A stretch of 64,000 nucleotides of DNA from Arthrobacter sp. SO3 (GTDB lineage: Bacteria; Actinomycetota; Actinomycetes; Actinomycetales; Micrococcaceae): contig NZ_MQTS01000015.1 in the NCBI RefSeq assembly GCF_020532825.1, positions 1-64,000 on the forward strand. The letters are read 5' to 3'. Below are positions 1 to 64,000 of this stretch, one piece after another. Positions within the stretch are counted from its first letter, which is position 1. Each line of letters opens with the position of its first letter. The notes beneath the pieces are model-generated. The model had not been told where the DNA came from. It saw only the letters and a list, made by a program, of their open reading frames with translations, and did no database searches. Both the position numbers and the translations under genes were made by a program.

Positions 1-66
1 CAACAACGGCGCACCTCCGCGCGACATATGATCACGAGTGCCGTCCTGCACGGAGCAGAATCCAGT

Positions 67-85
67 TATCTCGATTATGGAGATA
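67..85. promoter_or_regulatory. Short inverted repeat before the hydrolase start
   Basis: TATCTC and GAGATA form perfect 6-bp arms around a 7-nt spacer. The repeat lies just upstream of the GTG start of the following gene, where an operator could sit. No regulator is visible nearby, so function is only inferred from position. Confidence 0.3.
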
Positions 86-95
86 TCATCGAGCT

Positions 96-1121
96 GTGAG
101 AAGCGCGATGCCGGAGGAGCCTGGCAACCATGAACCCGGAAGCCTTGGGCCGGCAGTCCTGAGATGGAGTGGCGTCCTCACTGCGGCGGCGCTGATCGTG
201 GTCCCGCTCTGGATGTTGTTGGGCAACAGCGCAGTCCTCGGCGGCCACCCGGCGTTGCCGGCCCTGTTGTTGACCGCCGGCGCACTGGCGCTTGTCTGGT
301 TGTTCATCCTGGCCAAGCACTCGACCCTGCTCAGGCGCTGGAGCCTCAACCTCCACCGGAGTTCGAACAATAACCGGAGGCCGCAGCGCAGTGTGACGCG
401 CTGGCAACTGGTCCGCGGCCTTGCGGGCCGGATTGTTGTGCTCGGTCTCGTCGCTGGCCTGGCATGGCTCAACCCCTTCCCCTACCAGCCCGGCGGCGCC
501 GACGGCCAGACCACCGGGACCGCCACCGAGGACGCCACCTCGATCACGCTCGCCCCGGAAGGGAAAGCCACGGCGGGTCTCGTCTTCTACCCCGGGGCGC
601 GGGTAGACGCGCGCGCCTACCGGGACATCCTGGGACCGCTCGTGAACGCGGGCCATCTGGTCGTCATCCTGAAAGCACCACTTGGCATACCGCTGCTGGA
701 CACCAGCCAGGCCCGCGGAGCCATGGACGGCCACCCCGATGTCACGGCATGGGCTGTCGGGGGCCACTCACTGGGAGGAGTGAGCGCATCTTCCTTCGCG
801 AAGTCGAACCCCGACGTCACCGGGCTTCTGCTCTTTGCTTCTTACCCCGCGGACAGCCTGGCGGATAGCGGTAATCTCTCGGTGCTGTCCATCTCAGGCT
901 CGAATGATGGCCTCACCACCCCGGACAAGATCGCTGCGTCGAAGTTGCTGCTCCCTCCGACCGCCAGCTTCGCAACTGTGCAAGGCGGGGTGCACGCGTT
1001 CTTCGGAGACTATGGTGAGCAACCCGGGGACGGCAACCCGGACGTCCCCCGCGACCAGGCCCAGCAGCAGATCGCTGCGGAATCAGTCCGCTTCATGGAC
1101 CGGCTCCGCAGCGCCGGCTGA
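96..1121 (+). CDS. Membrane-anchored alpha/beta hydrolase
   Basis: Predicted alpha/beta-hydrolase of the family-5 type (PF12695-like), substrate unknown. The N-terminal third has three hydrophobic stretches (about residues 24-42, 50-72 and 104-125), so the enzyme is probably anchored in the membrane with the catalytic domain following. The nucleophile elbow is GHSLGG with Ser225. Asp271 in SGSNDG and His300 in GGVHAFF are in the right order for the rest of the triad. The start used is GTG at 96; an in-frame ATG at 108 is an alternative. The gene stands alone between the window edge and a damaged gene, so context gives no hint of substrate. The fold call is firm, the physiological role unknown. 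Confidence 0.8.
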   Translation: MRSAMPEEPGNHEPGSLGPAVLRWSGVLTAAALIVVPLWMLLGNSAVLGGHPALPALLLTAGALALVWLFILAKHSTLLRRWSLNLHRSSNNNRRPQRSVTRWQLVRGLAGRIVVLGLVAGLAWLNPFPYQPGGADGQTTGTATEDATSITLAPEGKATAGLVFYPGARVDARAYRDILGPLVNAGHLVVILKAPLGIPLLDTSQARGAMDGHPDVTAWAVGGHSLGGVSASSFAKSNPDVTGLLLFASYPADSLADSGNLSVLSISGSNDGLTTPDKIAASKLLLPPTASFATVQGGVHAFFGDYGEQPGDGNPDVPRDQAQQQIAAESVRFMDRLRSAG

Positions 1122-1214
1122 CGGGCAGGCCGTCGCCCAAGGACACCCTCAGGGCGCCCGGATTCTGCCACGCTGGAAGCATCCAAAATCGCTCTGCGAA
1201 CGAGGCGGCACAGC

Positions 1215-1623
1215 ATGCTCAGCCGCTTCTACGTCAATCCCATCCTGCCTGCCCAGGACGCGACGGCGACGGCGACCGCGCCCGAGGTTCTATCCTGACG
1301 TTCTCGGCCTCGATCTGCTCACCGGCCCGACGGACGACCCTATGGTATTCGGCGCGGCCGACGGCTCAAGGATTGCCCTGAGTGAAATGCCGGACCGCAT
1401 CCCACCGCCCTATCCCGTGATCAGCTTCATGGTCACCGGCATCGAGGAAGTCGTGGAAGCGCTCAAATCCCGGGACGCCACGTTCCAGCCGCCGGCGCCG
1501 GCCAGCTTCGCCGGAGCGCAGGGGACGGCCGTCGGGGACGTCATGGACTTCGGCCAGGCCAAATCCGCGTTCCTGAAAGACACGGAAGGCAATCTGATCG
1601 CGCTCAACAAATTCGTCGGCTGA
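1215..1623 (+). pseudogene. VOC (glyoxalase/bleomycin-resistance) family gene with a frameshift
   Basis: An ATG at 1215 opens a typical VOC N-terminus (MLSRFYVNPILPAQD) that runs to a TGA at 1296. The rest of the domain continues in another frame from about 1285 (RFYPDVLGLDLL) to the stop at 1623 and ends in the usual DTEGNLIALN strand. Both halves match what one VOC protein of about 135 residues would contain, so a small indel has split the gene. The break falls in a CGACGG-rich run (1258-1275) that is prone to slippage or to sequencing error. VOC enzymes bind a metal and act on small electrophiles or dioxygenase substrates. If the shift is real the gene is dead; if it is an assembly error it is an ordinary VOC gene. 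Confidence 0.7.
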
Positions 1624-1754
1624 GTGGCCCAGACCAACGCGGCGGCGTCCCAGCTGCACCGCCGGACCGACGCCCGGCCGACGCCGGGCCGACGCCTCCG
1701 CCGGCAGTGTGGAGGGCAGACGGAGGGCAGGGTGGATCTCCGCAACCTCCCCCG

Positions 1755-3659
1755 CTAACGCCCCGCGGCGTATCCCTGCGCACCGCGGGGATTTGCCGCC
1801 GCCTGCAGGACTCCCGTCGCCGGATCCCGCACCACCGCAGACAAGCGTCCCAGCGTCCAACCGCCTGCCCTGGTGACGACGTGACCGCGGCGCTCGAGGC
1901 CCGCAATGACGTCCTCCCCCAGCCGGTCCTCCACTACCGCCCCGCCGGGCTCCCAGGTGCGCGGCCAGAACGAACCTGGCATCGACGTCGTATGGAACGT
2001 GGGGGCGTCGACGGCCTGCTGCGGCGTGTAGCCGCCGACGATCGTGCGCAGAAGGTACGGCAGCTGCCATTGATCCTGTTGGTCGCCGCCCGGCGAACCC
2101 AACGCGGTCACGGCCTTGCCGTCCCGCAGCACGAGGGTGGGTGTCAGGGTGGTGCGGGGCCGCTTCCCTGGGGTCAGGGTGGACGGTGTCCCCGGTTCTA
2201 GCCAGGTCATCTGCAGCCGGGTGCCGAGACAGAAGCCAAGCTCCAGGATAGCGGGCGAGGACTGCAGCCAGCCGCCCGACGGCGTGGCCGAAACCATGTT
2301 GCCCCAGCGGTCCACGACGTCGATGTGGCAGGTGTCGCCGCGGGTTTCCCCACTCGGCGCCACGGTGGGCTCCCCCACCCCGAGGCCGCCGGCTCCCGCT
2401 CCCGCTCCGGCTCCCGGGCCCGCAAGAGCCGGCGGCGTGTAGTGGGTGCGCAGCGGCGGCACGTACGGCTCACGGCCGGGAACCGTACCGGGACGGAAGT
2501 CGTGCGAGGCCCGCTCGCCGATCAGCGCTCGGCGGCCGGCGCAGTAGTCGGCGGAGAGCAGATACTCCAGCGGCACATCGGTGTCTCCGTAGTACCCCTC
2601 CCGGTCCGCGAGCGCCAGCTTCTGGGCCTCCAGGATGGTGTGCGCCCCGAGCTCGGTGGACGGGTCGAGGTACCGGTCATCGAACCCCTCGAGAATGGCG
2701 AGCGTCTGAAGCAGCGCCGGGCCCTGACCCCATGGCCCCGTCTTGGCGATCGTGTGTCCCCGGAACTCCACCGTGGCTGCCGGCTCGTACCCGGCCTGGA
2801 ATCCCGCGAGGTCCTCCAGTGCCAGGACCCCGCGGTGGTCCGTGCCGGAGGAATGCCGGTGCGGGGTCTGGACGGACTCCACCATGGCCTTGGCCACGAA
2901 ACCCTCGCGCCATTCCCGGCGCGCGGCATCAATCCGGGTAACGCGGGTGCCGTTCCCCGCCTGCTCAACCGGACCGGCTGTCCCGGCGTCGACCAGGCGT
3001 TGCAGCGTCCGGGCATATGCAGGGTTCCGGACCAGCTCCCCTTCGGCCGGAACCCGGCCGCCGGGCATCCAGAGGTCGGCCGAGGTCGGCCAGTGCGTCT
3101 GGAACAGTTCAGCCACGGCGGCAATTGTCGTCCCGACCCTGCCCAGCATCGGGTGCCCGTCCCGGGCGTAGCCGATCGCGAATTCCAGCACCTCGCGCAG
3201 TTCCCACGTCCCGTGGTCGCGCAACAGCAGGAGCCAGGCGTCGACGGCGGCGGGCACCGCGGCGGCCAGGGCACCCGAGCCCGGCACCAGTTCGAGGCCT
3301 TCGGCGAGATAGTGCTCCGGAGTGGCTCCGGCCGGGGCCGGGCCCTGGCCCATCAGCACGACGGGTTTGCCGGGTTCCTCCGCGGTGGCGAAGACGCCGG
3401 TCATGTCCCCGCCCGGACCGTTCAGGTGCGGCTCCACTAAATGCAGCACGAAAGCTCCGGCCGTTGCGGCGTCGAACGCGTTACCGCAGCGTTCCAGCAC
3501 CGCCTGGGCAGCCGCCGTCGCGAGCCAGTGCGTGGAGGCGCTCATCCCAAAGGTGCCCTGCAGCGTGGGGCGGGTGGTGAACGCGTCCGGGCGGGTGAAC
3601 GCCACCGGGCCGGCCTGCGCGGAAACCACGATCTTTTCAGCGGTCACGGGCTCAGCCAA
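1755..3659 (-). CDS. Gamma-glutamyltransferase family protein
   Basis: Ntn-hydrolase of the gamma-glutamyltransferase family, which cleaves or transfers gamma-glutamyl groups (for example from glutathione) after self-cleavage into two subunits. At 634 residues it is of family size. The nucleophile is predicted as Thr443 in DTCHIDVVD, which corresponds to the TTH-x-SVVD motif that begins the small subunit; the second Thr is Cys here. A PGGDQQDQ segment fits the conserved glycine loop. No clear signal peptide is seen, so it may act in the cytoplasm. A Gly/Ala/Pro-rich insertion of about 15 residues lies just before the cleavage site. The TTG start at 3659 overlaps the stop of the upstream small gene by 8 nt, which suggests translational coupling to the transporter pair. 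GTG at 3647 is another possible start. Confidence 0.85.
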   Translation of the reverse strand: MAEPVTAEKIVVSAQAGPVAFTRPDAFTTRPTLQGTFGMSASTHWLATAAAQAVLERCGNAFDAATAGAFVLHLVEPHLNGPGGDMTGVFATAEEPGKPVVLMGQGPAPAGATPEHYLAEGLELVPGSGALAAAVPAAVDAWLLLLRDHGTWELREVLEFAIGYARDGHPMLGRVGTTIAAVAELFQTHWPTSADLWMPGGRVPAEGELVRNPAYARTLQRLVDAGTAGPVEQAGNGTRVTRIDAARREWREGFVAKAMVESVQTPHRHSSGTDHRGVLALEDLAGFQAGYEPAATVEFRGHTIAKTGPWGQGPALLQTLAILEGFDDRYLDPSTELGAHTILEAQKLALADREGYYGDTDVPLEYLLSADYCAGRRALIGERASHDFRPGTVPGREPYVPPLRTHYTPPALAGPGAGAGAGAGGLGVGEPTVAPSGETRGDTCHIDVVDRWGNMVSATPSGGWLQSSPAILELGFCLGTRLQMTWLEPGTPSTLTPGKRPRTTLTPTLVLRDGKAVTALGSPGGDQQDQWQLPYLLRTIVGGYTPQQAVDAPTFHTTSMPGSFWPRTWEPGGAVVEDRLGEDVIAGLERRGHVVTRAGGWTLGRLSAVVRDPATGVLQAAANPRGAQGYAAGR

Positions 3660-3780
3660 ACAGGGCCGCCACCCGGGTGAGGGTTTCGTATACGCCGTAT
3701 CCCAGCGGAACCCCGACGAGCGCCCAGGCGATCACCAGTTTCCCGGTCGACGGATTGACCGATGTCTGTGCAGTGCTCAT
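3652..3780 (-). CDS. Small subunit of the adjacent OFA-type MFS transporter
   Basis: A 42-residue protein with one hydrophobic segment (about residues 14-34, LVIAWALVGVPLGYGVY). Tiny proteins like this are found next to OFA-family MFS carriers and are named MFS transporter small subunits in genome annotation; their mechanism is not established as far as I know. It starts one base downstream of the transporter stop and ends inside the start of the gamma-glutamyltransferase gene. The three genes therefore form one tightly packed operon. The ATG has the position and phase expected from this packing. The gene is easily missed because of its length. Confidence 0.75.
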   Translation of the reverse strand: MSTAQTSVNPSTGKLVIAWALVGVPLGYGVYETLTRVAALFG

Positions 3781-3781
3781 T

Positions 3782-5176
3782 TTAGGCCTCCAGGGCGGAT
3801 TCTTCGGACCGAACACGGTCCGGGCGGGGTTCGTGGAACCTAGCATCGACCGGGTTGACCAGCAGGTTGGCCACAAAGCCGATCACCAGCAGCCCCACCA
3901 TGGTCAGCAGGGCCGGCTGGTAGGACGCAGCGGTCAGCTGGCCCGGCTTGCCCTGGGCATCCAGGAATGCGTTGACGATCAGCGGCCCGGCGATGCCAGC
4001 AGCGGACCAGGCCGTCAGGAGCCGGCCGTGGATGGCTCCGACCTGGAAGGTGCCGAAGAGGTCGCGCAGGTAGGCGGGGGCGGTCGAGAAGCCGCCGCCG
4101 TAGAAGGAGATGATGATGAACGCGAGCGCCACGTAGAGGAACGTGCTGGTGGAGCCGGCCAGTGCCAGCACGGCGTAGAGCACGGCGCCGACGCCGAGGT
4201 ACATCATGTAGATGCGCTTGCGGCCGGTGACATCCGAGGTGGCAGACCAGGCGAAGCGGCCGGACATGTTGCCGATCGAGAGCAGACCGACGAAGCCGGC
4301 GGCGACGGCGGCGCTGACCAGGGACACGCCGTCGGACTGGCGGAAGAAGTCCTGGATCATCGGCGCGGCCTGTTCGAGGATGCCGATGCCAGCGGTGACG
4401 TTGCAGAACAGGGCGACCCAGACAAGCCAGAACTGCCTGGTCTTGACGGCGTTCTTGGCGGAGACGTTGTCGGTAGTGACGAGGGTGGCGGCCTTGACCT
4501 TGGAGGGGTCGAAGCCCGCCGGCTTCCAGCCATCGGCCGGGACCTTGATGGTGAACGCGCCAAACATCATGTAGGCGAGGTACAAGACTGCGAGGGTCAG
4601 GAAGAGCTTGCCGACGGAGTCGCCGCTGGCGATCCAGCCCTTGGCGCCGGAGTTGGGGTCGTACATTTTCAGCAGCGCGGTGGAGACCGGGCTGGCGATC
4701 AGGGCGCCGCCGCCGAAGCCCATGATGGCCATACCGGTCGCGAGGCCCGGGCGGTCGGGGAACCATTTGATCAGGGTGGAGACCGGCGAGATGTAGCCGA
4801 TGCCCAGGCCAATGCCGCCGATGAAGCCGTACCCCAGGTAGACGAGCCAGAGTTGGCTGCTGAAGATGCCGAGCGAACCGATCAAGAAGCCGCTGGCCCA
4901 GAACACCGCCGAGGTGAACATCGCCTTGCGCGGGCCGTTCTTGTCCACCCATGTGCCCATGATGGCGGCCGAGAGGCCCAGCATCACGATGGCGATCGAG
5001 AAGATCACGCCGATCTCAGTCAGGCTGGCGCCGAAGTGCTTCACCAGCGCCGTCTTGTAGACACTCGTCGCATACGCCTGGCCGATGCACAGGTGCACGG
5101 CGAGCGCTGCGGGCGGCACCAGCCACCGGTTGAATCCCGGTGGGGCGATCGTTCGTTCGCGGTCCAGCCAGCCCAT
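3782..5176 (-). CDS. OFA-family MFS transporter
   Basis: A 464-residue major facilitator with about twelve hydrophobic helices. It resembles the oxalate/formate antiporter (OFA) family in the N-terminal WLVPPAALAVHLCIGQAYATSV segment and in the GIGLGIGYISPVSTLIKWFPDRPGLATG loop region that follows helix four. OFA carriers move small carboxylates across the cytoplasmic membrane; the actual substrate here cannot be read from sequence. It is followed at once by its 42-residue partner gene and then by the gamma-glutamyltransferase gene. This raises the possibility that the carried acid is related to gamma-glutamyl chemistry, but that link is inference only. A GGAGCAAC-type ribosome site precedes the ATG at 5176. 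Confidence 0.85.
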   Translation of the reverse strand: MGWLDRERTIAPPGFNRWLVPPAALAVHLCIGQAYATSVYKTALVKHFGASLTEIGVIFSIAIVMLGLSAAIMGTWVDKNGPRKAMFTSAVFWASGFLIGSLGIFSSQLWLVYLGYGFIGGIGLGIGYISPVSTLIKWFPDRPGLATGMAIMGFGGGALIASPVSTALLKMYDPNSGAKGWIASGDSVGKLFLTLAVLYLAYMMFGAFTIKVPADGWKPAGFDPSKVKAATLVTTDNVSAKNAVKTRQFWLVWVALFCNVTAGIGILEQAAPMIQDFFRQSDGVSLVSAAVAAGFVGLLSIGNMSGRFAWSATSDVTGRKRIYMMYLGVGAVLYAVLALAGSTSTFLYVALAFIIISFYGGGFSTAPAYLRDLFGTFQVGAIHGRLLTAWSAAGIAGPLIVNAFLDAQGKPGQLTAASYQPALLTMVGLLVIGFVANLLVNPVDARFHEPRPDRVRSEESALEA

Positions 5177-5334
5177 AGTTGCTCCCCTTGCTTGTCAAAG
5201 ACGTCGGTGTCCCGGCGGCATAGAGGCGAACGGCCCCCAATACGGGCCGTTGCCTTCGGCAATCATGGTGCAGATCATCAGCAAACGTACTACTCGTGCG
5301 CCGAGTGGTAGGTATTCCGCGATGAGCGGTCGGG

Positions 5335-7806
5335 CTACTTTCCGAGTCCGGCTTTCCGCAGGGCCTCGGCCATCGCGGTGTTGGACGGCGGCGGGACTGG
5401 CGTGGACTTCTGCGGCTGCCTGGCCGGAGCCTGCCGCGCGGGGGCGGGAGCCCGCCGCCCGGGAGCCGGGGTCTGCCGCTCGGGGGCCGCACGTCCGCCG
5501 GCGGCGGCCGGTTCGTCGTCGAGCCGCAGCGTCAGCGAGATCCGCTTCCGTTCCGGATCGGCCTCCAGCACCTTGACCCGCACCACCTGGCCGGATTTGA
5601 CCACTTCACGCGGATCGGACACGAAGCGGTTGGCCAGTGCGGAGACGTGCACCAGACCATCCTGGTGCACGCCGACATCGACAAACGCGCCGAACGCCGC
5701 GACGTTGGTGACGGTCCCTTCCAGCACCATCCCGGGCCTGAGCTCCGAGATCTTCTCGATGCCCTCCGAGAACGTCGCCGCCGTGAAGGCCGGACGCGGG
5801 TCCCGGCCGGGCTTCTCCAGCTCGGCGATGATGTCCAGCACCGTGGGCAGGCCGAAGGAGCCGTCGACGAAGTCCTGCGGGTTCAAGGTCGCGTAGCTCC
5901 CCGCGGCCGGCCCCTTCCCCCCGGCTGCGGCTTTGATTTTCCGCGCCACCGGGTACGCCTCCGGGTGCACGCTGGAGGCATCCAGCGGCTCCGCTCCCCC
6001 GGTGATCCGCAGGAAGCCGGCGCACTGTTCGAACGCCTTGGCACCGAGCCGCGGCACCTTCTTCAGCTCGCTGCGTTTGCGGAACGGGCCGTGCTCGTTC
6101 CGGTAGGCGACGATGTTCTCGCTCAGCAGCGGCCCGACGCCGGCGACCCGGCTCAGCAGCGCCGGGGAGGCGGTGTTGACGTCCACGCCGACAGCGTTCA
6201 CGCAGTCCTCGACGACGGCATCGAGGCTGCGGTCCAGCTTGGCGGCGGTGACGTCGTGCTGGTACTGCCCGACGCCGATCGACTTCGGCTCGATTTTCAC
6301 CAGCTCCGCGAGCGGGTCCTGCAGCCGCCGTGCGATGGACACCGCCCCGCGCAGGGACACGTCCATGCCGGGCAGCTCCGCAGCGGCCAGCGCCGAAGCC
6401 GAATAAACCGAGGCGCCGGCCTCCGACACCACGATCTTCTGCGGTTTGGCATTCTGGCTTGCCGGGTCCGCGCCCGCGAGCTGCTTGAGCAACTCCGCGG
6501 CGAGCTTGTCCGTCTCCCTCGAGGCGGTGCCGTTGCCGATGGCCACGAGTTCGACGGCGTGCTTCCGGGCCAGGCTCACGAGCGTCCGCAGCGCGTCGTC
6601 CCATTTCCGGGCCGGGGCGTGCGGGTAGATCGTGTCGGTCGCAACGACCTTGCCGGTGCCGTCCACGACCGCGATCTTCACCCCGGTGCGCAGCCCGGGG
6701 TCCAGGCCCAGGGTGGCGCGGTTCCCGGCCGGCGCTGCCAGCAGCACGTCGCGCAGGTTGGCGGCGAAGACCCGCACGGCTTCGTCCTCGGCGGCGGCGA
6801 ACATTCGGCTTCGCAGGTCGGCCGTGAGCCGGGCGAGCACCCGGGAGCGCCAGGCGAGCTGGGCGGTCTGCACCAGCCAGGCGTCGGCGGGCCGGCCGCG
6901 GTCGGCAACGCCGAGGAACCGGGCCACGGCGGCTTCGTAGCGGCCGCGCGCGGCGGTGAGGGCGGCGTCGTCGGTCGGTTCGGCCTCGGCGAGGTCGAGC
7001 TCCAGGACCCCGTCCTTTTCGCCGCGCAACAGCGCCAGGACGCGGTGCGAGGGCATCGCCGACGGTTGCTGGGAGAACTCGAAATAGTCCTTGAATTTCT
7101 GTCCCTCGGCGTCCTTGCCCTTCTTCACGCGGGACACCATCCGGCCCTGTGTCCAGAGCCGCTCCCGCAGCGTGGCGGCCAGGTCGGCGTCCTGGGCGAC
7201 GCGTTCCACCAGGATGGAGCGGGCGCCGGCGAGGGCCGCGGCGGCGTCGTCAATGGAGTGCTCGGCGCTGAGGTATCGGGCGGCTTCGCGTTCGGGATGC
7301 AGCTCGGGCCGCTTCAGCAGGGCATCGGCGAGCGGTTCCAGCCCGGCCTCGCGGGCGATCTGCGCTTTGGTCCGCCGCTTGGTCTTGAACGGCAGGTAGA
7401 TGTCCTCCAGCCGCGACTTGGTGTCGGCGCCGACGACGGCGGCCTGCAGTTCCGCGGTCAGTGCACCCTGCGCGGCGATTGCTTCGAGGATGGTCCGTCG
7501 GCGGTCCTCGAGCTCGCGCAGGTAGCGCAGCCGCTCCTCCAGGTCGCGAAGCTGGGTGTCATCGAGCGTCCCGGTGGCTTCTTTGCGGTACCGGGCGATG
7601 AACGGCACCGTGGACCCGGCGTCGAGCAGGTCCACGGCGGCTTTCACTTGCCAGGTCTGGACGCCGAGTTCGCCGGCGATCTGCGCGGCGATGCCGGACT
7701 CCTGGGTCTGCGGGACCCGGGACTGCGGGGCCTGGGACTTGGCGGAAGGAGTCCGGGGCGGCGGTGCGGAAGCTGAACTGGCGGGGCGCTGCGGGAGTTG
7801 GGTCAC
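5335..7806 (-). CDS. tex: Tex-family RNA-binding transcription accessory protein
   Basis: Tex is a cytoplasmic nucleic-acid-binding protein with a role in transcription. The 823-residue product has the expected order: an N-terminal Tex helical region (about 40-230), a YqgF-like RNase H fold carrying LGLDPGLRTGVKIAVVDGTG, helix-hairpin-helix motifs (NTASPALLSRVAGVGPLLSENIV) and an S1 RNA-binding domain at about 690-762 (GTVTNVAAFGAFVDVGVHQDG). The last 60 residues are a Pro/Ala/Arg/Gln-rich tail, and the first 35 are also low in complexity; such tails are common in high-GC actinobacteria. The start is GTG at 7806 with a weak ribosome site. It begins 23 nt beyond the SOUL gene on the same strand and may be co-transcribed with it. 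Domain assignment is secure. Confidence 0.95.
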   Translation of the reverse strand: MTQLPQRPASSASAPPPRTPSAKSQAPQSRVPQTQESGIAAQIAGELGVQTWQVKAAVDLLDAGSTVPFIARYRKEATGTLDDTQLRDLEERLRYLRELEDRRRTILEAIAAQGALTAELQAAVVGADTKSRLEDIYLPFKTKRRTKAQIAREAGLEPLADALLKRPELHPEREAARYLSAEHSIDDAAAALAGARSILVERVAQDADLAATLRERLWTQGRMVSRVKKGKDAEGQKFKDYFEFSQQPSAMPSHRVLALLRGEKDGVLELDLAEAEPTDDAALTAARGRYEAAVARFLGVADRGRPADAWLVQTAQLAWRSRVLARLTADLRSRMFAAAEDEAVRVFAANLRDVLLAAPAGNRATLGLDPGLRTGVKIAVVDGTGKVVATDTIYPHAPARKWDDALRTLVSLARKHAVELVAIGNGTASRETDKLAAELLKQLAGADPASQNAKPQKIVVSEAGASVYSASALAAAELPGMDVSLRGAVSIARRLQDPLAELVKIEPKSIGVGQYQHDVTAAKLDRSLDAVVEDCVNAVGVDVNTASPALLSRVAGVGPLLSENIVAYRNEHGPFRKRSELKKVPRLGAKAFEQCAGFLRITGGAEPLDASSVHPEAYPVARKIKAAAGGKGPAAGSYATLNPQDFVDGSFGLPTVLDIIAELEKPGRDPRPAFTAATFSEGIEKISELRPGMVLEGTVTNVAAFGAFVDVGVHQDGLVHVSALANRFVSDPREVVKSGQVVRVKVLEADPERKRISLTLRLDDEPAAAGGRAAPERQTPAPGRRAPAPARQAPARQPQKSTPVPPPSNTAMAEALRKAGLGK

Positions 7807-7829
7807 CGTGCCATTTTGCCTTACCGGGG

Positions 7830-8435
7830 TCAGGGGCCGGGCGCACCCGAGGGTGGAGCAGGCTCCTGGACGTCCTGGACAACCTCATTGCGGCGCAGGA
7901 ACCACGGTTTGAACGGCGGATCAAAACGGGCGAATCGTGGCGGACCCGCGGGTTTTAGCCCGGCCAGCACCAGTGCCGCCTGGAGGCCCTCGTTGCGCCG
8001 TTCGAAGGCAGCTTCCGAGCCGCTGCCCGAGAACTGCAGAACAGCCGCCAGGGACCCGGGGATGGTCCGGATCTTGACCTGGGGGTCCGCCGGGACCGGG
8101 GCCGTCTTCGCCGTCAACCCTGCGGGGAGCACAAAGGCGACCACAAAATCAGCGGTCCCTTCGCTTCCCGGCAGCGGGCCGCTCTGGAGCACCGGGGCAG
8201 TCATCGCCAGCTTCTGCGGCGGACCCAACTCCTGGATCACCGGGGCCGTCATTGCTAGCTTCTGACGGGCGTTGTTGCTGCCGCTGATGTAGTTGAACAG
8301 GTGCCGGAAGGCAGCATTCCCCGCGCGGTCAAACGTCGCGTTGACCTGTATTTCGGCCACAACATACGCGGGATAGTGGCGCAGCTCGAAGTGCGCGAAG
8401 CGCTGGACCAGCTCATAGGGTTGCTGTTCGGTCAT
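7830..8435 (-). CDS. SOUL heme-binding family protein
   Basis: A 201-residue protein of the SOUL/HBP family. The typical pattern is seen: YELVQRFAHFELRHYPAYVVAE at the N-terminus, then FRHLFNYISGSN, and two copies of the KLAMTAPV strand about 17 residues apart. SOUL proteins bind heme or related tetrapyrroles in animals and plants; bacterial roles are mostly untested. No signal peptide is visible. The Pro/Gly-rich C-terminus is less conserved. The ATG at 8435 lies about 55 nt from a 7-bp tandem repeat that separates it from a divergent nuclease-helicase gene, so variation in that repeat could affect its promoter. The Tex gene follows on the same strand. Confidence 0.88.
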   Translation of the reverse strand: MTEQQPYELVQRFAHFELRHYPAYVVAEIQVNATFDRAGNAAFRHLFNYISGSNNARQKLAMTAPVIQELGPPQKLAMTAPVLQSGPLPGSEGTADFVVAFVLPAGLTAKTAPVPADPQVKIRTIPGSLAAVLQFSGSGSEAAFERRNEGLQAALVLAGLKPAGPPRFARFDPPFKPWFLRRNEVVQDVQEPAPPSGAPGP

Positions 8436-8489
8436 AGTCCTCAGACCCTACGCCGATCCGGCGACGGGAACCAGCGGTATCCTGCCCGG

Positions 8490-8615
8490 TTCCTGGTTCC
8501 TGGTTCCTGCTTCCTGCTTCCTGGTTCCTGCTTCCTGCTTCCTGGTTCCTGGTTCCTGGTTCCTGGTTACTGGTTCCTGGTTCCTGGTTACTGGTTCCTG
8601 GTTCCTGGTTCCTGC
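8490..8615. repeat. Heptanucleotide tandem repeat, 18 units of TTCCTGG type
   Basis: Eighteen uninterrupted 7-bp units run from 8490 to 8615. Most are TTCCTGG; units 3, 4, 6, 7 and 18 are TTCCTGC, and units 12 and 15 are TTACTGG. A 21-bp higher order is visible: units 2-4 and 5-7 share the G-C-C pattern, and units 10-12 and 13-15 share the TTACTGG-ending pattern. This points to growth by duplication of three-unit blocks. The array sits in the divergent promoter region between the SOUL gene and the nuclease-helicase gene. The unit is not a multiple of three, yet every frame stays open through it, which creates meaningless long reading frames. Confidence 0.97.
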
Positions 8616-8726
8616 TTGATTGTCAGAGCGCTTTGATAGTTTGAAGAACAGAGGGTCAGGCTGCGCTGCCGGCAAGTCTTTGGCTGCAGGCCGATACATG
8701 CGCAGCGAATCGACATCGGGGGCACA

Positions 8727-11700
8727 GTGTTTTTTCTTGAACCGGAAGTAGCGGGGACAGCGCAGGACCTGGTGTTCTCCGCGAGCGACCTCGTCACGGC
8801 CGCGAGCTGCGAGTACCAACTGCTGCGCAAGCTCGACGAGAAGCTTGGCCGCTCGCCCAAGGCGTCCTTCGACGACGATGAGATGCTCAAGCATGCAGCC
8901 GTGCTGGGCGACCGCCACGAGCACAAGGTCCTCGACGGTTTCGTCGAGGAGTTCGGACACTGGGATCCGGCCTCCGGGCGCGGCGTGTACGACGTCGCGC
9001 CGGCACAAACCATGGACCGCGCCACCCTGCTGGCCAAGCACCGGGAATCCCTGGACGCCCTGCGCTCCGGCGCCGACGTTGTGTTCCAGGCCGCTTTCTT
9101 CGACGGCCAGTTCCACGGCCGCTCCGACTTCCTGGTCCGGCAGGCCGACGGCAGCTACGCGGTGTTCGACACCAAACTGGCCCGCCACGCGAAGGTCACC
9201 GCGCTGCTCCAGCTTGGCGCCTATGGCGATCAGCTGCTCAAGGCCGGGATAGCACCGGCCCCGGCGGTGACCCTGGTCCTCGGCGCCACCGTCCCGCTCC
9301 CGGGTGGGGGCTTCGACTACGTCCGCAGCCATCACAACCTTTCCGAGATCCTGCCGGTCTTCCGCGAGCGCCGGGACCGGTTCCTGGCCCTGATTTCCTC
9401 GCATCTGGCGCAGCCCGGCACCGTGCAGTGGGGTGCGCCGGGACTCAGCGCCTGCGGCCGCTGCGATTACTGCCAGGAGCAGGTGGTAGCCACCGACGAC
9501 CTGCTCCTGGTGGCGCGGATGAACTCGGCGCAGCGCAAGGCACTCCACGGACTGAACATCTTCACGGTCAAGGAGCTCGCGGAGGCCCCGCTCCCCGGGG
9601 CGAACGGCGCACTGCTGCGCCTGCAGGACCAGGCCAGGATGCAGAGCGGGGTCGGCGCTTCCGACGGCGGCGTCCGCTACCTCAAGGACGGAACGGAACA
9701 CAGCATCAGCTACCGGGTGATCCCGGAAAACACGCTGGCCGAACTGCCACCGCCCAGCCAAGGCGACATCTTCTTCGACTTCGAGGGCGATCCCCTGTGG
9801 CAGGAAAGCGCCACCGGAATCTGGGGTCTGGAATACCTGTTCGGCGTCATCGAAGCTCCGACGGGCCCCGGCGTGCCCGGAGTGTTCCGGCCGTTCTGGG
9901 CGCACAGCCGGGAAGCGGAGAAGCAGGCCTTCCTCGGTTTTCTCGACTACGTGCAGAAACGCCGGCAGGACTATCCGGACATGCACGTCTACCACTACGC
10001 GGCCTATGAGAAGACAGCGCTCCGGAAGCTCTCCGTGTTGCACGTGGCCGGCGAGGACGTCGTCGACGAGTGGCTGCGCGAGGGGCTCCTGGTGGATCTA
10101 TACCAGACGGTCCGCAACAGCATCCGGATCTCCGAGAATTCCTACAGCATCAAGAAACTTGAGCCGCTCTACATGGGGACGAATCTCCGCTCCGGGGATG
10201 TGAAAGACGCCGGCGCCTCGGTGGTGGCCTATGCCCACTACTGCGATGCGCGCGACGACGGCCGGGCTGAGGAAGCGGTCAGCATTCTCGCCGGGATCTC
10301 CGACTACAACGAATACGACTGCCTCTCCACGCTGGTGCTCCGGAACTGGCTCCTTGGGCTGGCGCGGGAGCGCGGGATCCAGCCGGCCGGGGATGGCGTC
10401 GGGTCCACGGTCCCATCCGGCGTCGCGTCCACCGTCCCGTCCATGGCCGGCGGCGGGCGCGCGGGCACCGCGCTGGATGCCGGGCCGGGTGCCGCTGATT
10501 TGGACCCGCTGGAAGTGGCGCTGGCCGGGCTGGCGGATGCCGCCGTCGGGCTGTCCGAGGACGACCGGAAGGCGGTTTCCATGCTGGCGGCGGCGGTCAG
10601 CTATCACCGCCGGGAGCGCAAGGCGTTCTGGTGGGCGCACTTCGACCGGTGCGAAGCCGGTCCTGACACGCATCACCAGCAGGACCGCAACGTTTTCCTC
10701 GTCGAGGACGCGGAGGTGCTCGAGGACTGGTGGAAGGACGGGGCAAAACTTCCGGAGCGGAAGGTGAAGCTGATCGGCACCGTCAGCCCGGGCTCCGATC
10801 TCCGCGAGGGCAGCACCTGGTTCCGCATGTATGAGCCGCCGCTTCCGGCCGGGCTGGAGGGCACGGGTATCAACGGGACCGGACGCAACGGCTGGTTCGG
10901 GACCGAGGTTCTGGAGCTGGGCCACGAGGACGGCAAGGACACCGTCATCATCCGGGACAAGCTCCGCAAGACTATCGAACCCTACAGCCAGGTCCCCGTC
11001 GCCCTGACCGAAGACCAACCCATCCAGACCAAAAGCCTTGAGGACGCGCTGGCGGCCCTGGCGTCCGACGTCGCCGCGGCATTGCGGTCCGGACCGGCGG
11101 CCTTCCCGCGCCATCCGGCCCTGGATCTTGTCCGCCGTGTTCCGCCGCGGCTGAGCTCCGGGGCGGAACTGCCTGCGCCCGGGGAGGGCCCGGACCGGTT
11201 CATTGACGCGATCACGGAGGCCGTCGCAACCCTGGACCGCTCCTACGTGGCAGTCCAGGGGCCGCCCGGGACCGGCAAGACCCATGTGGGATCCCATGTC
11301 ATCGCCCGGCTGGTGGCCCGGGGCTGGAAGGTCGGCGTCGTCGGCCAGTCCCATGCGGTGGTGGAGAACCTGCTGAAGACGGCCGTGACCAAAGCCGGGG
11401 TCGATCCGGCTCTTGTCGCCAAGGACGTGAAACATGCGGAGCCCCTCCCCTGGGAGCAGCGCTCGGCGAAGGATGTGGCGCGCCTGCTCAGTTCGCCCGG
11501 CGGGGCGCTGATCGGCGGGACGGCGTGGACCATGACGGGTGCCAACGTCCCGGCCGGATCGCTGGACCTGCTGGTGATCGACGAGGCCGGCCAGTTCTCC
11601 CTGGCCAACACCCTCGCCGTGGCGCAGGCCAGCAGCCGGTTGCTGCTGCTCGGCGATCCCCAGCAGCTGCCGCAGGTCAGCCAGGGCTCGCACCCCGAAC

Positions 11701-12383
11701 CCGTGGATGAGTCAGCCCTGGGCTGGGTTTCCGCCGGTCATGCCACCCTTCCGCCGGAACTCGGCTATTTCCTGGCCGACTCGTGGCGGATGACCTCGGA
11801 GCTGTGCCGGGCCGTCTCGGACCTCTCCTACGAGGGCAAACTGCGCTCAGCGCCCGCCGCGGACCTGCGGCGGCTCGAGGGAGTTCCGGCCGGGATCGAG
11901 ACCGTCATGGTGGAGCACAGCGGCAACATCACGTCGTCGGCCGAAGAAGCCGCCGAGGTCGTCCGCCAGGTGCGGCGCCACCTGGGCCTGAGCTGGCACT
12001 CGGAGCAGGGCACCCGGCCGCTCGACGCCGCCGACATCCTGGTGGTCGCGGCCTACAACGCCCAGGTCAACGTCATCCGCGACGCGTTGGATGGCGCTTC
12101 CCTGGCTGGCGTCCGGGTGGGAACCGTGGACAAGTTCCAGGGGCAGGAAGCCGCCGTGGTGATCGTGTCCATGGCCTGTTCAGCGGTGGCCGAGGCGCCG
12201 CGCGGCATGGACTTCCTGCTCTCCCGCAACCGGATCAACGTGGCGGTATCCCGCGGTCAGTGGCGCGCCGTCGTGGTCCGGGCACCCGAGCTGACCAACT
12301 TCCTCCCCACCCATCCCGAGGGCCTGGAACAGCTGGGCGGATTCATCGGACTGTGCCAGCGCTCTGTGGCTGCCGGCCGGTAA
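8727..12383 (+). CDS. TM0106-type RecB-like nuclease fused to RNase H fold and DNA2/Upf1-like helicase
   Basis: A 1218-residue multidomain protein likely to act on DNA ends or R-loops. Residues about 1-250 form a RecB-type PD-(D/E)xK nuclease, with Asp in GRSDFLV (about 131) and DTK (about 148). Cys27 and the CGRCDYC cluster (about 241-247) match the four-cysteine iron-sulfur arrangement of Cas4, AddB and DNA2 nucleases. An RNase H-like domain follows (DIFFDFEGDP, about 350). The C-terminal half is a superfamily-1 helicase with Walker A GPPGTGKT (about 845), Walker B VIDEAGQ (about 950), LLLGDPQQLPQ, and the terminal DKFQGQE and NVAVSRG motifs. Starts at GTG 8727. It stands alone and is convergent with the following operon across a repeat element. 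The cellular role is not established. Confidence 0.9.
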   Translation: MFFLEPEVAGTAQDLVFSASDLVTAASCEYQLLRKLDEKLGRSPKASFDDDEMLKHAAVLGDRHEHKVLDGFVEEFGHWDPASGRGVYDVAPAQTMDRATLLAKHRESLDALRSGADVVFQAAFFDGQFHGRSDFLVRQADGSYAVFDTKLARHAKVTALLQLGAYGDQLLKAGIAPAPAVTLVLGATVPLPGGGFDYVRSHHNLSEILPVFRERRDRFLALISSHLAQPGTVQWGAPGLSACGRCDYCQEQVVATDDLLLVARMNSAQRKALHGLNIFTVKELAEAPLPGANGALLRLQDQARMQSGVGASDGGVRYLKDGTEHSISYRVIPENTLAELPPPSQGDIFFDFEGDPLWQESATGIWGLEYLFGVIEAPTGPGVPGVFRPFWAHSREAEKQAFLGFLDYVQKRRQDYPDMHVYHYAAYEKTALRKLSVLHVAGEDVVDEWLREGLLVDLYQTVRNSIRISENSYSIKKLEPLYMGTNLRSGDVKDAGASVVAYAHYCDARDDGRAEEAVSILAGISDYNEYDCLSTLVLRNWLLGLARERGIQPAGDGVGSTVPSGVASTVPSMAGGGRAGTALDAGPGAADLDPLEVALAGLADAAVGLSEDDRKAVSMLAAAVSYHRRERKAFWWAHFDRCEAGPDTHHQQDRNVFLVEDAEVLEDWWKDGAKLPERKVKLIGTVSPGSDLREGSTWFRMYEPPLPAGLEGTGINGTGRNGWFGTEVLELGHEDGKDTVIIRDKLRKTIEPYSQVPVALTEDQPIQTKSLEDALAALASDVAAALRSGPAAFPRHPALDLVRRVPPRLSSGAELPAPGEGPDRFIDAITEAVATLDRSYVAVQGPPGTGKTHVGSHVIARLVARGWKVGVVGQSHAVVENLLKTAVTKAGVDPALVAKDVKHAEPLPWEQRSAKDVARLLSSPGGALIGGTAWTMTGANVPAGSLDLLVIDEAGQFSLANTLAVAQASSRLLLLGDPQQLPQVSQGSHPEPVDESALGWVSAGHATLPPELGYFLADSWRMTSELCRAVSDLSYEGKLRSAPAADLRRLEGVPAGIETVMVEHSGNITSSAEEAAEVVRQVRRHLGLSWHSEQGTRPLDAADILVVAAYNAQVNVIRDALDGASLAGVRVGTVDKFQGQEAAVVIVSMACSAVAEAPRGMDFLLSRNRINVAVSRGQWRAVVVRAPELTNFLPTHPEGLEQLGGFIGLCQRSVAAGR

Positions 12384-12558
12384 GACATGCCCAGTCGTTG
12401 CCCCCGCACCGACGGGACATGCCCATTCTTGGAGCGCACCAGCCAGGGACATGCCCATTCTTGGACGCGGAGAGTGGACATAATGGCATTGTGTCCACTG
12501 GTGGCCGCCGCGACGGGGCATGTCCCGCGGTGACGGTCCGTGCAGCGGGGCATGTCCA
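12382..12558. repeat. Mirror-symmetric 32-nt phased repeat element, copy A
   Basis: Three direct units start at 12382 (AAGACATGCCCA, degenerate), 12414 and 12446 (both GGGACATGCCCATTCTTGG). A central dyad spans 12473-12499 with arms AGTGGACA and TGTCCACT around an AATGGCA core. Two inverted units follow (GGGGCATGTCC), with mirror anchors at 12526 and 12558. Measured from the dyad centre (12486), the anchors lie at 40, 72 and 104 nt to the left and at 40 and 72 nt to the right, an exact 32-nt period. The element fills the gap between two convergent genes and overlaps the TAA of the upstream gene. A second copy with the same spacing lies at 21232-21408. Confidence 0.93.
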
Positions 12559-12583
12559 GTGGTGACGGTGCCCGCGGCCGGTC

Positions 12584-13465
12584 CTAGTTGCGGCGGGCGG
12601 CGCTGGCGGGAGCCGACCCTGCCGCGACTGCCACGGGAATGTCCACCCCGGGGATAGCCGTCCCGGCGCTGTCCGCCCCGGCGATGTCCCCGGCCAGCAG
12701 GAGTGCTTCATCCAGGACGGCCCCGAAGTTCGCCGGGTTGTGGGCGAAGCGGCCCAGGAAGAGGCCGGAGACGCCGTCGAGCGTGGGCAGAAGTCCAGGC
12801 TTGGCCGAGCCGCCGTAGATGACGGGCAGGTCCCCCAGCCCGGAGGCGGCGAACTGTCCCCGGAGCTGCCGGACGGCGTCGGACACCAATCCGGCGTCGG
12901 CAGGCTCCGCGGCACCGATGGCCCAGACCGGTTCGTACGCGATGACGAGCCGCGCGGCGAGGTCCCAGTCGCCGTCGACGGCCGAGCGGATCTGGCCGTA
13001 CACAAATGCAGCGGCGGCAGCGGGCCCGCCGCGGTCGGACTCTCCGACGCACAGCAGCGGGGTGAGCCCGGCGTCGGCCGCCGCCCTGACTTTGCGCGCG
13101 ATCATGGCATCGTCTTCGCCGAAGTGGCGCCGGCGTTCGGCGTGGCCGATTTCCACGAGCCGGACCCCAAGCTCCGCGAGCATGGACGGAGCCACCTCCC
13201 CGGTCCACGGACCGTCGGCCCAGCCGCAGTTCTGGGCGCCGAGCAACAGCGGCGAACCGGCGAGCAGCCCGGCGGCGGCGGGCAGGACGGGAAACGACGG
13301 AATGACAAACGGGACAACCCGCCCGGCCTCGAGGGCCGGGCGGGTGTCCACTTCCTGGCGCAGCCGCTCCAGCCAGTCCAGGCTGTCCTGGTAGCCCAGG
13401 TACATCTTGGTGCTGACCCCGACGAGGATGCTGCCGGTGGGGGTCGGGCTGGGGTGCTGCTGCAT
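12584..13465 (-). CDS. Triose-phosphate isomerase family protein, probable L-erythrulose-1-phosphate isomerase
   Basis: A 293-residue TIM-family isomerase. The catalytic residues are present: Lys20 in GVSTKM, His108 in EIGHAERR and Glu178 in AYEPVWAIG, with the phosphate-binding GGSAKP loop near the end. Divergence from housekeeping TIM (GVSTKM instead of GNWKM) and its place in a sugar operon argue against a glycolytic role. TIM-like enzymes of this kind (LerI) convert L-erythrulose 1-phosphate to D-erythrulose 4-phosphate in the tetritol pathways of Mycobacterium smegmatis. The operon also encodes a DAK-type kinase and an RpiB-like isomerase, the other two enzymes of that route. It is the last gene of the operon and ends against repeat copy A. 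A Pro-containing N-terminal extension and an Ala-rich C-terminal tail add length. Confidence 0.72.
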   Translation of the reverse strand: MQQHPSPTPTGSILVGVSTKMYLGYQDSLDWLERLRQEVDTRPALEAGRVVPFVIPSFPVLPAAAGLLAGSPLLLGAQNCGWADGPWTGEVAPSMLAELGVRLVEIGHAERRRHFGEDDAMIARKVRAAADAGLTPLLCVGESDRGGPAAAAAFVYGQIRSAVDGDWDLAARLVIAYEPVWAIGAAEPADAGLVSDAVRQLRGQFAASGLGDLPVIYGGSAKPGLLPTLDGVSGLFLGRFAHNPANFGAVLDEALLLAGDIAGADSAGTAIPGVDIPVAVAAGSAPASAARRN

Positions 13466-13513
13466 TTGTTGGTGCTTTCTACTGGGTCCAGGTGGGCCGG
13501 TCTGGACAGCCGG

Positions 13514-14863
13514 TTACTGCTCCAGCAGCTCGTCTGCCTTGTTCTTGAACCGCTTGGTGGCGAACATCATCGCCGCGGCCAGGAAGGGCAGGACACCCAG
13601 CGCGTAGACACCCATGGTTCCCGTGTCGGAGGCCGTCATCTGGTTGACCGAGGTCCGCAGGATCGGGGCGACAAAGCCGCCCAGGTTGCCGAGGGAGTTG
13701 ATCAGGCCGATGCCCGCGGCGGCGGCCGTTCCGGTGAGGAACGCCGTCGGGTAGGACCAGGCGATGGGGCCGATGGACAGGAAGCTGCACACCGCGAGGG
13801 TGATGAAGATGATGCCGAGCGCCGGAATGTGGTTGGCGCCGGCCCACGCGGAGCCGAAGATGCACAGCCCGGTGGAGATGAACAGCCCGGTGCCCCAGAT
13901 GCGGCGGCGGACCACGGTGTTGGCGGCCTTGCCGATGAAGTAGCAGGCGAAGATCCCGAAGAACCACGGGATCGCGGCCATCAGGCCGACGGCGAAGCCG
14001 ACCTTCTGGCCGGTCAGCTGCGCCACCTGCTGCGGCAGGTAGAACGTCACACCGTAGACGGCAATCTGGAGGCAGAAGTAGATGACGGTGAAGTACCAGA
14101 CCTTGCCGTTCTTCATGGCGGCGAGCACGCCGCGCGGGCCGGACTCTTCCTTGACGGTGTCCTCCAGCGCCATGACCTCCAGGAGTGCGCTCTTCTCCTC
14201 CTTGTTCAGGAACTTGGCGTCCTGCGGGCTGTTGATCAGGAAGAAGAACGCTGCAATGCCGGCGAGGACGGCCAACATGCCCTCGACGAAGAACATGGCC
14301 TGCCAGCCCTGGACACCGGGAACCTGGTCGCCGATGTTGATCAGCCAGCCGGAGAGCGGCGCGCCCAGCATCTGGGAGAACGGCTGCGCCAGGTAGAAGA
14401 TGGCGAACATCTTGACGCGGACCTTGTTGGGGAACCACGCGGCGAGGAACATGATGACGCCCGGGAACAAGCCGGCCTCGGTGACACCCAGCAGGAAGCG
14501 CAGGATGATGAACGACGTCTCGCCCTGGACGAACGCGAAGCACGCGGAGACGATGCCCCAGGTGATGGCGATGCGGGCCAGCCAGATCTTGGCGCCGAAC
14601 TTCGTCAGGAGCAGGTTGCTCGGGATTTCGAATAGGGCGTAGCCGATGAAGAAGATCCCGGCACCCAGGGCGTAGGCGCCGGCAGTGATGCCCTTGTCCA
14701 CGCCGAGGGCGGCTTCGGCGAAGCCCACGTTGGTGCGGTCCAGGAAGGCCACCACGTACAGGATGACCAGCATGGGCATAAGCCGGCGGGACGCCTTGGA
14801 GATCGCCGATTTCAGGACCGGGGTCTCCAGAAGGTCCCTGGTGGACGTTGATACAACGGACAT
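13514..14863 (-). CDS. MFS transporter, anion:cation symporter (ACS) type
   Basis: A 449-residue major facilitator with twelve predicted helices, of the ACS group that takes up sugar acids and other organic anions. The family signature after helix one (VVAFLDRTNVGFAEAAL) and FLLGVTEAGLFPGVIMFLAAWFP in the first half are typical. The start is ATG at 14863 with GAGGAG upstream; an in-frame TTG at 14866 is less likely. It lies inside the GntR-controlled operon, so it probably imports the substrate of this pathway. An anion carrier favours a sugar acid over a neutral tetritol as the inducing substrate. A paralogous carrier, also beside an SDR gene and a GntR gene, is at 53795-55180. Confidence 0.85.
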   Translation of the reverse strand: MSVVSTSTRDLLETPVLKSAISKASRRLMPMLVILYVVAFLDRTNVGFAEAALGVDKGITAGAYALGAGIFFIGYALFEIPSNLLLTKFGAKIWLARIAITWGIVSACFAFVQGETSFIILRFLLGVTEAGLFPGVIMFLAAWFPNKVRVKMFAIFYLAQPFSQMLGAPLSGWLINIGDQVPGVQGWQAMFFVEGMLAVLAGIAAFFFLINSPQDAKFLNKEEKSALLEVMALEDTVKEESGPRGVLAAMKNGKVWYFTVIYFCLQIAVYGVTFYLPQQVAQLTGQKVGFAVGLMAAIPWFFGIFACYFIGKAANTVVRRRIWGTGLFISTGLCIFGSAWAGANHIPALGIIFITLAVCSFLSIGPIAWSYPTAFLTGTAAAAGIGLINSLGNLGGFVAPILRTSVNQMTASDTGTMGVYALGVLPFLAAAMMFATKRFKNKADELLEQ

Positions 14864-14929
14864 CAAAACTCCTCGTCGAGCAGATTAGTTGAGTGAATCA
14901 GGTGGGTGGAGCGGTCAAAACGATGTTCT

Positions 14930-15055
14930 CTAGCGGGACAAGGCGATGATCATGACCCCGGCCAAGCAGGCCAGGATCCCGACGGCGAGGTAGATCTTCC
15001 GTCCCCTGCTCCACGACGCGAATCCGGAGGTTGCGGGCTTACTCGGTTGTGCCAC
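14930..15055 (-). CDS. Small single-pass membrane protein in the sugar operon
   Basis: A 41-residue reading frame between the SDR and MFS genes, too short for standard gene calling. It starts with GTG at 15055, preceded at good distance by AGGAAG, and ends at TAG 14930. A basic stretch (SRGRK, residues 16-20) is followed by one strongly hydrophobic helix (about residues 22-39, YLAVGILACLAGVMIIAL) and a final Arg, as in a small membrane protein with its N-terminus inside the cell. It fits the operon spacing exactly (12 nt after the SDR gene, 66 nt before the carrier). By analogy with the 42-residue partner at 3652-3780 it may assist the adjacent MFS carrier. That role is inference; I do not recognise the family. 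Confidence 0.6.
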   Translation of the reverse strand: MAQPSKPATSGFASWSRGRKIYLAVGILACLAGVMIIALSR

Positions 15056-15067
15056 GGTGCTTCTTCC

Positions 15068-15835
15068 TTAGTGCATGTAGAGTCCGCCATCCACATTCAG
15101 CGTCTGGCCGGAGATGTACCCGGCGTCCTCGCTGATGAGGAAGGCGATGGCGGCCGCGATGTCCCGGGTGGAGCCCACCCGGTTCACGACGAGGTCTTTG
15201 GTGAGGTCATCCTTGCGTTCCTGGCTCAGGGTGCCGCCCATGATGTCGGTATCGATGGGGCCTGGAGAGATGGCGTTGACGGTGATGTCGTATTCGCCGA
15301 GTTCGCGGGCGGTGGCACGGGTCAGTCCGATCACGCCGGCCTTGGCGACGGAGTACGGGGTCTTGGAGTAGGTCCCGCCGCCGCGCTGGGCGGAGACGGA
15401 GGAGATGTTGACGATGCGGCCGATCCGGTTCTTAACCATGGACTCGGCGACCCGGCGGGTGGCGTAGTGGACGCCGTTGAGGTTGATGCCGAGGACCCGG
15501 TCCCACTCGGCCGCGTCGAGTTCCAGGTACGGGACCGGGGAGCTGACGCCGGCCACATTGGCCAGGGCCACGATTTGCGGCAGTTCGGCCTCGATCGCGT
15601 CGATGGCTGCGCGGACGGACGCTTCGTCGCCGACGTTGGCGCCGGCGCCGAACGCCTTGACACCATGCTCCGCCGCCAGTTCCTTGGCCGCGGCCTTGCA
15701 CCGGGCGTCGTCGAGGTCGATGATTCCGACGTTCCAGCCCTCTGCCGCCAGATAGTTCGCCGTCGCGCGGCCGATGCCGCGCTCGGAAACGGCGCCGGTG
15801 ATGATCGCGGTGCGTTCGGTGGGGAAATTACTCAT
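15068..15835 (-). CDS. SDR-family NAD(P)-dependent oxidoreductase
   Basis: A 255-residue classical short-chain dehydrogenase that should oxidise a secondary alcohol of the pathway substrate or reduce a ketone. The nucleotide-binding motif is ITGAVSERGIG (residues 12-22). The NVAGVSSP region replaces the usual NNAG, and the catalytic set is Ser145/146, Tyr161 and Lys165 (YSVAK). The C-terminus ends in GQTLNVDGGLYMH. The start is ATG 15835. A close paralogue lies at 52994-53767 and shares the rare block RGGGTYSK, PGPIDTDIMGG and LSQERK, again beside an ACS-type carrier. In this operon it could form erythrulose from a tetritol or act on a sugar-acid intermediate. Which one cannot be decided from sequence. 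Confidence 0.88.
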   Translation of the reverse strand: MSNFPTERTAIITGAVSERGIGRATANYLAAEGWNVGIIDLDDARCKAAAKELAAEHGVKAFGAGANVGDEASVRAAIDAIEAELPQIVALANVAGVSSPVPYLELDAAEWDRVLGINLNGVHYATRRVAESMVKNRIGRIVNISSVSAQRGGGTYSKTPYSVAKAGVIGLTRATARELGEYDITVNAISPGPIDTDIMGGTLSQERKDDLTKDLVVNRVGSTRDIAAAIAFLISEDAGYISGQTLNVDGGLYMH

Positions 15836-15869
15836 GAAACTGCTCCTGAAGGTGTGAAAGTGGCGGGGC

Positions 15870-16856
15870 TCAGTTGATGGGGGCGGGGCCAAGCTCATCG
15901 ATGAGCTTCTGCATGGCCACGTACGCCTTGTTCCGGTAGGCGATGAGCTCGGGCGTGCGCTCGGCGGGGACGTTGAGGAAGCCGGCACCGGTCTTGGTGC
16001 CCAGCTTCCCGGCGTCCACCAGCTCACTGAGGATCTTCGGCGTCGCAAAGCGCTCCGGGAATTCCGTCTGCAGCGACTTGTAGCAGAAGTTGTAGACGTC
16101 CAGCCCGGCCATATCGGCGATGGCGAACGGTCCAAAGAACGGCAGCCGGAAGCCGAACGTGGTGCGGACCAGGGTGTCGATATCCTCCGCCGTCGCGATC
16201 TCCTGCTCCACCAGCTGGGCGGCCTCGTGGAACAGGGCGTACTGGAGGCGGTTGAGGACGAAGCCGGTGACGTCTTTGACGACGGCGGTCTGCTTGCCGG
16301 CGGCGTGGACCAGGTCGCGGACTGCGCCGATCGTGGCTGCCGAGGTGCCGGCGTGAGGGATGATCTCCACGCCGGGGATGAACGGCGAGGGGTTGGAGAA
16401 GTGCACGCCCAGGAACCGCTCCGGGTTGGTGACGGGCTCGGAAAGCTCAGCGATGGAGATCGTGGAGGTGTTGGACCCGATGATGGCGTCCGGGCGGGCG
16501 GCGGCGCTGATCCGCGCCAGCGTCTGGTGCTTGATCGCGATGATCTCGGGGACGGCTTCCTCGATGAAGTCGGCGTCAGCCACTGCTTCCTCGATGTCCC
16601 GGGCGGCCCAGAGGTTCTCTTTCAGGACGGCAGTGGAGCCGGCCGGGAACAGCCCGGCGGCGACGAATTCGTCGGATTCGGCCAGCAGCCGCTCGTAGTT
16701 CTTTTGCGCCACTTCGGCCGACACATCGGCCAGGGCCACCCGGGCGCCGCCGAGCGCCAGGACCTGGGCGATCCCGCCGCCCATGTAGCCGGAGCCGACG
16801 ACGGCGATCCTGCGGGCGGCGTTAAGGGCGGCTGCGGTGTTTGCTGATTCGGTCAT
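15870..16856 (-). CDS. 3-hydroxyacyl-CoA dehydrogenase-like (L-gulonate 3-dehydrogenase type) oxidoreductase
   Basis: A 328-residue member of the 3-hydroxyacyl-CoA dehydrogenase fold: an N-terminal Rossmann domain with VVGSGYMGGG (residues 19-28), the EAVPE and SNTSTISI segments, GVHFSNPSPFIPGVEIIP with the catalytic His, and a helical C-terminal domain starting near DVTGFVLNRLQ. No CoA-pathway gene is nearby. Family members such as L-gulonate 3-dehydrogenase oxidise the 3-hydroxyl of free sugar acids. In a sugar-acid operon this gives a 3-oxo acid that can be decarboxylated, which would suit the TIM-barrel enzyme at the front of the operon. Its ATG lies 2 nt after the stop of the RpiB-like gene, so translation is coupled. 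The specific substrate is not known. Confidence 0.8.
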   Translation of the reverse strand: MTESANTAAALNAARRIAVVGSGYMGGGIAQVLALGGARVALADVSAEVAQKNYERLLAESDEFVAAGLFPAGSTAVLKENLWAARDIEEAVADADFIEEAVPEIIAIKHQTLARISAAARPDAIIGSNTSTISIAELSEPVTNPERFLGVHFSNPSPFIPGVEIIPHAGTSAATIGAVRDLVHAAGKQTAVVKDVTGFVLNRLQYALFHEAAQLVEQEIATAEDIDTLVRTTFGFRLPFFGPFAIADMAGLDVYNFCYKSLQTEFPERFATPKILSELVDAGKLGTKTGAGFLNVPAERTPELIAYRNKAYVAMQKLIDELGPAPIN

Positions 16857-16858
16857 GG

Positions 16859-17341
16859 TCAGACTGCCTTCGTGTAGTCGGGCTCGTAGGAGCAGATGGC
16901 GTCCACCTTGGCGGCGGAGGAAGAGGTTTCGTCGAAGCGGTGGCCGAGCCATTCGCCGACGAGTTTCTTGGCGAGTTCCAGGCCGATGACGCGCTGTCCG
17001 AGCGTGAGGACCTGGGCGTTGTTGCTGAGCACGGACCGTTCCACCGAGTAGCTGTCGTGCGCGGTGACGGCGCGGATGCCGGGGACTTTGTTGGCCGCGA
17101 TGGCGACGCCCAGGCCGGTGCCGCAGATCAGCAGGGCCCGGTCGGCGCCGCCCTCGGCCACTATCCGGGCGGCCTCGACGGCGACGTGCGGGTACGCAGT
17201 GGAGTCATTGGCGCCGACCCCGATGTCCTGCACGGACGCGACGCGGGGATCCGCTTCGAGCAGTGCCTTGAGGGCGTTCTTGTATTCGACGCCGGCTTCG
17301 TCGTTTCCGACGACCACGCGCCAGCCTGCTGCTGTGCTCAT
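16859..17341 (-). CDS. RpiB/LacAB-family sugar-phosphate isomerase, probable D-erythrulose-4-phosphate isomerase
   Basis: A 160-residue isomerase of the RpiB/LacAB fold. Asp14 in the first strand, Cys73 in the CGTGLG motif and the ANKVPGIRA loop are the expected active-site elements. The usual housekeeping substrate is ribose 5-phosphate. Here the gene overlaps the DAK-type kinase gene by 4 nt (ATGA) and is followed 2 nt later by the hydroxyacyl-CoA-dehydrogenase-like gene. Such RpiB-like enzymes (DerI or EryI) convert D-erythrulose 4-phosphate to D-erythrose 4-phosphate in tetritol pathways of mycobacteria and rhizobia. The co-occurrence of kinase, TIM-like and RpiB-like genes makes that role likely, though assay or structure would be needed to separate it from a pentose role. 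Confidence 0.75.
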
Positions 17342-19095
17342 GCCTGTACTCCTTGCTGGGCCGGTTCGGGGTGAGCGAGCCGGCTGTCGGTGTGTGCAGA
17401 AATCCTTGCTGCGATGAGGGCGAACGAAATCGCTCCCGGGTCGGGGTGGCCGAGGCTCTTTTCTGCGAGCGGCCGGGCGCGTCCCTTGAGGGGCCGGAGC
17501 TTCGCAGTGTCGTCGGCAGCGGCCCGGGCGACGGTGGCGGCTGCGGCGAGCGCTTCGGCGACGGACGCGCCGCCGTCGAACGCCGTGAGGAACGTGTCCC
17601 GGAAGGGTAGCAGGGCGTCCACCATGGTTTTGTCCCCCGGCTCAGCCTTGCCAAGTTCAGTGATCGCACCGACGAAGGCGGTGATCACGGCCGCTGCGTC
17701 CTCGCCGCTGTAGCTGTCACGGTTTCCCAGCGAAAGCCCCGCAGCGATGACCGCGGATCCCCAGAGGGCGCCGGAGGTTCCGCCGGCGCGTTCGCTCCAG
17801 GCCTCCCCGGCGGAGGTCAGGACGCGCGCGGCGGAGGCGCCGCCGTCGTCCGCGGCCGCCTGCTCGGCGGCTGCGACCGCCGCGTCCACGCCGCGGCGCA
17901 TCCCGATGCCGTGGTCGCCGTCGCCGGCGATGGCGTCCAGCCGGCCCAGCTCGGCCTCGTGCTCGACGACGACGTCCCGCACCTGACGGAGGATGGCGGC
18001 GGCCCGCCGTCCGAGCTCTGCCGCGGCCGTGCTGGGGGGTTCGACGTCGGAAGTCACTTCCGCGTCCGCCGCGGCCAGCTGACGCGCGGCACGCGGTGCC
18101 ATGCTGCCCTTGCGGAACGCGGGGGTGTCGGCCGGGGCCGCCCAGTACTGCTCAAGTTCGTCGTCCAGCCAGAGCAGGGTCAGGGAGAGTCCGGACATGT
18201 CCAGGCTGGTGACGAGTTCGCCGCATTCCGGTTCCACCACGGTCAGTCCAGCCGTGAGGAGAAGCTTTTCGATTTTCCCGAAGAGCAGGAACAGCTCGTC
18301 GTACTTGACCGTGCCGAGGCCGTTGACGATCGCCACGACGCGGCTGCCGGCGTCGTGGGGTTTGTCGGCGAGGAGTCTGGTGACCAGCAGTTCGGCGAGT
18401 TCGGAGGCGGTGGGCATCGGGTGCTCGGAGATGCCCGGTTCGCCGTGGATCCCGAGACCCAGGGACATCTGTCCCGCGGGGACGGAAAACAGCGGGGCGT
18501 CGGCGCCCGGCAGGGTGCATCCGTCGAACGCCACGCCGAGGGAACGGGTGCGGTAGTTCGTCCGGATGGCGAGGCGTTCGACGTCGTCCAGGTCCAGCCC
18601 GGCCTCGGCGGCGGCGCCGGCGATTTTGAAGACCGTCAGATCCCCGGCGATCCCGCGGCGCTTTTCGATCTGGTCGAGCGGGGCACTGGCGATGTCGTCC
18701 GTGACGAGGACGGTGCGGGTTTCGATGCCTTCGGCGTTGAGGCGGAGCTGGGCCTGGCCGAAGTGCAGGACGTCCCCCGCGTAGTTGCCGTAGCTCAGCA
18801 GCACGCCTCCCCCGGAGCTGGCGGCCCGGGCCACCCGGTAGACCTGGCCGGCGGCGGGCGAAGCGAACATGTTGCCGCAGGCGGAGGCCGCGGCAAGTCC
18901 GGGTCCCACGAGTCCGGCGAAGGCCGGATAGTGGCCGGACCCGCCGCCGACCACCAGGGCCACCTGCCCGGCCGGAACCTCGGTGGAGCGGACGACGCCG
19001 CCGTCCACGCGGGCTACGTACCCGCGGTTGGCTGCCACAAAGCCGTCCAACGCTTCATCCGCAAAGTCAGCGGGGTTGTCGAAGATCTGGGTCAT
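17338..19095 (-). CDS. Dihydroxyacetone-kinase family protein (DhaK-DhaL fusion), probable L-erythrulose kinase
   Basis: A 585-residue ATP-dependent kinase of the DAK family. The DhaK part (about 1-340) carries GGSGHYP at 51-57 and the substrate-binding His217 in [10 protein letters not shown], which forms a hemiaminal with the ketose in known enzymes. The DhaL part (about 370-575) has the ATP/Mg motif GDGDHGIGM and GGTSGALWG. Fused two-domain DAK enzymes phosphorylate dihydroxyacetone or ketotetroses with ATP, without the phosphotransferase system. The neighbouring TIM-like and RpiB-like isomerase genes point to L-erythrulose (LerK-like). The stop overlaps the RpiB-like gene start by 4 nt. 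The start is ATG 19095. Confidence 0.85.
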
Positions 19096-19221
19096 GGTTC
19101 CTCATTGAATCCGTGTTGGAGGAGTATTTCTGGGGTGCAGCTGGGGTGTGGTGCGGCCGCCCCCAAATGGCTAGACGGCCGCACCAGGCGCTGGTGCCAG
19201 GCGCTGGTGCCAGGCGCCGGG

Positions 19222-20226
19222 TCAGACGCCGGCGAGTGCCGCGGCGGCCGGCTTCTGCCGGCCTTGTGCGACCTGGCTCTGGCCGAGGGCATAGCCGTCG
19301 GTCTTGGGCAGGATCCGGCGGCGGAGGTAGTCCTGGTTGCTGGCCGTGACGCTGAGTCCGTCGCCGCCGTAGTGCTCGGTGCACAGGATGCCCTGGAAAC
19401 CGACGGACAGGGCGATCCGGAAGGCCTCGCGGTAGTTGATCAGGCCGCTTTCCATCGGTGCGGGCATCGCGACATAGCTGTCACGGGCCACGTCCTCATC
19501 GCGGATGTAGTTCTTCATGTGCCAGTAGTTGGAGTACGGGAGGGTCTTGGCGACCATCTCGCGCCAGTCCTCGATCGGGCGGTGCACCCGGATCAGGTTG
19601 CCGAGATCGGGGTTCAGGCCGACGTTGTCCAGTCCGATGTCCTGGACGAGCTGGACGGACGAATCCGCGGTGCCCAGGTAGGTGTCCTCGTACATTTCGA
19701 GCGAGAGCAGGATGCCGGACTCCGCGGCGTGCCGGCCCAGTTCGCGGAGTCGGGTGACGGCCTTGCCCCAGGTTTCCTTGTCCCCCACCGGGTCCTTGTG
19801 TCCCTCGACGGTCCAGAACCAGAGCTGTTTCTGCTGTTCGGGGGTGATCGCCTGGTGCAGTCCGAAGGAGACCACTTCGCAGCCGAGCTCGGCGGCGGCG
19901 TCGATCGTGCGGTGGCTGTAGGCCAGGTTCTCTTCCCAGTTCCGCTCCTCGATCACGCTGCGGCGGATCGCGGAGATGACGGGGATGCCGATGCCGACAT
20001 TGCCAGCGGTCTGCTTGAACTCGGCGAGGCGGGCGGGGCTCAGGTCTCCGGGACGGACCCAGCTGTCGGTGAGGTCCGCATTGGCGAAACCTGCATCCTT
20101 GACCTCGGTGAGGACCTCGGCCCAGGCCGCGGCGGGAGCGTCATTGATCCGAGTTCCGACGGCGTCGATGCCGGGGAACTGCAGCAGCGCTGCGGTGATC
20201 GGCCAGTTTTCGGCTGTGTACGCCAT
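19222..20226 (-). CDS. Sugar-phosphate isomerase/epimerase-fold TIM-barrel enzyme, possible 3-oxo-sugar-acid decarboxylase
   Basis: A 334-residue xylose-isomerase-like TIM barrel. Four residues are spaced as a divalent-metal site: Glu177 (LSLEMYED), Asp207 (NPDLGN), His236 (WHMKN) and Glu284 (CTEHYGG). It is the first gene of the operon. Fold members isomerise or epimerise sugars, but 3-oxo-isoapionate decarboxylase (OiaC), which yields L-erythrulose, has the same fold and works upstream of the kinase and isomerases also found here. That reaction is therefore my preferred hypothesis; a plain isomerase remains possible. I chose ATG 20226 because AAGGAG sits 8 nt upstream; the GTG at 20235 is too close to it. 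A GntR operator overlaps the predicted promoter. Confidence 0.7.
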   Translation of the reverse strand: MAYTAENWPITAALLQFPGIDAVGTRINDAPAAAWAEVLTEVKDAGFANADLTDSWVRPGDLSPARLAEFKQTAGNVGIGIPVISAIRRSVIEERNWEENLAYSHRTIDAAAELGCEVVSFGLHQAITPEQQKQLWFWTVEGHKDPVGDKETWGKAVTRLRELGRHAAESGILLSLEMYEDTYLGTADSSVQLVQDIGLDNVGLNPDLGNLIRVHRPIEDWREMVAKTLPYSNYWHMKNYIRDEDVARDSYVAMPAPMESGLINYREAFRIALSVGFQGILCTEHYGGDGLSVTASNQDYLRRRILPKTDGYALGQSQVAQGRQKPAAAALAGV

Positions 20227-20254
20227 GGGGTTCACTCCTTCGTGGAATCCTGTT

Positions 20255-20289
20255 TCCTATAGGATTTACTATCTGCAGAGTGTTGTCAA
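20255..20289 (-). promoter_or_regulatory. Operon promoter with GntR-type operator TCCTATAGGA
   Basis: On the minus strand a perfect TTGACA (20284-20289) would be the -35 box. At a 17-nt spacing the -10 region falls on 20261-20266, inside the palindrome TCCTATAGGA (20255-20264). A repressor bound there would block the promoter. The same palindrome recurs at 20324 and at 21188, next to the GntR gene. The site is seen directly; regulator identity is inferred. Confidence 0.7.
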
Positions 20290-20321
20290 GATCACATCCG
20301 GGGTTTTCGGCAGTAATCGAA

Positions 20322-20337
20322 GATCCTATAGGGGATC
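20322..20337. promoter_or_regulatory. Second GntR-type operator in the operon upstream region
   Basis: GATCCTATAGGGGATC contains TCCTATAGG(G) with one mismatch and is extended by GATC on both sides. It lies 69 nt from the first operator and upstream of the -35 box. Two sites on either side of the promoter would allow cooperative repression by dimers. Confidence 0.65.
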
Positions 20338-20421
20338 ATCCGGCCGCGGTAGTGTTCCCCCTGAGAATCTCGAAGGGGCTCTTCTCTGGGACTGCGGCGG
20401 ACCTTGGGCCGGGACCTCTGC

Positions 20422-20440
20422 CCCGAACCTCGGGTTCGGG
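20422..20440 (-). terminator. Stem-loop after the GntR gene
   Basis: CCCGAACC and GGTTCGGG form an 8-bp perfect stem with a 3-nt loop, about 30 nt past the GntR stop codon on the minus strand. There is no clear T-run, as is common for actinobacterial terminators, so termination is likely but not certain. Confidence 0.5.
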
Positions 20441-20469
20441 CTTGGGTCAGCCGGATACTAGGGCGCTGG

Positions 20470-21180
20470 TCAGCCTGCCGGAGCGTCGGCGATGGCGCGG
20501 CCACGCACCTTCTTCACGTGGTCTGCCATCGCAGCTGCGGCCATCTCCGGGTCACCCGTGGCGAATGCGTCCAGGACGGACTGGTGCTCTGCGATGGCAT
20601 ACTCGGCGTCGGTGATCCCCACTCCCCCGAAGAGCCGGAAGCGCTGGACCTGTCCCCCGAGGGCGGCGTAGGCGGCGACCATGAACTGGTTGCCGGTCTG
20701 TTCCGCAATCAGCCGGTGGAACCTCTCATCCGCTTCCAGATAGTCGCGGTATTCGGCAAACGACGGACCCCGCGGCGCTGTCTTGAGATCGGCGACGGCC
20801 CGGTCCAGCTCGGCGAGGTGCTCTGACGTCACCCGGGCGCACGCGAGGCGGGCGTTAACGGGTTCGATTGCCAGGCGCGCCTCCATGAGCTCGGCAAAGT
20901 CTTCCCGGGTGAAGACCGGCGCGACCCGGTAGCCCTTGAGTGCCACGCGGCGCACCATGCCGGTGTGCTCCAGGCGTGCGAGCGCTTCCCGGACCGGCGT
21001 CGGCGACACATCGAGTTCCCTGGCGGTGCCGTCGATGCTCACCACGGCCCCGGGTTCGAGCCGGCCGTCCATGAGTGACGCTAAAAGTTCTTCGTACACG
21101 TGATCAGCGAGGACCTGGCGGCTGATGGTACGGCCTTTGGTGCGGACCTCAGCACGGTTGCCTGGCGGAGCTGGTTGCAT
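20470..21180 (-). CDS. GntR-family regulator with FCD domain
   Basis: A 236-residue repressor: winged helix-turn-helix (about 25-95, with DVSPTPVREALARLEHTGMVRR) followed by an all-helical FCD effector domain (about 100-225) that binds small carboxylates or sugar acids, often through a metal. His and Asp/Glu residues of the FCD pocket (EADERFHRLI, AEHQSVLDA) are visible. It is encoded upstream of, and in line with, the erythrulose-type operon. Three copies of TCCTATAGGA lie at its own start and at the operon promoter, so it very likely controls both. The start is ATG 21180; the TTG at 21186 would give two more residues but lacks a ribosome site. The AGGA of the operator doubles as the ribosome site. 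Confidence 0.88.
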   Translation of the reverse strand: MQPAPPGNRAEVRTKGRTISRQVLADHVYEELLASLMDGRLEPGAVVSIDGTARELDVSPTPVREALARLEHTGMVRRVALKGYRVAPVFTREDFAELMEARLAIEPVNARLACARVTSEHLAELDRAVADLKTAPRGPSFAEYRDYLEADERFHRLIAEQTGNQFMVAAYAALGGQVQRFRLFGGVGITDAEYAIAEHQSVLDAFATGDPEMAAAAMADHVKKVRGRAIADAPAG

Positions 21181-21187
21181 GATCAAA

Positions 21188-21197
21188 TCCTATAGGA
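21188..21197. promoter_or_regulatory. GntR autoregulatory operator overlapping the ribosome-binding site
   Basis: The palindrome TCCTATAGGA lies 7-17 nt upstream of the GntR ATG. The minus-strand AGGA in it is the only plausible Shine-Dalgarno sequence, 7 nt from the ATG. Repressor binding here would stop its own transcription, giving autoregulation. Confidence 0.7.
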
Positions 21198-21231
21198 CCG
21201 GCCAAAGCAGGAGTCTTCCGGAGACGCGCTC

Positions 21232-21408
21232 GCGACCTGCTCATCCCTGCCGCCCCCACCCGCGGGACATGCTCATTCCTGGCTCACCCGCCCGGGGGAC
21301 ATGCTCATTCCTGGCTCACATACCCGCGGGACATGCTCATTGTTAAAAGCGAACAGTGGACAGAATGGCAATCTGTCCACTGTTCGCGCCCGCAGGGGGA
21401 CATGTCCA
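21232..21408. repeat. Mirror-symmetric 32-nt phased repeat element, copy B
   Basis: Four direct units start at 21232 (GCGACCTGCTCATCCCTG, degenerate), 21264 and 21296 (both GGGACATGCTCATTCCTGG) and 21328 (GGGACATGCTCATTG). The 27-nt dyad at 21355-21381 has the same arms AGTGGACA/TGTCCACT and AATGGCA core as copy A. Here the inverted repeat extends outward to GCGAAC and GTTCGC, giving 15-16 bp arms (21349-21387). One inverted unit follows, with its anchor at 21408. From the centre (21368) the anchors are at 40, 72, 104 and 136 nt on the left and 40 nt on the right, the same as in copy A. The region 21181-21485 holds no gene; this element and the GntR operator fill most of it. Confidence 0.93.
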
Positions 21409-21485
21409 GCCGCGCGGGTGGTGGGGGTGCTGCGGGAGGTTCCGGGTCCCCGGTGCCTGGTGGCGGCAGAGTTACCGCCGGGAAC

Positions 21486-22559
21486 CTAGTTCTGGTAGGC
21501 CGGGTAGTCCGTGTAGCCCTCGGCGCCGTCGGTGTAAAACGTGGACGGATCCGGCTGGTTGACCGGAAGTCCCTCACTCCAGCGGCGGACCAGGTCCGGG
21601 TTGGCGATGGCCGGGCGTCCCACGACGACGGCGTCAGCGTGGCCATCTGCGACCAGTGCCTTGGCTTCCTCACGGGTGGTGATGACGCCGAAGCCCGAGT
21701 TCAGCAGGAAGGTTCCGCCGAAGCGGGTGCGCAGATCCCGCACCAACTCGCTGGTGGCGGGTTCCTTGTGCAGGACGCTCAGGTAGGCAAGCTGCAGGGG
21801 CGCCAGGGCGTCCACCAGGATGCCGTAGGTTTCCCGGACGTCGGCTGCGTCGAGCTCCAGGGCTCCCTGGACATTGTGTTCCGGGGAGATCCGGATACCG
21901 ACGCGGTCGGCGCCAATGGCATCCACCACGGCCCGGGTCACTTCGATGACGAAGCGGGCACGGTTCTCCGGCGAGCCGCCGTAGATGTCGTCGCGCTGGT
22001 TGGCGGACGGGGCGAGGAATTCGTGCAGCAGGTAACCGTTGGCGGAGTGCAGCTCGACGCCGTCGAACCCGGCACCGATCGCATTGCGGGACGCGGTCAC
22101 GAACTCCTGGACGATGCCCGGCAGTTCGTCCGTGGTCAGGGCCCGCGGAACGGGGAACGCCTGCTTGCCCTCGTAGGTGCGGGTTTCGCCGTCGATCGCG
22201 ATGGCGCTGGGAGCGACCACTTCGTACCCGCCGGTGGTGTCTTCGTGGGTGACGCGGCCGGCGTGCATGACCTGGGCGAAGATCCGGCCGCCCTCGGCGT
22301 GCACGGCGGAGGTGACGTTGGCCCAGCCCGTGAGCTGTTCCTCGGTCACCAGGCCGGGCTGGCCCGGGAACCCCCGGCCGGCCCGGCTGGGATACGTGCC
22401 CTCACTGACGATCAGTCCGAGCGAAGCACGCTGGCGGTAGTGCTCGACAACGAGCGGGCCGGGAACGCCTTCCCTGCCGGAGCGGACGCGGGTCAGCGGC
22501 GCCATCACGAGTCGGTTGGGCAGTTCCAGCTCGCCGAGAGTCATCGGGGAAAACAGCAT
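21486..22559 (-). CDS. Old-Yellow-Enzyme family alkene reductase
   Basis: A 357-residue FMN-dependent NAD(P)H oxidoreductase that reduces activated C=C bonds, nitrate esters or nitroaromatics. The active-site pair His171/Asn174 is in ELHSANGYLLHEFL, followed by PSANQRDDIYGGSPENRARF, which is diagnostic for the NemA/XenB/alkene-reductase group. FMN-binding segments GGTFLLNSGFG and ADAVVVGRPAIANPDLV are near the C-terminus. It is cytoplasmic. It lies downstream of the butanediol dehydrogenase gene on the same strand with a gap of about 80 nt and might be the last gene of that group. No dedicated regulator such as NemR is adjacent. Confidence 0.92.
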   Translation of the reverse strand: MLFSPMTLGELELPNRLVMAPLTRVRSGREGVPGPLVVEHYRQRASLGLIVSEGTYPSRAGRGFPGQPGLVTEEQLTGWANVTSAVHAEGGRIFAQVMHAGRVTHEDTTGGYEVVAPSAIAIDGETRTYEGKQAFPVPRALTTDELPGIVQEFVTASRNAIGAGFDGVELHSANGYLLHEFLAPSANQRDDIYGGSPENRARFVIEVTRAVVDAIGADRVGIRISPEHNVQGALELDAADVRETYGILVDALAPLQLAYLSVLHKEPATSELVRDLRTRFGGTFLLNSGFGVITTREEAKALVADGHADAVVVGRPAIANPDLVRRWSEGLPVNQPDPSTFYTDGAEGYTDYPAYQN

Positions 22560-22641
22560 GCGCAGTTCCTTTCACAAGGGATTGGGTTCTCTGGCGGCAA
22601 CTGCGCGGCGCCTGCAACTATTCCTGATGAGACTCGGATCA

Positions 22642-23697
22642 CTACGGGTGGACGATGATTTTCACGGCGGTGTCGTTGTGGTTGATCAGGGTGTCGAAGC
22701 CCTTGTCCACCAGGTCATCCAGGGCGATTCTTCCGGTGATGAAGGGCTTCAGATCGACTTTCCCTTCCTGGACGAGCTTGATCGCGGCCGGATGATCGCC
22801 GCAGTAGGCGATGGTGCCGCGGAGGTCGATTTCCTTCAGGACGACTTTTTGCATGTCGACGGTGGCCGGATGTCCCCAGATCGAGACGTTGACCACGACG
22901 CCGGCCGGTTTCACGACGTCGAGCATGGTGTCCAGCACGGCATTCACGCCGGCACATTCAAAGGCTGCATCTGCCCCCAAGCCCGCGGTCAGTTCCAGCA
23001 CCCGCGCCTTGACGTCATCGGAGCTCGGGTCCAGCACATGGTCCGCGACTCCCGAGGACACCGCTTTGTCCTTCCGGGCCGTCGACAGCTCGGTGACGAT
23101 CGTGGTGACGCCGAGGCCCTTGAGGACGGCCGCGGTCAGCAGACCAATGGGGCCGGCACCGCCGACGACGGCGACGTCCCCGGCTTTGACGTCGCTCCGG
23201 CCGACGGCGTGATAGGCCACGGCGAGGGGTTCGATGAGGGCGGCTTCGTCCAGCGGGATGTCGCCGACGGGGTGGACCCACCGGGTGTCGACGACGACCT
23301 TCTCGCTCAGGCCTCCGCCGCCGCCCGCCAAGCCGATGAAGCCGAGTTTGGTGCACAGGTTGTAGTGGCCGCTGAGGCACGGGCCGCATTCGTTGCAGAC
23401 GATATAGGGTTCCACCACCACGCTGTCTCCGACGGCGAGCCCGGTCACACCCTCCCCCAGTTCCTCGATGGTGCCGGAAAATTCGTGCCCCAGGGTGACC
23501 GGGGCTTCCTCGTGGGAAATCGGGTGGGGGTGGCCGGGCGGCGGGGTGAAGATCGGCCCTTCCAGGAATTCATGGAGGTCAGTCCCGCAGATCCCGCACC
23601 AGGCGACGGCGATCTTCACTGCTCCGGGGCGCAGCTCCGGCTCTGGAATGTCTTCGATCCGGAGGACCTCACGGGCATGGAATCGTGCTGCTTTCAT
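22642..23697 (-). CDS. Zinc-dependent 2,3-butanediol dehydrogenase-like enzyme
   Basis: A 351-residue medium-chain dehydrogenase. Catalytic zinc ligands Cys37 (WCGICGTDLHEF) and His71-Glu72 (LGHEFSG), structural zinc cysteines 101, 104, 107 and 115, and the Rossmann motif VGGAGPIGLL are present. The FTPPPGHPHPISHEEAPVTLGHEFSG segment is characteristic of (R,R)-2,3-butanediol/acetoin reductases. The reaction is NAD-linked interconversion of butanediol and acetoin. The start is ATG 23697, with AAGGAC 8 nt upstream. It follows the flavin monooxygenase gene, and an AcoR-like regulator is divergent to that pair. Together these suggest catabolism of a small ketone or diol, but the natural substrate is inferred from family only. 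Confidence 0.85.
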   Translation of the reverse strand: MKAARFHAREVLRIEDIPEPELRPGAVKIAVAWCGICGTDLHEFLEGPIFTPPPGHPHPISHEEAPVTLGHEFSGTIEELGEGVTGLAVGDSVVVEPYIVCNECGPCLSGHYNLCTKLGFIGLAGGGGGLSEKVVVDTRWVHPVGDIPLDEAALIEPLAVAYHAVGRSDVKAGDVAVVGGAGPIGLLTAAVLKGLGVTTIVTELSTARKDKAVSSGVADHVLDPSSDDVKARVLELTAGLGADAAFECAGVNAVLDTMLDVVKPAGVVVNVSIWGHPATVDMQKVVLKEIDLRGTIAYCGDHPAAIKLVQEGKVDLKPFITGRIALDDLVDKGFDTLINHNDTAVKIIVHP

Positions 23698-23832
23698 GGT
23701 GTTTGTCCTTCGCATTATGGGCCGTGGATGCGCCCGGTCGGGCGCATCCACGGCATGTCGTTGGATTATCACAACGGTGGCCGTCACCCCCAGTGTGGTT
23801 CCCGGGAGGGTGATTGTCACGGCCCGTCCGGC

Positions 23833-25623
23833 TCAGCGAGTGTGGTGCGTGGGCTGACGTTCGAAGACCGGCGTCGGCAGCCCCTCCATCCTGGCCTTGA
23901 GCTGCAGCGCCAGATAGTTGGAGTAATGGCGGCTCTGGTGCAGATTGCCGCCGTGGATCCACAGGTTGTCCACGTTGGTGGGCTTCCACATGTTGCGCAG
24001 TTCCCCTTCCCACGGCCCCGGATCCTTGGGAGTGTCGGAGCCAAAGCCCCAGCACTTCCCGACGGCGTCTGCCACCTCGGGTGAGACCAGATCGGCCAGC
24101 CAGCCGTTCATGGACCCGTAGCCGGTGGCGTAGATGATGGCGTCCGCCTCCAGCTCCGCCCCGTTGGCCATCACGACGGCGTTCCCGGTGATCTTGCCGA
24201 CCTCGCCGTTGGCGAGCTTGACCCGGCCGTCGATGATCAGCTGCGAGGCGCCGACGTCGATGTAATAGCCGGAGCCGCGCCGCAGGTACTTGAGGAACAG
24301 CCCGGAGCCGTCAACGCCGAAGTCCAGGTCAAAGCCGGCGGCCTCCAGCTGGGAGTAGAACTCGGCATCCCGCTCGGCCATCTCCGCATAGACCGGGATC
24401 TGGGCTTCGGGCAGAATCCGGTACGGCAGCGAGGCGAACAGCAGATCGGCCTTCTCCGTGGTGACGCCGTTGGCGAGCGCCTTCTCGGAGTAGAGACCGC
24501 CGAGGGCCAGGTCCATGAGGGATTCGCTCCGGGCGATATGCGTGGAGGACCGCTGGACCATGGTGACGTCCGCGCCGTGTTCCCAGAGGTCCGCGCAGAT
24601 ATCGTGGGCCGAGTTGTTGGAGCCGATGACCACGGCCTTCTTCCCGGTCCAGTCCCCTCCGCCCGGGTGCTTGGACGAGTGGTACTGCTCCCCGAGGAAG
24701 GACTCGGCGCCGTCAAACGTGGGGACGCTGGGGTACCCCGAGACGCCCAGGGCGAAGACGAGCTGCTTGGGACGCAAGGTGACCGGTTCGCCGTCGCGCA
24801 CCACCTCAACGACCCACTCCTGCGAGGATTCGTCGAAGCGGGCGTTGGTGCATTCGGTCTTGGACCAGTAATTCAGTTCCATGATCCGCGTGTAGTTCTC
24901 CAGCCAGTCGCCGATCTTGTCCTTCGCCGCGAAAACCGGCCAGTCGTCGGGGAACTTGATGTAGGGCAGGTGGTCGTACCAGACCGGATCGTGCAGGTGG
25001 AGGGACTTGTAGCGGTTCCGCCAGGAGTCACCCGGACGGTCGTTCTTTTCGATGATGATGGTGGGCACGCCGAGCCGGCGCAGCCGCGCCCCCAACCCGA
25101 TTCCGCCCTGGCCGCCGCCGATGATGACGGTGTAGGGCTGGTCTTCGTAGCCGAGCCGGGCTTCCTGCTCTTCCTTCAGTTCCAGCCACGACTTGCGGCC
25201 CTTGGTGATCTCGTGGGCGACGCCTTTCTCCCGGTTGACGCCCTTCTTTTCCTCGAAGCCCTTGAGCTCCTGCATGGTGGTGAGCAGGGTCCAGCATTTG
25301 CCGTTCCGAAGGCGCAGATGAGCGTAACCCCGGGCCTGGGCGGTTTCGAAATTCACCCAGGCCTCGGCGTTGGCGGCGTCCCCGGTGGCGTCCTCGGCGA
25401 GGGTCCAGTTGCTGGGCTGCACGTCATCCAGGGTCGCATCCAGCATGCGCCGGATGTCCTCTTTGCCTTCCAGCGTCTTGAGGTTCCACGTGAAGGAGAC
25501 GAAGTCGCGCCAGTACGAATCGTCGTCGAATAGTTCAAGCACGTCGTCGGTGTTGCGGCTGCGCAGCGCCTCATCGAACTGCGCCAGCCACTCCTCGACC
25601 ACGCCGTTTGGAGTCTCAGGCAT
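23833..25623 (-). CDS. Flavin-containing monooxygenase with N-terminal SnoaL-like domain
   Basis: A 596-residue NAD(P)H/FAD monooxygenase. Residues about 1-150 look like an NTF2/SnoaL-type fold (nuclear-transport-factor-like cone). FAD binding begins with VIIGGGQGG at 166-174, and a second Rossmann motif VVIGSNNSAHD is near 330. Between them, residues 309-320 read FLGEQYHSSKHP. This matches the FxGxxxHxxx(W/Y)(P/K) signature of Baeyer-Villiger and flavin monooxygenases, except that His replaces the aromatic residue. The late ATGYGS motif is also typical. The start is ATG 25623, with AGAGGAAAC upstream. It is the first gene of the group with butanediol dehydrogenase and is divergent from an AcoR-like regulator. 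Ketone or related oxygenation is plausible; the substrate is unknown. Confidence 0.85.
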   Translation of the reverse strand: MPETPNGVVEEWLAQFDEALRSRNTDDVLELFDDDSYWRDFVSFTWNLKTLEGKEDIRRMLDATLDDVQPSNWTLAEDATGDAANAEAWVNFETAQARGYAHLRLRNGKCWTLLTTMQELKGFEEKKGVNREKGVAHEITKGRKSWLELKEEQEARLGYEDQPYTVIIGGGQGGIGLGARLRRLGVPTIIIEKNDRPGDSWRNRYKSLHLHDPVWYDHLPYIKFPDDWPVFAAKDKIGDWLENYTRIMELNYWSKTECTNARFDESSQEWVVEVVRDGEPVTLRPKQLVFALGVSGYPSVPTFDGAESFLGEQYHSSKHPGGGDWTGKKAVVIGSNNSAHDICADLWEHGADVTMVQRSSTHIARSESLMDLALGGLYSEKALANGVTTEKADLLFASLPYRILPEAQIPVYAEMAERDAEFYSQLEAAGFDLDFGVDGSGLFLKYLRRGSGYYIDVGASQLIIDGRVKLANGEVGKITGNAVVMANGAELEADAIIYATGYGSMNGWLADLVSPEVADAVGKCWGFGSDTPKDPGPWEGELRNMWKPTNVDNLWIHGGNLHQSRHYSNYLALQLKARMEGLPTPVFERQPTHHTR

Positions 25624-25713
25624 GTTTCCTCTTTCCTTTGCCAACTGTGGGCCGGTCCCGTCGCATGGCATCTGGGCCACGCAGTGACCTGCCTCACAAG
25701 TAAAAGTCTCCGG

Positions 25714-25732
25714 GGGTTACAATCGGGTTACA
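25714..25732. promoter_or_regulatory. Direct repeat GGGTTACA x2 in the divergent promoter
   Basis: GGGTTACA occurs at 25714-25721 and 25725-25732, 11 nt apart or about one helical turn. The site lies between the monooxygenase and the AcoR-like regulator genes and is a candidate binding site for that regulator. No other support. Confidence 0.4.
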
Positions 25733-25822
25733 CAGAGCTCTCCGGCCCTTGGCCCGCGCTTACCGCCGGGCGGGGGCTGGCGTAGCTGGCCGGGTGCGAC
25801 GATTCGAGGGCGAGTTGGGACT

Positions 25823-27163
25823 ATGAGCATGCGGCCGGGCAGTCGATCCCTCACGCAGCTCTCGGACCTGAGGTTTTCTGCGCCGGCGGAGTACGCACGG
25901 GCCCTCCGGAAGGCGCACGAGGCCACAGTTTCGGGCACACCAAGTCCGCACTTGTCGCCGTCCCTCGTCAAGTCCTGGCAGCGCTCCCTGGCTTTAGGCA
26001 TCAATCCGGACCAGCACCGCCCGGTGCACCGGCACGAAGTCTCCGAGGCGCGCTCGCTCAGTGCCGGCCACAGGCTGGCCGCCGTGATGCCCGCGCTCTC
26101 GCAATTGCTGGCCGATGAGACCGCAACCGGGCGCCACCTGCTGATCGTGACCGATCATCAGGGCGAAGTGCTGTGGCGCGTCGGCAGCAAGCAGGCCCTG
26201 AAACTCGCTGACTCGCTGGAGTTCGTGGAGGGCGCCGACTGGTCCGAATCCGGGGTCGGTACCAACGCTATTAGCGAGGCACTGGTGACGGGAGCCCCGG
26301 CGCAGCTGTTCTCCGCCGAACACCTCGTGCGGACGCACCACGATTGGGCCTGCACGGCGTCCCCGATCCGGGACCCATTGACGGGCGAAGTCGTTGGCGT
26401 CCTGGACGTTTCCGGCCCATACGAATCAGTCACGCCAGACAGCCTTCGCCTGGTGCGCTGTGGCGTGCGGCTGGCTGAGGAGCTGTTGAAGTCCGTGCCC
26501 CCTCCCGTCGGCGCCGGCGGCAGGACCGGGAGCACCGGAGGGTTCGCTGGTGGGCGTTCCGACGCCGGTGCCCGGTCGCAGCTGGTGCTGCAGTTGCTGG
26601 GGGATGCGCCAGCTGCGGCGCTCGACGGCGGCGCCCGCCGCCCGCTGACGCTGCGCCGCGCCGAGATTCTGGCCCTGCTGGCCTCCCGTACCCAGGGATG
26701 GAGCGCCGATGAACTGGCCTACGAGATCCATGGCGACGCGGGCACCGCTGCAGCCATCCGGACCGAGATGCACCGGGTACGCAGCATCCTGGGCAATGTG
26801 GTGGAAGCCAACCCCTACCGCTTCTCCTCCGCCGTCAGGGTGGTGACGGATGCCTCTATCGTGGCCGGCCACCTGCGCGACGGCCGGGTGGCGGAGGCCT
26901 TTGCGGCCTACCCGGCCAAGCTCCTCAACCGTTCAAGCAACCTCGCCATCGGGTTCATGCGCGATGAGCTGAATGAAGCCGTCGGTGCCAGCGTCCGGAC
27001 CAGCGGTGACGCCCGGTTGATGCTGCAGTGGTGCACCAGCGACATGGGCTCCTCGGATACGGCTGCCGCAGCGACTGCAGCCGCACTCCTGGGACCCCAC
27101 GACCCACGCTGTCAGCTGGTGAGCGCGCGGATGGAACGGGTCGACCGGGAGCTGCGAGCCTGA
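25823..27163 (+). CDS. GAF-domain transcriptional regulator, AcoR-like without AAA+ domain
   Basis: A 446-residue regulator. The N-terminal half matches AcoR-type activators: SPLVKSWQRSLALGINPDQ is close to the AcoR leader (LVxSWxRSxxxGLxP), then a GAF domain (about 75-205) with GADWSESGVGTNAISEAL and HHDWACTASPIRDPLTGEVVGVLDVSG. The sigma-54 AAA+ domain and Fis-type helix-turn-helix of true AcoR are missing. Instead the C-terminal part has a winged-helix-like segment (about 275-345, LTLRRAEILALLASRTQGWSADELAYEI). Such short forms are common in actinobacteria, which lack sigma-54. It is divergent from the monooxygenase/butanediol dehydrogenase group and probably controls it in response to a small ketone or alcohol. 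Confidence 0.8.
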   Translation: MSMRPGSRSLTQLSDLRFSAPAEYARALRKAHEATVSGTPSPHLSPSLVKSWQRSLALGINPDQHRPVHRHEVSEARSLSAGHRLAAVMPALSQLLADETATGRHLLIVTDHQGEVLWRVGSKQALKLADSLEFVEGADWSESGVGTNAISEALVTGAPAQLFSAEHLVRTHHDWACTASPIRDPLTGEVVGVLDVSGPYESVTPDSLRLVRCGVRLAEELLKSVPPPVGAGGRTGSTGGFAGGRSDAGARSQLVLQLLGDAPAAALDGGARRPLTLRRAEILALLASRTQGWSADELAYEIHGDAGTAAAIRTEMHRVRSILGNVVEANPYRFSSAVRVVTDASIVAGHLRDGRVAEAFAAYPAKLLNRSSNLAIGFMRDELNEAVGASVRTSGDARLMLQWCTSDMGSSDTAAAATAAALLGPHDPRCQLVSARMERVDRELRA

Positions 27164-27204
27164 GCGCCGTGCCATTAGCGACGCGACACGTGTTGGTCCC
27201 GAGG

Positions 27205-28143
27205 CTAGGGAGCAGGCGGCACGACGCCGGGGCACCCTTGGCCTTGCGGGTTGCGGAGGCAGTCGTCAGCGTAGTTTCGGGTGATGGAGCGCCAGACGCT
27301 TACGGTCTGCGGCGGTGAACTGAACTGCCCCTGGCCCGGGATGGGCAACGGCGGGCCGCCGTTGACGGAGTATGTCCCCCGGAAATGTGTCGTCAGTACC
27401 ACCGGGAAGTCTCCGGTCTGGGTGTAGATGTGGCTGGTGGCTGTCTTTTCGCCCCAGCGCTCCTGCGGGAGGGATCCACCGGCCGCGGTCTGCGGCCCCA
27501 GCGAGGTTCCATCGCCGTAATTCCAGGTGTACTGGACGGGCCTGGCCACGACGTGCACTTTCTGCGCCAGTAGGGTGATGTCGAATTGCTGCTCCGCCGC
27601 GGCCGCGAAGAAGTTGGTCTCGGCGCCGCGCAGAGTGTGTGGGCTCGGCTGGGCCGTGACGGATCCTGCAGCGATGGGCAGCCTCTGGAACTCCGTTTGG
27701 ATCATGGCGGCGATCCTGGGCAGCAAATCCTCTGGCTTGGGATCGAAAAGACACGTGGGCCCGGAGTGAAAGCTCCACGTTGGATTCGGCACGCCTGCCG
27801 GGGCCTTCAGCCACACGACCGGAATTCCGTCCTTGCCGTCGGGGCCGTTCTTGCAGTCTACGAGGACGGCCAGGCACTTTGTGTCGAAGTCACCGCCGCC
27901 CAAATGGCACTGCAGCTCGTACTTGTATTGGTAGGGGTCGGAAGCTACGGTCCCGGGCTCAGCCCAGATGAAACGGCCTGTGTCTGCGTCAATCGTCCAT
28001 CCACCGACATCAACCGTATCTTCGCCCCAGTCACCGGTTATAGGTGGCGTGTCGCTGCCGCCAAGCGCGGGCAACGGCTGTCCTGCCAGGACCATGGTTA
28101 TTGCCGCCGCCCAAATTACTCGGAACCACCAAGATGACTTCAC
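27205..28143 (-). CDS. Secreted protein with a PKD-like domain
   Basis: A 312-residue protein with a signal peptide (MKSSWWFRVIWAAAITMVLAGQPLPALG, cleavage near residue 28). The segment VQYTWNYGDGTSLG ... ATSHIYTQTGDFPVVLTTHFRGTYSV has the PKD signature (W-x-YGDG, then HxY, G and V), so one PKD-type beta-sandwich is likely at about 205-270. The first half, with several Cys (ELQCHLGGGDFDTKC, VDCKNG, TCLFDP), is of unknown fold. It is encoded 5 nt after a DUF6318-type lipoprotein gene on the same strand, so the pair is an operon of exported proteins. Similar pairs occur in Arthrobacter as far as I recall; the function is unknown. Confidence 0.7.
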   Translation of the reverse strand: MKSSWWFRVIWAAAITMVLAGQPLPALGGSDTPPITGDWGEDTVDVGGWTIDADTGRFIWAEPGTVASDPYQYKYELQCHLGGGDFDTKCLAVLVDCKNGPDGKDGIPVVWLKAPAGVPNPTWSFHSGPTCLFDPKPEDLLPRIAAMIQTEFQRLPIAAGSVTAQPSPHTLRGAETNFFAAAAEQQFDITLLAQKVHVVARPVQYTWNYGDGTSLGPQTAAGGSLPQERWGEKTATSHIYTQTGDFPVVLTTHFRGTYSVNGGPPLPIPGQGQFSSPPQTVSVWRSITRNYADDCLRNPQGQGCPGVVPPAP

Positions 28144-28148
28144 TTTGG

Positions 28149-28805
28149 CTAGCCGACTATTGGCTGGATGTTGTTTACATACCAGGAACCATCGCGGAAA
28201 ACCGCAAGCATGAGATTGCCCGTATCTTCAGGCTTTTTGTCAGCTTGGTGCAGTGTTCCATCCGCGTTGTAATAGGAGATGGAAACTTGCGAAACTTGAA
28301 TTGCGACCTGGTAGTTCCCATCCGGCGCCACTTTGAACGTCGTACTGACCGATGGCGTTTCAGTCCTGCCGCCAACCAGCCACCGACCACCCTCATGCCA
28401 ACCGGTGATGACTGTTTTCGCGCGATCACATGCTCGACAAGCGGGACTCGTGACTTCCGAAAGCCGCGACACGTCGCCCGTTTCATAGGCGTAGTTCAAT
28501 TGGCTGAACCAGTACCGCGCAAATGCCTCTAACCCTTCCTTCGTCTCGGCCTTCGCAGCGTCCGGCAGAACGGGGACCGGCACGTTCTCCGCCCTGCCCG
28601 AGGCATCGGCCGGCTTGTAACTGGCCGTTGGCGAAGGGGTGGCGGTAGGTGTCGGCGACGCCGTCGGACTCAAGGACGCGGATGCGGCCGTTGCGCCCGG
28701 CGTTGTTCCCCCACCGGTGCAGGCGGTGACCGGAAACAGGGACAGAGCGACCATGGCTGCGCAAATGCGTCTGCGGCGGACGAAAGTTGGAGTGCGAGAT
28801 GTCAT
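28149..28805 (-). CDS. DUF6318-type lipoprotein
   Basis: A 218-residue protein with a lipoprotein signal (lipobox VTAC, lipidated Cys about residue 29) followed by a Ser/Thr/Pro/Ala-rich linker to residue 63. The globular part reads VPVPVLPDAAKAETKEGLEAFARYWFSQLNYAYETGD and later TSPACRACDRAKTVI, QVAIQVSQVSISYYNADG and FRDGSWYVNNIQPI, a pattern I recognise as DUF6318 of actinobacterial lipoproteins. It should be anchored to the outer face of the membrane. The gene is upstream of the PKD-like secreted protein gene. No function is known for the family. Confidence 0.8.
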   Translation of the reverse strand: MTSRTPTFVRRRRICAAMVALSLFPVTACTGGGTTPGATAASASLSPTASPTPTATPSPTASYKPADASGRAENVPVPVLPDAAKAETKEGLEAFARYWFSQLNYAYETGDVSRLSEVTSPACRACDRAKTVITGWHEGGRWLVGGRTETPSVSTTFKVAPDGNYQVAIQVSQVSISYYNADGTLHQADKKPEDTGNLMLAVFRDGSWYVNNIQPIVG

Positions 28806-29177
28806 GGTCAGCTATTCCCCCCGATAGAAATCAAGACGCCTGAAGCCAAACAATGACTTAAGGGTAACTGACATCACATTTTGGACATCCAAGTTATCCA
28901 CAGGCGCTCGATTGACCACCCGGGCGTCCCACTTCCCAAACCACGTGGGCGGCGGGTCCGCCTCACTGAAGGCGCGGATCAGCCTGCACCGCGGCCGGCA
29001 ACGCCAGAGAATCCAGAGCAGCTGATTCAAGGCGAACGGCATCAGCCTACGGACGAGGTCTGACAATTCGCCGCGGCCTAACCGCTTCGCCGCAAATACT
29101 CCCCCTCACACCGACTCAGATCGACTTTCCCGTCCCAGCCTCTGGCATTTTTCTACCTAGGCCAGAACAATGAACCC
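28806..29177. other. Intergenic stretch with one perfect DnaA box
   Basis: This 372-nt gap separates the exported-protein operon from the PPOX-fold gene. It holds TTATCCACA at 28894-28902, a perfect DnaA-box sequence, but only one. A weak 84-codon minus-strand frame (28812-29066) has no recognisable domain and I do not call it. The promoter of the lipoprotein operon must also lie here. Confidence 0.5.
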
Positions 29178-29612
29178 ATGATGTTCGAACATGCAGACGA
29201 GAACCCCATCCTCATCCTCGATGACGATCAGAGCTGGAAGCTGATTGAAGGCACCAAGCACGGCAGACTCGTGGTCATCGTGGGCGGCGAACCCGATATC
29301 TTCCCGGTGAACTATGCCGTGAGCGGCAGGAAGCTTTACCTCCGGACTGCCCCCGGCAACAAACTCGCTGAACTGACCATCAATTCCAAGGTGTTATTCG
29401 AAACGGACGGCATTCTCTCTGACGAAGCCTGGTCGATCGTCCTGCGGGGCACGGCCCGGGTGCTGGAACAGTCTGCAGATATCGCAGCGGCAGAGGCCCT
29501 GGGTCTCAAGCCGTGGGTGCCCACCCTGAAGGACTTCTACGTCGAGATCGCGCCCACCTCCGTCAGCGGGCGCCACTTCCAATTCGGCGAGCACCCTGAG
29601 CGGGAGATCTAG
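29178..29612 (+). CDS. Pyridoxamine 5'-phosphate oxidase-fold flavin protein
   Basis: A 144-residue protein of the PPOX-like split-barrel fold (PF12900-like), which binds FMN or F420. The N-terminal LLxxxxxGRLVVIVGGEPDIFPVNYAVSGRKLYLRTAPGNKLAEL layout is typical: GRL strand, FPVNY flavin-contacting strand, and KL after a phosphate-binding Arg/Thr. Roles in the family include nitro-drug or quinone reduction and flavin storage; none can be assigned here. It is monocistronic and sits upstream of the vsr gene with a 138-nt gap. The start could be either ATG of the pair at 29178/29181. Cytoplasmic. Confidence 0.82.
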   Translation: MMFEHADENPILILDDDQSWKLIEGTKHGRLVVIVGGEPDIFPVNYAVSGRKLYLRTAPGNKLAELTINSKVLFETDGILSDEAWSIVLRGTARVLEQSADIAAAEALGLKPWVPTLKDFYVEIAPTSVSGRHFQFGEHPEREI

Positions 29613-29750
29613 CAGCCGTTCGACGGCGGCAATCGGAGGCTACCGCCGGCTGACCGGTTATCGGGCCGACGCCGCCGTCCGCGCCGGCCTCCGCCATCGG
29701 GCCATCGGCTGACCACCGCCGGGTCCCGGACGGCCGCCTAGACTTAATCC

Positions 29751-30182
29751 ATGGCGGACAAGCTGACACCCGAGCGGCGCAGCTGGAACATGTCACGCAT
29801 CCGCGGGAAGAACACCAAGCCCGAACTGCTGGTCCGAAAGTTGCTCCACGCCAAGGGCTACCGCTACCGGCTGCACGGCACCGCCAGCGGGGGACGGCTC
29901 CCCGGCAACCCGGATCTGGTCTTTGCCGGCCGCCACAAAGTCATCTTCGTCAACGGCTGCTTCTGGCATTTCCATGACTGCAGGGTCGGGCAGCACGCGC
30001 CCAAGGCCAATGCGGAGTTCTGGGAAACCAAGCGCACCCGGACGCGGAACCGCGACGCCGAACAACGCCGTCAGCTTGAGCGCTCAGGCTGGGAAGTCCT
30101 CACCGTCTGGGAGTGCGAACTCAAGGATCTCTCGGCGCTGGAAAAGCAGCTGGATGAGTTCCTGCGGGGAACAGCGGCCTAG
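29751..30182 (+). CDS. vsr: Very short patch repair endonuclease Vsr
   Basis: A 143-residue Vsr family endonuclease. Vsr nicks DNA 5' of T:G mismatches made by deamination of 5-methylcytosine. Conserved features are RSWNMSRIRGKNTKPEL (mismatch-binding N-terminus), the GNPDLVF catalytic strand with Asp, VIFVNGCFWHFHDC, and KNRDAE-like FWETKRTRTRNRDAE. No cytosine methyltransferase gene is adjacent, though Vsr usually pairs with one (Dcm-like). McrBC genes lie about 0.5 kb downstream on the other strand. The start is ATG 29751. A TAGACT sequence 6 nt upstream looks like a -10 box, so the mRNA may be leaderless, as is common in actinobacteria. Confidence 0.93.
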   Translation: MADKLTPERRSWNMSRIRGKNTKPELLVRKLLHAKGYRYRLHGTASGGRLPGNPDLVFAGRHKVIFVNGCFWHFHDCRVGQHAPKANAEFWETKRTRTRNRDAEQRRQLERSGWEVLTVWECELKDLSALEKQLDEFLRGTAA

Positions 30183-30290
30183 CCGGTCTCCTCGCAGCTT
30201 CCGGAAGTCGTTCTCGCGACATCAAGAAAATACCTCGGAGCTACCAGGACAGACCGGTTTGTCTCGGGTAATATCCGAATCTGGGGACAA

Positions 30291-30306
30291 GGACCCTACC
30301 GGGTCC
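30291..30306 (+). terminator. Short stem-loop between vsr and a small gene
   Basis: GGACCC and GGGTCC make a 6-bp stem with a TACC loop about 110 nt past the vsr stop. It is short and lacks a T-run, so it is only a weak terminator candidate. Confidence 0.3.
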
Positions 30307-30343
30307 GCACTTACCGTTTTAATTCACCACGGGAGAGCGCCAG

Positions 30344-30634
30344 ATGCCGCACTTGCTGAAGTCCACCGCGTCGCTGAACACAGTTCGGACACCGAAGTCC
30401 TCCCAGGATTCCTGGGCCCAGGATTGCCGACGGTCCACAGACGGCGAGCATGACCTTGGCCCGCTGCGTCGGCAGGTGTCCGCGATCATTGACGCGATTC
30501 TCGCCGACACCACGCCCGACGAAGCCCCCGTGCGGGAGAAGCTGCGCTGGCATGTCGCCAACAACCCAGGCCAGCCGGAAAAGGCCCTCCTGAGCCACCT
30601 GTTGTCCGTTTCGGTGGAACAGCACGCCAGCTGA
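30344..30634 (+). CDS. Small hypothetical protein
   Basis: A 96-residue protein of unknown family. The second half is well behaved (LGPLRRQVSAIIDAILADTTPDEAPVREKLRWHVANNPGQPEKALLSHLLSVSVEQ), predicted as three helices, and codons there use G or C in third positions like the neighbours, so it looks expressed. The first 35 residues are poor in structure. GGGAG lies 8 nt before the ATG. It sits between vsr and the convergent mcrC gene; a link to the defence genes is possible but unsupported. Confidence 0.6.
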   Translation: MPHLLKSTASLNTVRTPKSSQDSWAQDCRRSTDGEHDLGPLRRQVSAIIDAILADTTPDEAPVREKLRWHVANNPGQPEKALLSHLLSVSVEQHAS

Positions 30635-30654
30635 CTGCGGCTCCAGGGAGCGCG

Positions 30655-31932
30655 TCAGCGGTTGATGGTCGCCTGACGCACAACTTCGCCCCAGGACTGT
30701 TGCGCGAGATCCGCCACAGAGGCCAGGATTTCCGCTGGCGGCTTCGACAGGTCCAGCGGGAACTCCACCACGTCGATGTCAGTGTTGAGGATCCGGCGCA
30801 GTTTGATCTCGCCCGCGCCAGGATATACCAGCCATGCCGTCGGAACCCGCAACGAGGTGCAATACGCGAGCATCCGGTAGTGGTCCCCCGACAGTGACGC
30901 CCCGGTGTCGGCCGCGGCCTGGTACTTCGCGTCGTAAACCATCACCGGCCTGCCTCCCAGCAGATGGACCGCTCCTGGCTGCACCACGATCCGGTCCGAA
31001 TCGCGGACGGCCTCATTGAGCAGGGCGTTGTAGCGCAGCCGCATCTCCCCCGGGTATGCCGCCATGGCCTCGCGGAGTGCCGTCCCGACGAAGTCCTCGA
31101 ACACCGTGGACATGTCCACCACAAACGACGCCGACTGCTGCGTGCCGTCGCCGGCCTCCGCCGAAGCATGGCGCAGGATCAGCTCGGCGAGCCGCAGTGC
31201 CGCCTGGTAACGGGTGTTCATCCGGCTGGCGCGCCACACCGGCAGGGGTGCGCCGGACTGCAGCCTGGTCACTGCCGCGAGCTTGCCCTTGAGCTGGCGG
31301 AGCCGGCTCAGCATTTCCGGCCGCACCTCCGGGACTTGGGACATCCGTTCCAGCGCCGCCCGCAGGATGCGGTTCTCCGCAATGTCTTCGGTGAACTCGT
31401 CATAAGAAACTTCGAGGGGCACCAGCATGCCGGGCCGTCGTGAAATCTGGTCCGAGATCCGAATCCGGCCTTTGACAGTCCGGAGGGATTCCTCCACATT
31501 CAGGTAGCCCTGCAGCACGCCGCGGCTGAGCGCCCGGTCCGCAAGCTGGGCCAGCGACTCGGCCAGTGCGCTCCACAGGTCCGCTTCCTCGACAGCGGCC
31601 ACGCAATCCTCCCGGAAGCCCTGGTCCCCGGCGTAGCCGAGCAGGAACAGGAGCCGGTCCAGGCCAAGCCGTTCCTTGGGCCGTACCTCGAGCTGCACCG
31701 ACGGGGTGCGCACCGAGCCGACCTTCCCGACAGGCTCGATCCGGAACAAACCCATGCCCATAGGCGAGGCATTCGCCAGGCCGCTGCCATTGACGTACGC
31801 CGCGCTGGCAGGGTCAAGCCGTTCAACGACGCCCCGGGACAGCTCGTCGAGGACTATCCGGCGGACCGGCTTGGAGCCCGGCGCCGTGCGGCTGGCCGGC
31901 CCCGGCCTGCTAGACGCGCGCAAGGCGGTCAA
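30655..31932 (-). CDS. mcrC: McrC-like nuclease subunit of a McrBC (type IV) restriction system
   Basis: A 425-residue McrC family protein. McrC supplies the nuclease of the methylation-dependent McrBC complex. The N-terminal half contains GVLQGYLNVEESLRTVKGRIRISDQISRRPG and the FTEDIAENRILRAAL block typical of McrC. The PD-(D/E)xK active site is in VYDAKYQ (Asp and Lys near 333-335), preceded by a conserved Asp in DRIVVQPG. The start is a TTG at 31932 inside the end of mcrB (23-nt overlap), so translation is coupled. No other start codon is close. Together with mcrB it should cut DNA that carries modified cytosine. Confidence 0.9.
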   Translation of the reverse strand: MTALRASSRPGPASRTAPGSKPVRRIVLDELSRGVVERLDPASAAYVNGSGLANASPMGMGLFRIEPVGKVGSVRTPSVQLEVRPKERLGLDRLLFLLGYAGDQGFREDCVAAVEEADLWSALAESLAQLADRALSRGVLQGYLNVEESLRTVKGRIRISDQISRRPGMLVPLEVSYDEFTEDIAENRILRAALERMSQVPEVRPEMLSRLRQLKGKLAAVTRLQSGAPLPVWRASRMNTRYQAALRLAELILRHASAEAGDGTQQSASFVVDMSTVFEDFVGTALREAMAAYPGEMRLRYNALLNEAVRDSDRIVVQPGAVHLLGGRPVMVYDAKYQAAADTGASLSGDHYRMLAYCTSLRVPTAWLVYPGAGEIKLRRILNTDIDVVEFPLDLSKPPAEILASVADLAQQSWGEVVRQATINR

Positions 31933-34141
31933 GCAGCTGGTCCAGCCCGAACCGCTCCTCCAGCTGCGCGCGGTTCAGCTGGCCGTGGTAATGCTCCTCC
32001 AGCAGCGGCATCAGCTCGTACTTCCAGATCCGGTGCAGGCCCTTGGGCGTCTGCGCGGACGGCTTCATGAAGTAGGACGGACCGATCATCAGGTCCCGGT
32101 CCCATTCATCGATGGCATCGTTGAGCGCGTCCATCAGCAGGGCCGGCGTCGTGTCCAGCTCCCGGGCCTGCAGGAACCGCAGCAGCGATCCCTTCACCGG
32201 TTCTGTCTTGGGGTGGAGCTCGATGAAGGAGAAGCGGCGGCGGATGGCCGCATCCATCATCGCGATGGACCGGTCCGCGGTGTTCATGGTGCCGATGATG
32301 TAGAGGTTGTCCGGCAGTGTGAAGGGCTCGTTGGGGCTGTACTGCAGGTAGATCCGGTCGTCGCGGTATTCAAGCAGGAAATACAGCTCGCCGAAGACCT
32401 TTGCAAGGTTGGCCCGGTTCATCTCATCGATGATCAGGAAGTACGGCTTGCTCTCGTTCCCCGGTTTGGCGGCCTCTTCGGCGATCCGGCGCAGCGGCCC
32501 CGCCACGAGTTTGAAGGACACCTGGCCTTCCTCCGTCTTGTCCGGACGGAAGCCCTCGAAGAAATCCTCATAAGCGTACGAGGGGTGGAACTGCACCAGC
32601 TTGACCCGTTCGTCGGTGGTGTCCCCGGCGAGCTGCGCGGCCAGGTGCTTGGCCAGGTACGTCTTGCCGGTACCGGGCGGGCCGTAGAGCACCAGCTGGC
32701 GGTTCTCCTCCAGCAGTTCGGCGATTTCCTGCAGCGGCTCAAGGTCCATGTGCATCGACGCGGCGAATTCCGGCGTCAACGGGCGGAACCCCTCACAGAC
32801 AGGTTCGACGACGGCGGCCGGCTCGGTTCCTTCGTCCGTCTCGGCTTCCGCTTCGGCGGGAAGGAGGGCCTCCAGGGCCTGGATGACGCGCGTGATGTCC
32901 ACGACGATGCCGGAGGTGGCCAGCTGGCGCTGCACGTGGCGGGGCAGTTCGGTCATGCTGTGGGTTTCGTCGAACCAGCGGACCTTCCGGCGCAGCCGGC
33001 GGTTGGCCTCGTGGTGTTCGGGCTCGCCGAGGACCACCCCCACCCGGACAGTGCCGGCGCTCTGGTACAGGGCCAGGTCGCCGGGCTTCATCACGGTCAG
33101 GAAGGCGAAGACTGCGGTCTTCGTGTCCTCGCGCTCCACGTAGCCGAGGTGCTTGTAGTCCTCATCCACGGCGTGCTGGACCAGCCCGGCGGTGACGCCG
33201 GGATCCAGCAGGCGGAGGTGCTCGACGTCGAGAGTCACCCGCTCTTCGGATTGCCAGCTGCCGAGGAGTTCGGCGTTGTCGTGGTGGGTGCGCAGCAGCC
33301 AGGCCCGCCGCCCGGGGTCGCCCACCTTGCGCCACTGGCTGACCAGCTGCCGGGAGTACCAGTCGATCCGCTGGCCGGCCTGTTCGTCGAGGTGCAGCCG
33401 GATGCGGTGGATGTCGGCGGAAATGTCCTCGTCGCTGTCGCCCTTCGCGCCGCCCACGAGGGAGGCAAAGGCGTCACGGATTTCCTGGCGCTCGACGTCG
33501 GCCACGACGGGCTCGAAATAGCTGGGCCAGACCAGGAACTCGATGCTGCGGCGGATGGCCGGCTGGTCACCGGGCGTGCCGGCAACGAGCTGGTGGAAGG
33601 CCAGCGGATCCTTGACCGCTGCGGCGACGGCGCCGGCCGGACGCCGGGCGACGTGCTGCACGAACCGGCAAAGCCACTTCAGGTGGTCCCAGATGGTCCA
33701 GTTGAACTCCGCGGTGCGGTCGCGGATGACGCCGTGGTCCGTCATGCCCGCGAACAGTTCATCCGGCAGTTCCAGCGGCGGCTCCAGCCAGGAGGCGGCT
33801 TCGGCGACGCGCGCGCGTTTGACCTTGAGGGATTTCACCTCGTGCGCCAAAGGCAGTGACTGCAGGAAGAGCAGCTCGACGGCCAGCTGCTTGGCACCCC
33901 GGGAGGCGTCCTGGAGGTTTTGCCGCAAGTTTGTCATCATGGGAGCTTTGGGGTCCGGGACCCCGCGCTCGAGCCGGTCGAGCAGCTCCGCGGCAGCGGG
34001 CACCGACCAGGTTTTGGTGCGTCCGTCCAGGGCCGACGCTTTACCGTGCAGCCCTGGCCCCAAGACAAACCACGCCGCGTCCTCAATCTCCTTGGAGATG
34101 CCGAGGGCGCGGTGCATGGCAGGCTTTTTGGTTGGGGTCAT
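31910..34141 (-). CDS. mcrB: McrB-like AAA+ GTPase subunit of a McrBC restriction system
   Basis: A 743-residue AAA+ motor. Walker A GPPGTGKTY (about 483-491), Walker B YFLIIDEMNRANL, and the McrB-specific MNTADRS motif (about 617-623), which in E. coli McrB favours GTP, are all present. The N-terminal 430 residues are much longer than in E. coli McrB and should contain the modified-DNA reader. It includes a segment about 340-400 (VFAFLTVMKPGDLALYQSAGTVRVGVVLGEP) that resembles an EVE/PUA-like modified-base pocket, but I cannot assign it firmly. mcrC overlaps the 3' end. The system acts in the cytoplasm against invading DNA bearing methylated cytosine. Confidence 0.9.
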   Translation of the reverse strand: MTPTKKPAMHRALGISKEIEDAAWFVLGPGLHGKASALDGRTKTWSVPAAAELLDRLERGVPDPKAPMMTNLRQNLQDASRGAKQLAVELLFLQSLPLAHEVKSLKVKRARVAEAASWLEPPLELPDELFAGMTDHGVIRDRTAEFNWTIWDHLKWLCRFVQHVARRPAGAVAAAVKDPLAFHQLVAGTPGDQPAIRRSIEFLVWPSYFEPVVADVERQEIRDAFASLVGGAKGDSDEDISADIHRIRLHLDEQAGQRIDWYSRQLVSQWRKVGDPGRRAWLLRTHHDNAELLGSWQSEERVTLDVEHLRLLDPGVTAGLVQHAVDEDYKHLGYVEREDTKTAVFAFLTVMKPGDLALYQSAGTVRVGVVLGEPEHHEANRRLRRKVRWFDETHSMTELPRHVQRQLATSGIVVDITRVIQALEALLPAEAEAETDEGTEPAAVVEPVCEGFRPLTPEFAASMHMDLEPLQEIAELLEENRQLVLYGPPGTGKTYLAKHLAAQLAGDTTDERVKLVQFHPSYAYEDFFEGFRPDKTEEGQVSFKLVAGPLRRIAEEAAKPGNESKPYFLIIDEMNRANLAKVFGELYFLLEYRDDRIYLQYSPNEPFTLPDNLYIIGTMNTADRSIAMMDAAIRRRFSFIELHPKTEPVKGSLLRFLQARELDTTPALLMDALNDAIDEWDRDLMIGPSYFMKPSAQTPKGLHRIWKYELMPLLEEHYHGQLNRAQLEERFGLDQLLDRLARV

Positions 34142-34233
34142 GCCTTCAATTTACAGGCTTAAGCTGGGCGCCCGCATCATGGGACGTCCCATCGTTACTT
34201 GCCGGTAGCTCCGCGCGGAGACGGACCCGCCCG

Positions 34234-34512
34234 CTACTTGGCCGCCGGGGTCCGCTTGACGCCGAACGTGAAGTAGCTGCCCGGGCCGATGAAGTTGAGC
34301 AGGCACGCCAGCCGCCAGAACATCTTGCTGCCGCGGATCTGTTCAGCCGGGCGGTGGGAGATGTCGCGCTGGGCTGCGAACAGGAGCGAGAGCTGGACGA
34401 TGGCGGCGGTAACCGTGCCGAACTTCGCCATCGGCGAGAGTTCCTTCCAGGTCTTTTTCCGGGCGTTCCTCCTGCGCTCGTGCGCCATGATCTGTGCTCG
34501 TTTGTTCACCAT
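34234..34512 (-). CDS. Small membrane protein with phospholipase-D-nuclease N-terminal-like domain
   Basis: A 92-residue protein. After a basic N-terminus (HERRRNARKKTWKEL) come two hydrophobic segments: FGTVTAAIVQLSLLFAAQRDI (about 30-50) and KMFWRLACLLNFIGPGSYFTFGVKR (about 63-87). The pattern DI-x-RPAEQIRGSKxxWRxxCxxNFIGPxxYFxFG is that of the PLDc_N (cardiolipin-synthase N-terminal) family of small actinobacterial membrane proteins. The function is unknown. AAGGAG lies 8 nt before the ATG at 34512, which supports this start over the inner ATG of MAHERR. Confidence 0.75.
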   Translation of the reverse strand: MVNKRAQIMAHERRRNARKKTWKELSPMAKFGTVTAAIVQLSLLFAAQRDISHRPAEQIRGSKMFWRLACLLNFIGPGSYFTFGVKRTPAAK

Positions 34513-34590
34513 GATTAGTACTCCTTGGCTTCCGGACTGACTGCCCGCGGGTTTGTCATTCTAGGGACGAATGGTGGACCGAGGTAGAGG

Positions 34591-35118
34591 CTATCGGACC
34601 GGGTGCGCGGGGTCCGGGTGCGCGGGTTCCGTGGCCGGGGCTGGGCGGACGGCCACGTACGGAGCCAGCCTGTCCTTCTGTTCCGGCGTCAGCCGGAGCA
34701 CCCGCCCGGTAGCCTCGTCCACGAACGCCAGATGGCTGGTGGCCCGGACGCAGTCCTCGCGGGTGACGGGGTCCTGGACCAGATAGTGGATGTCGAAGCT
34801 GGCACCCTTCACGGCGCCGATCCACAGCTGGACCAGTGCCGGGACGTTGCGGTACTCGAGGGTCCGGACATAGCGGATCTTGTGCTCCACGATCAGCGCC
34901 AGGGTCCCCTCCGGGACCACGTTGAAGAGCGATACCGGCGGCTCAACCCCCGGCAGCCCCGGCCCGCGCGGCGGCCCGAAGGCCGCGATGCGGGCTTCCT
35001 CGAGAATCCGCACGAGCTGGACGTTGTTGATGTGGCCGTACGCGTCCATGTCGCCCCAGCGCATCGGGATCTGCACCTCGATGCGCTGGTGCTCTCCGGC
35101 GCGGCCGGCGGCGCTCAA
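34591..35118 (-). CDS. Acyl-CoA thioesterase, 4HBT/YbgC type
   Basis: A 175-residue hot-dog-fold thioesterase that hydrolyses acyl-CoA esters in the cytoplasm. The opening MRWGDMDAYGHINNVQLVRILEEAR has the catalytic Asp of the YbgC/FadM group, followed by HKIRYVRTLEYRN and GASFDIHYLVQDP strands. The C-terminus is a Pro/Ala-rich tail. The start is TTG at 35118, overlapping the TGA of the upstream ABC exporter gene (TTGA), so it is the third gene of a coupled operon. Why a thioesterase is linked to an exporter is not clear; acyl-chain supply or detoxification is possible. Confidence 0.88.
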   Translation of the reverse strand: MSAAGRAGEHQRIEVQIPMRWGDMDAYGHINNVQLVRILEEARIAAFGPPRGPGLPGVEPPVSLFNVVPEGTLALIVEHKIRYVRTLEYRNVPALVQLWIGAVKGASFDIHYLVQDPVTREDCVRATSHLAFVDEATGRVLRLTPEQKDRLAPYVAVRPAPATEPAHPDPAHPVR

Positions 35119-37199
35119 CTGTGCACCGCCGTCGCGTCGTTTGCCGTGTTTTCCGAAAAGGCCGTCTCCGCGTCTTCGCCGGCGAACTGGGACATGTACA
35201 GGCGGTAGTAGGCCCCCTTGAGGTCCAGCAGCTGGGCGTGGGCGCCCTGCTCCACGATCCGGCCGGCCTCCATCACCAGGATGGTGTCGGCGTCGCGGAT
35301 GGTGGAGAGGCGGTGGGCGATCACGAAGCTCGTGCGGTCGGTGCGCAGTGCGGCCATGGCCTTCTGGACGAGCACCTCGGTGCGGGTGTCCACCGAGCTG
35401 GTGGCTTCGTCCAGAATCAGCAGCGAGGGGTTCGCCACGAAGGCCCGGGCAATGGTGATCAGCTGCTTCTCGCCCGCGCTGACGTTGTTGCCTTCCTCGT
35501 CGATGATGGTGTTGTAGCCGTCCGGGAGTGCGCGGACGAAGCGGTCCACGAAGGTGGCCTTCGCCGCCTCCATCACCTGGTCCTCGGTGGCGTCCAGCTT
35601 GCCGTAGCGGATGTTGTCATAGATGGTCCCGCCGAAGAGCCAGGCGTCCTGCAGCACCATGCCCACCTTGGCCCGCAGTTCCGCCCGGCTCAGGTGGGTG
35701 ATGTCAACGCCGTCCAGGGTGATGCTGCCGCCCTGGAGTTCATAGAAGCGCATCACAAGGTTCACCAGGGTGGTCTTGCCGGCACCGGTGGGGCCGACGA
35801 TCGCCACGGTGTGACCCGGTTCCGCAGTGAAGGACAGGTCCTCGATCAGCGGCTTGTCCGGGGTGTAGCTGAAGGTCACGTGCCGGAACTCGACGTGGCC
35901 GTCGGTCTTGGCCGGCAGCTGCTCCGTGGCGGTCTCGGCGTCCTGTTCCTCGGCGTCGAGGAACTCGAAGACCCGCTCCGCGGAGGCGACGCCGGACTGC
36001 AGCATGTTGGCCATGCCCGCCATCTGCCCCAGCGGCTGGGTGAACTCACGCGAGTACTGGATGAACGCGGTGGCGTCCCCCAGGCTCATCCCGCCGGAGG
36101 CAACCCGGAGGCCGCCGACGACGGCGATCCCGACGTAGCTGAGGTAGGAGACAAACTGCATGACCGGCATGATCATGCCGGAGACGAACTGCGCCCCGAA
36201 GCTGGCCTGGTAGAGGGCTTCGTTCCGTTCGTCGAAGCGGGCCAGCATGTCGGCGTCGCGGCCGAAGACGCGGACAAGGTCGTGGCCGGAGAACGATTCC
36301 TCGATCTGGCCGTTGAGCTCGCCGGTGTTCTTCCACTGGGCGGCGAAGAGCTTCTGGCTGCGGGAGCCGATGATGCCGGCGGCCACGGCCGAGAGCGGCA
36401 GCGCGACCAGCGCAATCAGGGCCAGCTGCCAGGACACGATGAACATCATGATGACGATGCCGATCACTGTCAGCGCCGAGTTCACCAGCTGCGCGAACGC
36501 CTGCTGCAGTGCCTGCTGGATGTTGTCCACGTCGTTCGTGACCCGGGACAGGATGTCACCGCGCTGGCGCGTGTCGAAGTAGTTCAGCGGGAGCCGGTTC
36601 AGCTTCGTCTCGGTGTCATCGCGCAGCCGGCGGACCACCCGCATGACCAGGACGTTCAGGACATAGCCCTGCAGCCAGAGGAAGATGTTCGCGACGAAGT
36701 ACATCACCAGCACCACGCTGATCAGGAACGCGAGCTGCTGGAAATCGACGCCGGCACCGGGGACGACGTTCATCTTGGCCAGCATGTCGGCGAAGTTGTC
36801 CTGGCCCTGGGCGCGCAGGCCCTCGACGAACTGCTCCTTCGTGCCCCCGGCGGGCAGCTGCTTGCCAACCACTCCGCCGAAGATCACGTCCATCGCCTGG
36901 CCGAGGATCCGGGGCGCCACAACGTTAAGGACGACGGCGACCGTTACCATCGCGAGCACGGCGATGATGCCGGTCCGCTCGGGCTTGAGCAGGCCCATCA
37001 ACCGTTTCGCGGAGGGCCAGAAGTGCTGGGCCTTCTTCGCGGGCAGGTTGCCGAACATGCCCCCGTCGGCCTCGCCGGGCGTGAATTCCTCTTCGTAGAA
37101 GTCGTCGCCCGGCCCGGCGCCGGAGGACCCGGCGGCTGAGGACCCTGCGCCGGATTCGGGGCCCGCGGGCTCGAGTTCGACCTTTTCGTTGGTGCTCAT
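35115..37199 (-). CDS. ABC exporter half-transporter with catalytic Walker B glutamate (heterodimer partner 2)
   Basis: A 694-residue type-IV ABC exporter subunit: a Gly/Ser/acidic N-terminal extension of about 50 residues, a six-helix membrane domain (about 75-390) and a nucleotide-binding domain. Walker A is VGPTGAGKTT (about 471), and Walker B ends in LILDEATS with the catalytic Glu (about 595). The signature is VSAGEKQ, not LSGGQ. The partner gene, ending 4 nt inside its start, has the reverse pattern. The pair therefore forms one canonical and one degenerate ATP site, as in TM287/288, TmrAB and BmrCD. Exports drugs or lipids; the substrate is unknown. ATG 37199 overlaps the previous stop (ATGA). 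Confidence 0.92.
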   Translation of the reverse strand: MSTNEKVELEPAGPESGAGSSAAGSSGAGPGDDFYEEEFTPGEADGGMFGNLPAKKAQHFWPSAKRLMGLLKPERTGIIAVLAMVTVAVVLNVVAPRILGQAMDVIFGGVVGKQLPAGGTKEQFVEGLRAQGQDNFADMLAKMNVVPGAGVDFQQLAFLISVVLVMYFVANIFLWLQGYVLNVLVMRVVRRLRDDTETKLNRLPLNYFDTRQRGDILSRVTNDVDNIQQALQQAFAQLVNSALTVIGIVIMMFIVSWQLALIALVALPLSAVAAGIIGSRSQKLFAAQWKNTGELNGQIEESFSGHDLVRVFGRDADMLARFDERNEALYQASFGAQFVSGMIMPVMQFVSYLSYVGIAVVGGLRVASGGMSLGDATAFIQYSREFTQPLGQMAGMANMLQSGVASAERVFEFLDAEEQDAETATEQLPAKTDGHVEFRHVTFSYTPDKPLIEDLSFTAEPGHTVAIVGPTGAGKTTLVNLVMRFYELQGGSITLDGVDITHLSRAELRAKVGMVLQDAWLFGGTIYDNIRYGKLDATEDQVMEAAKATFVDRFVRALPDGYNTIIDEEGNNVSAGEKQLITIARAFVANPSLLILDEATSSVDTRTEVLVQKAMAALRTDRTSFVIAHRLSTIRDADTILVMEAGRIVEQGAHAQLLDLKGAYYRLYMSQFAGEDAETAFSENTANDATAVHS

Positions 37200-38929
37200 G
37201 CCACGGCCTCCGCGGTCAGCTGGGATTCGACAATTTCCTGGTAGGTACTGGAACTCTGCAAGAGTTCCTCATGTGTGCCGCGGTCCACGATCCGTCCGTT
37301 GTCGAGCACCAGGATCTGGTCGGCGTCGGCGATGGTGGAGACGCGCTGGCCGACAATGATGACGGTGGCGTCGGCGGTCTTCGACTTGAGGGCGCGGCGG
37401 AGCCTGGCGTCTGTCGCGACGTCGAGGGCGGAGAAGGAGTCATCGAACAGGAAGACCTTGGGTTCGGTGACGAGGGCCCGGGCGATGCAGAGGCGCTGGC
37501 GTTGGCCGCCCGAGACGTTGGTGCCGCCCTGGGATATCCGTGCGCCAAGTCCGTCCTTCTTCTCGCGCACAAAGTCGGCTGCCTGGGCCACGGTCAGGGC
37601 GTCCCAGAGCTGCTCGTCCGTGGCCTCGGGCCTGCCGAAGCGCAGGTTGTGCTCGATGGTTCCGGAGAACAGGTAGGGCCGCTGCGGCACCATGGCTACG
37701 CGCTGCGTGATCTCCGAGCGGTCCAGCTGGGTGAGGGGGACGCCGTCGAGCAGCACCTCCCCCGAGTCCGCGTCGTAGAGGCGGGGCAGCAGCGAGAGCA
37801 GGCTGGTCTTGCCGGCGCCGGTGGAGCCGATGATCGCCACGGTCTGGCCGGGCTCGGCGGTGAAGCTGATGCCGCTGAGGACCGGCGCTTCGGCGCCGGG
37901 ATAGGCGAAGGACACGTTCCGGAACTCGACGCGGCCGGCCTTTGCAGCGGGCGCCACCGGGGTGAGGGTCTCATGGATGGAGGGTTCGACGTCGAGCACC
38001 TCGCCGATGCGGTCAGCGCAGACCGAGGCGCGGGGGATCATCATGGCCATGAACGTGCCCATCATGACGGCCATCAGGATCTGCAGCAGGTACTGCAGGA
38101 ACGCCGTCAGCGAGCCGACCTGCATTTCGCCGGCGTCGACCCGCTGGCCGCCAAACCACAGCACGGCCGCGGTGGAGATGTGCAGGATCATGCCGATCGC
38201 GGGGAACATCAGCACGAACAGGGCGCCGATCTTCAGCGAAACGTCGGTGAGTTCCTTATTCGCCGCGCCGAAACGCTCGGCTTCGTGCGGTTCGCGGACA
38301 AAGGCCCGCACGACGCGAATGCCGATGATCTGCTCGCGGAGGATGCCGTTGAGCCGGTCGATCTTCTTCTGCATGGAACGGAAGAGCGGCATCAGGCGGA
38401 CCACGATGTAGCCGACGACCACCACGAGCAACGGAACGGAAACCCAGACCAGCCAGGACAGGTTAAGGTCCTCGCGGAGGGCCATGAAGATGCCGCCAAT
38501 GCACATGATGGGTGTGGCCACCATGAAGTTCAGGCCCATCAGCATGAGCATCTGCACCTGCTGGACGTCGTTGGTGCCGCGCGTGATCAGGGTGGGGGCG
38601 CCGAAGACGTTGACGTCCTTCGCGGAGAAGCTCGAGACCTGGCGGAACACCCCGCGGCGCAGGTCGCGGCCGAACGCCATGGCGGCCTTGGACCCGAAGT
38701 AGACCCCGGCGATCGCGGTGGCAACCTGGACCAGGGCAACGCCGAGCATCACGCCTCCGGTGCGCCAGATGTAGTCCGTGTCGCCGCGGGAGACGCCCTC
38801 GTCAATGATCTGGGCATTCAGGCTGGGAAGATACAGCGCCGCGATGGTGGAGGCGAGCTGGAAGAAAACCACCGCACCGATGTATGGCAGATACGGCTTC
38901 GAGAAGCGCCGTATGAGGGTGACAAGCAT
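37196..38929 (-). CDS. ABC exporter half-transporter with degenerate Walker B (heterodimer partner 1)
   Basis: A 577-residue exporter subunit with six membrane helices (about 1-300) and a nucleotide-binding domain with Walker A IGSTGAGKTS (about 370) and intact signature VSGGQRQ. Walker B reads FLFDDSFSALD (about 495), with Asp in place of the catalytic Glu. Its own site is thus degenerate, while its signature completes the active site of the partner. The ATG at 38929 is preferred because AAGGA is 9 nt upstream; the GTG at 38935 is too close. It is the first gene of a three-gene operon with the partner and a thioesterase. The 19-bp palindrome at 39106 may regulate it. Confidence 0.92.
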   Translation of the reverse strand: MLVTLIRRFSKPYLPYIGAVVFFQLASTIAALYLPSLNAQIIDEGVSRGDTDYIWRTGGVMLGVALVQVATAIAGVYFGSKAAMAFGRDLRRGVFRQVSSFSAKDVNVFGAPTLITRGTNDVQQVQMLMLMGLNFMVATPIMCIGGIFMALREDLNLSWLVWVSVPLLVVVVGYIVVRLMPLFRSMQKKIDRLNGILREQIIGIRVVRAFVREPHEAERFGAANKELTDVSLKIGALFVLMFPAIGMILHISTAAVLWFGGQRVDAGEMQVGSLTAFLQYLLQILMAVMMGTFMAMMIPRASVCADRIGEVLDVEPSIHETLTPVAPAAKAGRVEFRNVSFAYPGAEAPVLSGISFTAEPGQTVAIIGSTGAGKTSLLSLLPRLYDADSGEVLLDGVPLTQLDRSEITQRVAMVPQRPYLFSGTIEHNLRFGRPEATDEQLWDALTVAQAADFVREKKDGLGARISQGGTNVSGGQRQRLCIARALVTEPKVFLFDDSFSALDVATDARLRRALKSKTADATVIIVGQRVSTIADADQILVLDNGRIVDRGTHEELLQSSSTYQEIVESQLTAEAVA

Positions 38930-39105
38930 GCCCACGAGTCCTTAGGAAATAGCGAAGTGGATGAGGCTGGAGAAGAATCCGGCGGGATACGCCTGCCGCA
39001 TGCCCCCAGTCCCAGCAGAGGCGGCCGACAGCCTTAGCGATCCAACTCTACGAAACGACAGGCCCGCGCGGAACATCGGACACTGAAAATCATCCAAACG
39101 GCGTA

Positions 39106-39124
39106 CTTTTCGCGGTCTGAAAAG
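39106..39124. promoter_or_regulatory. Inverted repeat upstream of the ABC exporter operon
   Basis: CTTTTC and GAAAAG are perfect 6-bp arms around a 7-nt spacer, about 175 nt upstream of the exporter start. The site could be an operator for an unlinked repressor. The rest of the 289-nt gap holds the hairpin at 39156 and nothing else I can name. Confidence 0.35.
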
Positions 39125-39155
39125 ACATTCTCGCGGGCTGCAACGACAATAGTGC

Positions 39156-39197
39156 GGCACCGCGGCCGCCCCTGTTGGTTGGGGCGGCCGCGGTGCC
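39156..39197 (-). terminator. 17-bp perfect stem-loop after the DHA2 exporter gene
   Basis: GGCACCGCGGCCGCCCC and its exact complement enclose an 8-nt loop (TGTTGGTT). It starts 21 nt past the stop of the MFS gene on the minus strand. The stem is very stable; there is no T-run. It is a likely intrinsic-type terminator of the drug-exporter operon. Confidence 0.8.
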
Positions 39198-39218
39198 GAT
39201 CGCGGGCAGTCTTCCTGG

Positions 39219-40949
39219 CTATTTGGCCCGGCGCTGGCTTTCGCGCTGCTGGCTGAGCACCTCGACAAATTCCCGGTCGAGATCGACGATGCCGGTCCCG
39301 GCCACAGGTCCGGCGGAGGCAGCCGACGCCGGCGCCGACGGCTCCGACGTTGTCCCGGCGGACGGGCCGGTGGCGCTGCCTTCGTTCCCGCCGTCGCGCT
39401 TGGCAGCGGGGGTGGCGATGTCCACGGTGCGCCGCAGCGGCTCCTCCTTGATGAAGAGGATGGCCACCAGGGCGACCAGGCCGACGATCGCGGAGACCAT
39501 AAAGATCTGCGCGGTGGCGTCACCGTAGGCGGCTCGCATGATTTCGCGGACGGGCTCCGGCAGGTCCTTGAGGTCCATGCTGGACCCGGATCCGCCCCCG
39601 GCGGGAATCCCGGCGGCGGCAAGGCCCTCGGTGGCGAGTTCCTTGACCCGGTTGCCCATGATGGCGCCCAGCACGGAGACGCCGATGGCGCCGCCGACCG
39701 ACCGGAAGAACGCGACCGAGGCGCTGGCGGTTCCGATGTCGCTGGCCCGCACGGTGTTCTGCACCGCCAGGACGAGGTTCTGCATCAGCAGGCCCAGGCC
39801 GAGGCCGAGGACCGCGGTGTAGATGCCGGTCTGCCAGAGTTCGGTGGTGTGATCGATGGTTCCGGTCAGTCCGAGGCCGCTGATCAGCAGGATTGAGCCC
39901 GCGACCAGGTACCGCTTCCACTTCCCGGTCCGGCTGATCAGCTGTCCGGAGACCACCGAACCGATCAGGTTGCCGGCGATCATCGGCAGTGTCAGGAGAC
40001 CCGCTTCGGTGGGCGATGCGCCGCGTGCCACCTGGAAGTACTGGCCGAGGAACGCGGAGGAACCGAACATCCCGACGCCGACGGCGATCGAGGCAAGGAT
40101 GGCGAGGGCGGTGGTGCGCTGCGAGATGATCTTCAGCGGAATGATCGGCTGCGAGACCTTGGATTCGACCAGGACCAGCAGGGCCAGCAGGGCAATGCCG
40201 CCTCCCACCATGGCCGCGGTCTGCCAGGACCACCAGTCGTAGTAGTCGGGGTTGCCGGCGAAGGACACCCAGATCAGCAGCAGGCTCACGCCGGAGGTCA
40301 GCAGGATGGAGCCGAGCCAGTCGATCTTGGCAGGGCGCCGGACGTGCGGCAGCTTGAGGGTGACCTGCAGCAGGATGAGCGCGACAATGGCCAGCGGAAC
40401 GCAGACGAAGAAGGTCCAGCGCCAGCCCAGCGGGCTGTCCACGATGAAGCCGCCGAGCAGCGGGCCGCCGGCGGTCCCCACGGCCATCACGGCACCCATG
40501 TAACCGGAGTACTTGCCGCGGTCGCGGGGCGGGATGATGGAGCCGATGATGGCCATGGCCAGCGCGGTGAGGCCGCCCATGGCGATGCCCTGGATCACGC
40601 GGGCGGTCAGCAGCAGCGGGATCGTCTCGGACAGGCCGGCCATGACGGACCCGGCGACGAAGATCACGATGCTGAGCTGGACCAGAACCTTCTTGTTGAA
40701 GAGGTCCGCGAGCTTGCCCCAGATGGGGGTGGTCGCCGCGTTGGCCAGCAGGGCCGCGGTGATGACCCAGGCGAAGTCGGTCTGGGTTCCGTTGAGCTCG
40801 GACATGATCGTGGGGAGCGCGTTCGCGACGATCGTGCTGCTAATGATCGCGGTGAAGAACGCGGCCAGCAGGCCGGTCAGGGCTTCCATAATCTGGCGGT
40901 GAGTCATCGCCACCGTTGGTGCCGGGGGCATTTCTGTGGTTGCTGCCAT
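39219..40949 (-). CDS. DHA2 (EmrB/QacA) family multidrug MFS exporter
   Basis: A 576-residue drug:H+ antiporter with 14 predicted helices. The DHA2 motif sets are present: LDSTIV-like SSTIVANALPTI in helix one, GKLADLFNKKVL (motif A) and GYMGAVMAVGTAGGPLLGG (motif C). A Ser/Ala/Gly/Pro-rich tail of about 70 residues ends the protein. The start is ATG 40949 with AAGGAG 7 nt upstream. A MarR gene lies 10 nt upstream in the same direction, and both should be repressed together. The substrate range is unknown. Confidence 0.92.
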   Translation of the reverse strand: MAATTEMPPAPTVAMTHRQIMEALTGLLAAFFTAIISSTIVANALPTIMSELNGTQTDFAWVITAALLANAATTPIWGKLADLFNKKVLVQLSIVIFVAGSVMAGLSETIPLLLTARVIQGIAMGGLTALAMAIIGSIIPPRDRGKYSGYMGAVMAVGTAGGPLLGGFIVDSPLGWRWTFFVCVPLAIVALILLQVTLKLPHVRRPAKIDWLGSILLTSGVSLLLIWVSFAGNPDYYDWWSWQTAAMVGGGIALLALLVLVESKVSQPIIPLKIISQRTTALAILASIAVGVGMFGSSAFLGQYFQVARGASPTEAGLLTLPMIAGNLIGSVVSGQLISRTGKWKRYLVAGSILLISGLGLTGTIDHTTELWQTGIYTAVLGLGLGLLMQNLVLAVQNTVRASDIGTASASVAFFRSVGGAIGVSVLGAIMGNRVKELATEGLAAAGIPAGGGSGSSMDLKDLPEPVREIMRAAYGDATAQIFMVSAIVGLVALVAILFIKEEPLRRTVDIATPAAKRDGGNEGSATGPSAGTTSEPSAPASAASAGPVAGTGIVDLDREFVEVLSQQRESQRRAK

Positions 40950-40959
40950 GGGGCGCTCC

Positions 40960-41439
40960 TTAAACAATTTCGGTCGTATTAGTGGATCCGGCCGTCGTTG
41001 CCCGGGCTGAGGTCCTCAGGGACTCAGCAAGTTTCTGCAAGGTTTTCGTTGTCTCTTCGACGTCCTGCTCACTCCAGTCCTGCAGGAAGCCCAGGAGTGT
41101 GGCGGCACGCTGGTCCTCGATGGAGCGGAGTTTCCCGATCCCCGAGTCGGAGAGCGCGATCAGCTGCGCCCGCCCGTCCAGGGGGTCGGGCCGGCGGACG
41201 ACGTAGCCCTGCTCCTCCAGCTCGGCAATGTGCCGGCTAAGGACGGGCGCGCTGACCCCGAGCCGATCCGCGAGCTGGGTGGCGCGGGATTCGCCCTCCC
41301 CCACGAAGCGCAGGACGCCCTGGAGCGCCACGCCGGTGTCCTCCCCGCGAAGCTTGACGGCGGCGACGCAGCGCACAGCGCGCTGCAGATCGAAGATCTG
41401 GTGGACGAGTTTGGCTGCGGTGTCCGGCTCAACTGCCAT
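40960..41439 (-). CDS. MarR-family repressor of the adjacent exporter
   Basis: A 159-residue winged-helix regulator. The DNA-binding part (about 50-115) has RATQLADRLGVSAPVLSRHIAELEEQGYVVRRPDPLDGRAQLIALSDSG, with Asp-x-Arg in the wing as in MarR. Helices at both ends make the dimer interface. It is co-transcribed with the DHA2 exporter (10-nt gap). Two palindromes lie upstream of its start, on either side of a -10-like TATATT, which fits autorepression relieved by a drug or phenolic ligand. The ligand cannot be predicted. Confidence 0.92.
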   Translation of the reverse strand: MAVEPDTAAKLVHQIFDLQRAVRCVAAVKLRGEDTGVALQGVLRFVGEGESRATQLADRLGVSAPVLSRHIAELEEQGYVVRRPDPLDGRAQLIALSDSGIGKLRSIEDQRAATLLGFLQDWSEQDVEETTKTLQKLAESLRTSARATTAGSTNTTEIV

Positions 41440-41456
41440 GAGGGCTCCCTCTTTGC

Positions 41457-41505
41457 TTGCCTAAGGCAACAATATAGCAGGAAATTAGTTACTTTGGGAA
41501 ACTAA
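41457..41505 (-). promoter_or_regulatory. MarR promoter with two palindromic operator candidates
   Basis: TTGCCTAAGGCAA (41457-41469) is a palindrome with 6-bp arms and one central base. TTAGTT (41485-41490) and AACTAA (41500-41505) form a second one with a 9-nt spacer. Between them the minus strand reads TATATT, a good -10 hexamer. The arrangement suits MarR autoregulation. Confidence 0.65.
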
Positions 41506-41528
41506 CCCTATTTCCGGGCTTAAATGCC

Positions 41529-41565
41529 GAGCGCGGACCGGCAGCAGTGCTGCCAGTCCGCGCTC
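41529..41565 (-). terminator. Strong stem-loop after the ThDP enzyme gene
   Basis: The arms 41529-41545 and 41549-41565 pair over 17 positions around a 3-nt loop. One position is a C/A mismatch on the plus strand but a G-U wobble in minus-strand RNA, as expected for the terminator of the minus-strand ThDP gene that ends 33 nt earlier. Confidence 0.8.
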
Positions 41566-41597
41566 GCTTGTCCTCGCGGGGATGGGGAGGTTATTGC

Positions 41598-43286
41598 TCA
41601 GGGCTCCACGTGGGTGGGGGCGAACATCCTCAGCAGGGTTTCGACGACGACGACGTTCGGACCGTCGCCGGCGAAACCGGCCCTGAGCGCGTCCCCGACG
41701 CCCTCAGGAGCAACCCGGACCGCCGGAACACCGAAGGCCTCGGCGAGCTTGACGAAATCAGGACGGGCGAGTTCCGTGGCGGTGGCCTTGCCGAAGGCGC
41801 CGACCATGTATTCGCGCAGGATGCCGTAACCGCCGTCGTCCACAATCAGCCAGGTGACCGGGACGTTGTGCTGCTTGGCCGTGGCCAGTTCGGAGATGGA
41901 GTACATCGCCGAGCCGTCGCCGGAGACGGCAAGCACCCTGGCCGAAGCGCCGGACTTGCCGGTGGTTTCCAGGCCGACGGCGCCACCGATCGCCGCCGGG
42001 AAACCGAAGCCGAGTCCGCCGGCGCCCTGCGCAGAGTGGAACTGGCCCTCGCGGGCGTCCCAGCAGCTCCAGGCCCAGTACGCGGAAATGGTCATGTCCC
42101 AGAAGGTCTGCATGCCGGAGGGCACGGCCTCCCGGATGTCCGCCATGAACTTCAGTTCCTTGCCCAGGTCCTGGGATTCCAGCCGGGCCTTGACCTTCGC
42201 GAGGGTGTCCTTCACCAGGGTCTCGGGTGGGGTGCCGTGCCAGTCCGCGCGCTTTCCGCGCGGTTCCGTCACGGCGGCGTCAAGGGCCGTGTCGAGCGCG
42301 GCCTCCAGGGCGGCGAGCGCCTGGCCGGCGTCGGCCCGGATGCCCAGGCCGGGGCTGTTGGATTCCAGCACGCGCGGTTCGGCATCGATCTGGATGATCC
42401 TGCCGCGCGGGGCAAAGGTGAAGTAGTTGGACGTGACTTCGCCCAGCGAGGAGCCGACAACGATCAGCACATCGGCGTCCTCAAGCAGCTCCGTCATGTA
42501 CTGGTCCTCGATCCAGGACTGCAGCGAAAGCTCGTGGTTCCACGGGAACGCACCGTTCCCGCCGGGGGTGCAGATCACCGGGGCCCGCAGTCTCTCGGCG
42601 ATGGAGAGCAACGACTTTTCGGCCCGGCCGCGGCGGGTGCCGCCGCCGGCGATGATGGCGGGACGTTCCGCCGCCGCGAGCCATTTGACGGCCTCGCGGA
42701 CCAGTTCCACACGGGGCGGATTGTCCGCGGCTTCGGCGAGGGCGTCCTCCACCGGCGGCACCATGATCGGATCCAGCAGCACGTTCTGCGGGATTTCCAG
42801 CCAGACGGGGCCCTGCGGCGAGGAGATCGCCTCGGTCCAGGCGTCCTGAATGGCGGAGGGGATGCCGGAGGCGTGCTGGATCAGCCGCTGGCTCTTGGTG
42901 ACGTTCGCGGCCGAGGCCTTCTGGTCATCGAGCTGGTGCAGCATGCCCTTGCGGCGGGCACCGAGTCCTTCCAGCGGGATCTGGCTCGCGACGACCACCA
43001 TGGGAACACCGGTGGCATAGGCCTCCTGCAGGCCGGCCAGGGAGGTCAGCGCGCCGGGGCCGGTGGAGAGGAACAGGACACCGACCTCGCCGGTGGCCCG
43101 GGAGTAACCGTCCGCGGCGAAGGCCGAGTTGTTCTCCACCCGCGAGGAGACAAAATGCAGGTTTCCGCGGCCCATGGCGTCGAAGAGACCCAGCGCATGC
43201 TGGCCCGGGATGCCGAACACGGTTTTGGCGCCGAGCGCTTCGAGGGTTTCGACGACGAGGTCGCCGCCGTTGCGCACACCGGTCAC
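41598..43286 (-). CDS. Thiamine-diphosphate-dependent enzyme, possible 2-ketoarginine decarboxylase
   Basis: A 562-residue ThDP enzyme of the acetolactate synthase/decarboxylase superfamily. Glu51 in [20 protein letters not shown] activates the cofactor. A central FAD/ADP-like domain follows. The ThDP-Mg motif GDGSAMYS ... IVDDGGYG is at about 457-485. The next gene upstream encodes a ureohydrolase and overlaps this start by 4 nt. In the arginine transaminase route of Pseudomonas, AruI (same superfamily) decarboxylates 2-ketoarginine, and guanidinobutyrase later releases urea; known Arthrobacter strains degrade arginine through guanidinobutyrate. That route is the best contextual guess. An unrelated 2-oxo-acid decarboxylase is the alternative. 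Confidence 0.75.
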
Positions 43287-44389
43287 CGGGTGGCTCCGCC
43301 CTCGGCACCCCGGCCCGCCGGGGCCGCGAAACCAGCCGGAGCCGCGAAGCCGGCCGGGCGGCGGGATTCCCGGCCGAGGGCCTGGGCCGCGTACCCGTTG
43401 GGCGTGCCGAAACGGTCGCCGTCAACCGCTCGGTCCGCCATCAGGGTGACGAGCTCATAAGCCACGTGGCTGGCGGCGACGCCGGTAATGTCCGCGTGGT
43501 CGTACGCGGGGGCGACCTCGACGACGTCGGCCCCGACCAGGTTCATGCCGCGGAAGCCGCGGATGATTTCCAGCAGCTCCCGGCTGGTAATGCCGCCCGC
43601 TTCCGGGGTTCCGGTGCCGGGCGCGTGGGCGGGATCCAGCACGTCGATGTCGACGGAGATGTAGAGCGGGCGGTTGCCGATCCGGTCGCGGACCTTGGCG
43701 ACGGTTTCCAGCACGCCCTGGTAGTAGACGTCGGCGGAGGTGACGATGCCGAAGCCGAAGCGGTGGTCGTCGTCGAGGTCCTTCTTGCCGTAAAGCGGGC
43801 CGCGGGTGCCGATATGGCTGATGGCCTCGGTGTCCAGAATGCCTTCCTCGACGGCGCGGCGGAACGGGGTGCCGTGGGTGTATTCGGCGCCGAAGTAGGT
43901 GTCCCAGGTGTCCAGGTGCGCGTCGAAGTGGAGCATGGCAATGGGCTGGCCGGCGCGTTCGGCGGCGGCGCGCAGCAGCGGCAGGGCGATGGTGTGGTCC
44001 CCGCCGAGGGTCAGCAGCTTGCTGCCTGAGGCGGTCAGGTCCAGGGCGTTCTGCTGGATGGTCTCGATCGCTTCATGGATGTTGAAGGGGTTGACCGCCA
44101 TGTCGCCGGCATCGGCCACCTGGATGTTTTCGAAGGGGCTGACGTCCCACGCCGGGTTGTACGGGCGCAGCAGCCGGCTGGCCTCGCGGATGTGGTTGGA
44201 CCCGAAGCGGGCGCCGGGCCGGTACGAGACGCCCGAATCGAACGGCACGCCGACGACCGTGACGTCGGCCTTGGCGACCTGGTCCAGCCGCGGCAGGCGC
44301 GCGTAGGTGGCGGCTCCCGCGTAGCGCGGAATGCGGGATGAATCGATGGGGCCAAGGTTGCCATTGGCCTCGATGCGCAGCTCTTCCAA
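43283..44389 (-). CDS. Ureohydrolase (agmatinase/guanidinobutyrase family)
   Basis: A 368-residue manganese ureohydrolase that releases urea from a guanidino compound. All metal ligands are seen: His132 (GGDHT), Asp156, His158 and Asp160 (DAHLDTWD), and Asp247 and Asp249 ([16 protein letters not shown]). Agmatine or 4-guanidinobutyrate are both possible substrates; the loop residues that decide are not clear to me. The C-terminus carries a low-complexity tail made of repeated Pro-Ala-Gly-Phe-Ala-Ala units, encoded by an 18-nt repeat. The stop overlaps the start of the ThDP gene. A TATGAT -10-like box lies about 50 nt upstream. Confidence 0.88.
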
Positions 44390-44433
44390 AAGAAAGCCTC
44401 TCCTTCGAGGATTGACCGACGGGTGTGACAGCC

Positions 44434-44468
44434 ATCATACACTAGAAGTTTTTAATTGCGCATCAATT
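44434..44468 (-). promoter_or_regulatory. Ureohydrolase promoter region with an AT-rich palindrome
   Basis: A minus-strand TATGAT (44434-44439) is a good -10 hexamer. Farther upstream AATTG and CAATT (44454-44468) form a perfect 5-bp inverted repeat with a 5-nt spacer in otherwise AT-rich DNA. It is a candidate operator for the polyamine/arginine genes. Confidence 0.45.
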
Positions 44469-44506
44469 GTTTACCAGTTGACCTCCCTGGCCCCACCGAT
44501 GGATCC

Positions 44507-44844
44507 TCAGGCGATTGCGGAGGCGCCCCGCTCCCCTGTCCGCACGCGGACGGCGTCGCGCACCTCGAAGGTCCAGATCTTGCCGTCCCCGAAGCTGCCC
44601 GTGCGGGCCGCCGTCATGATGGCGTCCATCACGCCGTCGAGCACATCCTCGTTGACCAGCACCTCAACCCTGACTTTGGGCAGGAGGGCCGAGGTGTACT
44701 CGGCGCCCCGGTACACCTCCACGTGACCGCGCTGCCGGCCGTAGCCACTGGCCGGGCTGACGGTCAGACCGTTGACGCCCAGTTCCTCCAGGGCCGTGCT
44801 GACGGCGTCGACGCGTTCCGGCCGCACGATCGCGGTGACGAGCT

Positions 44845-44848
<4 letters not shown>
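44507..44848 (-). CDS. glnK: P-II nitrogen regulatory protein GlnK
   Basis: A 113-residue P-II signal protein that reads the ATP/ADP and 2-oxoglutarate state and controls Amt and nitrogen genes. Tyr51 of the T-loop (YRGAEY) is at the exact conserved position; in actinobacteria it is modified by adenylylation. KVRVEVLVNEDVLDGVMDAIMTAARTGSFGDGKIWT contains the B- and C-loop signatures. The ATG overlaps the TGA of the upstream amt gene by 4 nt, the standard amt-glnK pairing. No glnD follows; the next gene is the ureohydrolase on the same strand after 117 nt. Confidence 0.95.
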
Positions 44849-46248
<1,400 letters not shown>

Positions 46249-46425
46249 TGTGGGAGCCTTCCTTGAGTGCCGGCGCTCCAAGGGCGCCGGATCGGCGAGA
46301 CCATTACTGATGTCGGCACAATTGCCCGTCCCTCCCCCGTAACTGACGCTATCGGGGGCGTGTTTCAAGCGGGCTGTGCCGATATTGCGGCCACGTAACA
46401 AGGGAAGCGCCAAAGCTAAATCGGT

Positions 46426-46442
46426 GTTTCGGGCACGTTAAC
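46426..46442 (-). promoter_or_regulatory. Candidate GlnR-type box upstream of amt-glnK
   Basis: On the minus strand the sequence reads GTTAAC, six bases, GAAAC, close to the actinobacterial GlnR pattern GTnAC-N6-GAAAC. It lies 178 nt before the amt start, in a 241-nt gap with no gene. One base of the first half deviates, so this is a candidate only. Confidence 0.45.
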
Positions 46443-46489
46443 AGCATGTGACGTACATCTCACAAGGCTCGCGGCCCGGCTAGTGGACC

Positions 46490-47065
46490 CTAGCGGCTCG
46501 CGGCGGGGACCAGCACCCAGAGGACCTCGACGGCATCGTCCGTCGGATTCACCCAGGTGTGCGGCTCGCGGCCCGGGAACGTGACGGTGTCCCCCGAATG
46601 CAGCACGAATTCCTCGTTCGTGAGGATCAGCCGGATGCTGCCGTTGACGACGTGCAGCACGTCGACGTCGCAGTCCACCGCGTACAGTTCCGATTCCCCC
46701 CGCCCCCGTGGCTCGATCACGGCCTGGATGATCTGCACCCGGCGCTCGGAGCGCGCGGTCAGCAGCCGCTCCACGATCCCTTCGCCGCCGAGCGAAATCC
46801 GCGGGCCCTCGTTCTTCTTGGTGAGATGCGTTTCCGGTGCGGCAAAAAGATCGCCGATCGAGATGGAGAGCACCTGGCAGAGCGTCACGAGGGACGCGAC
46901 CGAGGGTGAGGTGAGGTCGCGCTCGACCCGGCTGAGGAACCCCTTGGTGAGCCCGGTGGCATCGGCAACCTGCTCGATAGTGAGCCGCTGCGACTGCCGG
47001 GCGGCGCGGATCCGGGAACCGATGGCAACGGGAACGTTGCTCGGTTCAACTGGTAGAGCCTTCAT
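46490..47065 (-). CDS. XRE-family regulator with C-terminal cupin domain
   Basis: A 191-residue regulator. The N-terminal helix-turn-helix (about 15-72) reads IGSRIRAARQSQRLTIEQVADATGLTKGFLSRVERDLTSPSVASL; the C-terminal cupin (about 115-187) contains GSIRLILTNEEFVLHSGDTVTFPGREPHTWVNPT. This layout is shared with PuuR and other regulators of polyamine, amino acid and related catabolism. It is divergent from a sodium/solute symporter gene, and a triple GGCAA/TTGCC half-site array sits between them. The ThDP/ureohydrolase genes are 2 kb away. It probably senses a small ligand in the cupin and controls the symporter and perhaps the ureohydrolase operon. Confidence 0.9.
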   Translation of the reverse strand: MKALPVEPSNVPVAIGSRIRAARQSQRLTIEQVADATGLTKGFLSRVERDLTSPSVASLVTLCQVLSISIGDLFAAPETHLTKKNEGPRISLGGEGIVERLLTARSERRVQIIQAVIEPRGRGESELYAVDCDVDVLHVVNGSIRLILTNEEFVLHSGDTVTFPGREPHTWVNPTDDAVEVLWVLVPAASR

Positions 47066-47197
47066 TTAGGAACCTTTCACGGCCGGCCGCTCGGCCCCAT
47101 CATTGGAGCAATACTAGCGGGACGGCATCCCCGGCGGCCGGAACCACCTGCGACGCGTCATACGCCTTGACTGTTACGCGGATCACATCTACTCTTT

Positions 47198-47223
47198 GGC
47201 AACAAGTGTTGCCTATGGGGCAA
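47198..47223. promoter_or_regulatory. Three alternating GGCAA/TTGCC half-sites
   Basis: GGCAAC-AAGT-GTTGCC (47198-47213) is a perfect palindrome. The TTGCC at its right also pairs with GGCAA at 47219-47223 across 5 nt. The half-sites alternate at 11- and 10-nt steps, about one helical turn. They lie in the 310-nt divergent region (47066-47375) between the XRE-cupin and symporter genes, which otherwise holds a long leader and nothing else I recognise. Confidence 0.6.
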
Positions 47224-47375
47224 TAGCTGCCGCCGAACCGCGGTGGTGTTGCCCGGCCAGGGGACACTTTCCGCAGGCACCCGTCACCGTACCCGTCAAG
47301 AAGCACCCGATCGCTGCCGCCCTGTGGCGTGCCGGCCGGTTCGGCCCTGCTTCGAACAGCTCCGAGGAGCCCTTA

Positions 47376-48899
47376 ATGGACGCAAGTTTCGTCAACATCG
47401 CCATTGTGGTGGTGTACCTGGTCGCCATGCTGGCGTTTGGCTGGTGGGGCAAGTCCCGCACCAAGAACAACAGCGACTTCCTGGTAGCCGGCCGCCGCCT
47501 CGGCCCGTTCCTCTATACCGGAACCATGGCCGCCGTCGTGCTCGGTGGCGCCTCCACCGTCGGCGGCGTCGGCCTCGGCTACAAATTCGGCATCTCCGGC
47601 ATGTGGCTCGTAGTCGCGATCGGCGCCGGCGTGCTGCTGCTCAGCCTGCTCTTCGCCGGCACCATCCAGAAACTCAGGATCTACACGGTCTCCCAGATGC
47701 TGAGCCTGCGCTACGGCAGCCACGCCACCCAGACCTCGGGCATCGTTATGCTCGCCTACACGCTGATGCTCTGCGCCACGTCCACCGGCGCCTACGCCAC
47801 CATCTTCGTGGTGCTCTTCGGCTGGGACCGCGCCCTTGCCATCGCCATCGGCGGCGCGATCGTCCTGGTCTATTCCACCATCGGCGGCATGTGGTCCATC
47901 ACCCTGGCCGACCAGGTCCAGTTCGTCATCAAGACGGTCGGGATCTTCTTCCTGATGCTCCCGCTGACGCTCAACGCTGCCGGCGGCTTCGAGGGGATCC
48001 GCGCCCGCGTGGACGCCAGTTTCTTCCAGATTGACGGCATCGGCATCCAGACGATCATCACCTACTTCGTCGTCTACACCCTGGGCCTGCTGATCGGCCA
48101 GGACATCTGGCAGCGCGTTTTCACCGCCAAGACGCCCACGGTCGCACGCTGGGGCGGCGCCACAGCCGGCATCTACTGCATCCTTTACGGTGCCGCCGGC
48201 GCCCTGATCGGCCTCGGCGCCCGCGTCGCCCTGCCGGACATCGACGTCAAGGCCCTCGGCAAGGACGTTGTCTACGCCGAGGTCGCCACCAACCTGCTGC
48301 CGATCGGCATCGGCGGCCTGGTGCTCGCCGCGGCCGTCGCCGCCATGATGTCCACGGCCTCGGGCGCCCTGATCGCTGCCGCCACGGTGGCCCGCGCCGA
48401 CGTCCTGCCGTTCGTTGCCGGCTGGTTCGGCAAGACCATCAACACCGACGACACGGACAACCCGGAGCACGACGTCAGGGCCAACCGCATGTGGGTCCTG
48501 GGCCTCGGCATTGTGGCGATCGTGATCGCCATCATCACCAAGGACGTCGTCGCGGCCCTGACCATCGCCTACGACATCCTCGTCGGCGGCCTCCTGGTTG
48601 CCATCCTCGGCGGCCTGGTCTGGAAGCGCGGCACCGGCATCGCCGCGGCTGCCTCCATGGCCGTGGGCTCGGTCATCACACTGGGCACCATGATCGTCCT
48701 GGAGATCAACGCGGAGGTCCCGCTGGACGGCATCTACGCCAACGAACCGATCTACTACGGCCTGCTGGCCTCCGCGATCGTCTACATTGCGGTGTCGCTG
48801 CTGACCAGGCCGACGGATCCCGCGGTCATGGTCAACTGGCACCGGCGGGTGGCCGGCGTTGCGGCCGAGGAAGAACAGGTCCCCGTCCTGACGCACTAG
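47376..48899 (+). CDS. Sodium:solute symporter family protein
   Basis: A 507-residue SSS-family secondary transporter with about 13 hydrophobic helices. The start VNIAIVVVYLVAMLAFGWWGKSRTKNNSDFLVAGRRLG matches the family (W-G/S-K then DFxxAGR), followed by GxxGLxYxFG and the SDA-like sodium-site region IVLVYSTIGGMWSITLADQVQFVIKTVG. GAGGAG is 6 nt upstream of ATG 47376. It is divergent from the XRE-cupin gene and close to the ureohydrolase and amt genes, so an amine, amino acid or guanidino compound is a fair guess for the substrate. The family also carries sugars, urea and carboxylates. Confidence 0.88.
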   Translation: MDASFVNIAIVVVYLVAMLAFGWWGKSRTKNNSDFLVAGRRLGPFLYTGTMAAVVLGGASTVGGVGLGYKFGISGMWLVVAIGAGVLLLSLLFAGTIQKLRIYTVSQMLSLRYGSHATQTSGIVMLAYTLMLCATSTGAYATIFVVLFGWDRALAIAIGGAIVLVYSTIGGMWSITLADQVQFVIKTVGIFFLMLPLTLNAAGGFEGIRARVDASFFQIDGIGIQTIITYFVVYTLGLLIGQDIWQRVFTAKTPTVARWGGATAGIYCILYGAAGALIGLGARVALPDIDVKALGKDVVYAEVATNLLPIGIGGLVLAAAVAAMMSTASGALIAAATVARADVLPFVAGWFGKTINTDDTDNPEHDVRANRMWVLGLGIVAIVIAIITKDVVAALTIAYDILVGGLLVAILGGLVWKRGTGIAAAASMAVGSVITLGTMIVLEINAEVPLDGIYANEPIYYGLLASAIVYIAVSLLTRPTDPAVMVNWHRRVAGVAAEEEQVPVLTH

Positions 48900-49003
48900 G
48901 GCCTGCACGCACCAGTTCCGGACGGACCAGGCTCCGGACCGCGAGGGTGCGGTCCCACGAACGTCCTGACGCTCCAAGGTCCGGACCGCGGCTTAAAGTT
49001 CGA

Positions 49004-49034
49004 CGGCGGCGCCCCCTTTCCGGGGGCGCCGCCG
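49004..49034. terminator. Bidirectional stem-loop terminator
   Basis: CGGCGGCGCCCCC and GGGGGCGCCGCCG form a 13-bp perfect stem around a 5-nt loop. It lies between the convergent symporter gene and the small acidic-protein gene and can serve both. Confidence 0.8.
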
Positions 49035-49059
49035 ACGGACGTTCAAGCCGCCGGGGGCA

Positions 49060-49296
49060 TCATTCGTTTTCCTCCGGCTCAAGGAATTCCTGCCCTTCCA
49101 GGGGCACCACCGGCGTCTCGTCGCCCAGGAAGTCCTCCTCCTCGAGGGGAACGAGCCGATCGGCCTCCTCCAGCAGCTCGTCCTCCTCGCTCTCCTCGCC
49201 ATCGCCCACGGGCGCGTCCTCGGCGAAGTCGTAAGCGGGGTCGGACTCGAGGGAATCCCGGGCCGGCTGGATTGGACTTGAGCCGATGTTGTCCAT
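49060..49296 (-). CDS. Small acidic protein of unknown function
   Basis: A 78-residue, strongly acidic protein; the segment from about residue 28 to the end is mostly Glu, Asp, Leu and Pro (EESEEDELLEEADRLVPLEEEDFLGDE). Two similar blocks, RLVPLEEEDFLGDE and PVVPLEGQEFLEPE, suggest an internal duplication of about 15 residues. No signal peptide or membrane helix is present. GGAGG is 8 nt upstream of the ATG at 49296. It is divergent from the MbfA-like gene. I do not recognise the family; repeated acidic VPLExxxFL blocks are seen in similar small actinobacterial proteins as far as I recall. Confidence 0.65.
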   Translation of the reverse strand: MDNIGSSPIQPARDSLESDPAYDFAEDAPVGDGEESEEDELLEEADRLVPLEEEDFLGDETPVVPLEGQEFLEPEENE

Positions 49297-49559
49297 GATG
49301 CAACCTCCGTGTGACTGGGGTGGCGGCAAGGGCCCCGGAGGGCCCGCCCTGGGTTTCATTCGAACACCGGGAACCCGGACGGTCAAGGGCTCCCGTCGAG
49401 CCCGATCCCGACAGCCTCGAAAGGCCCTGCGGCTCCGGCCCTTTTACGGTCCGCCTAAACTCTGCACTAAGGATCGCCAGCCGAAAATCCGCGGAAATAC
49501 GGGGTACGCTGGATACGCAATGGGGCCGAACCATGCCCTTTTCAAGCCCAGGAGCTTCC

Positions 49560-50780
49560 GTGTCCCAGCACGCCACATCTGACCCGTTCAACCCAGAACC
49601 CCACCACGAATCCCGCCACGAGGTGCCCGCAGGCCCCGCAGCACCGCCCGCCGCGGCTCCGCCCGCCGCAGCGCAGGGAGACGCAGCGCCGGGGGCTGCA
49701 AAGCCCAGCCCCGCGGACATCAAGCGGTGGCGGCAATACCTCGCCGACGAACGGGCCGAAGCCTCCGTCTACCGTGACCTGGCCCAAAACCGCCGGGGCG
49801 AGGAACGCCAGATCCTGCTTGCCCTGGCTGAAGCCGAAGGCCGCCACGAGGCGCACTGGCTCCAGCTGCTCGGCGAGCATGCCGGCCGGCCCCGCCCCGC
49901 CTCGCTCCGCAGCCAGCTGCTGGGCTTCCTGGCCCGCCACTTCGGCTCGGTCTTTGTCCTGGCCCTCGCCCAACGGGCCGAAAGCCGTTCGCCGTACGCC
50001 AACGACCCCTCGGCCACCCCGGCCATGGTCGCCGACGAACAGATCCACGAGGAAGTCGTCCGCGGGCTCGCGACCCGGGGCCGCAACCGGCTGGCCGGCA
50101 CCTTCCGCGCGGCCGTCTTCGGTGCCAACGACGGGCTGGTCAGCAACCTTTCCCTCGTCATGGGCATGGCCGCATCCGGCGTGGGCAGTTCCGTGGTCCT
50201 GCTCAGCGGTGTCGCCGGGCTCCTGGCCGGGGCGCTGTCCATGGGGGCCGGCGAGTTCATTTCCGTACGCTCGCAGCGCGAACTCCTGGCCGCGACCCGC
50301 CCCACCCAGATCACCCTGGCCGCCGCACCCTCGCTGGACATCGAGCACAACGAACTCCTGCTGGTCTACCTGGCCCGCGGCATGTCGCGGGAGGCTGCCG
50401 AACACCGTGTCGCGGAACGGATGGGCCTGCTCGACTGCGACTGCGACCCCAGCCTTTCGCTGCAGCCGGAGCTGCCGGAGGCCCGCGACGAGCACGAAGC
50501 CGTCGGCACCGCCTGGAGCGCGGCGGCGTCGAGCTTCTGCTTCTTCGCCTCCGGCGCGATCGTGCCGATTCTGCCCTTCGTCCTGGGCATGACCGGCGTT
50601 GCGGCCCTCGCGGTGTCCGCCGTTCTGGTGGGCCTGGCACTGCTGTTCACCGGCGGCGTCGTCGGTCTCCTCTCCGGCACCTCGCCCACCTCCCGCGGCC
50701 TCCGGCAGCTGGCCATCGGCATGGGCGCCGCCGGTGTGACGTATCTGCTGGGCATGGCCTTCGGCGCCGTGGTTTCTTAG
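49560..50780 (+). CDS. MbfA-like protein: ferritin-like domain fused to VIT1/CCC1 metal transporter
   Basis: A 406-residue protein. After a Pro/Ala-rich N-terminus, residues about 40-170 form a ferritin/rubrerythrin-like four-helix region with ERAEASVYRDLAQNRRGEERQILLALAEAEGRHEAHW (E...ExxH pattern of a di-iron site) and later ADEQIHEEVV. The C-terminal half is a VIT1/CCC1 transporter with FGANDGLVSNLSLVMGMAASG and AGEFISVRSQRE. This architecture is that of MbfA, which exports iron in Bradyrhizobium and Agrobacterium. The start is GTG 49560 (AGGAG 6 nt upstream); an ATG at 49533 is the alternative. Iron or manganese export across the cytoplasmic membrane is the likely role. The next gene overlaps by one base. 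Confidence 0.85.
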   Translation: MSQHATSDPFNPEPHHESRHEVPAGPAAPPAAAPPAAAQGDAAPGAAKPSPADIKRWRQYLADERAEASVYRDLAQNRRGEERQILLALAEAEGRHEAHWLQLLGEHAGRPRPASLRSQLLGFLARHFGSVFVLALAQRAESRSPYANDPSATPAMVADEQIHEEVVRGLATRGRNRLAGTFRAAVFGANDGLVSNLSLVMGMAASGVGSSVVLLSGVAGLLAGALSMGAGEFISVRSQRELLAATRPTQITLAAAPSLDIEHNELLLVYLARGMSREAAEHRVAERMGLLDCDCDPSLSLQPELPEARDEHEAVGTAWSAAASSFCFFASGAIVPILPFVLGMTGVAALAVSAVLVGLALLFTGGVVGLLSGTSPTSRGLRQLAIGMGAAGVTYLLGMAFGAVVS

Positions 50781-51706
50781 TGGACGGTCCTGAGTTCCGG
50801 GACCGGACACCGCGGCACAGCCGTTCCCGCACCACGTGGCGGATCATCCGGGGCCTCGCCACCGCAGCCCTGATTGCCGGCGCCGCGTTCCTGGCCGCCG
50901 GCGTCATCTACGGGGATCCGCGTTTCGCCGGGCTCTTCGAAGTCAGCCGGGGAACCGGGCCGGGCAGGTCGATGGCGGGGCAGGCAGGCCAGCCGGGCCA
51001 GTCCGGGCAGCCGGCGGCGGCTGAAGCCGTGCGGACCGACACTCCCCCGCCCGGGCTGGAGGAGCAGGACGCGCCGCTGGGCCGCCCGCAGAAACCGGCC
51101 GTTCCCAGCAGCTCGTACAAGTTCCTGGCCGTGAACGACGACGGCACGCCGGTGGGCTACTCGCCCTGCCGGCCGCTGCATTTTGTGGTGAACGCGGCAC
51201 TCGCACCGGAGGGCGCCGAACGCCTGGTTGACGACGCGATCAGGACCGTGTCCCGGGCGACCGGCATCAGATTCGTCAACGACGGTCCCACCGCCGAGCA
51301 GCCATCCCAGTCCCGTGTCCCCTACCAGCAGGACCTCTACGGCGAACGCTGGGCGCCGCTGCTGATCGCGTGGACCACCCCGGAGCAGGCCCCGCAGCTC
51401 AAGGGCCCGGTGATCGGCACCGGCGGCAGCACCCACTTCAGCTTCGGCGCCGGACCCAAAAGCTTTGTCACCGGCAGCCTGGAACTCGACGCTCCGCAGA
51501 TCGCCGAGGACCTCGACCGGCGGGATGGAGCCGCGTATGCCACTGCGGTGATCCTGCACGAACTCGGCCATGTCATGGGGCTGGAGCATGTGGACGACCC
51601 CACGCAGCTGATGTACCCCGAGATCGGCGCCCCGGACGGCCTGGCCGCCGGCGATCTGAACGGCCTGTACGAGCTGGGCAAGGCGCAGTGCCGCAAGGAC
51701 CTGTGA
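50780..51706 (+). CDS. Membrane-anchored or secreted matrixin-type metalloprotease
   Basis: A 308-residue zinc metalloprotease. A membrane helix at about residues 23-42 (IRGLATAALIAGAAFLAAGVIY) after a basic start is a signal anchor. A Gly/Gln/Pro/Ala linker leads to the catalytic domain. HELGHVMGLEH at 260-270 is the HExxHxxGxxH zinc motif, followed by the Met-turn in TQLMYP. The CRPLHFVVN and FSFGAGPKSFVTGSLELDAPQI strands resemble matrixins. The catalytic part faces the outside. GTG at 50780 overlaps the stop of the MbfA-like gene by one base. The substrate is unknown. Confidence 0.88.
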   Translation: MDGPEFRDRTPRHSRSRTTWRIIRGLATAALIAGAAFLAAGVIYGDPRFAGLFEVSRGTGPGRSMAGQAGQPGQSGQPAAAEAVRTDTPPPGLEEQDAPLGRPQKPAVPSSSYKFLAVNDDGTPVGYSPCRPLHFVVNAALAPEGAERLVDDAIRTVSRATGIRFVNDGPTAEQPSQSRVPYQQDLYGERWAPLLIAWTTPEQAPQLKGPVIGTGGSTHFSFGAGPKSFVTGSLELDAPQIAEDLDRRDGAAYATAVILHELGHVMGLEHVDDPTQLMYPEIGAPDGLAAGDLNGLYELGKAQCRKDL

Positions 51707-51710
51707 GCGC

Positions 51711-52844
51711 CTAACGGTCCAGGACGGCGAGCGCCTCCTCCACGGTGTCCACCAGGAAGATCCGGCTCTCCATCCCCCGCCCCGCGGCGAGGCTCTGCAA
51801 CAGGGGCCAGGCCGGGTAGCGCCGCAGCCAGTGTTCCTGTCCCACCAGCACCATCGGCATGATGGTTTCCGGGGTGCCGTAGTAGTTCTCGCAGGCATCC
51901 TGGAAAATCTCCTGCACGGTGCCTCCGGATCCCGGCAGGAAGACAATGCCGCCGTTGCACAGCTCCAGCAGGATGGCCTCGCGGATGGCGTTCGCGAAGT
52001 ACTTGGCAATGTGGGTGGCGAAGAAGTTCGGCGGCTCGTGCCCGTAGAACCAGGTGGGGATCCCCAGTGACGGGGTGCCCTCCGGATGGCGCTCGACGAC
52101 GGCGGCGGCAGTACGCGTCCACGCCGAAACGGAAGGCCGGAAACCGGGAACCGCGGCGAGGTCGTCCAGTGCCCGTCGGAAATCCTGTTCCTTGGCGTGG
52201 CTCAGGTAGGCGCCGAGGTTGGCGGCCTCCATGGTGCCGGGACCGCCGCCGGTGGCAACCACCCGGCCGTCCCGGGCCAGCAGCCGCCCCAGCAGCGCGG
52301 CCTCCTCGAAAACGCCGGAACCGCGCCGCGCCGCATGCCCGCCCATCACGCCCACCATGGTCCGGCCCACGCAGAGTTCGGAGCGGGTCAGCTCCTCGAG
52401 GGCGTCGCCGATTGAGTGGTCGTGCAGGGCCGCGGCCAGGGTCGCGTCCAGGCGGTGGCGCTGTCCCGGCTGGATGCTCCACTGGTACACCCTGGCGTCC
52501 AGGGTGTCCTCGTAGCGTGATTCGCCGATCCCCTCGTAGAGCTCCTGCGGGGTGTACAGCCGTGAGCGGTACGGATTGAACGGCACCGCCTCAAGCTTGG
52601 GGAAGATGAGGGCGCCACGGCCGCGCAGCGCATCCTCCACGCCGTCGTCAAAAGTGCACCCGAGGAAGATCCCGCCCTGCGCGTTCATGGCCTCGAGCTG
52701 TGCGGTGCGTCCGCGCAGGTCCAGCGACTGGGCATGCCAGCCCTGCATGGTCCTGGCCCCGGCCTCGACCAGCCGGTCGAAGCTGTCCAGGCTTTCGACC
52801 TCCAGCGTTCGCGGGCTCGGGTGCAGGCTGCGGGCGGCGTTCAT
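51711..52844 (-). CDS. LOG-family protein
   Basis: A 377-residue protein of the LOG/lysine-decarboxylase-like Rossmann family. Motifs ATGGGPGTMEAANLGAYLS and VFLPGSGGTVQEIFQDACEN carry the PGGxGTxxE-type signature, with Gly-Ser-Gly in place of Gly-Gly-x. Small LOG enzymes release cytokinin bases or hydrolyse nucleotide monophosphates. This long form has an extra N-terminal domain of about 150 residues (RGRTAQLEAMNAQGGIFLGCTFDDGVEDAL) of unknown role. It is convergent with the metalloprotease gene (gap of 4 nt). The nucleotide-hydrolase role is inferred from family only. Confidence 0.82.
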   Translation of the reverse strand: MNAARSLHPSPRTLEVESLDSFDRLVEAGARTMQGWHAQSLDLRGRTAQLEAMNAQGGIFLGCTFDDGVEDALRGRGALIFPKLEAVPFNPYRSRLYTPQELYEGIGESRYEDTLDARVYQWSIQPGQRHRLDATLAAALHDHSIGDALEELTRSELCVGRTMVGVMGGHAARRGSGVFEEAALLGRLLARDGRVVATGGGPGTMEAANLGAYLSHAKEQDFRRALDDLAAVPGFRPSVSAWTRTAAAVVERHPEGTPSLGIPTWFYGHEPPNFFATHIAKYFANAIREAILLELCNGGIVFLPGSGGTVQEIFQDACENYYGTPETIMPMVLVGQEHWLRRYPAWPLLQSLAAGRGMESRIFLVDTVEEALAVLDR

Positions 52845-52927
52845 AGTGCCAGCCTAATGGGGGTGTAGCCGTAGCTCCCTTCAACGCATCGGCTCCGCCG
52901 CGGCAGGCACAGGGGGAACCAACACGG

Positions 52928-52959
52928 AGGTGCCCCCGCCGAAACCGGCGGAGGCACCT
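52928..52959 (-). terminator. Stem-loop after the SDR-MFS operon
   Basis: AGGTGCC-x-CCGCCG pairs with CGGCGG-x-GGCACCT around a 4-nt loop. The x position is C/A on the plus strand but U-G in minus-strand RNA, which fits a terminator read on the minus strand. It lies 35 nt past the SDR stop. Confidence 0.75.
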
Positions 52960-52993
52960 GCGTCGAGGTCCGGATCTTGAGGTCCGGACCGCG

Positions 52994-53767
52994 TCAGGAA
53001 ACCTGGAGGCCGCCGTTGATGTCATAGGTGGCGGCGGTAATGTAGCCGGCATCCTGTCCCAGCAGGAAGGCGATCAGGGCCGCCACGTCCTCGCGGGTGC
53101 CGACCCGGCCCATCATGATGCCCTCGGACATCTGGGCCTTGCGCTCGTCGCTCAGCGCACCGCCCATGATGTCCGTGTCGATCGGACCGGGTGCGATGGC
53201 GTTGACAGTCACGCCGAATTCGCCCACTTCCCGGGCCAGGGCCCTGGTGAACCCGATGATACCGGCCTTGGAGGCGCTGTAGGCAACCTTGGAGTAGGTG
53301 CCGCCGCCACGCTGGGCGGAGATGGAGGAGATGCTCACAATCCGCCCGAGCTTGCGCTCGATCATTCCCTTGAGCACCCGCTGGGAGACGATGAAGGTCC
53401 CCCGCATGTTGATGGCGAAAACCTTGTCCCACTCCTCGACGGTCGTTTCCATGAACGGCGTCGGGGAGCTGATGCCCGCCAGGTTGGCCAGGGCAACAAT
53501 CGGCGGCAGCGAATCTTCAATCTCGGTGACCGCCCGGTCAACGGACGCCGCATCGGAGACATCCGCCCCGACGCCGATGGCCTTGACCGCGCGGTTGGAG
53601 CCGATCTCGGCGGCGGCAGCTTTGGCGTCCTCGGCGTTGATGTCCAGGATGGCGATGGACCATCCCTCGCTGGCCATCCGGTCGGCGGCGGCGCGGCCGA
53701 TGCCTCGAGCCGATGCAGCGCCGGTCAGGACAACCGTGCGTTCGGTGGGGAAAGTGGTTGCGCTCAT
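52994..53767 (-). CDS. SDR-family oxidoreductase of the second SDR-MFS-GntR cassette
   Basis: A 257-residue classical short-chain dehydrogenase. The cofactor motif LTGAASARGIG begins at residue 14, and Tyr163 and Lys167 (YSASK) form the active site with a Ser in SISSISAQ. It is a close paralogue of the SDR at 15068-15835: both share RGGGTYSK, VTVNAIxPGPIDTDIMGGxLSxERK and the LANxAGxSSPxP variant of the NNAG motif. An ACS-type carrier gene lies 27 nt upstream and a GntR/FCD regulator gene farther on, all on the minus strand. It probably oxidises the compound that the carrier brings in. Confidence 0.88.
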   Translation of the reverse strand: MSATTFPTERTVVLTGAASARGIGRAAADRMASEGWSIAILDINAEDAKAAAAEIGSNRAVKAIGVGADVSDAASVDRAVTEIEDSLPPIVALANLAGISSPTPFMETTVEEWDKVFAINMRGTFIVSQRVLKGMIERKLGRIVSISSISAQRGGGTYSKVAYSASKAGIIGFTRALAREVGEFGVTVNAIAPGPIDTDIMGGALSDERKAQMSEGIMMGRVGTREDVAALIAFLLGQDAGYITAATYDINGGLQVS

Positions 53768-53794
53768 TTTGTGTTTCCTTTGGGGATGTCGGGG

Positions 53795-55180
53795 TCAGGA
53801 GATCTTGGCGGCGGCCGTGGAGCCGGTGGTCGCTGCGGCGGCCGCGGCCACTGCGGGATCCAGCGCGGCATCGCCTTCGGGGCGTTTGCGGGCGTAGAGG
53901 TAGGTTGCCACCGCGGTAATGCACAGGCACAGGGACAGGAACAGCAGGCCGCTTTGGTTGCTGCCCGTGGCGTCGTTCAGGAGTCCGACGGCGTAGGGGG
54001 CAACGAAACCGCCCAGGTTGCCCAGTGAGTTGATCATGGCCAGGCCGGCGGCAGCGGCGGCCCCCGTCAGGGCAGCGGAAGGCATGGACAGGAACGGTGC
54101 GATGGCGCCGTAGATGCCCATGGCCGAGGCCGTCAGCCCGATCATGGCCAGAATGGGGTTGACGGGCAGCAGGTATCCTGCGGCCAGCAGGCCCATACCG
54201 GCCAGCAGCATGCTGACGGCGGTGTGCCAGGCGCGCTTTCCGGTCCGGTCCGCACGCTTGCTCCAGAAGTAGACGAAGACGGCGGCCACGGTGTACGGGA
54301 TGCAGACGATGAACCCGATCTGGGGGGTGGTGAACTTGCCGAGGGCGGCGACGATCGTGGGCATCCACAGTCCCAGCCCATAGATGCCGCAGACCAGTCC
54401 GAAGTAGAGGGCGGAGTAGACCAGGGTGCGCTTGTCCTTGAGGCCGGCCAGGAAGTTGTGGTTGCCGGCGCCGGACTTGGCGGCCAGTTCGGCTTCCATG
54501 GTGCCCGCAAGCCATTCCCGCTCGTCAGTGTCGAGCCATGTGGCATCCCGCGGGCGGTCGGTCATGAGGATGGGGGTGAGCAGGCCCAGGAGGATGGCCG
54601 GGATGCCCTCGATGATGTACAGCCACTGCCAGCCCTGGAGGCCCATGACGCCGTCCATCTGCAGGAGCAGCCCGGACACCGGGGCACCCAGGGCGTTGGA
54701 CACCGGCTGGGCCAGAATGAAGATGCCGAGCACGGTCACACGCTGCGCGGCGGGGAACCAGAGAGTCAGGTAGAAGAGGATTGCCGGGAAGAACCCCGCC
54801 TCGGCCGCCCCCAGCAGGAAGCGGACGATATAGTACGTGGATTCGCCGTTCACCAGGCACATGGCCGTGGCGAAGATGCCCCAGGTAATGAGGATGCGGG
54901 CCAGCCACTTGCGTGCGCCGAACCGGTACATGCCTGCATTGCTCGGGATCTCAAGGAGCGCGTAGCCGAGGAAGAAGATGCCGGCGCCCAGCCCGTACGC
55001 GGCGGCGTTCAGGCCGATGTCCTCGCTCATGGTGAGTTTGGCGAAGCCGACGTTGTTGCGGTCAAGGTAGGCGACAAAGTAGAGCAGGACGATCAGCGGC
55101 ATAACGCGGCGGCGGACCTTGCGGAGCGTGCGCTCGCCAAGCTCGCCGAGTCCGGCGGACTTTTGGGAGAGGGAAGTCAT
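53795..55180 (-). CDS. MFS transporter, ACS type, second cassette
   Basis: A 461-residue major facilitator with twelve helices and the ACS signatures LYFVAYLDRNNVGFAKLTM and FLLGAAEAGFFPAILFYLTLWFP. It resembles the carrier at 13514-14863 and should import an organic anion such as a sugar acid or aromatic acid. ATG 55180 is chosen (AAGG 6 nt upstream); ATG 55183 is directly before it. The promoter 135 nt upstream has TTGACG and TTATGC boxes 17 nt apart, with a 19-bp palindrome just downstream of the -10 box. The C-terminus has an Ala-rich tail. Confidence 0.85.
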   Translation of the reverse strand: MTSLSQKSAGLGELGERTLRKVRRRVMPLIVLLYFVAYLDRNNVGFAKLTMSEDIGLNAAAYGLGAGIFFLGYALLEIPSNAGMYRFGARKWLARILITWGIFATAMCLVNGESTYYIVRFLLGAAEAGFFPAILFYLTLWFPAAQRVTVLGIFILAQPVSNALGAPVSGLLLQMDGVMGLQGWQWLYIIEGIPAILLGLLTPILMTDRPRDATWLDTDEREWLAGTMEAELAAKSGAGNHNFLAGLKDKRTLVYSALYFGLVCGIYGLGLWMPTIVAALGKFTTPQIGFIVCIPYTVAAVFVYFWSKRADRTGKRAWHTAVSMLLAGMGLLAAGYLLPVNPILAMIGLTASAMGIYGAIAPFLSMPSAALTGAAAAAGLAMINSLGNLGGFVAPYAVGLLNDATGSNQSGLLFLSLCLCITAVATYLYARKRPEGDAALDPAVAAAAAATTGSTAAAKIS

Positions 55181-55284
55181 CATCGACCTTCTGTTTAACG
55201 GGGTCCGCACCGGCGGTGGTGGCGGAGCTCCGTGGGGAGGGTGGGGAGGCTCAGTCCTGGCGCAACGGCTCGAAAGCAACTGAG

Positions 55285-55303
55285 TCAGATGTCAGACATC
55301 TGA
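55285..55303. promoter_or_regulatory. Perfect palindromic operator TCAGATGTCAGACATCTGA
   Basis: Two 9-bp arms meet around a single central base. It lies 20 nt downstream of the -10 box of the SDR-MFS promoter, where a bound repressor would block early transcription. The GntR/FCD gene next to it is the obvious regulator; FCD proteins often use short palindromes of this kind. Confidence 0.75.
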
Positions 55304-55322
55304 TGGAAGAGCATGAGGAAGA

Positions 55323-55351
55323 GCATAAAAGAGTGACGTGGGTTACGTCAA
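55323..55351 (-). promoter_or_regulatory. Predicted promoter of the MFS-SDR operon
   Basis: On the minus strand TTGACG (55346-55351) and TTATGC (55323-55328) are separated by 17 nt. A second palindrome, TGACGT-N5-ACGTCA (55334-55350), overlaps the -35 box and spacer and may be a further regulatory site. Confidence 0.55.
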
Positions 55352-55377
55352 CCCCCGGCGGGTGTGCGCATGTTGGG

Positions 55378-56085
55378 TCAGGACGCCGCGTTGTGCACGT
55401 AGCGCTCGTAGTCCCGGTACGTCTGGTCCATGTGTTCGTCCATGCTGCGCCGGGCCAGTTCGGCGTCACCGCTCAGGATCCCGTCCAGGACCTTCTGGTG
55501 GTACTCGATGGCGTGCAGCTGGATTTCCTCGACGGCTGACGTTTCGCGCCGCTTCACGTACAGGAGCTGCCCCAGCTGGGCGAACAGCGCCCGCACAAAC
55601 GGATTGCCCGAGGCTTTCAGCACGGCGTCGTGGAAGCCGATGTCCGCCGCCACAAAGGCATCCAGGTCGCCGGAATCATGGAAGCGTTTCATGTCCGCGA
55701 TGCACTCGCGCATCTGCTGGGCATGTTCGGGGGTGTGACGTTTGGCCGCCAGCGCGGCGGCCCCGGTTTCCACCATGCGGCGCATCTCAATCAGGCCCGC
55801 GCCCACCTGCTCCGCCCCGCTGCCGTGCGAGGCGGCCTTGAAGATCGCATCAAGGCCGGTCCAGTTGTCGGACGGGTTGACGAAGGTTCCGCGGCCGGCT
55901 TTCACGTAGAGGATGTTCTGCGCGCGCAGGGCCTTCAGCGCTTCGCGCACCGTCAGGCGGCTGACATCGTAGGCCTTGGCGATGTCGGCCTCAGGGGGAA
56001 TGGCCTGGTGGGGCTGCAGTTTGCCGTCCAGGATGTCGGCGAGCAGGCCGTCGACGAGGTCGTCAACGAGTGTCCTGCGGCCCAT
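55378..56085 (-). CDS. GntR-family regulator with FCD domain, second cassette
   Basis: A 235-residue repressor: winged helix (about 5-72, DVSRLTVREALKALRAQNILYVKAGRGTFV) plus a helical FCD domain with the metal-binding pattern seen as FHDAVLKASGN and YHQKVLDGILSGD. FCD regulators respond to organic acids. I chose ATG 56085 because GGGAG is 5 nt upstream; the GTG at 56097 is less well placed. It lies upstream of, and in line with, the MFS-SDR operon, and a perfect 19-bp palindrome sits in that promoter. It is a different subgroup from the regulator at 20470-21180, as the operators differ. Confidence 0.9.
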   Translation of the reverse strand: MGRRTLVDDLVDGLLADILDGKLQPHQAIPPEADIAKAYDVSRLTVREALKALRAQNILYVKAGRGTFVNPSDNWTGLDAIFKAASHGSGAEQVGAGLIEMRRMVETGAAALAAKRHTPEHAQQMRECIADMKRFHDSGDLDAFVAADIGFHDAVLKASGNPFVRALFAQLGQLLYVKRRETSAVEEIQLHAIEYHQKVLDGILSGDAELARRSMDEHMDQTYRDYERYVHNAAS

Positions 56086-56203
56086 CGCGGCTCCCACCTT
56101 CAGTCCTGCCTTTTGCTCCCGGTGCCATCCACATTACAGAAGCCGCCGGACGCGGCGGGAGCCACCGCCCGGCGGCACGGCCCGTATGGGCACTGCCCAG
56201 GCG

Positions 56204-56692
56204 TCAGGAAGCCCCGGGGGTGCCGGCTTCGCGTTGCCCGGGGGCGGCAACGTAGGCGTCAAGCTTGGCGAGGGTCTGCTCGATGCTGGCCGGGTGGCGG
56301 CGGAGGTAGCCGGCCAGGCGCAGCAGGATCCTGGCGCGCACCTGCCTGGCGTCCCACTGTTCCGTGACGAGGGTGCCGGGGTTGCCGGCGTCGTCGGTGG
56401 CGGGCTCCAGCAGGTACCGCCAGATGTGGCCGCCGAAGTGCCGCCAGGCGATCCGCCGGCCCTCCTCGAACTCGCACACCGTGTTGAGGATCTTGTAGTC
56501 CAGTTTCATGTTCATGTCCATGCCGAACTTCGCACCCAGGGCGAGCCGTTCGGGGCCGCGCGGCTGGGCGCCCTTCACGGTGTCCGAGCCGTCGATCACG
56601 CTGTGCAACGCGGGGTTGGACAGCACTTCGAAGATGGCTTCCGGAGCTGCCGCGATGAAGCGGCTGCGGGACACGAGATATCTGTTGGTCAT
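56204..56692 (-). CDS. SRPBCC-superfamily protein
   Basis: A 162-residue START/Bet v1-fold protein. The opening VSRSRFIAAAPEAIFEVLSNPALHSVIDGSDTV is the usual SRPBCC N-terminus (coenzyme Q-binding/polyketide cyclase-like), followed by WRHFGGHIWRYLLEPA and GTLVTEQWD strands and a final long helix. Members bind hydrophobic ligands; no function is assigned. It is divergent from the glutamine-amidotransferase gene and shares a short promoter region. Cytoplasmic, no catalytic motif seen. Confidence 0.8.
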   Translation of the reverse strand: MTNRYLVSRSRFIAAAPEAIFEVLSNPALHSVIDGSDTVKGAQPRGPERLALGAKFGMDMNMKLDYKILNTVCEFEEGRRIAWRHFGGHIWRYLLEPATDDAGNPGTLVTEQWDARQVRARILLRLAGYLRRHPASIEQTLAKLDAYVAAPGQREAGTPGAS

Positions 56693-56745
56693 CCGCTAAG
56701 CCTAGACCTGCGTTGTGGGACAGAGGATCTGTTGCACAATAAATC

Positions 56746-57555
56746 ATGCAGACTCCGCCCCTACCCCGCAGCGGCCGGCCCCGCATCGGCGTTCCCGTCC
56801 GGCTCAGCAGTTCCACGGACCCGGATCCGCGGGTGGCGGAGGCCAACGCGCTCTTCGACTACATCGTGGAACTAGTGCGCGACGGCGGCGGCGAACCGGT
56901 GCTGCTGACCGCGCCGGAGGAGCCGCTCGAGACGCTCGACGGCGTCGTCCTTCCGGGCGGCGGCGACCTGGACCCCCGGCGCTACGGCGAGGTGCCCGGT
57001 GACGCCTGCTACGACGTCAGCCACGCCCAGGACGAACTGGACATGTCCATTGCCCAGCGGTCGATCGGCGCGGGACTCCCGGTGCTCGGCGTCTGCCGGG
57101 GGCACCAGCTGCTCAATGTGCTCTATGGCGGGACGCTGATCCAGGACATGGATCCGGGGACCGTGGCCCACCGGGAACCGGAGCCGGTGGACGGGGCCGG
57201 GCCGTGGGCCTGGCACGAGGTCGAGGTGCAGGGCGGGAGCAAGGTTGCCGGGCTGTACCGCGGAGAAACAGGCAGCGGAACAGCCGGCGGCACCGGCCAT
57301 GGCAGCGGAGGCAACGGCACGGCCCGCGTCACGGTGAGGATTGCCTCCGGCCACCATCAGGCCGTGGGCCGGGTCGCCGCCGGACTTAAGGTGACAGCCG
57401 TGGCCGCGGACGGGACCGTCGAGGCGCTGGAGGACCCGGAACGCTGGGTGGCGTCCGTGCAGTGGCATCCCGAGGCCGTAGAACTCCCGGCCGAGGAGCG
57501 GCTGGCCCCGTTCCGCGCCTTCGTTGAGGTGTGTCGCAGATCTCCCCTGGCCTGA
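56746..57555 (+). CDS. Class-I glutamine-amidotransferase-like hydrolase, PuuD/peptidase C26 type
   Basis: A 269-residue enzyme of the gamma-glutamyl-GABA hydrolase family. The nucleophile Cys117 lies in LGVCRGHQLLNVLYGG, and the His-Glu pair is in VQWHPEAV near the end. PuuD cleaves gamma-glutamyl-GABA in the putrescine pathway; other members hydrolyse gamma-glutamyl compounds in general. A Gly/Ser/Thr-rich insertion of about 20 residues sits near 177-197 and probably forms a surface loop. No other puu gene is next to it, so the pathway is not settled. The start is ATG 56746; the upstream region is shared with the SRPBCC gene. Confidence 0.88.
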   Translation: MQTPPLPRSGRPRIGVPVRLSSSTDPDPRVAEANALFDYIVELVRDGGGEPVLLTAPEEPLETLDGVVLPGGGDLDPRRYGEVPGDACYDVSHAQDELDMSIAQRSIGAGLPVLGVCRGHQLLNVLYGGTLIQDMDPGTVAHREPEPVDGAGPWAWHEVEVQGGSKVAGLYRGETGSGTAGGTGHGSGGNGTARVTVRIASGHHQAVGRVAAGLKVTAVAADGTVEALEDPERWVASVQWHPEAVELPAEERLAPFRAFVEVCRRSPLA

Positions 57556-57578
57556 AACGCCCTGCTATCATGGACTTA

Positions 57579-57609
57579 GGCAGTATGTCCTATCAAGCGA
57601 ACATATGCC
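57579..57609. promoter_or_regulatory. Imperfect palindrome upstream of the inositol regulator
   Basis: GGCA-g-TATGT (57579-57588) pairs with ACATATGCC (57601-57609) with one bulged base and a 12-nt spacer. A TATCAT sequence at 57566 may be a -10 box. This is a candidate autoregulatory site for the GntR/UTRA regulator that starts at 57672. Confidence 0.45.
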
Positions 57610-57671
57610 GAGGAACGTGACCGGCGGCCCAACCTGGGCCCAGGTCCGGGGCACAAGGGAGCGCTTCAACA

Positions 57672-58427
57672 GTGGCTATTCAAAAAGTGGCGAATCAACT
57701 CAAACTCAACGTCGACCGGTCCTCCCCGGTCCCGCTCTACCACCAGGTGGTCCAGGGCATTGAAGCCGCGATCCACGGCGGGATCCTTCCGCCAGGGAGC
57801 CGGCTCGACAACGAGATCGACCTGGCCGCCCAGCTGAACCTCTCCCGCCCCACCATGCGCAAAGCCATGGACGAACTGGTCCGCTCGGGCCTGCTGGTGC
57901 GCAAGCGCGGCGTCGGCACCCAGGTGGTCTCCAGCCAGGTCCGGCGCCCCCTGGAACTCTCCAGCCTGTACGACGACCTCAGCAACAACGGGAGCAAGCC
58001 CACCACGGAGGTGCTGAGCTTCTCCCACGATGAGGCCGACCCAGCCACCCGACAGGCACTGGAGCTCCCCGACGGCGCCAAGGTCTACCACTTCACCCGG
58101 CTCCGGAAGGTCGGCGGCAAACCGCTGGCGCTGATGGAGAACTGGGTCCGCGATGACATCACCCCCCTCGACGAGGCGCTCCTGGGCTCACAAGGCCTGT
58201 ACGGAATCCTCCGCAACGGCGGCGTAAATTTCCGGCTCGCCTCACAGCGGATCGGCGCCATGATCGCCAACGACTACCAGGCCACCCTGCTGGAAACCAC
58301 TCCCGGCTCGGCCCTCGTGACCATGGAGCGCACCGCCGTGGACGATACCGGGCGCCAGGTGGAGACCGGACACCATGTCTACCGCGCGGATTCCTACAGC
58401 TTCGAAATGACGCTCGTCCAAAGGTAG
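57672..58427 (+). CDS. GntR-family regulator with UTRA domain, probable inositol regulator
   Basis: A 251-residue HutC-type regulator: winged helix (about 18-88, PVPLYHQVVQGIEAAIHGGILPPGSRL ... LSRPTMRKAMDELVRSGLLVRKRGVGTQV) and UTRA ligand domain (about 105-248). The start is GTG 57672. It is followed by iolB and then by a set of inositol-type genes on the other strand, so it is the likely regulator of this locus. UTRA domains bind sugars, sugar phosphates or small acids. The effector could be myo-inositol or a breakdown product; this is inferred from neighbours. Confidence 0.88.
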   Translation: MAIQKVANQLKLNVDRSSPVPLYHQVVQGIEAAIHGGILPPGSRLDNEIDLAAQLNLSRPTMRKAMDELVRSGLLVRKRGVGTQVVSSQVRRPLELSSLYDDLSNNGSKPTTEVLSFSHDEADPATRQALELPDGAKVYHFTRLRKVGGKPLALMENWVRDDITPLDEALLGSQGLYGILRNGGVNFRLASQRIGAMIANDYQATLLETTPGSALVTMERTAVDDTGRQVETGHHVYRADSYSFEMTLVQR

Positions 58428-58552
58428 GCGGCACCGCGCCAGCTGGCCGTTCAGCGCTGCGCGCCCCGCCGTCGCGAACACCCCGCCGCGAGCACCCCTC
58501 CCCGTCAACTACCCGCGCCTTCCTCCGGCGCGACAACGAAAGGGCTGAACTC

Positions 58553-59449
58553 ATGGCCAACTGGGTCTATCCGCTCGGCACCGCCGCCCAAGGCAGCTGG
58601 GACATCTCGCTGGGACCGTTAGATTCCGCCGTGCCGGTGGAAGGCTGGGCCCACACCGGGCTGAAGGTCGCCACGCTGGGCGCCGGGGCCGCCGTCGAAC
58701 TCCCCGCGGCGGACGAGGAACGCATCGTGGTCCCGCTCAACGGGTCCTTCACGGTGTCCGTCGACGGCGAGGACTACCGGCTGGCCGGCCGGGCGGACGT
58801 CTTCAGCGGCCCCAGCGACGTCCTGTATACGGGAACCGGGAGGGCCCTGAGCATCAGTTCGGCCGGCGGCGGTCGCGTCGCCGTGGCCACGGCCCCGGCC
58901 AAGGCCTCCTACCCGACTCGCCTCATCACGGCCGCGGAGACCCCGGTGGAACTGCGCGGGGCCGGCAACTGCTCCCGCCAGGTCCACAACTTCGGCACCC
59001 CCGCCGCGCTGGAGGCAGACCGCTTCATCGTCTGCGAGGTCCTCACCCCGGCCGGCAACTGGTCCTCCTATCCCCCGCACAAGCACGACCAGGAGAAGGA
59101 CGGCGAAACCAGCCTCGAGGAGATCTACTACTTTGAAACCCGGGTGACGCCCGGCGCTCCGGCACGGCCGGGGGCGGACGACGCGATCGGCTACCAGCGC
59201 GTATACGCCTCGGACGAACGGCCCATCGATGTCGCGGCGGAGGTGCGGACCGGCGACGTCGTCCTGGTGCCGTACGGCTGGCACGGGCCGGCGATGGCGG
59301 CTCCGGGCTATGACCTGTACTACCTCAATGTGATGGCCGGCCCCGGCCCGGTCCGCGAGTGGCTCATCAGCGACGACCCGCACCACGGCTGGATCCGCCA
59401 GACGTGGGAAGGCCAGGACCTCGATCCGCGGCTGCCCTTCGGCGCCTGA
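58553..59449 (+). CDS. iolB: 5-deoxy-glucuronate isomerase IolB
   Basis: A 298-residue bicupin enzyme of myo-inositol catabolism; it isomerises 5-deoxy-glucuronate to 5-dehydro-2-deoxy-gluconate. The metal motif SSYPPHKHD (about 177-185) and the EEIYYFE segment are diagnostic, and the second cupin strand VVLVPYGWHGP is present. The length is normal for the family. AAAGGG precedes the ATG. The rest of the pathway (iolC, iolD, iolE, iolA) is not in the window, although IolG-like dehydrogenases and a sugar ABC transporter are. It is transcribed with the GntR regulator and ends at a strong bidirectional terminator. Confidence 0.95.
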   Translation: MANWVYPLGTAAQGSWDISLGPLDSAVPVEGWAHTGLKVATLGAGAAVELPAADEERIVVPLNGSFTVSVDGEDYRLAGRADVFSGPSDVLYTGTGRALSISSAGGGRVAVATAPAKASYPTRLITAAETPVELRGAGNCSRQVHNFGTPAALEADRFIVCEVLTPAGNWSSYPPHKHDQEKDGETSLEEIYYFETRVTPGAPARPGADDAIGYQRVYASDERPIDVAAEVRTGDVVLVPYGWHGPAMAAPGYDLYYLNVMAGPGPVREWLISDDPHHGWIRQTWEGQDLDPRLPFGA

Positions 59450-59474
59450 GACGCCGCTACCCACTACAGACAAA

Positions 59475-59508
59475 AAGAACCCCGGAGCCCTTGGGCTCCG
59501 GGGTTCTT
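59475..59508. terminator. Perfect 16-bp bidirectional terminator
   Basis: AAGAACCCCGGAGCCC and its exact complement surround a 2-nt loop. The A-rich left flank and TT-rich right arm give short T-tracts in both directions. It separates the convergent iolB and inositol-dehydrogenase-like genes. Confidence 0.93.
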
Positions 59509-59547
59509 GCGCTCCACCCGGCGACGGAACCGGATGGGGCGGTCCGT

Positions 59548-60582
59548 TCAGCCGGCCACGGCCTGGACCACGCGGACCGGCACGCCGGTCGCGAGGGATT
59601 CCTGGGCGGCGTCCGCGACCCGGGAGGCGGCCACCGCATCCTCCGGGGTGCAGGGGTTGTCCCGGCGGCCCAGGATCAACTCGACGAAAGCCGCCATCTC
59701 GGAGCGGTAGGCCGCCTCGAAGCGCTCGGCGAAGGTCCGGTGCGGCTTTCCGGCCGGGAACGAGACCCCGGCTTCGGCCGAGGCCAGCGCCGATTTGTCG
59801 TCCAGGCCAACCATGAGCGAACGGCGGGAACCCTGGATTTCCAGCCGCACGTCGTGGCCCGCCCCGTTGTACCGGGTGGCCGAGACCGTTCCCACAGTGC
59901 CGTCGTCGAAGGTCACCAGCGCGAGGGCGGTGTCCACATCGCCGGCTTCCCCGATGGCCGGGTCCCCGTTGTTGGAGCCCCTGGCGTACACCTCGACGAT
60001 TTCCCGGCCGGTGAGCCAGCGCAGGATGTCGAAGTCGTGGACCGAGCAGTCCCGGAACAGTCCCCCGGAGCTGGCCAGGAACTCGACCGGCGGCGGGGCC
60101 ATGTCGCAGGTGACGGCGCGCAGCGAGTGGATCCAGCCCAGTTCCCCGGCCTGGTAGGCGCGCCGGGCCTCCTGGTAGCCGGCGTCGAAGCGGCGCTGGT
60201 GGCCGATCTGGACCACGCCAAGCCGGTCCCGGATGTACTCGAGGACGGGCAGGGCGTCGGCCATGTTCAGGGCTACGGGCTTCTCGCAGAAGACCGGGAT
60301 TCCGGCGTCCACTCCGGCCTTGATCAGCTCCGGATGGGTGCCGGTTCCGGTGGCGATGACGAGTCCGTCCAGCCCGGAAGCGAGGAGCGTCTCCACGGAG
60401 GGCAGGAACTCGGCACCGAGCCCGGCGGCAACGGTCCGCGCGTGCTCTTCGGCGACGTCCGTGAGCCGGAGCCGGACGTTGATGCCCTGCGGGTTCAGGA
60501 CGCCGTTGAGCCCGGCGATGTTGTTGGCGTGCATCACGCCGATCCGCCCCACCCCGACCAGTCCGAGGATTACGTCTTTCAT
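59548..60582 (-). CDS. Gfo/Idh/MocA-family oxidoreductase, inositol 2-dehydrogenase-like
   Basis: A 344-residue NAD(P)-dependent sugar or polyol dehydrogenase. The Rossmann motif GLVGVGRIGVMHANNI is at the N-terminus, VFCEKPVALN carries the catalytic Lys, and the SVHDFDILRWLTG segment has the active-site Asp/His pair. GHQRRFDAGYQEARR resembles IolG enzymes. It probably oxidises myo- or scyllo-inositol or a related cyclitol. Its ATG overlaps the stop of the TIM-barrel gene by 4 nt, and another family member is two genes upstream, so the operon has two such dehydrogenases. Confidence 0.85.
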   Translation of the reverse strand: MKDVILGLVGVGRIGVMHANNIAGLNGVLNPQGINVRLRLTDVAEEHARTVAAGLGAEFLPSVETLLASGLDGLVIATGTGTHPELIKAGVDAGIPVFCEKPVALNMADALPVLEYIRDRLGVVQIGHQRRFDAGYQEARRAYQAGELGWIHSLRAVTCDMAPPPVEFLASSGGLFRDCSVHDFDILRWLTGREIVEVYARGSNNGDPAIGEAGDVDTALALVTFDDGTVGTVSATRYNGAGHDVRLEIQGSRRSLMVGLDDKSALASAEAGVSFPAGKPHRTFAERFEAAYRSEMAAFVELILGRRDNPCTPEDAVAASRVADAAQESLATGVPVRVVQAVAG

Positions 60583-61373
60583 GCGTCTGCTCCTATGTGT
60601 AGTGCCGGCACGGTGAATGCCGCCCGGAAAGCCTCCAGGGCAGCGTCGCTGTCACCGCTGGCCCAGGCTTCCATGCCCACGGTCCCGTCGTAGCCTGCCC
60701 CGGCGAGTGCCCTCGCGACGGCAGCGTAGTTGATTTCACCGGTTCCGGGTTCGCAGCGGCCCGGAACATCCGCCACCTGGATCTCACCGATGTGGGGCAG
60801 TGCGGCCCGCACCAGTTCAATGAGGTTCCCCTCCCCCAGCTGGGCGTGATACAGGTCCAGCATGAGTTTCACCCTGGGGTGGCCGGCGGCCGCCACGAGC
60901 GCGAGGGTGTCCTTGGCTCGGGCCAGCGGGATGCCGGGGTGGTCGAGGATGGTGTTGAGGTTCTCGAGGCAGAACGTCACCCCGTATTTCTCGCCGAGCC
61001 GGCCGAGCCGCTCGAGGGTCCGGGCCCCGGTGATCCACATCAGCCCGCTGGACCGGTAGACGGGACGGGCCGCGTGGCCGTCGATGAGTTCGGCCGGGTG
61101 CACCACCATCCGGCTCACGCCTAGCTCCAAGGCGATGGGGATCAGCGACTCGGCCGTCCGCACCACCTCATCGGCCGATTCGGGGTCCACCAGGCTGCCG
61201 GCGGTGTATCCCGTCATGGACGAGAACACGGCCCCGGTGGCCTTGAGGGCTCCGATGTCTTTGGTCCTGGAGTCCCAGAGTTCGACGTCGAACCCGGCCT
61301 CGTGGATCCGGCGCACCCGCTCCGTGAACGGGAGGCCGGTGAAGACCATCTCCGCGCAGACGGCCAGGCGCAT
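60579..61373 (-). CDS. Xylose-isomerase-like TIM-barrel enzyme (hydroxypyruvate isomerase/IolH-like)
   Basis: A 264-residue sugar isomerase/epimerase-fold protein. Metal-binding residues are spread in the expected order: FCLENLNT (Glu), KLMLDLYHAQLGEG (Asp and His), GEIQVADVPGR (His replaced by Asp/Val region) and TVGMEAWASG (Glu). NLNTILDHPGIPL and DLYHAQ are typical of hydroxypyruvate isomerase (Hyi), and similar proteins (IolH, IolI) occur in inositol loci. The start is ATG 61373, overlapping the previous stop by one base (TGATG). It likely acts on a keto-inositol or a sugar product of this operon; I cannot say which. Confidence 0.8.
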   Translation of the reverse strand: MRLAVCAEMVFTGLPFTERVRRIHEAGFDVELWDSRTKDIGALKATGAVFSSMTGYTAGSLVDPESADEVVRTAESLIPIALELGVSRMVVHPAELIDGHAARPVYRSSGLMWITGARTLERLGRLGEKYGVTFCLENLNTILDHPGIPLARAKDTLALVAAAGHPRVKLMLDLYHAQLGEGNLIELVRAALPHIGEIQVADVPGRCEPGTGEINYAAVARALAGAGYDGTVGMEAWASGDSDAALEAFRAAFTVPALHIGADA

Positions 61374-62506
61374 CAGAGGACTGCCGTCTCGTTGACCGCA
61401 GCTGTGTTGACGGCCCCTGTGTTGACGGCACCTGCGTTGACGGCAACCGGGGTGCCGCGCTTGACCGACTCGATGCAGGCCAGCGCCACGGCCAATGCGC
61501 GCCGGGCGTCGGCAGCGCCGGGCGTGAGCGAGTAGGCGGCCGACGGGGGCGTGGTGCCGTCGCGCCGTGCGCGCACGGCGTCGGCAAAGTCGACGAGTTC
61601 ATCGGTGTAGGCCTGGCGGAACAGCTCGATGTTCAGCCGCGGGGTGTCGGCCGACATCCCTTCGGCGGTGAACCGGCGCGCGGCGGTTTCCGTGGCGCGG
61701 CCGGCCTGGACCATGCCCTTGGAGCCGAAGACTTCCCCGCGGATGTCGTAGCCGTAGAGGGCGCTGAAATTTGCCTCGGCCACCGCGATGGAACCGTTGC
61801 TGTAGCGGATGGTCACGACTGCCGTGTCCAGGAAGCCCTGGTCGCGCAGTCCGGGTTCCACGAGCGCGTCGGCAACGGCGTAGACGTCCACCGGTTCGGC
61901 GCCTTCGTTGAACCAGTTCAGCGTGTCGAAGTCGTGAATCAGGGTTTCCAGGAAGACGGTCCACGCCGGGACCCTGGCTGCGTGCGGGATGCGTCCCGTG
62001 CCGGGATCCCGGGTCAGCGACCGCAGCAGTTGCGGTGTTCCGACGGTTCCGGCGGCGAGATCCTTCTTGGCGGCCTGGAAGTCCGCCGCGTACCGGCGGT
62101 TGAAGCCGATCTGGAAATGCACTCCTGCTGCCTCCACGGCGGCCAGGGCGGCGTCGAGCTCGTCGAGCCCCTGCCCGGCCGGCTTCTCGCAGAACACATG
62201 CTTCCCGGCGGCGGCGGCCTGGGCGATCAGCGCGGAGTGGAAGCGCGCCGGGCTGGCAATGATGACGGCGTCGATTTCCGGGTCGGCGAGGATGTCGCCC
62301 GCGTCGGCGGTCACCTTGCCGGCTCCCAGGGCGGTTGCCAGCGCGCCAGCGGATTCCACGTTGGGGTCAGCGATGGCCGCGAGCTCGGCGCCCGGGACCC
62401 GGCGGGCGATGCTTTCGGCGTGGAAAGCACCCATCCAGCCCGAGCCGATGAGCCCGATCCGCACGGGCAGGACGGCGTCGGAAGGGTTGTGGTTCAGGTA
62501 AGCCAA
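61373..62506 (-). CDS. Gfo/Idh/MocA-family oxidoreductase, IolG-like
   Basis: A 377-residue NAD-dependent dehydrogenase. GLIGSGWMGAFHAESI is the cofactor motif, VFCEKPAGQG holds the catalytic Lys, LIHDFDTLNWF the active-site residues, and the late YGYDIRGEVFGSKG block matches Bacillus IolG better than the paralogue downstream. Inositol 2-dehydrogenase activity is therefore likely. The last 25 residues come from a 15-bp tandem repeat (61391-61450) and read as Ala-Val-Asn-Thr/Ala-Gly units, an odd tail not needed by the family. AAGGAC is upstream of the start at 62506. Confidence 0.85.
   Translation of the reverse strand: MAYLNHNPSDAVLPVRIGLIGSGWMGAFHAESIARRVPGAELAAIADPNVESAGALATALGAGKVTADAGDILADPEIDAVIIASPARFHSALIAQAAAAGKHVFCEKPAGQGLDELDAALAAVEAAGVHFQIGFNRRYAADFQAAKKDLAAGTVGTPQLLRSLTRDPGTGRIPHAARVPAWTVFLETLIHDFDTLNWFNEGAEPVDVYAVADALVEPGLRDQGFLDTAVVTIRYSNGSIAVAEANFSALYGYDIRGEVFGSKGMVQAGRATETAARRFTAEGMSADTPRLNIELFRQAYTDELVDFADAVRARRDGTTPPSAAYSLTPGAADARRALAVALACIESVKRGTPVAVNAGAVNTGAVNTAAVNETAVL
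61391..61450. repeat. 15-bp tandem repeat, four units, inside a coding 3' end
   Basis: Four 15-bp units of the form GTTGACGGCxCCTGT run from 61391 to 61450 (the first reads GTTGACCGCAGCTGT, the last GTTGACGGCAACCGG). As 15 is a multiple of three, the repeat adds five-residue Ala-Val-Asn units to the C-terminus of the IolG-like protein without breaking the frame. Confidence 0.9.
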
Positions 62507-62539
62507 AGGCTTGTCCTTTCTAGATTCAGACCGCAGTTA

Positions 62540-63454
62540 TTAGTAAGTCTTGCCGGTGGTCTGGGCCACCTCGGCCACCTCGCCCTGGACTTCCTTGACG
62601 ACGTCGCCGTGCCCGCCGAGTTGTTCGAGTTCGTGGGCGAGTTCGGCGAGTTCGGCGCCGCCGGCCATTTGGGCCGTCAGTTCGTCGAGGGTGATGTCCT
62701 TTTTGTCGTAGTAGCCGATGGACTTGCCGCGTTTGAGCAGCAGGAACCGGTCGCCGACGGGGAAGGCGTGGTGCGGGTTGTGGGTGATGAAGATGACGCC
62801 GAGGCCGCGGTCGCGGGCCTGCAGGATGTAGCGGAGCACCACGCCGGACTGCTTCACGCCCAGGGCGGCGGTGGGCTCGTCCAGGATCAGGACCTTCGCG
62901 CCGAAGTACACGGCCCGGGCGATTGCGACGCACTGGCGTTCACCGCCGGAGAGCTGGCCGATGGGCTGTTCCACGTCGCGCAGGTCGATGCCCATCGCGG
63001 CGAGTTCCTGGAGCGTGATCTCCTTCATCTTCTCGACGTCCATGCTCTTGAACGGGCCGAAGCCGGAGGTCAGTTCCGAGCCGAGGAAGAAGTTCCGCCA
63101 GATCGGCATCAGGGGCACCACCGCGAGGTCCTGGTAGACCGTGGCGATGCCGGCGTCCAGCGCGTCGCGGGGTGAGGTGAATTTGCGTTCCTCGCCCATG
63201 ACCTTCAGGATCCCGGCGTCGTGCTGGTGCAGGCCGGCGATGATCTTGATCAGGGTGGATTTGCCGGCGCCGTTGTCGCCCAGGACGCAGGTGACGCGGC
63301 CGTTGTCCACGGCCATCGTGACATCACTCAGGGCGATGATGTTGCCGTAGTGCTTGGCGACCCCGTCGAGGGAGAGCAGGTGCACGGGGGTATGGGTGAG
63401 GGGGTCTTTTTCGTTCTGCAGCAGCGTTTGCTGGTCGATTTCTTTGGCGTTCAT
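62540..63454 (-). CDS. Sugar ABC transporter ATP-binding protein
   Basis: A 304-residue single-domain ABC ATPase of the monosaccharide/inositol importer class. Walker [12 protein letters not shown]-loop VYQDLAVVP, signature LSGGERQ and Walker [13 protein letters not shown] are all intact, followed by [10 protein letters not shown]. Family ATPases are usually double-length (RbsA); the single form occurs with FrcA-like and several actinobacterial importers. The neighbouring inositol-type genes suggest a cyclitol as substrate. It lies between the dehydrogenase operon and the permease gene in the same direction. The C-terminal 30 residues are Glu/Val-rich and specific to this protein. Confidence 0.93.
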
Positions 63455-63470
63455 GTTCTTCGGGGCCCCT

Positions 63471-64000
63471 TTACTTCAGTTCCGCGCGGCGCTTGACGAT
63501 GAGGTTGACGATGGTGGCCAGCAGCAGCATCAGGCCCAGGAAGAACTTGAACCAGTCCGGGTTCCACTGGGCGTAGACGATGCCCTTGTTGGCCATGCCG
63601 AAGATGAACGCGCCGATCGCGCCGCCGATCGCCGAGCCGTAGCCGCCGGTGAGCAGGCAGCCGCCGATGACCGCGGCGATGATGTAGAGGAATTCGTTGC
63701 CGACGCCTTCACCGGACTGCACGGTGTCGAAAGCGAAGAGGTTGTGCATGCCCAGGATCCAGCCGCAGAACCCCACGGCCATGAACAGGCCGATCTTGGT
63801 GGCCTTGACCGGCACGCCCACGGCGCGGGCGGCGTTGGCGTCCCCGCCGACGGCGAAGATCCAGTTCCCCACCCGGGTCCGCATCAGCACCCAGGTGGCC
63901 ACAGCGACGAGCGCGAACCAGATGAACACGGTGATCTTGACTTCGACGCCGCCGATGCTGACCGAGGAGGCGAACACCGCCCGGGCCGAGGCGAAGCCGT
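63471..64000 (-). CDS. Sugar ABC transporter permease (5' end outside window)
   Basis: The visible 175 residues are the C-terminal part of a monosaccharide-class membrane permease (RbsC/FrcC type, BPD_transp_2). Hydrophobic segments [32 protein letters not shown] and the paired helices [32 protein letters not shown] are typical, ending in [22 protein letters not shown]. The frame continues through the window edge with GFASARA, so the start is missing, not lost. It forms the importer together with the ATPase 16 nt downstream; the solute-binding protein gene should lie beyond the edge. Confidence 0.92.

Follow-up and report, generated by a model that had tools for sequence, protein, structure and literature searches.

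A mirror-symmetric, helically phased element family at gene 3' ends in Arthrobacter

The 64,000-nt stretch of DNA analysed here (the window; contig NZ_MQTS01000015.1 of the soil bacterium Arthrobacter sp. SO3) carries two copies, A and B, of a mirror-symmetric element that belongs to a dispersed family found in some Arthrobacter species. Nearly all copies in a genome obey a geometric code, in which each flanking unit lies 28 nt from its half-dyad and the two half-dyads are separated by a central spacer of 7 bp or, in one lineage, 6 bp. We give about even credence to the explanation that the element is a duplex-DNA platform for a clade-specific multimeric DNA-binding protein, which would set a boundary at 3' gene ends. 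Somewhat more tentatively, we propose a previously undescribed Arthrobacter system, a clade-specific DNA-binding machine that, at 3' gene ends, would assemble a mirror-symmetric lattice in helical phase and whose geometric code almost every copy in a genome would follow together. Such a lattice may serve as a boundary for transcription or topology, or as an att-like recombination platform. Bacterial intergenic repeats are usually explained by hairpins or transposon debris; here, ~40 sites per genome bear the signature of a protein lattice on duplex DNA, namely fixed distances, helical phase and a one-base change of spacing in almost every copy of one species.

Layout of the two copies in the window

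Copy A spans 12382-12558. Direct reading confirmed the anchors that the sequence-only reading had placed there: GGGACATG/AAGACATG at 12446, 12414 and 12382, which is 40, 72 and 104 nt to the left of the centre at 12486, and mirrored anchors that finish at 12526 and 12558, 40 and 72 nt to its right. The dyad itself, TGGACATAATGGCATTGTGTCCA, is 23 nt long. Copy B spans 21265-21407, with units that start at -39, -71 and -103 of the centre at 21368 and one more at +30 to +39. The features are as follows.

8727 to 12383, plus strand: gene upstream of copy A for a protein with RNase H-like and AAA helicase parts; it converges on the following gene
12383 to 12392, plus strand: copy A third left unit AGACATGCCC, 64 nt out, sharing the final base of the stop codon of the helicase gene
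12415 to 12424, plus strand: copy A second left unit, 32 nt outward of the inner left unit
12447 to 12456, plus strand: copy A inner left unit GGACATGCCC, offset -39 to -30
12447 to 12525, no strand: copy A core module (unit, 18 nt, dyad, 18 nt, unit), 79 nt
12475 to 12497, no strand: copy A central dyad TGGACATA-ATGGCAT-TGTGTCCA, centre 12486; the family consensus was taken over 145 non-redundant copies
12516 to 12525, minus strand: copy A inner right unit GGGCATGTCC, reverse complement of GGACATGCCC, offset +30 to +39
12548 to 12557, minus strand: copy A second right unit, 32 nt outward of the inner right unit
12584 to 13465, minus strand: gene downstream of copy A, triosephosphate isomerase family, convergent
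21265 to 21338, plus strand: three left units of copy B, 32 nt apart, with starts at 21265, 21297 and 21329
21357 to 21379, no strand: copy B dyad with extended hairpin arms GCGAACAG/CTGTTCGC, centre 21368
21398 to 21407, minus strand: copy B right unit GGACATGTCC

The two inner left units of copy A are identical over 20 nt, so its left 32-nt step is partly a local tandem duplication. The neighbours of copy B are a gene of the GntR family and one for an FMN oxidoreductase, both on one strand, and copies A and B enclose ~9 kb, from tpi to the GntR gene. In five other genomes (G068, G065, G031, G017 and G023; loci L130, L131, L132, L135 and L138) the helicase gene is followed by a single element and then by the FMN oxidoreductase gene that here lies to the right of copy B. 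As read from gene order, this short arrangement would reflect a deletion or an insertion with the element at the junction; the short helicase-FMN oxidoreductase order is also present in G070 and G005, which have no element there. At the other end of the helicase gene, beside its start, a tandem TRNQEP/TRKQEA peptide repeat closes the minus-strand ORF at 8448-10043, reflecting a short tandem DNA repeat (~8448-8720 of the window).

Copies and spacing in the source genome and its relatives

The source genome (G000, a 4.75-Mb assembly in 248 contigs) contains the dyad TGGRCATA-N7-TATGYCCA, with at most two mismatches, at 41 places, against none for the reversed-pattern control. Many copies lie within ~600 bases of contig ends (C51:34, C133:42, C159:120, C213:53 and C89:78; likewise C66:6863 of 6909, C177:13475 of 13526 and C224:66581 of 67134), and because arrays may break short-read assembly, 41 is possibly an undercount. 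The start of C133 (L046) is a perfect palindrome of more than 90 nt and may be a fold-back artefact.

Forty of the 41 dyads were read for units (C96:12233 was left out). GGACATGCCC-type units sat at exactly -39 to -30 and +30 to +39 in 39 of them, with 0-3 mismatches of 10 per unit, and a contig end cuts off one side of the fortieth. With unit position left free between 22 and 74 nt, the best match in the source genome fell at 39 in 31/35 left and 34/35 right arms, the remainder being better outer units; over 108 dyads scored with the same freedom, one left unit was best at 40 and none at 38. Loci found by the dyad alone had units at ±39 on both sides in 35/35 source-genome copies (at most 3 mismatches each), in 29/30 from G337 and in 34/43 from other genomes, a set that contains chance dyads of non-carriers. 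At the helicase junction, reached via the neighbouring protein, units lie 28 nt from both half-dyads in all 15 dyads of 11 genomes, including one in G017 with 3 mismatches and an N8 centre. Across 270 distinct elements, many of them from loci drawn by a pattern that forces one unit at -39, the unit stands at 39 in 236 left and 225 right arms, is shifted by 1 nt in 2 and 3, and is missing from 17 and 18. Regions of G010 and G012 were taken with a 91-position model, and most of those of G031 were chosen for its own subfamily. The ungapped source-genome alignment comprises 32 of 33 distinct copies (a perfect palindrome at a contig start, maybe an assembly fold-back, was left out), and the 18-nt spacers carry little information content.

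The rigid ±40 across copies bears out the claim, first made from copy A, that the sequence drifts while the spacing stays. Rather than being absent from relatives or stemming from one recent duplication, copies with the same 40-nt geometry occur in related genomes.

A one-base change of the central spacer in one species

Genome-wide, G023 has 33 N6 dyads vs 4 N7, as compared with 1 N6 vs 41 N7 in the source genome; N6 dyads number 0-2, with controls of 0-1, in all seven genomes other than G023 that were searched for them, the source genome included (G000, G017, G065, G010, G019, G030 and G005). A model search of G023 returned at least 74 places, both strands counted. In 20 regions around its N6 dyads, with unit position free, the unit again lies 28 nt from the half-dyad in 32/35 left and 31/33 right arms. 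The favoured dyad purine is G in 51/58 half-sites of G023 and A in 58/76 of the source genome. The G023 regions were chosen around N6 dyads and those of G000 around N7 dyads; the 29/29 (G023) and 38/38 (G000) follow from this choice, so only the whole-genome counts measure the shift. The G023 copy at the helicase junction is of the copy-B type and has kept N7.

Spacers at different loci are about equally dissimilar in G023 (identity 0.475) and G000 (0.459), which makes it unlikely that one recent master copy replaced all others; spacer identity reaches 0.618 in the G031 set. A shift to N6 with constant unit distances in heterogeneous copies would be expected if a trans-acting factor, presumably a protein, had changed. 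We infer, as the simplest reading, that in G023 the register of this protein changed and the sites then followed.

Outer steps and helical phase

The ±40 unit distance is invariant, and the 32-nt outer step is only the most frequent. The exact 32-nt period read from copy A stands as the commonest outer step, but it does not hold as a rule: in 113 first outer steps from 161 elements, 32 occurs exactly in 25, 33 in 10 and 29 in 7, with modes at 22-23, 32-33, 52 and 62. Among the other steps seen are 22-23, 29, 42-43, 51-55 and 61-64. We accordingly dropped the 32-nt rule for helical multiples on these 113 steps, whose best period is 10.1 (R 0.65); 32 nt is thus the commonest among several same-face steps.

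Distances between dyads inside clusters concentrate near 105, 115, 125, 134 and so on. When periods from 6 to 20 were scanned, a set of 47, from which likely homologous pairs had been taken out, fitted best at 10.45 bp (R 0.59). The 33 distances above 108 nt gave 10.5 (R 0.54, P 0.0005 for the 9.5-11.5 band vs uniform), and the 28 above 118 nt gave 10.55 (P 0.002). G337, searched afterwards, yielded 23 distances with a best period of 10.3 and R of 0.70 at 10.4 and 0.65 at 10.45, or 0.65 and 0.57 for its 15 distinct distance values. Outer steps and dyad-dyad distances track the DNA helical repeat of 10.1-10.5 bp, in spacings that are not fully independent, since tandem duplicates and orthologous arrays share descent. 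Collectively, the rigid ±40, the helical phasing, the N6 shift in one species and little left-right covariation favour a protein lattice over simple duplication, as was supposed from copy A. At L155 and L178, half-elements (an outer unit plus a half-dyad) stand in tandem beside full elements with a period of ~52-53 nt, about five helical turns.

Gene context and recurrence at orthologous junctions

In the fetched loci, by crude ORF calls, gene pairs with an element comprise 68 convergent, 68 tandem and 7 divergent, and pairs without one (gap of at least 100 nt) comprise 60, 183 and 80. Divergent pairs are avoided (Fisher, 6e-8) and convergent ones in excess (3e-10). The convergent location proposed from copy A is therefore enriched (68/143 with an element vs 60/323 without), but tandem pairs are equally many. 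In an earlier grouping, 23 of 177 element groups fell inside crude ORF calls, and the dyad centre lies a median of 100 nt from the stop codon (n=204). No consistent candidate for a binder gene autoregulated through divergent-promoter copies emerged when the flanks of eight groups that appeared divergent were inspected by eye.

Twenty-nine junctions are common to at least two loci. In their 123 pairs, units plus dyads are 0.89-0.92 identical and spacers 0.52-0.65, values that drop as the neighbouring proteins diverge, against 0.88 and 0.45 for unrelated pairs. Ascertainment explains part of the high unit identity, since the dyad served to find the elements and, for some loci, one unit did as well. 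The helicase junction bears an element in G000, G082, G067, G074, G068, G065, G031, G010, G017 (a relic), G071 and G023; no element was seen in the remaining 19 of the 30 loci.

In the explanation that we favour, a multimeric sequence-specific DNA-binding protein of the carrier clades would recognise GGACAT(A/G) half-sites. Two inward-pointing sites per arm, together with the 6-7 bp central spacer, would set the register of a symmetric nucleoprotein complex, which extra units and neighbouring elements could join on the same helix face. Its putative host function would be to delimit transcription units at their 3' ends, often between convergent genes, by acting as a roadblock to RNA polymerase or as a topological insulator. 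Blocking of RNA polymerase by proteins bound to DNA is, as a general idea, already published (PMC10310618, PMC4132739). The family gives a direct and testable way of asking what separates adjacent transcription units in high-GC actinobacteria.

Species range and history

A first search found the family in 10 of 59 genomes, all within the genus. Among 295 genomes of the taxonomic family, dyad counts of 14-57 occurred in 6 of 24 genus members and in 1 of 271 others, the remainder having 0-3 (controls 0-5); the one carrier outside the genus, G110, is identified by dyad count only, with 18 dyads in a genome that is 82% complete. Thirty chosen genomes comprised 18 with 12-50 dyads, G023 with 4, and 11 with 0-2. 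A phylum sample, under strict filters and with 10 candidates scored per genome, gave matches in 1 of 396 genomes, namely the source genome. Named carriers among the matches listed are Arthrobacter humicola, A. oryzae DSM 25586, A. bambusae, A. celericrescens, A. alkaliphilus and Pseudarthrobacter oxydans CC185; with 80 of 115 stretches named, the range is at least this. One further match lies on a contig labelled as a Ramlibacter MAG, perhaps mis-binned.

Carriers form clades. On a helicase tree of 30 genomes they need 4 changes (shuffled mean 9.1, with 0/500 shuffles as low), which argues for mainly vertical inheritance with gains or losses. The element is missing from many close relatives of carriers, among them G019, G080 and the clade of G062, G008, G033, G069 and G081, so that carriers vs close non-carriers, like N7 vs N6 species, provide a natural experiment for protein discovery. 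In open-licence PMC literature on Arthrobacter repeats, the unit, the dyad and helical phasing, the element was not described among the matches listed. Arthrobacter livingstonensis is a table row in RepRanger, with 5,512 REPs and 705 RITs, and that part of the paper gives no motif for them (PMC12306157).

Dispersal and the case for a mobile element

A ~95-nt module has recently dispersed in G031, where the 11 copies of a single subfamily, two of these being more diverged, share a block from ~-40 to +45 or +57. Their flanks are mostly unrelated (three copies share more), and the spacer identity is the 0.618 given above (12 copies, in a set of 14 loci of which 11 had been chosen for that subfamily). 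None of G000, G010, G012, G023 and G337 has recent dispersal of this level. The burst also fits a selfish element, and the family might be a non-autonomous mobile element made up of binding sites for a transposase or recombinase that acts in trans, with copies staying where insertion is tolerated near genes. Selection on insertions would be compatible with the avoidance of promoters. In its bold form, this alternative makes the element an attachment site for a tyrosine recombinase, with inverted core sites around a 6-7 bp overlap and arm-type direct repeats; the central 7-mers are variable, as overlap regions are expected to be. We regard the mobile-element account as unlikely, although it deserves weight. 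No autonomous copy was noticed among the 679 half-elements of the fetched loci, 153 of which lack a facing half-dyad. Viral contigs, searched with one exact pattern, and plasmids, searched by distant blastn at E 1e-5, gave no match, and a phage or plasmid origin was rejected on these searches. Target duplications were not seen by eye around the 11 G031 copies, and positions recur between species whose carriers form clades.

The Y1 transposase family PF01797 (RAYT-type) has 2 matches in G031 and 0 in the other 60 of 61 genus genomes; those without it include G000, G005, G010, G012, G018, G021, G023 and G030. REP/RAYT identity was rejected on this ground, no carrier searched save G031 having a Y1 protein. 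G031 is both the genome with the recent burst and the sole one of the 61 with Y1_Tnp (loci L122, at G031:C169:14061-14423, and L123). Five aligned orthologue pairs contain no clean empty site and differ by tandem duplication and drift. Copies arise through local tandem duplication and occasional dispersal of the ~95-nt module.

Like MITEs, the Arthrobacter elements are short, have inverted ends and show one recent burst; unlike MITEs, they recur at orthologous junctions, and neither an autonomous partner nor a target duplication was noticed in the loci read. Lambda-type attachment sites have inverted core-type sites, a 6-7 bp spacer and arm-type direct repeats on both sides. The Arthrobacter elements resemble them in sequence layout, with inverted core sites, a 6-7 bp spacer and flanking arm repeats, but they number ~40 per genome and no integrated element was noticed.

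Position on the chromosome

The elements could instead anchor a chromosome organiser in the manner of Noc, MatP or ParB sites, bridging or tethering the nucleoid, with siting at gene ends merely avoiding interference. Dispersed, phased, multi-site platforms, with 41 dyads in G000 and 57 in G337, are what such a role would lead one to expect. However, the ori/ter clustering that the sequence-only reading had suggested looking for did not appear in G337, the one genome examined, whose 21 clusters (built from 50 of 57 places) show no bias (KS p 0.29-0.64), and absence from many close relatives would be odd for a core organiser. We therefore hold this role to be improbable.

The matS, NBS and parS sites are dispersed and palindromic, each family serving one DNA-binding protein. 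The Arthrobacter sites are likewise dispersed and palindromic, with a putative binder, but differ in forming two-tier inverted arrays, in lacking ori/ter clustering in G337 and in occurring in only some species of the genus. The clc/TRS sites of Streptomyces TraB are chromosomal arrays of direct repeats of another sequence; the Arthrobacter elements are also actinobacterial chromosomal arrays of short sites, but mirror-symmetric and biased to gene ends.

Hairpin folding and terminator tests

A family of RNA or cruciform hairpins acting as bidirectional terminators (REP or terminator-like) is a very improbable account of the elements as a whole. Some copies do speak for it. Copies A and B fold strongly (z -5.1 for the RNA hairpin of copy A), as do two hairpin-like relics in G017, which has no canonical dyad, and the G017 hairpin at L064 ends in a T-run. 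Seventeen of 145 copies rank within the best 5% of their own arm-swapped chimeras, and exceptional folders include the C72 copy, its G017 counterpart with the T-run, as well as copies whose inner arms are of the copy-B type. Copies at the helicase junction, e.g. that of G023, have paired inner-arm changes by eye.

The family as a whole, however, has no excess of pairing: over all 45 mirrored columns, shuffled partners pair as well or better in 434 of 500 cases, and at one dyad position 10 of the 32 copies are unpaired. Among 145 non-redundant copies, covariation is seen at offsets 5 (z 5.8) and 12 (z 3.7) but not at most others. Native copies fold no more stably than their chimeras (-47.8 vs -46.4 kcal/mol, n=145, p=0.22), and the helical phasing between elements likewise speaks against hairpins. 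U-tract hairpins occur at 20/128 convergent gene ends with an element and 41/174 without, and at 13/61 and 48/239 co-directional ends, respectively; neither comparison shows an enrichment or a clear effect. An RNA or cruciform element was rejected as a general explanation on the shuffles, covariation and chimera folding, although copies A and B fold well; there is no general selection for hairpin pairing, with the 17 exceptions of 145, and a few copies look like plain hairpins. Rfam 15 has 0 matches above the gathering score within the window, and a known RNA family was rejected on this ground.

The REP/BIME sequences of Escherichia coli are dispersed, extragenic and palindromic, lie at 3' ends or between convergent genes, form tandem clusters and, as BIMEs, bind gyrase and IHF. 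The Arthrobacter elements share the dispersal, the palindromic form, the extragenic siting 3' of genes and between convergent ones, and the tandem clusters. They differ from REP/RAYT in that the carriers searched, except G031, have no Y1/RAYT transposase, and from REP/BIME in the lack of general hairpin selection, the near-invariant 40-nt unit distance and the helical phasing.

Chance, or trivial duplication of a single recent repeat, is hardly credible and was refuted: local tandem duplicates exist, but the control finds 0 places vs 41, the copies are heterogeneous (spacer identity 0.46) and many species carry them.

Other symmetric sequences

In G021, G012, G064, G066 and G075 (loci L143, L145, L141, L148 and L150), another long inverted repeat, CTGACTCGCA...TGCGAGTCAG, directly follows the helicase stop codon; it is perhaps a different, clade-specific bidirectional terminator. 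The genomes G161, G334, G253, G310, G363, G263, G302, G369, G292, G349 and G342 of genus g53 each have a dyad TGGGCAGAC-N5-GTCTGCCCA, which is likely to be the conserved operator site of a regulator with no relation to the Arthrobacter element.
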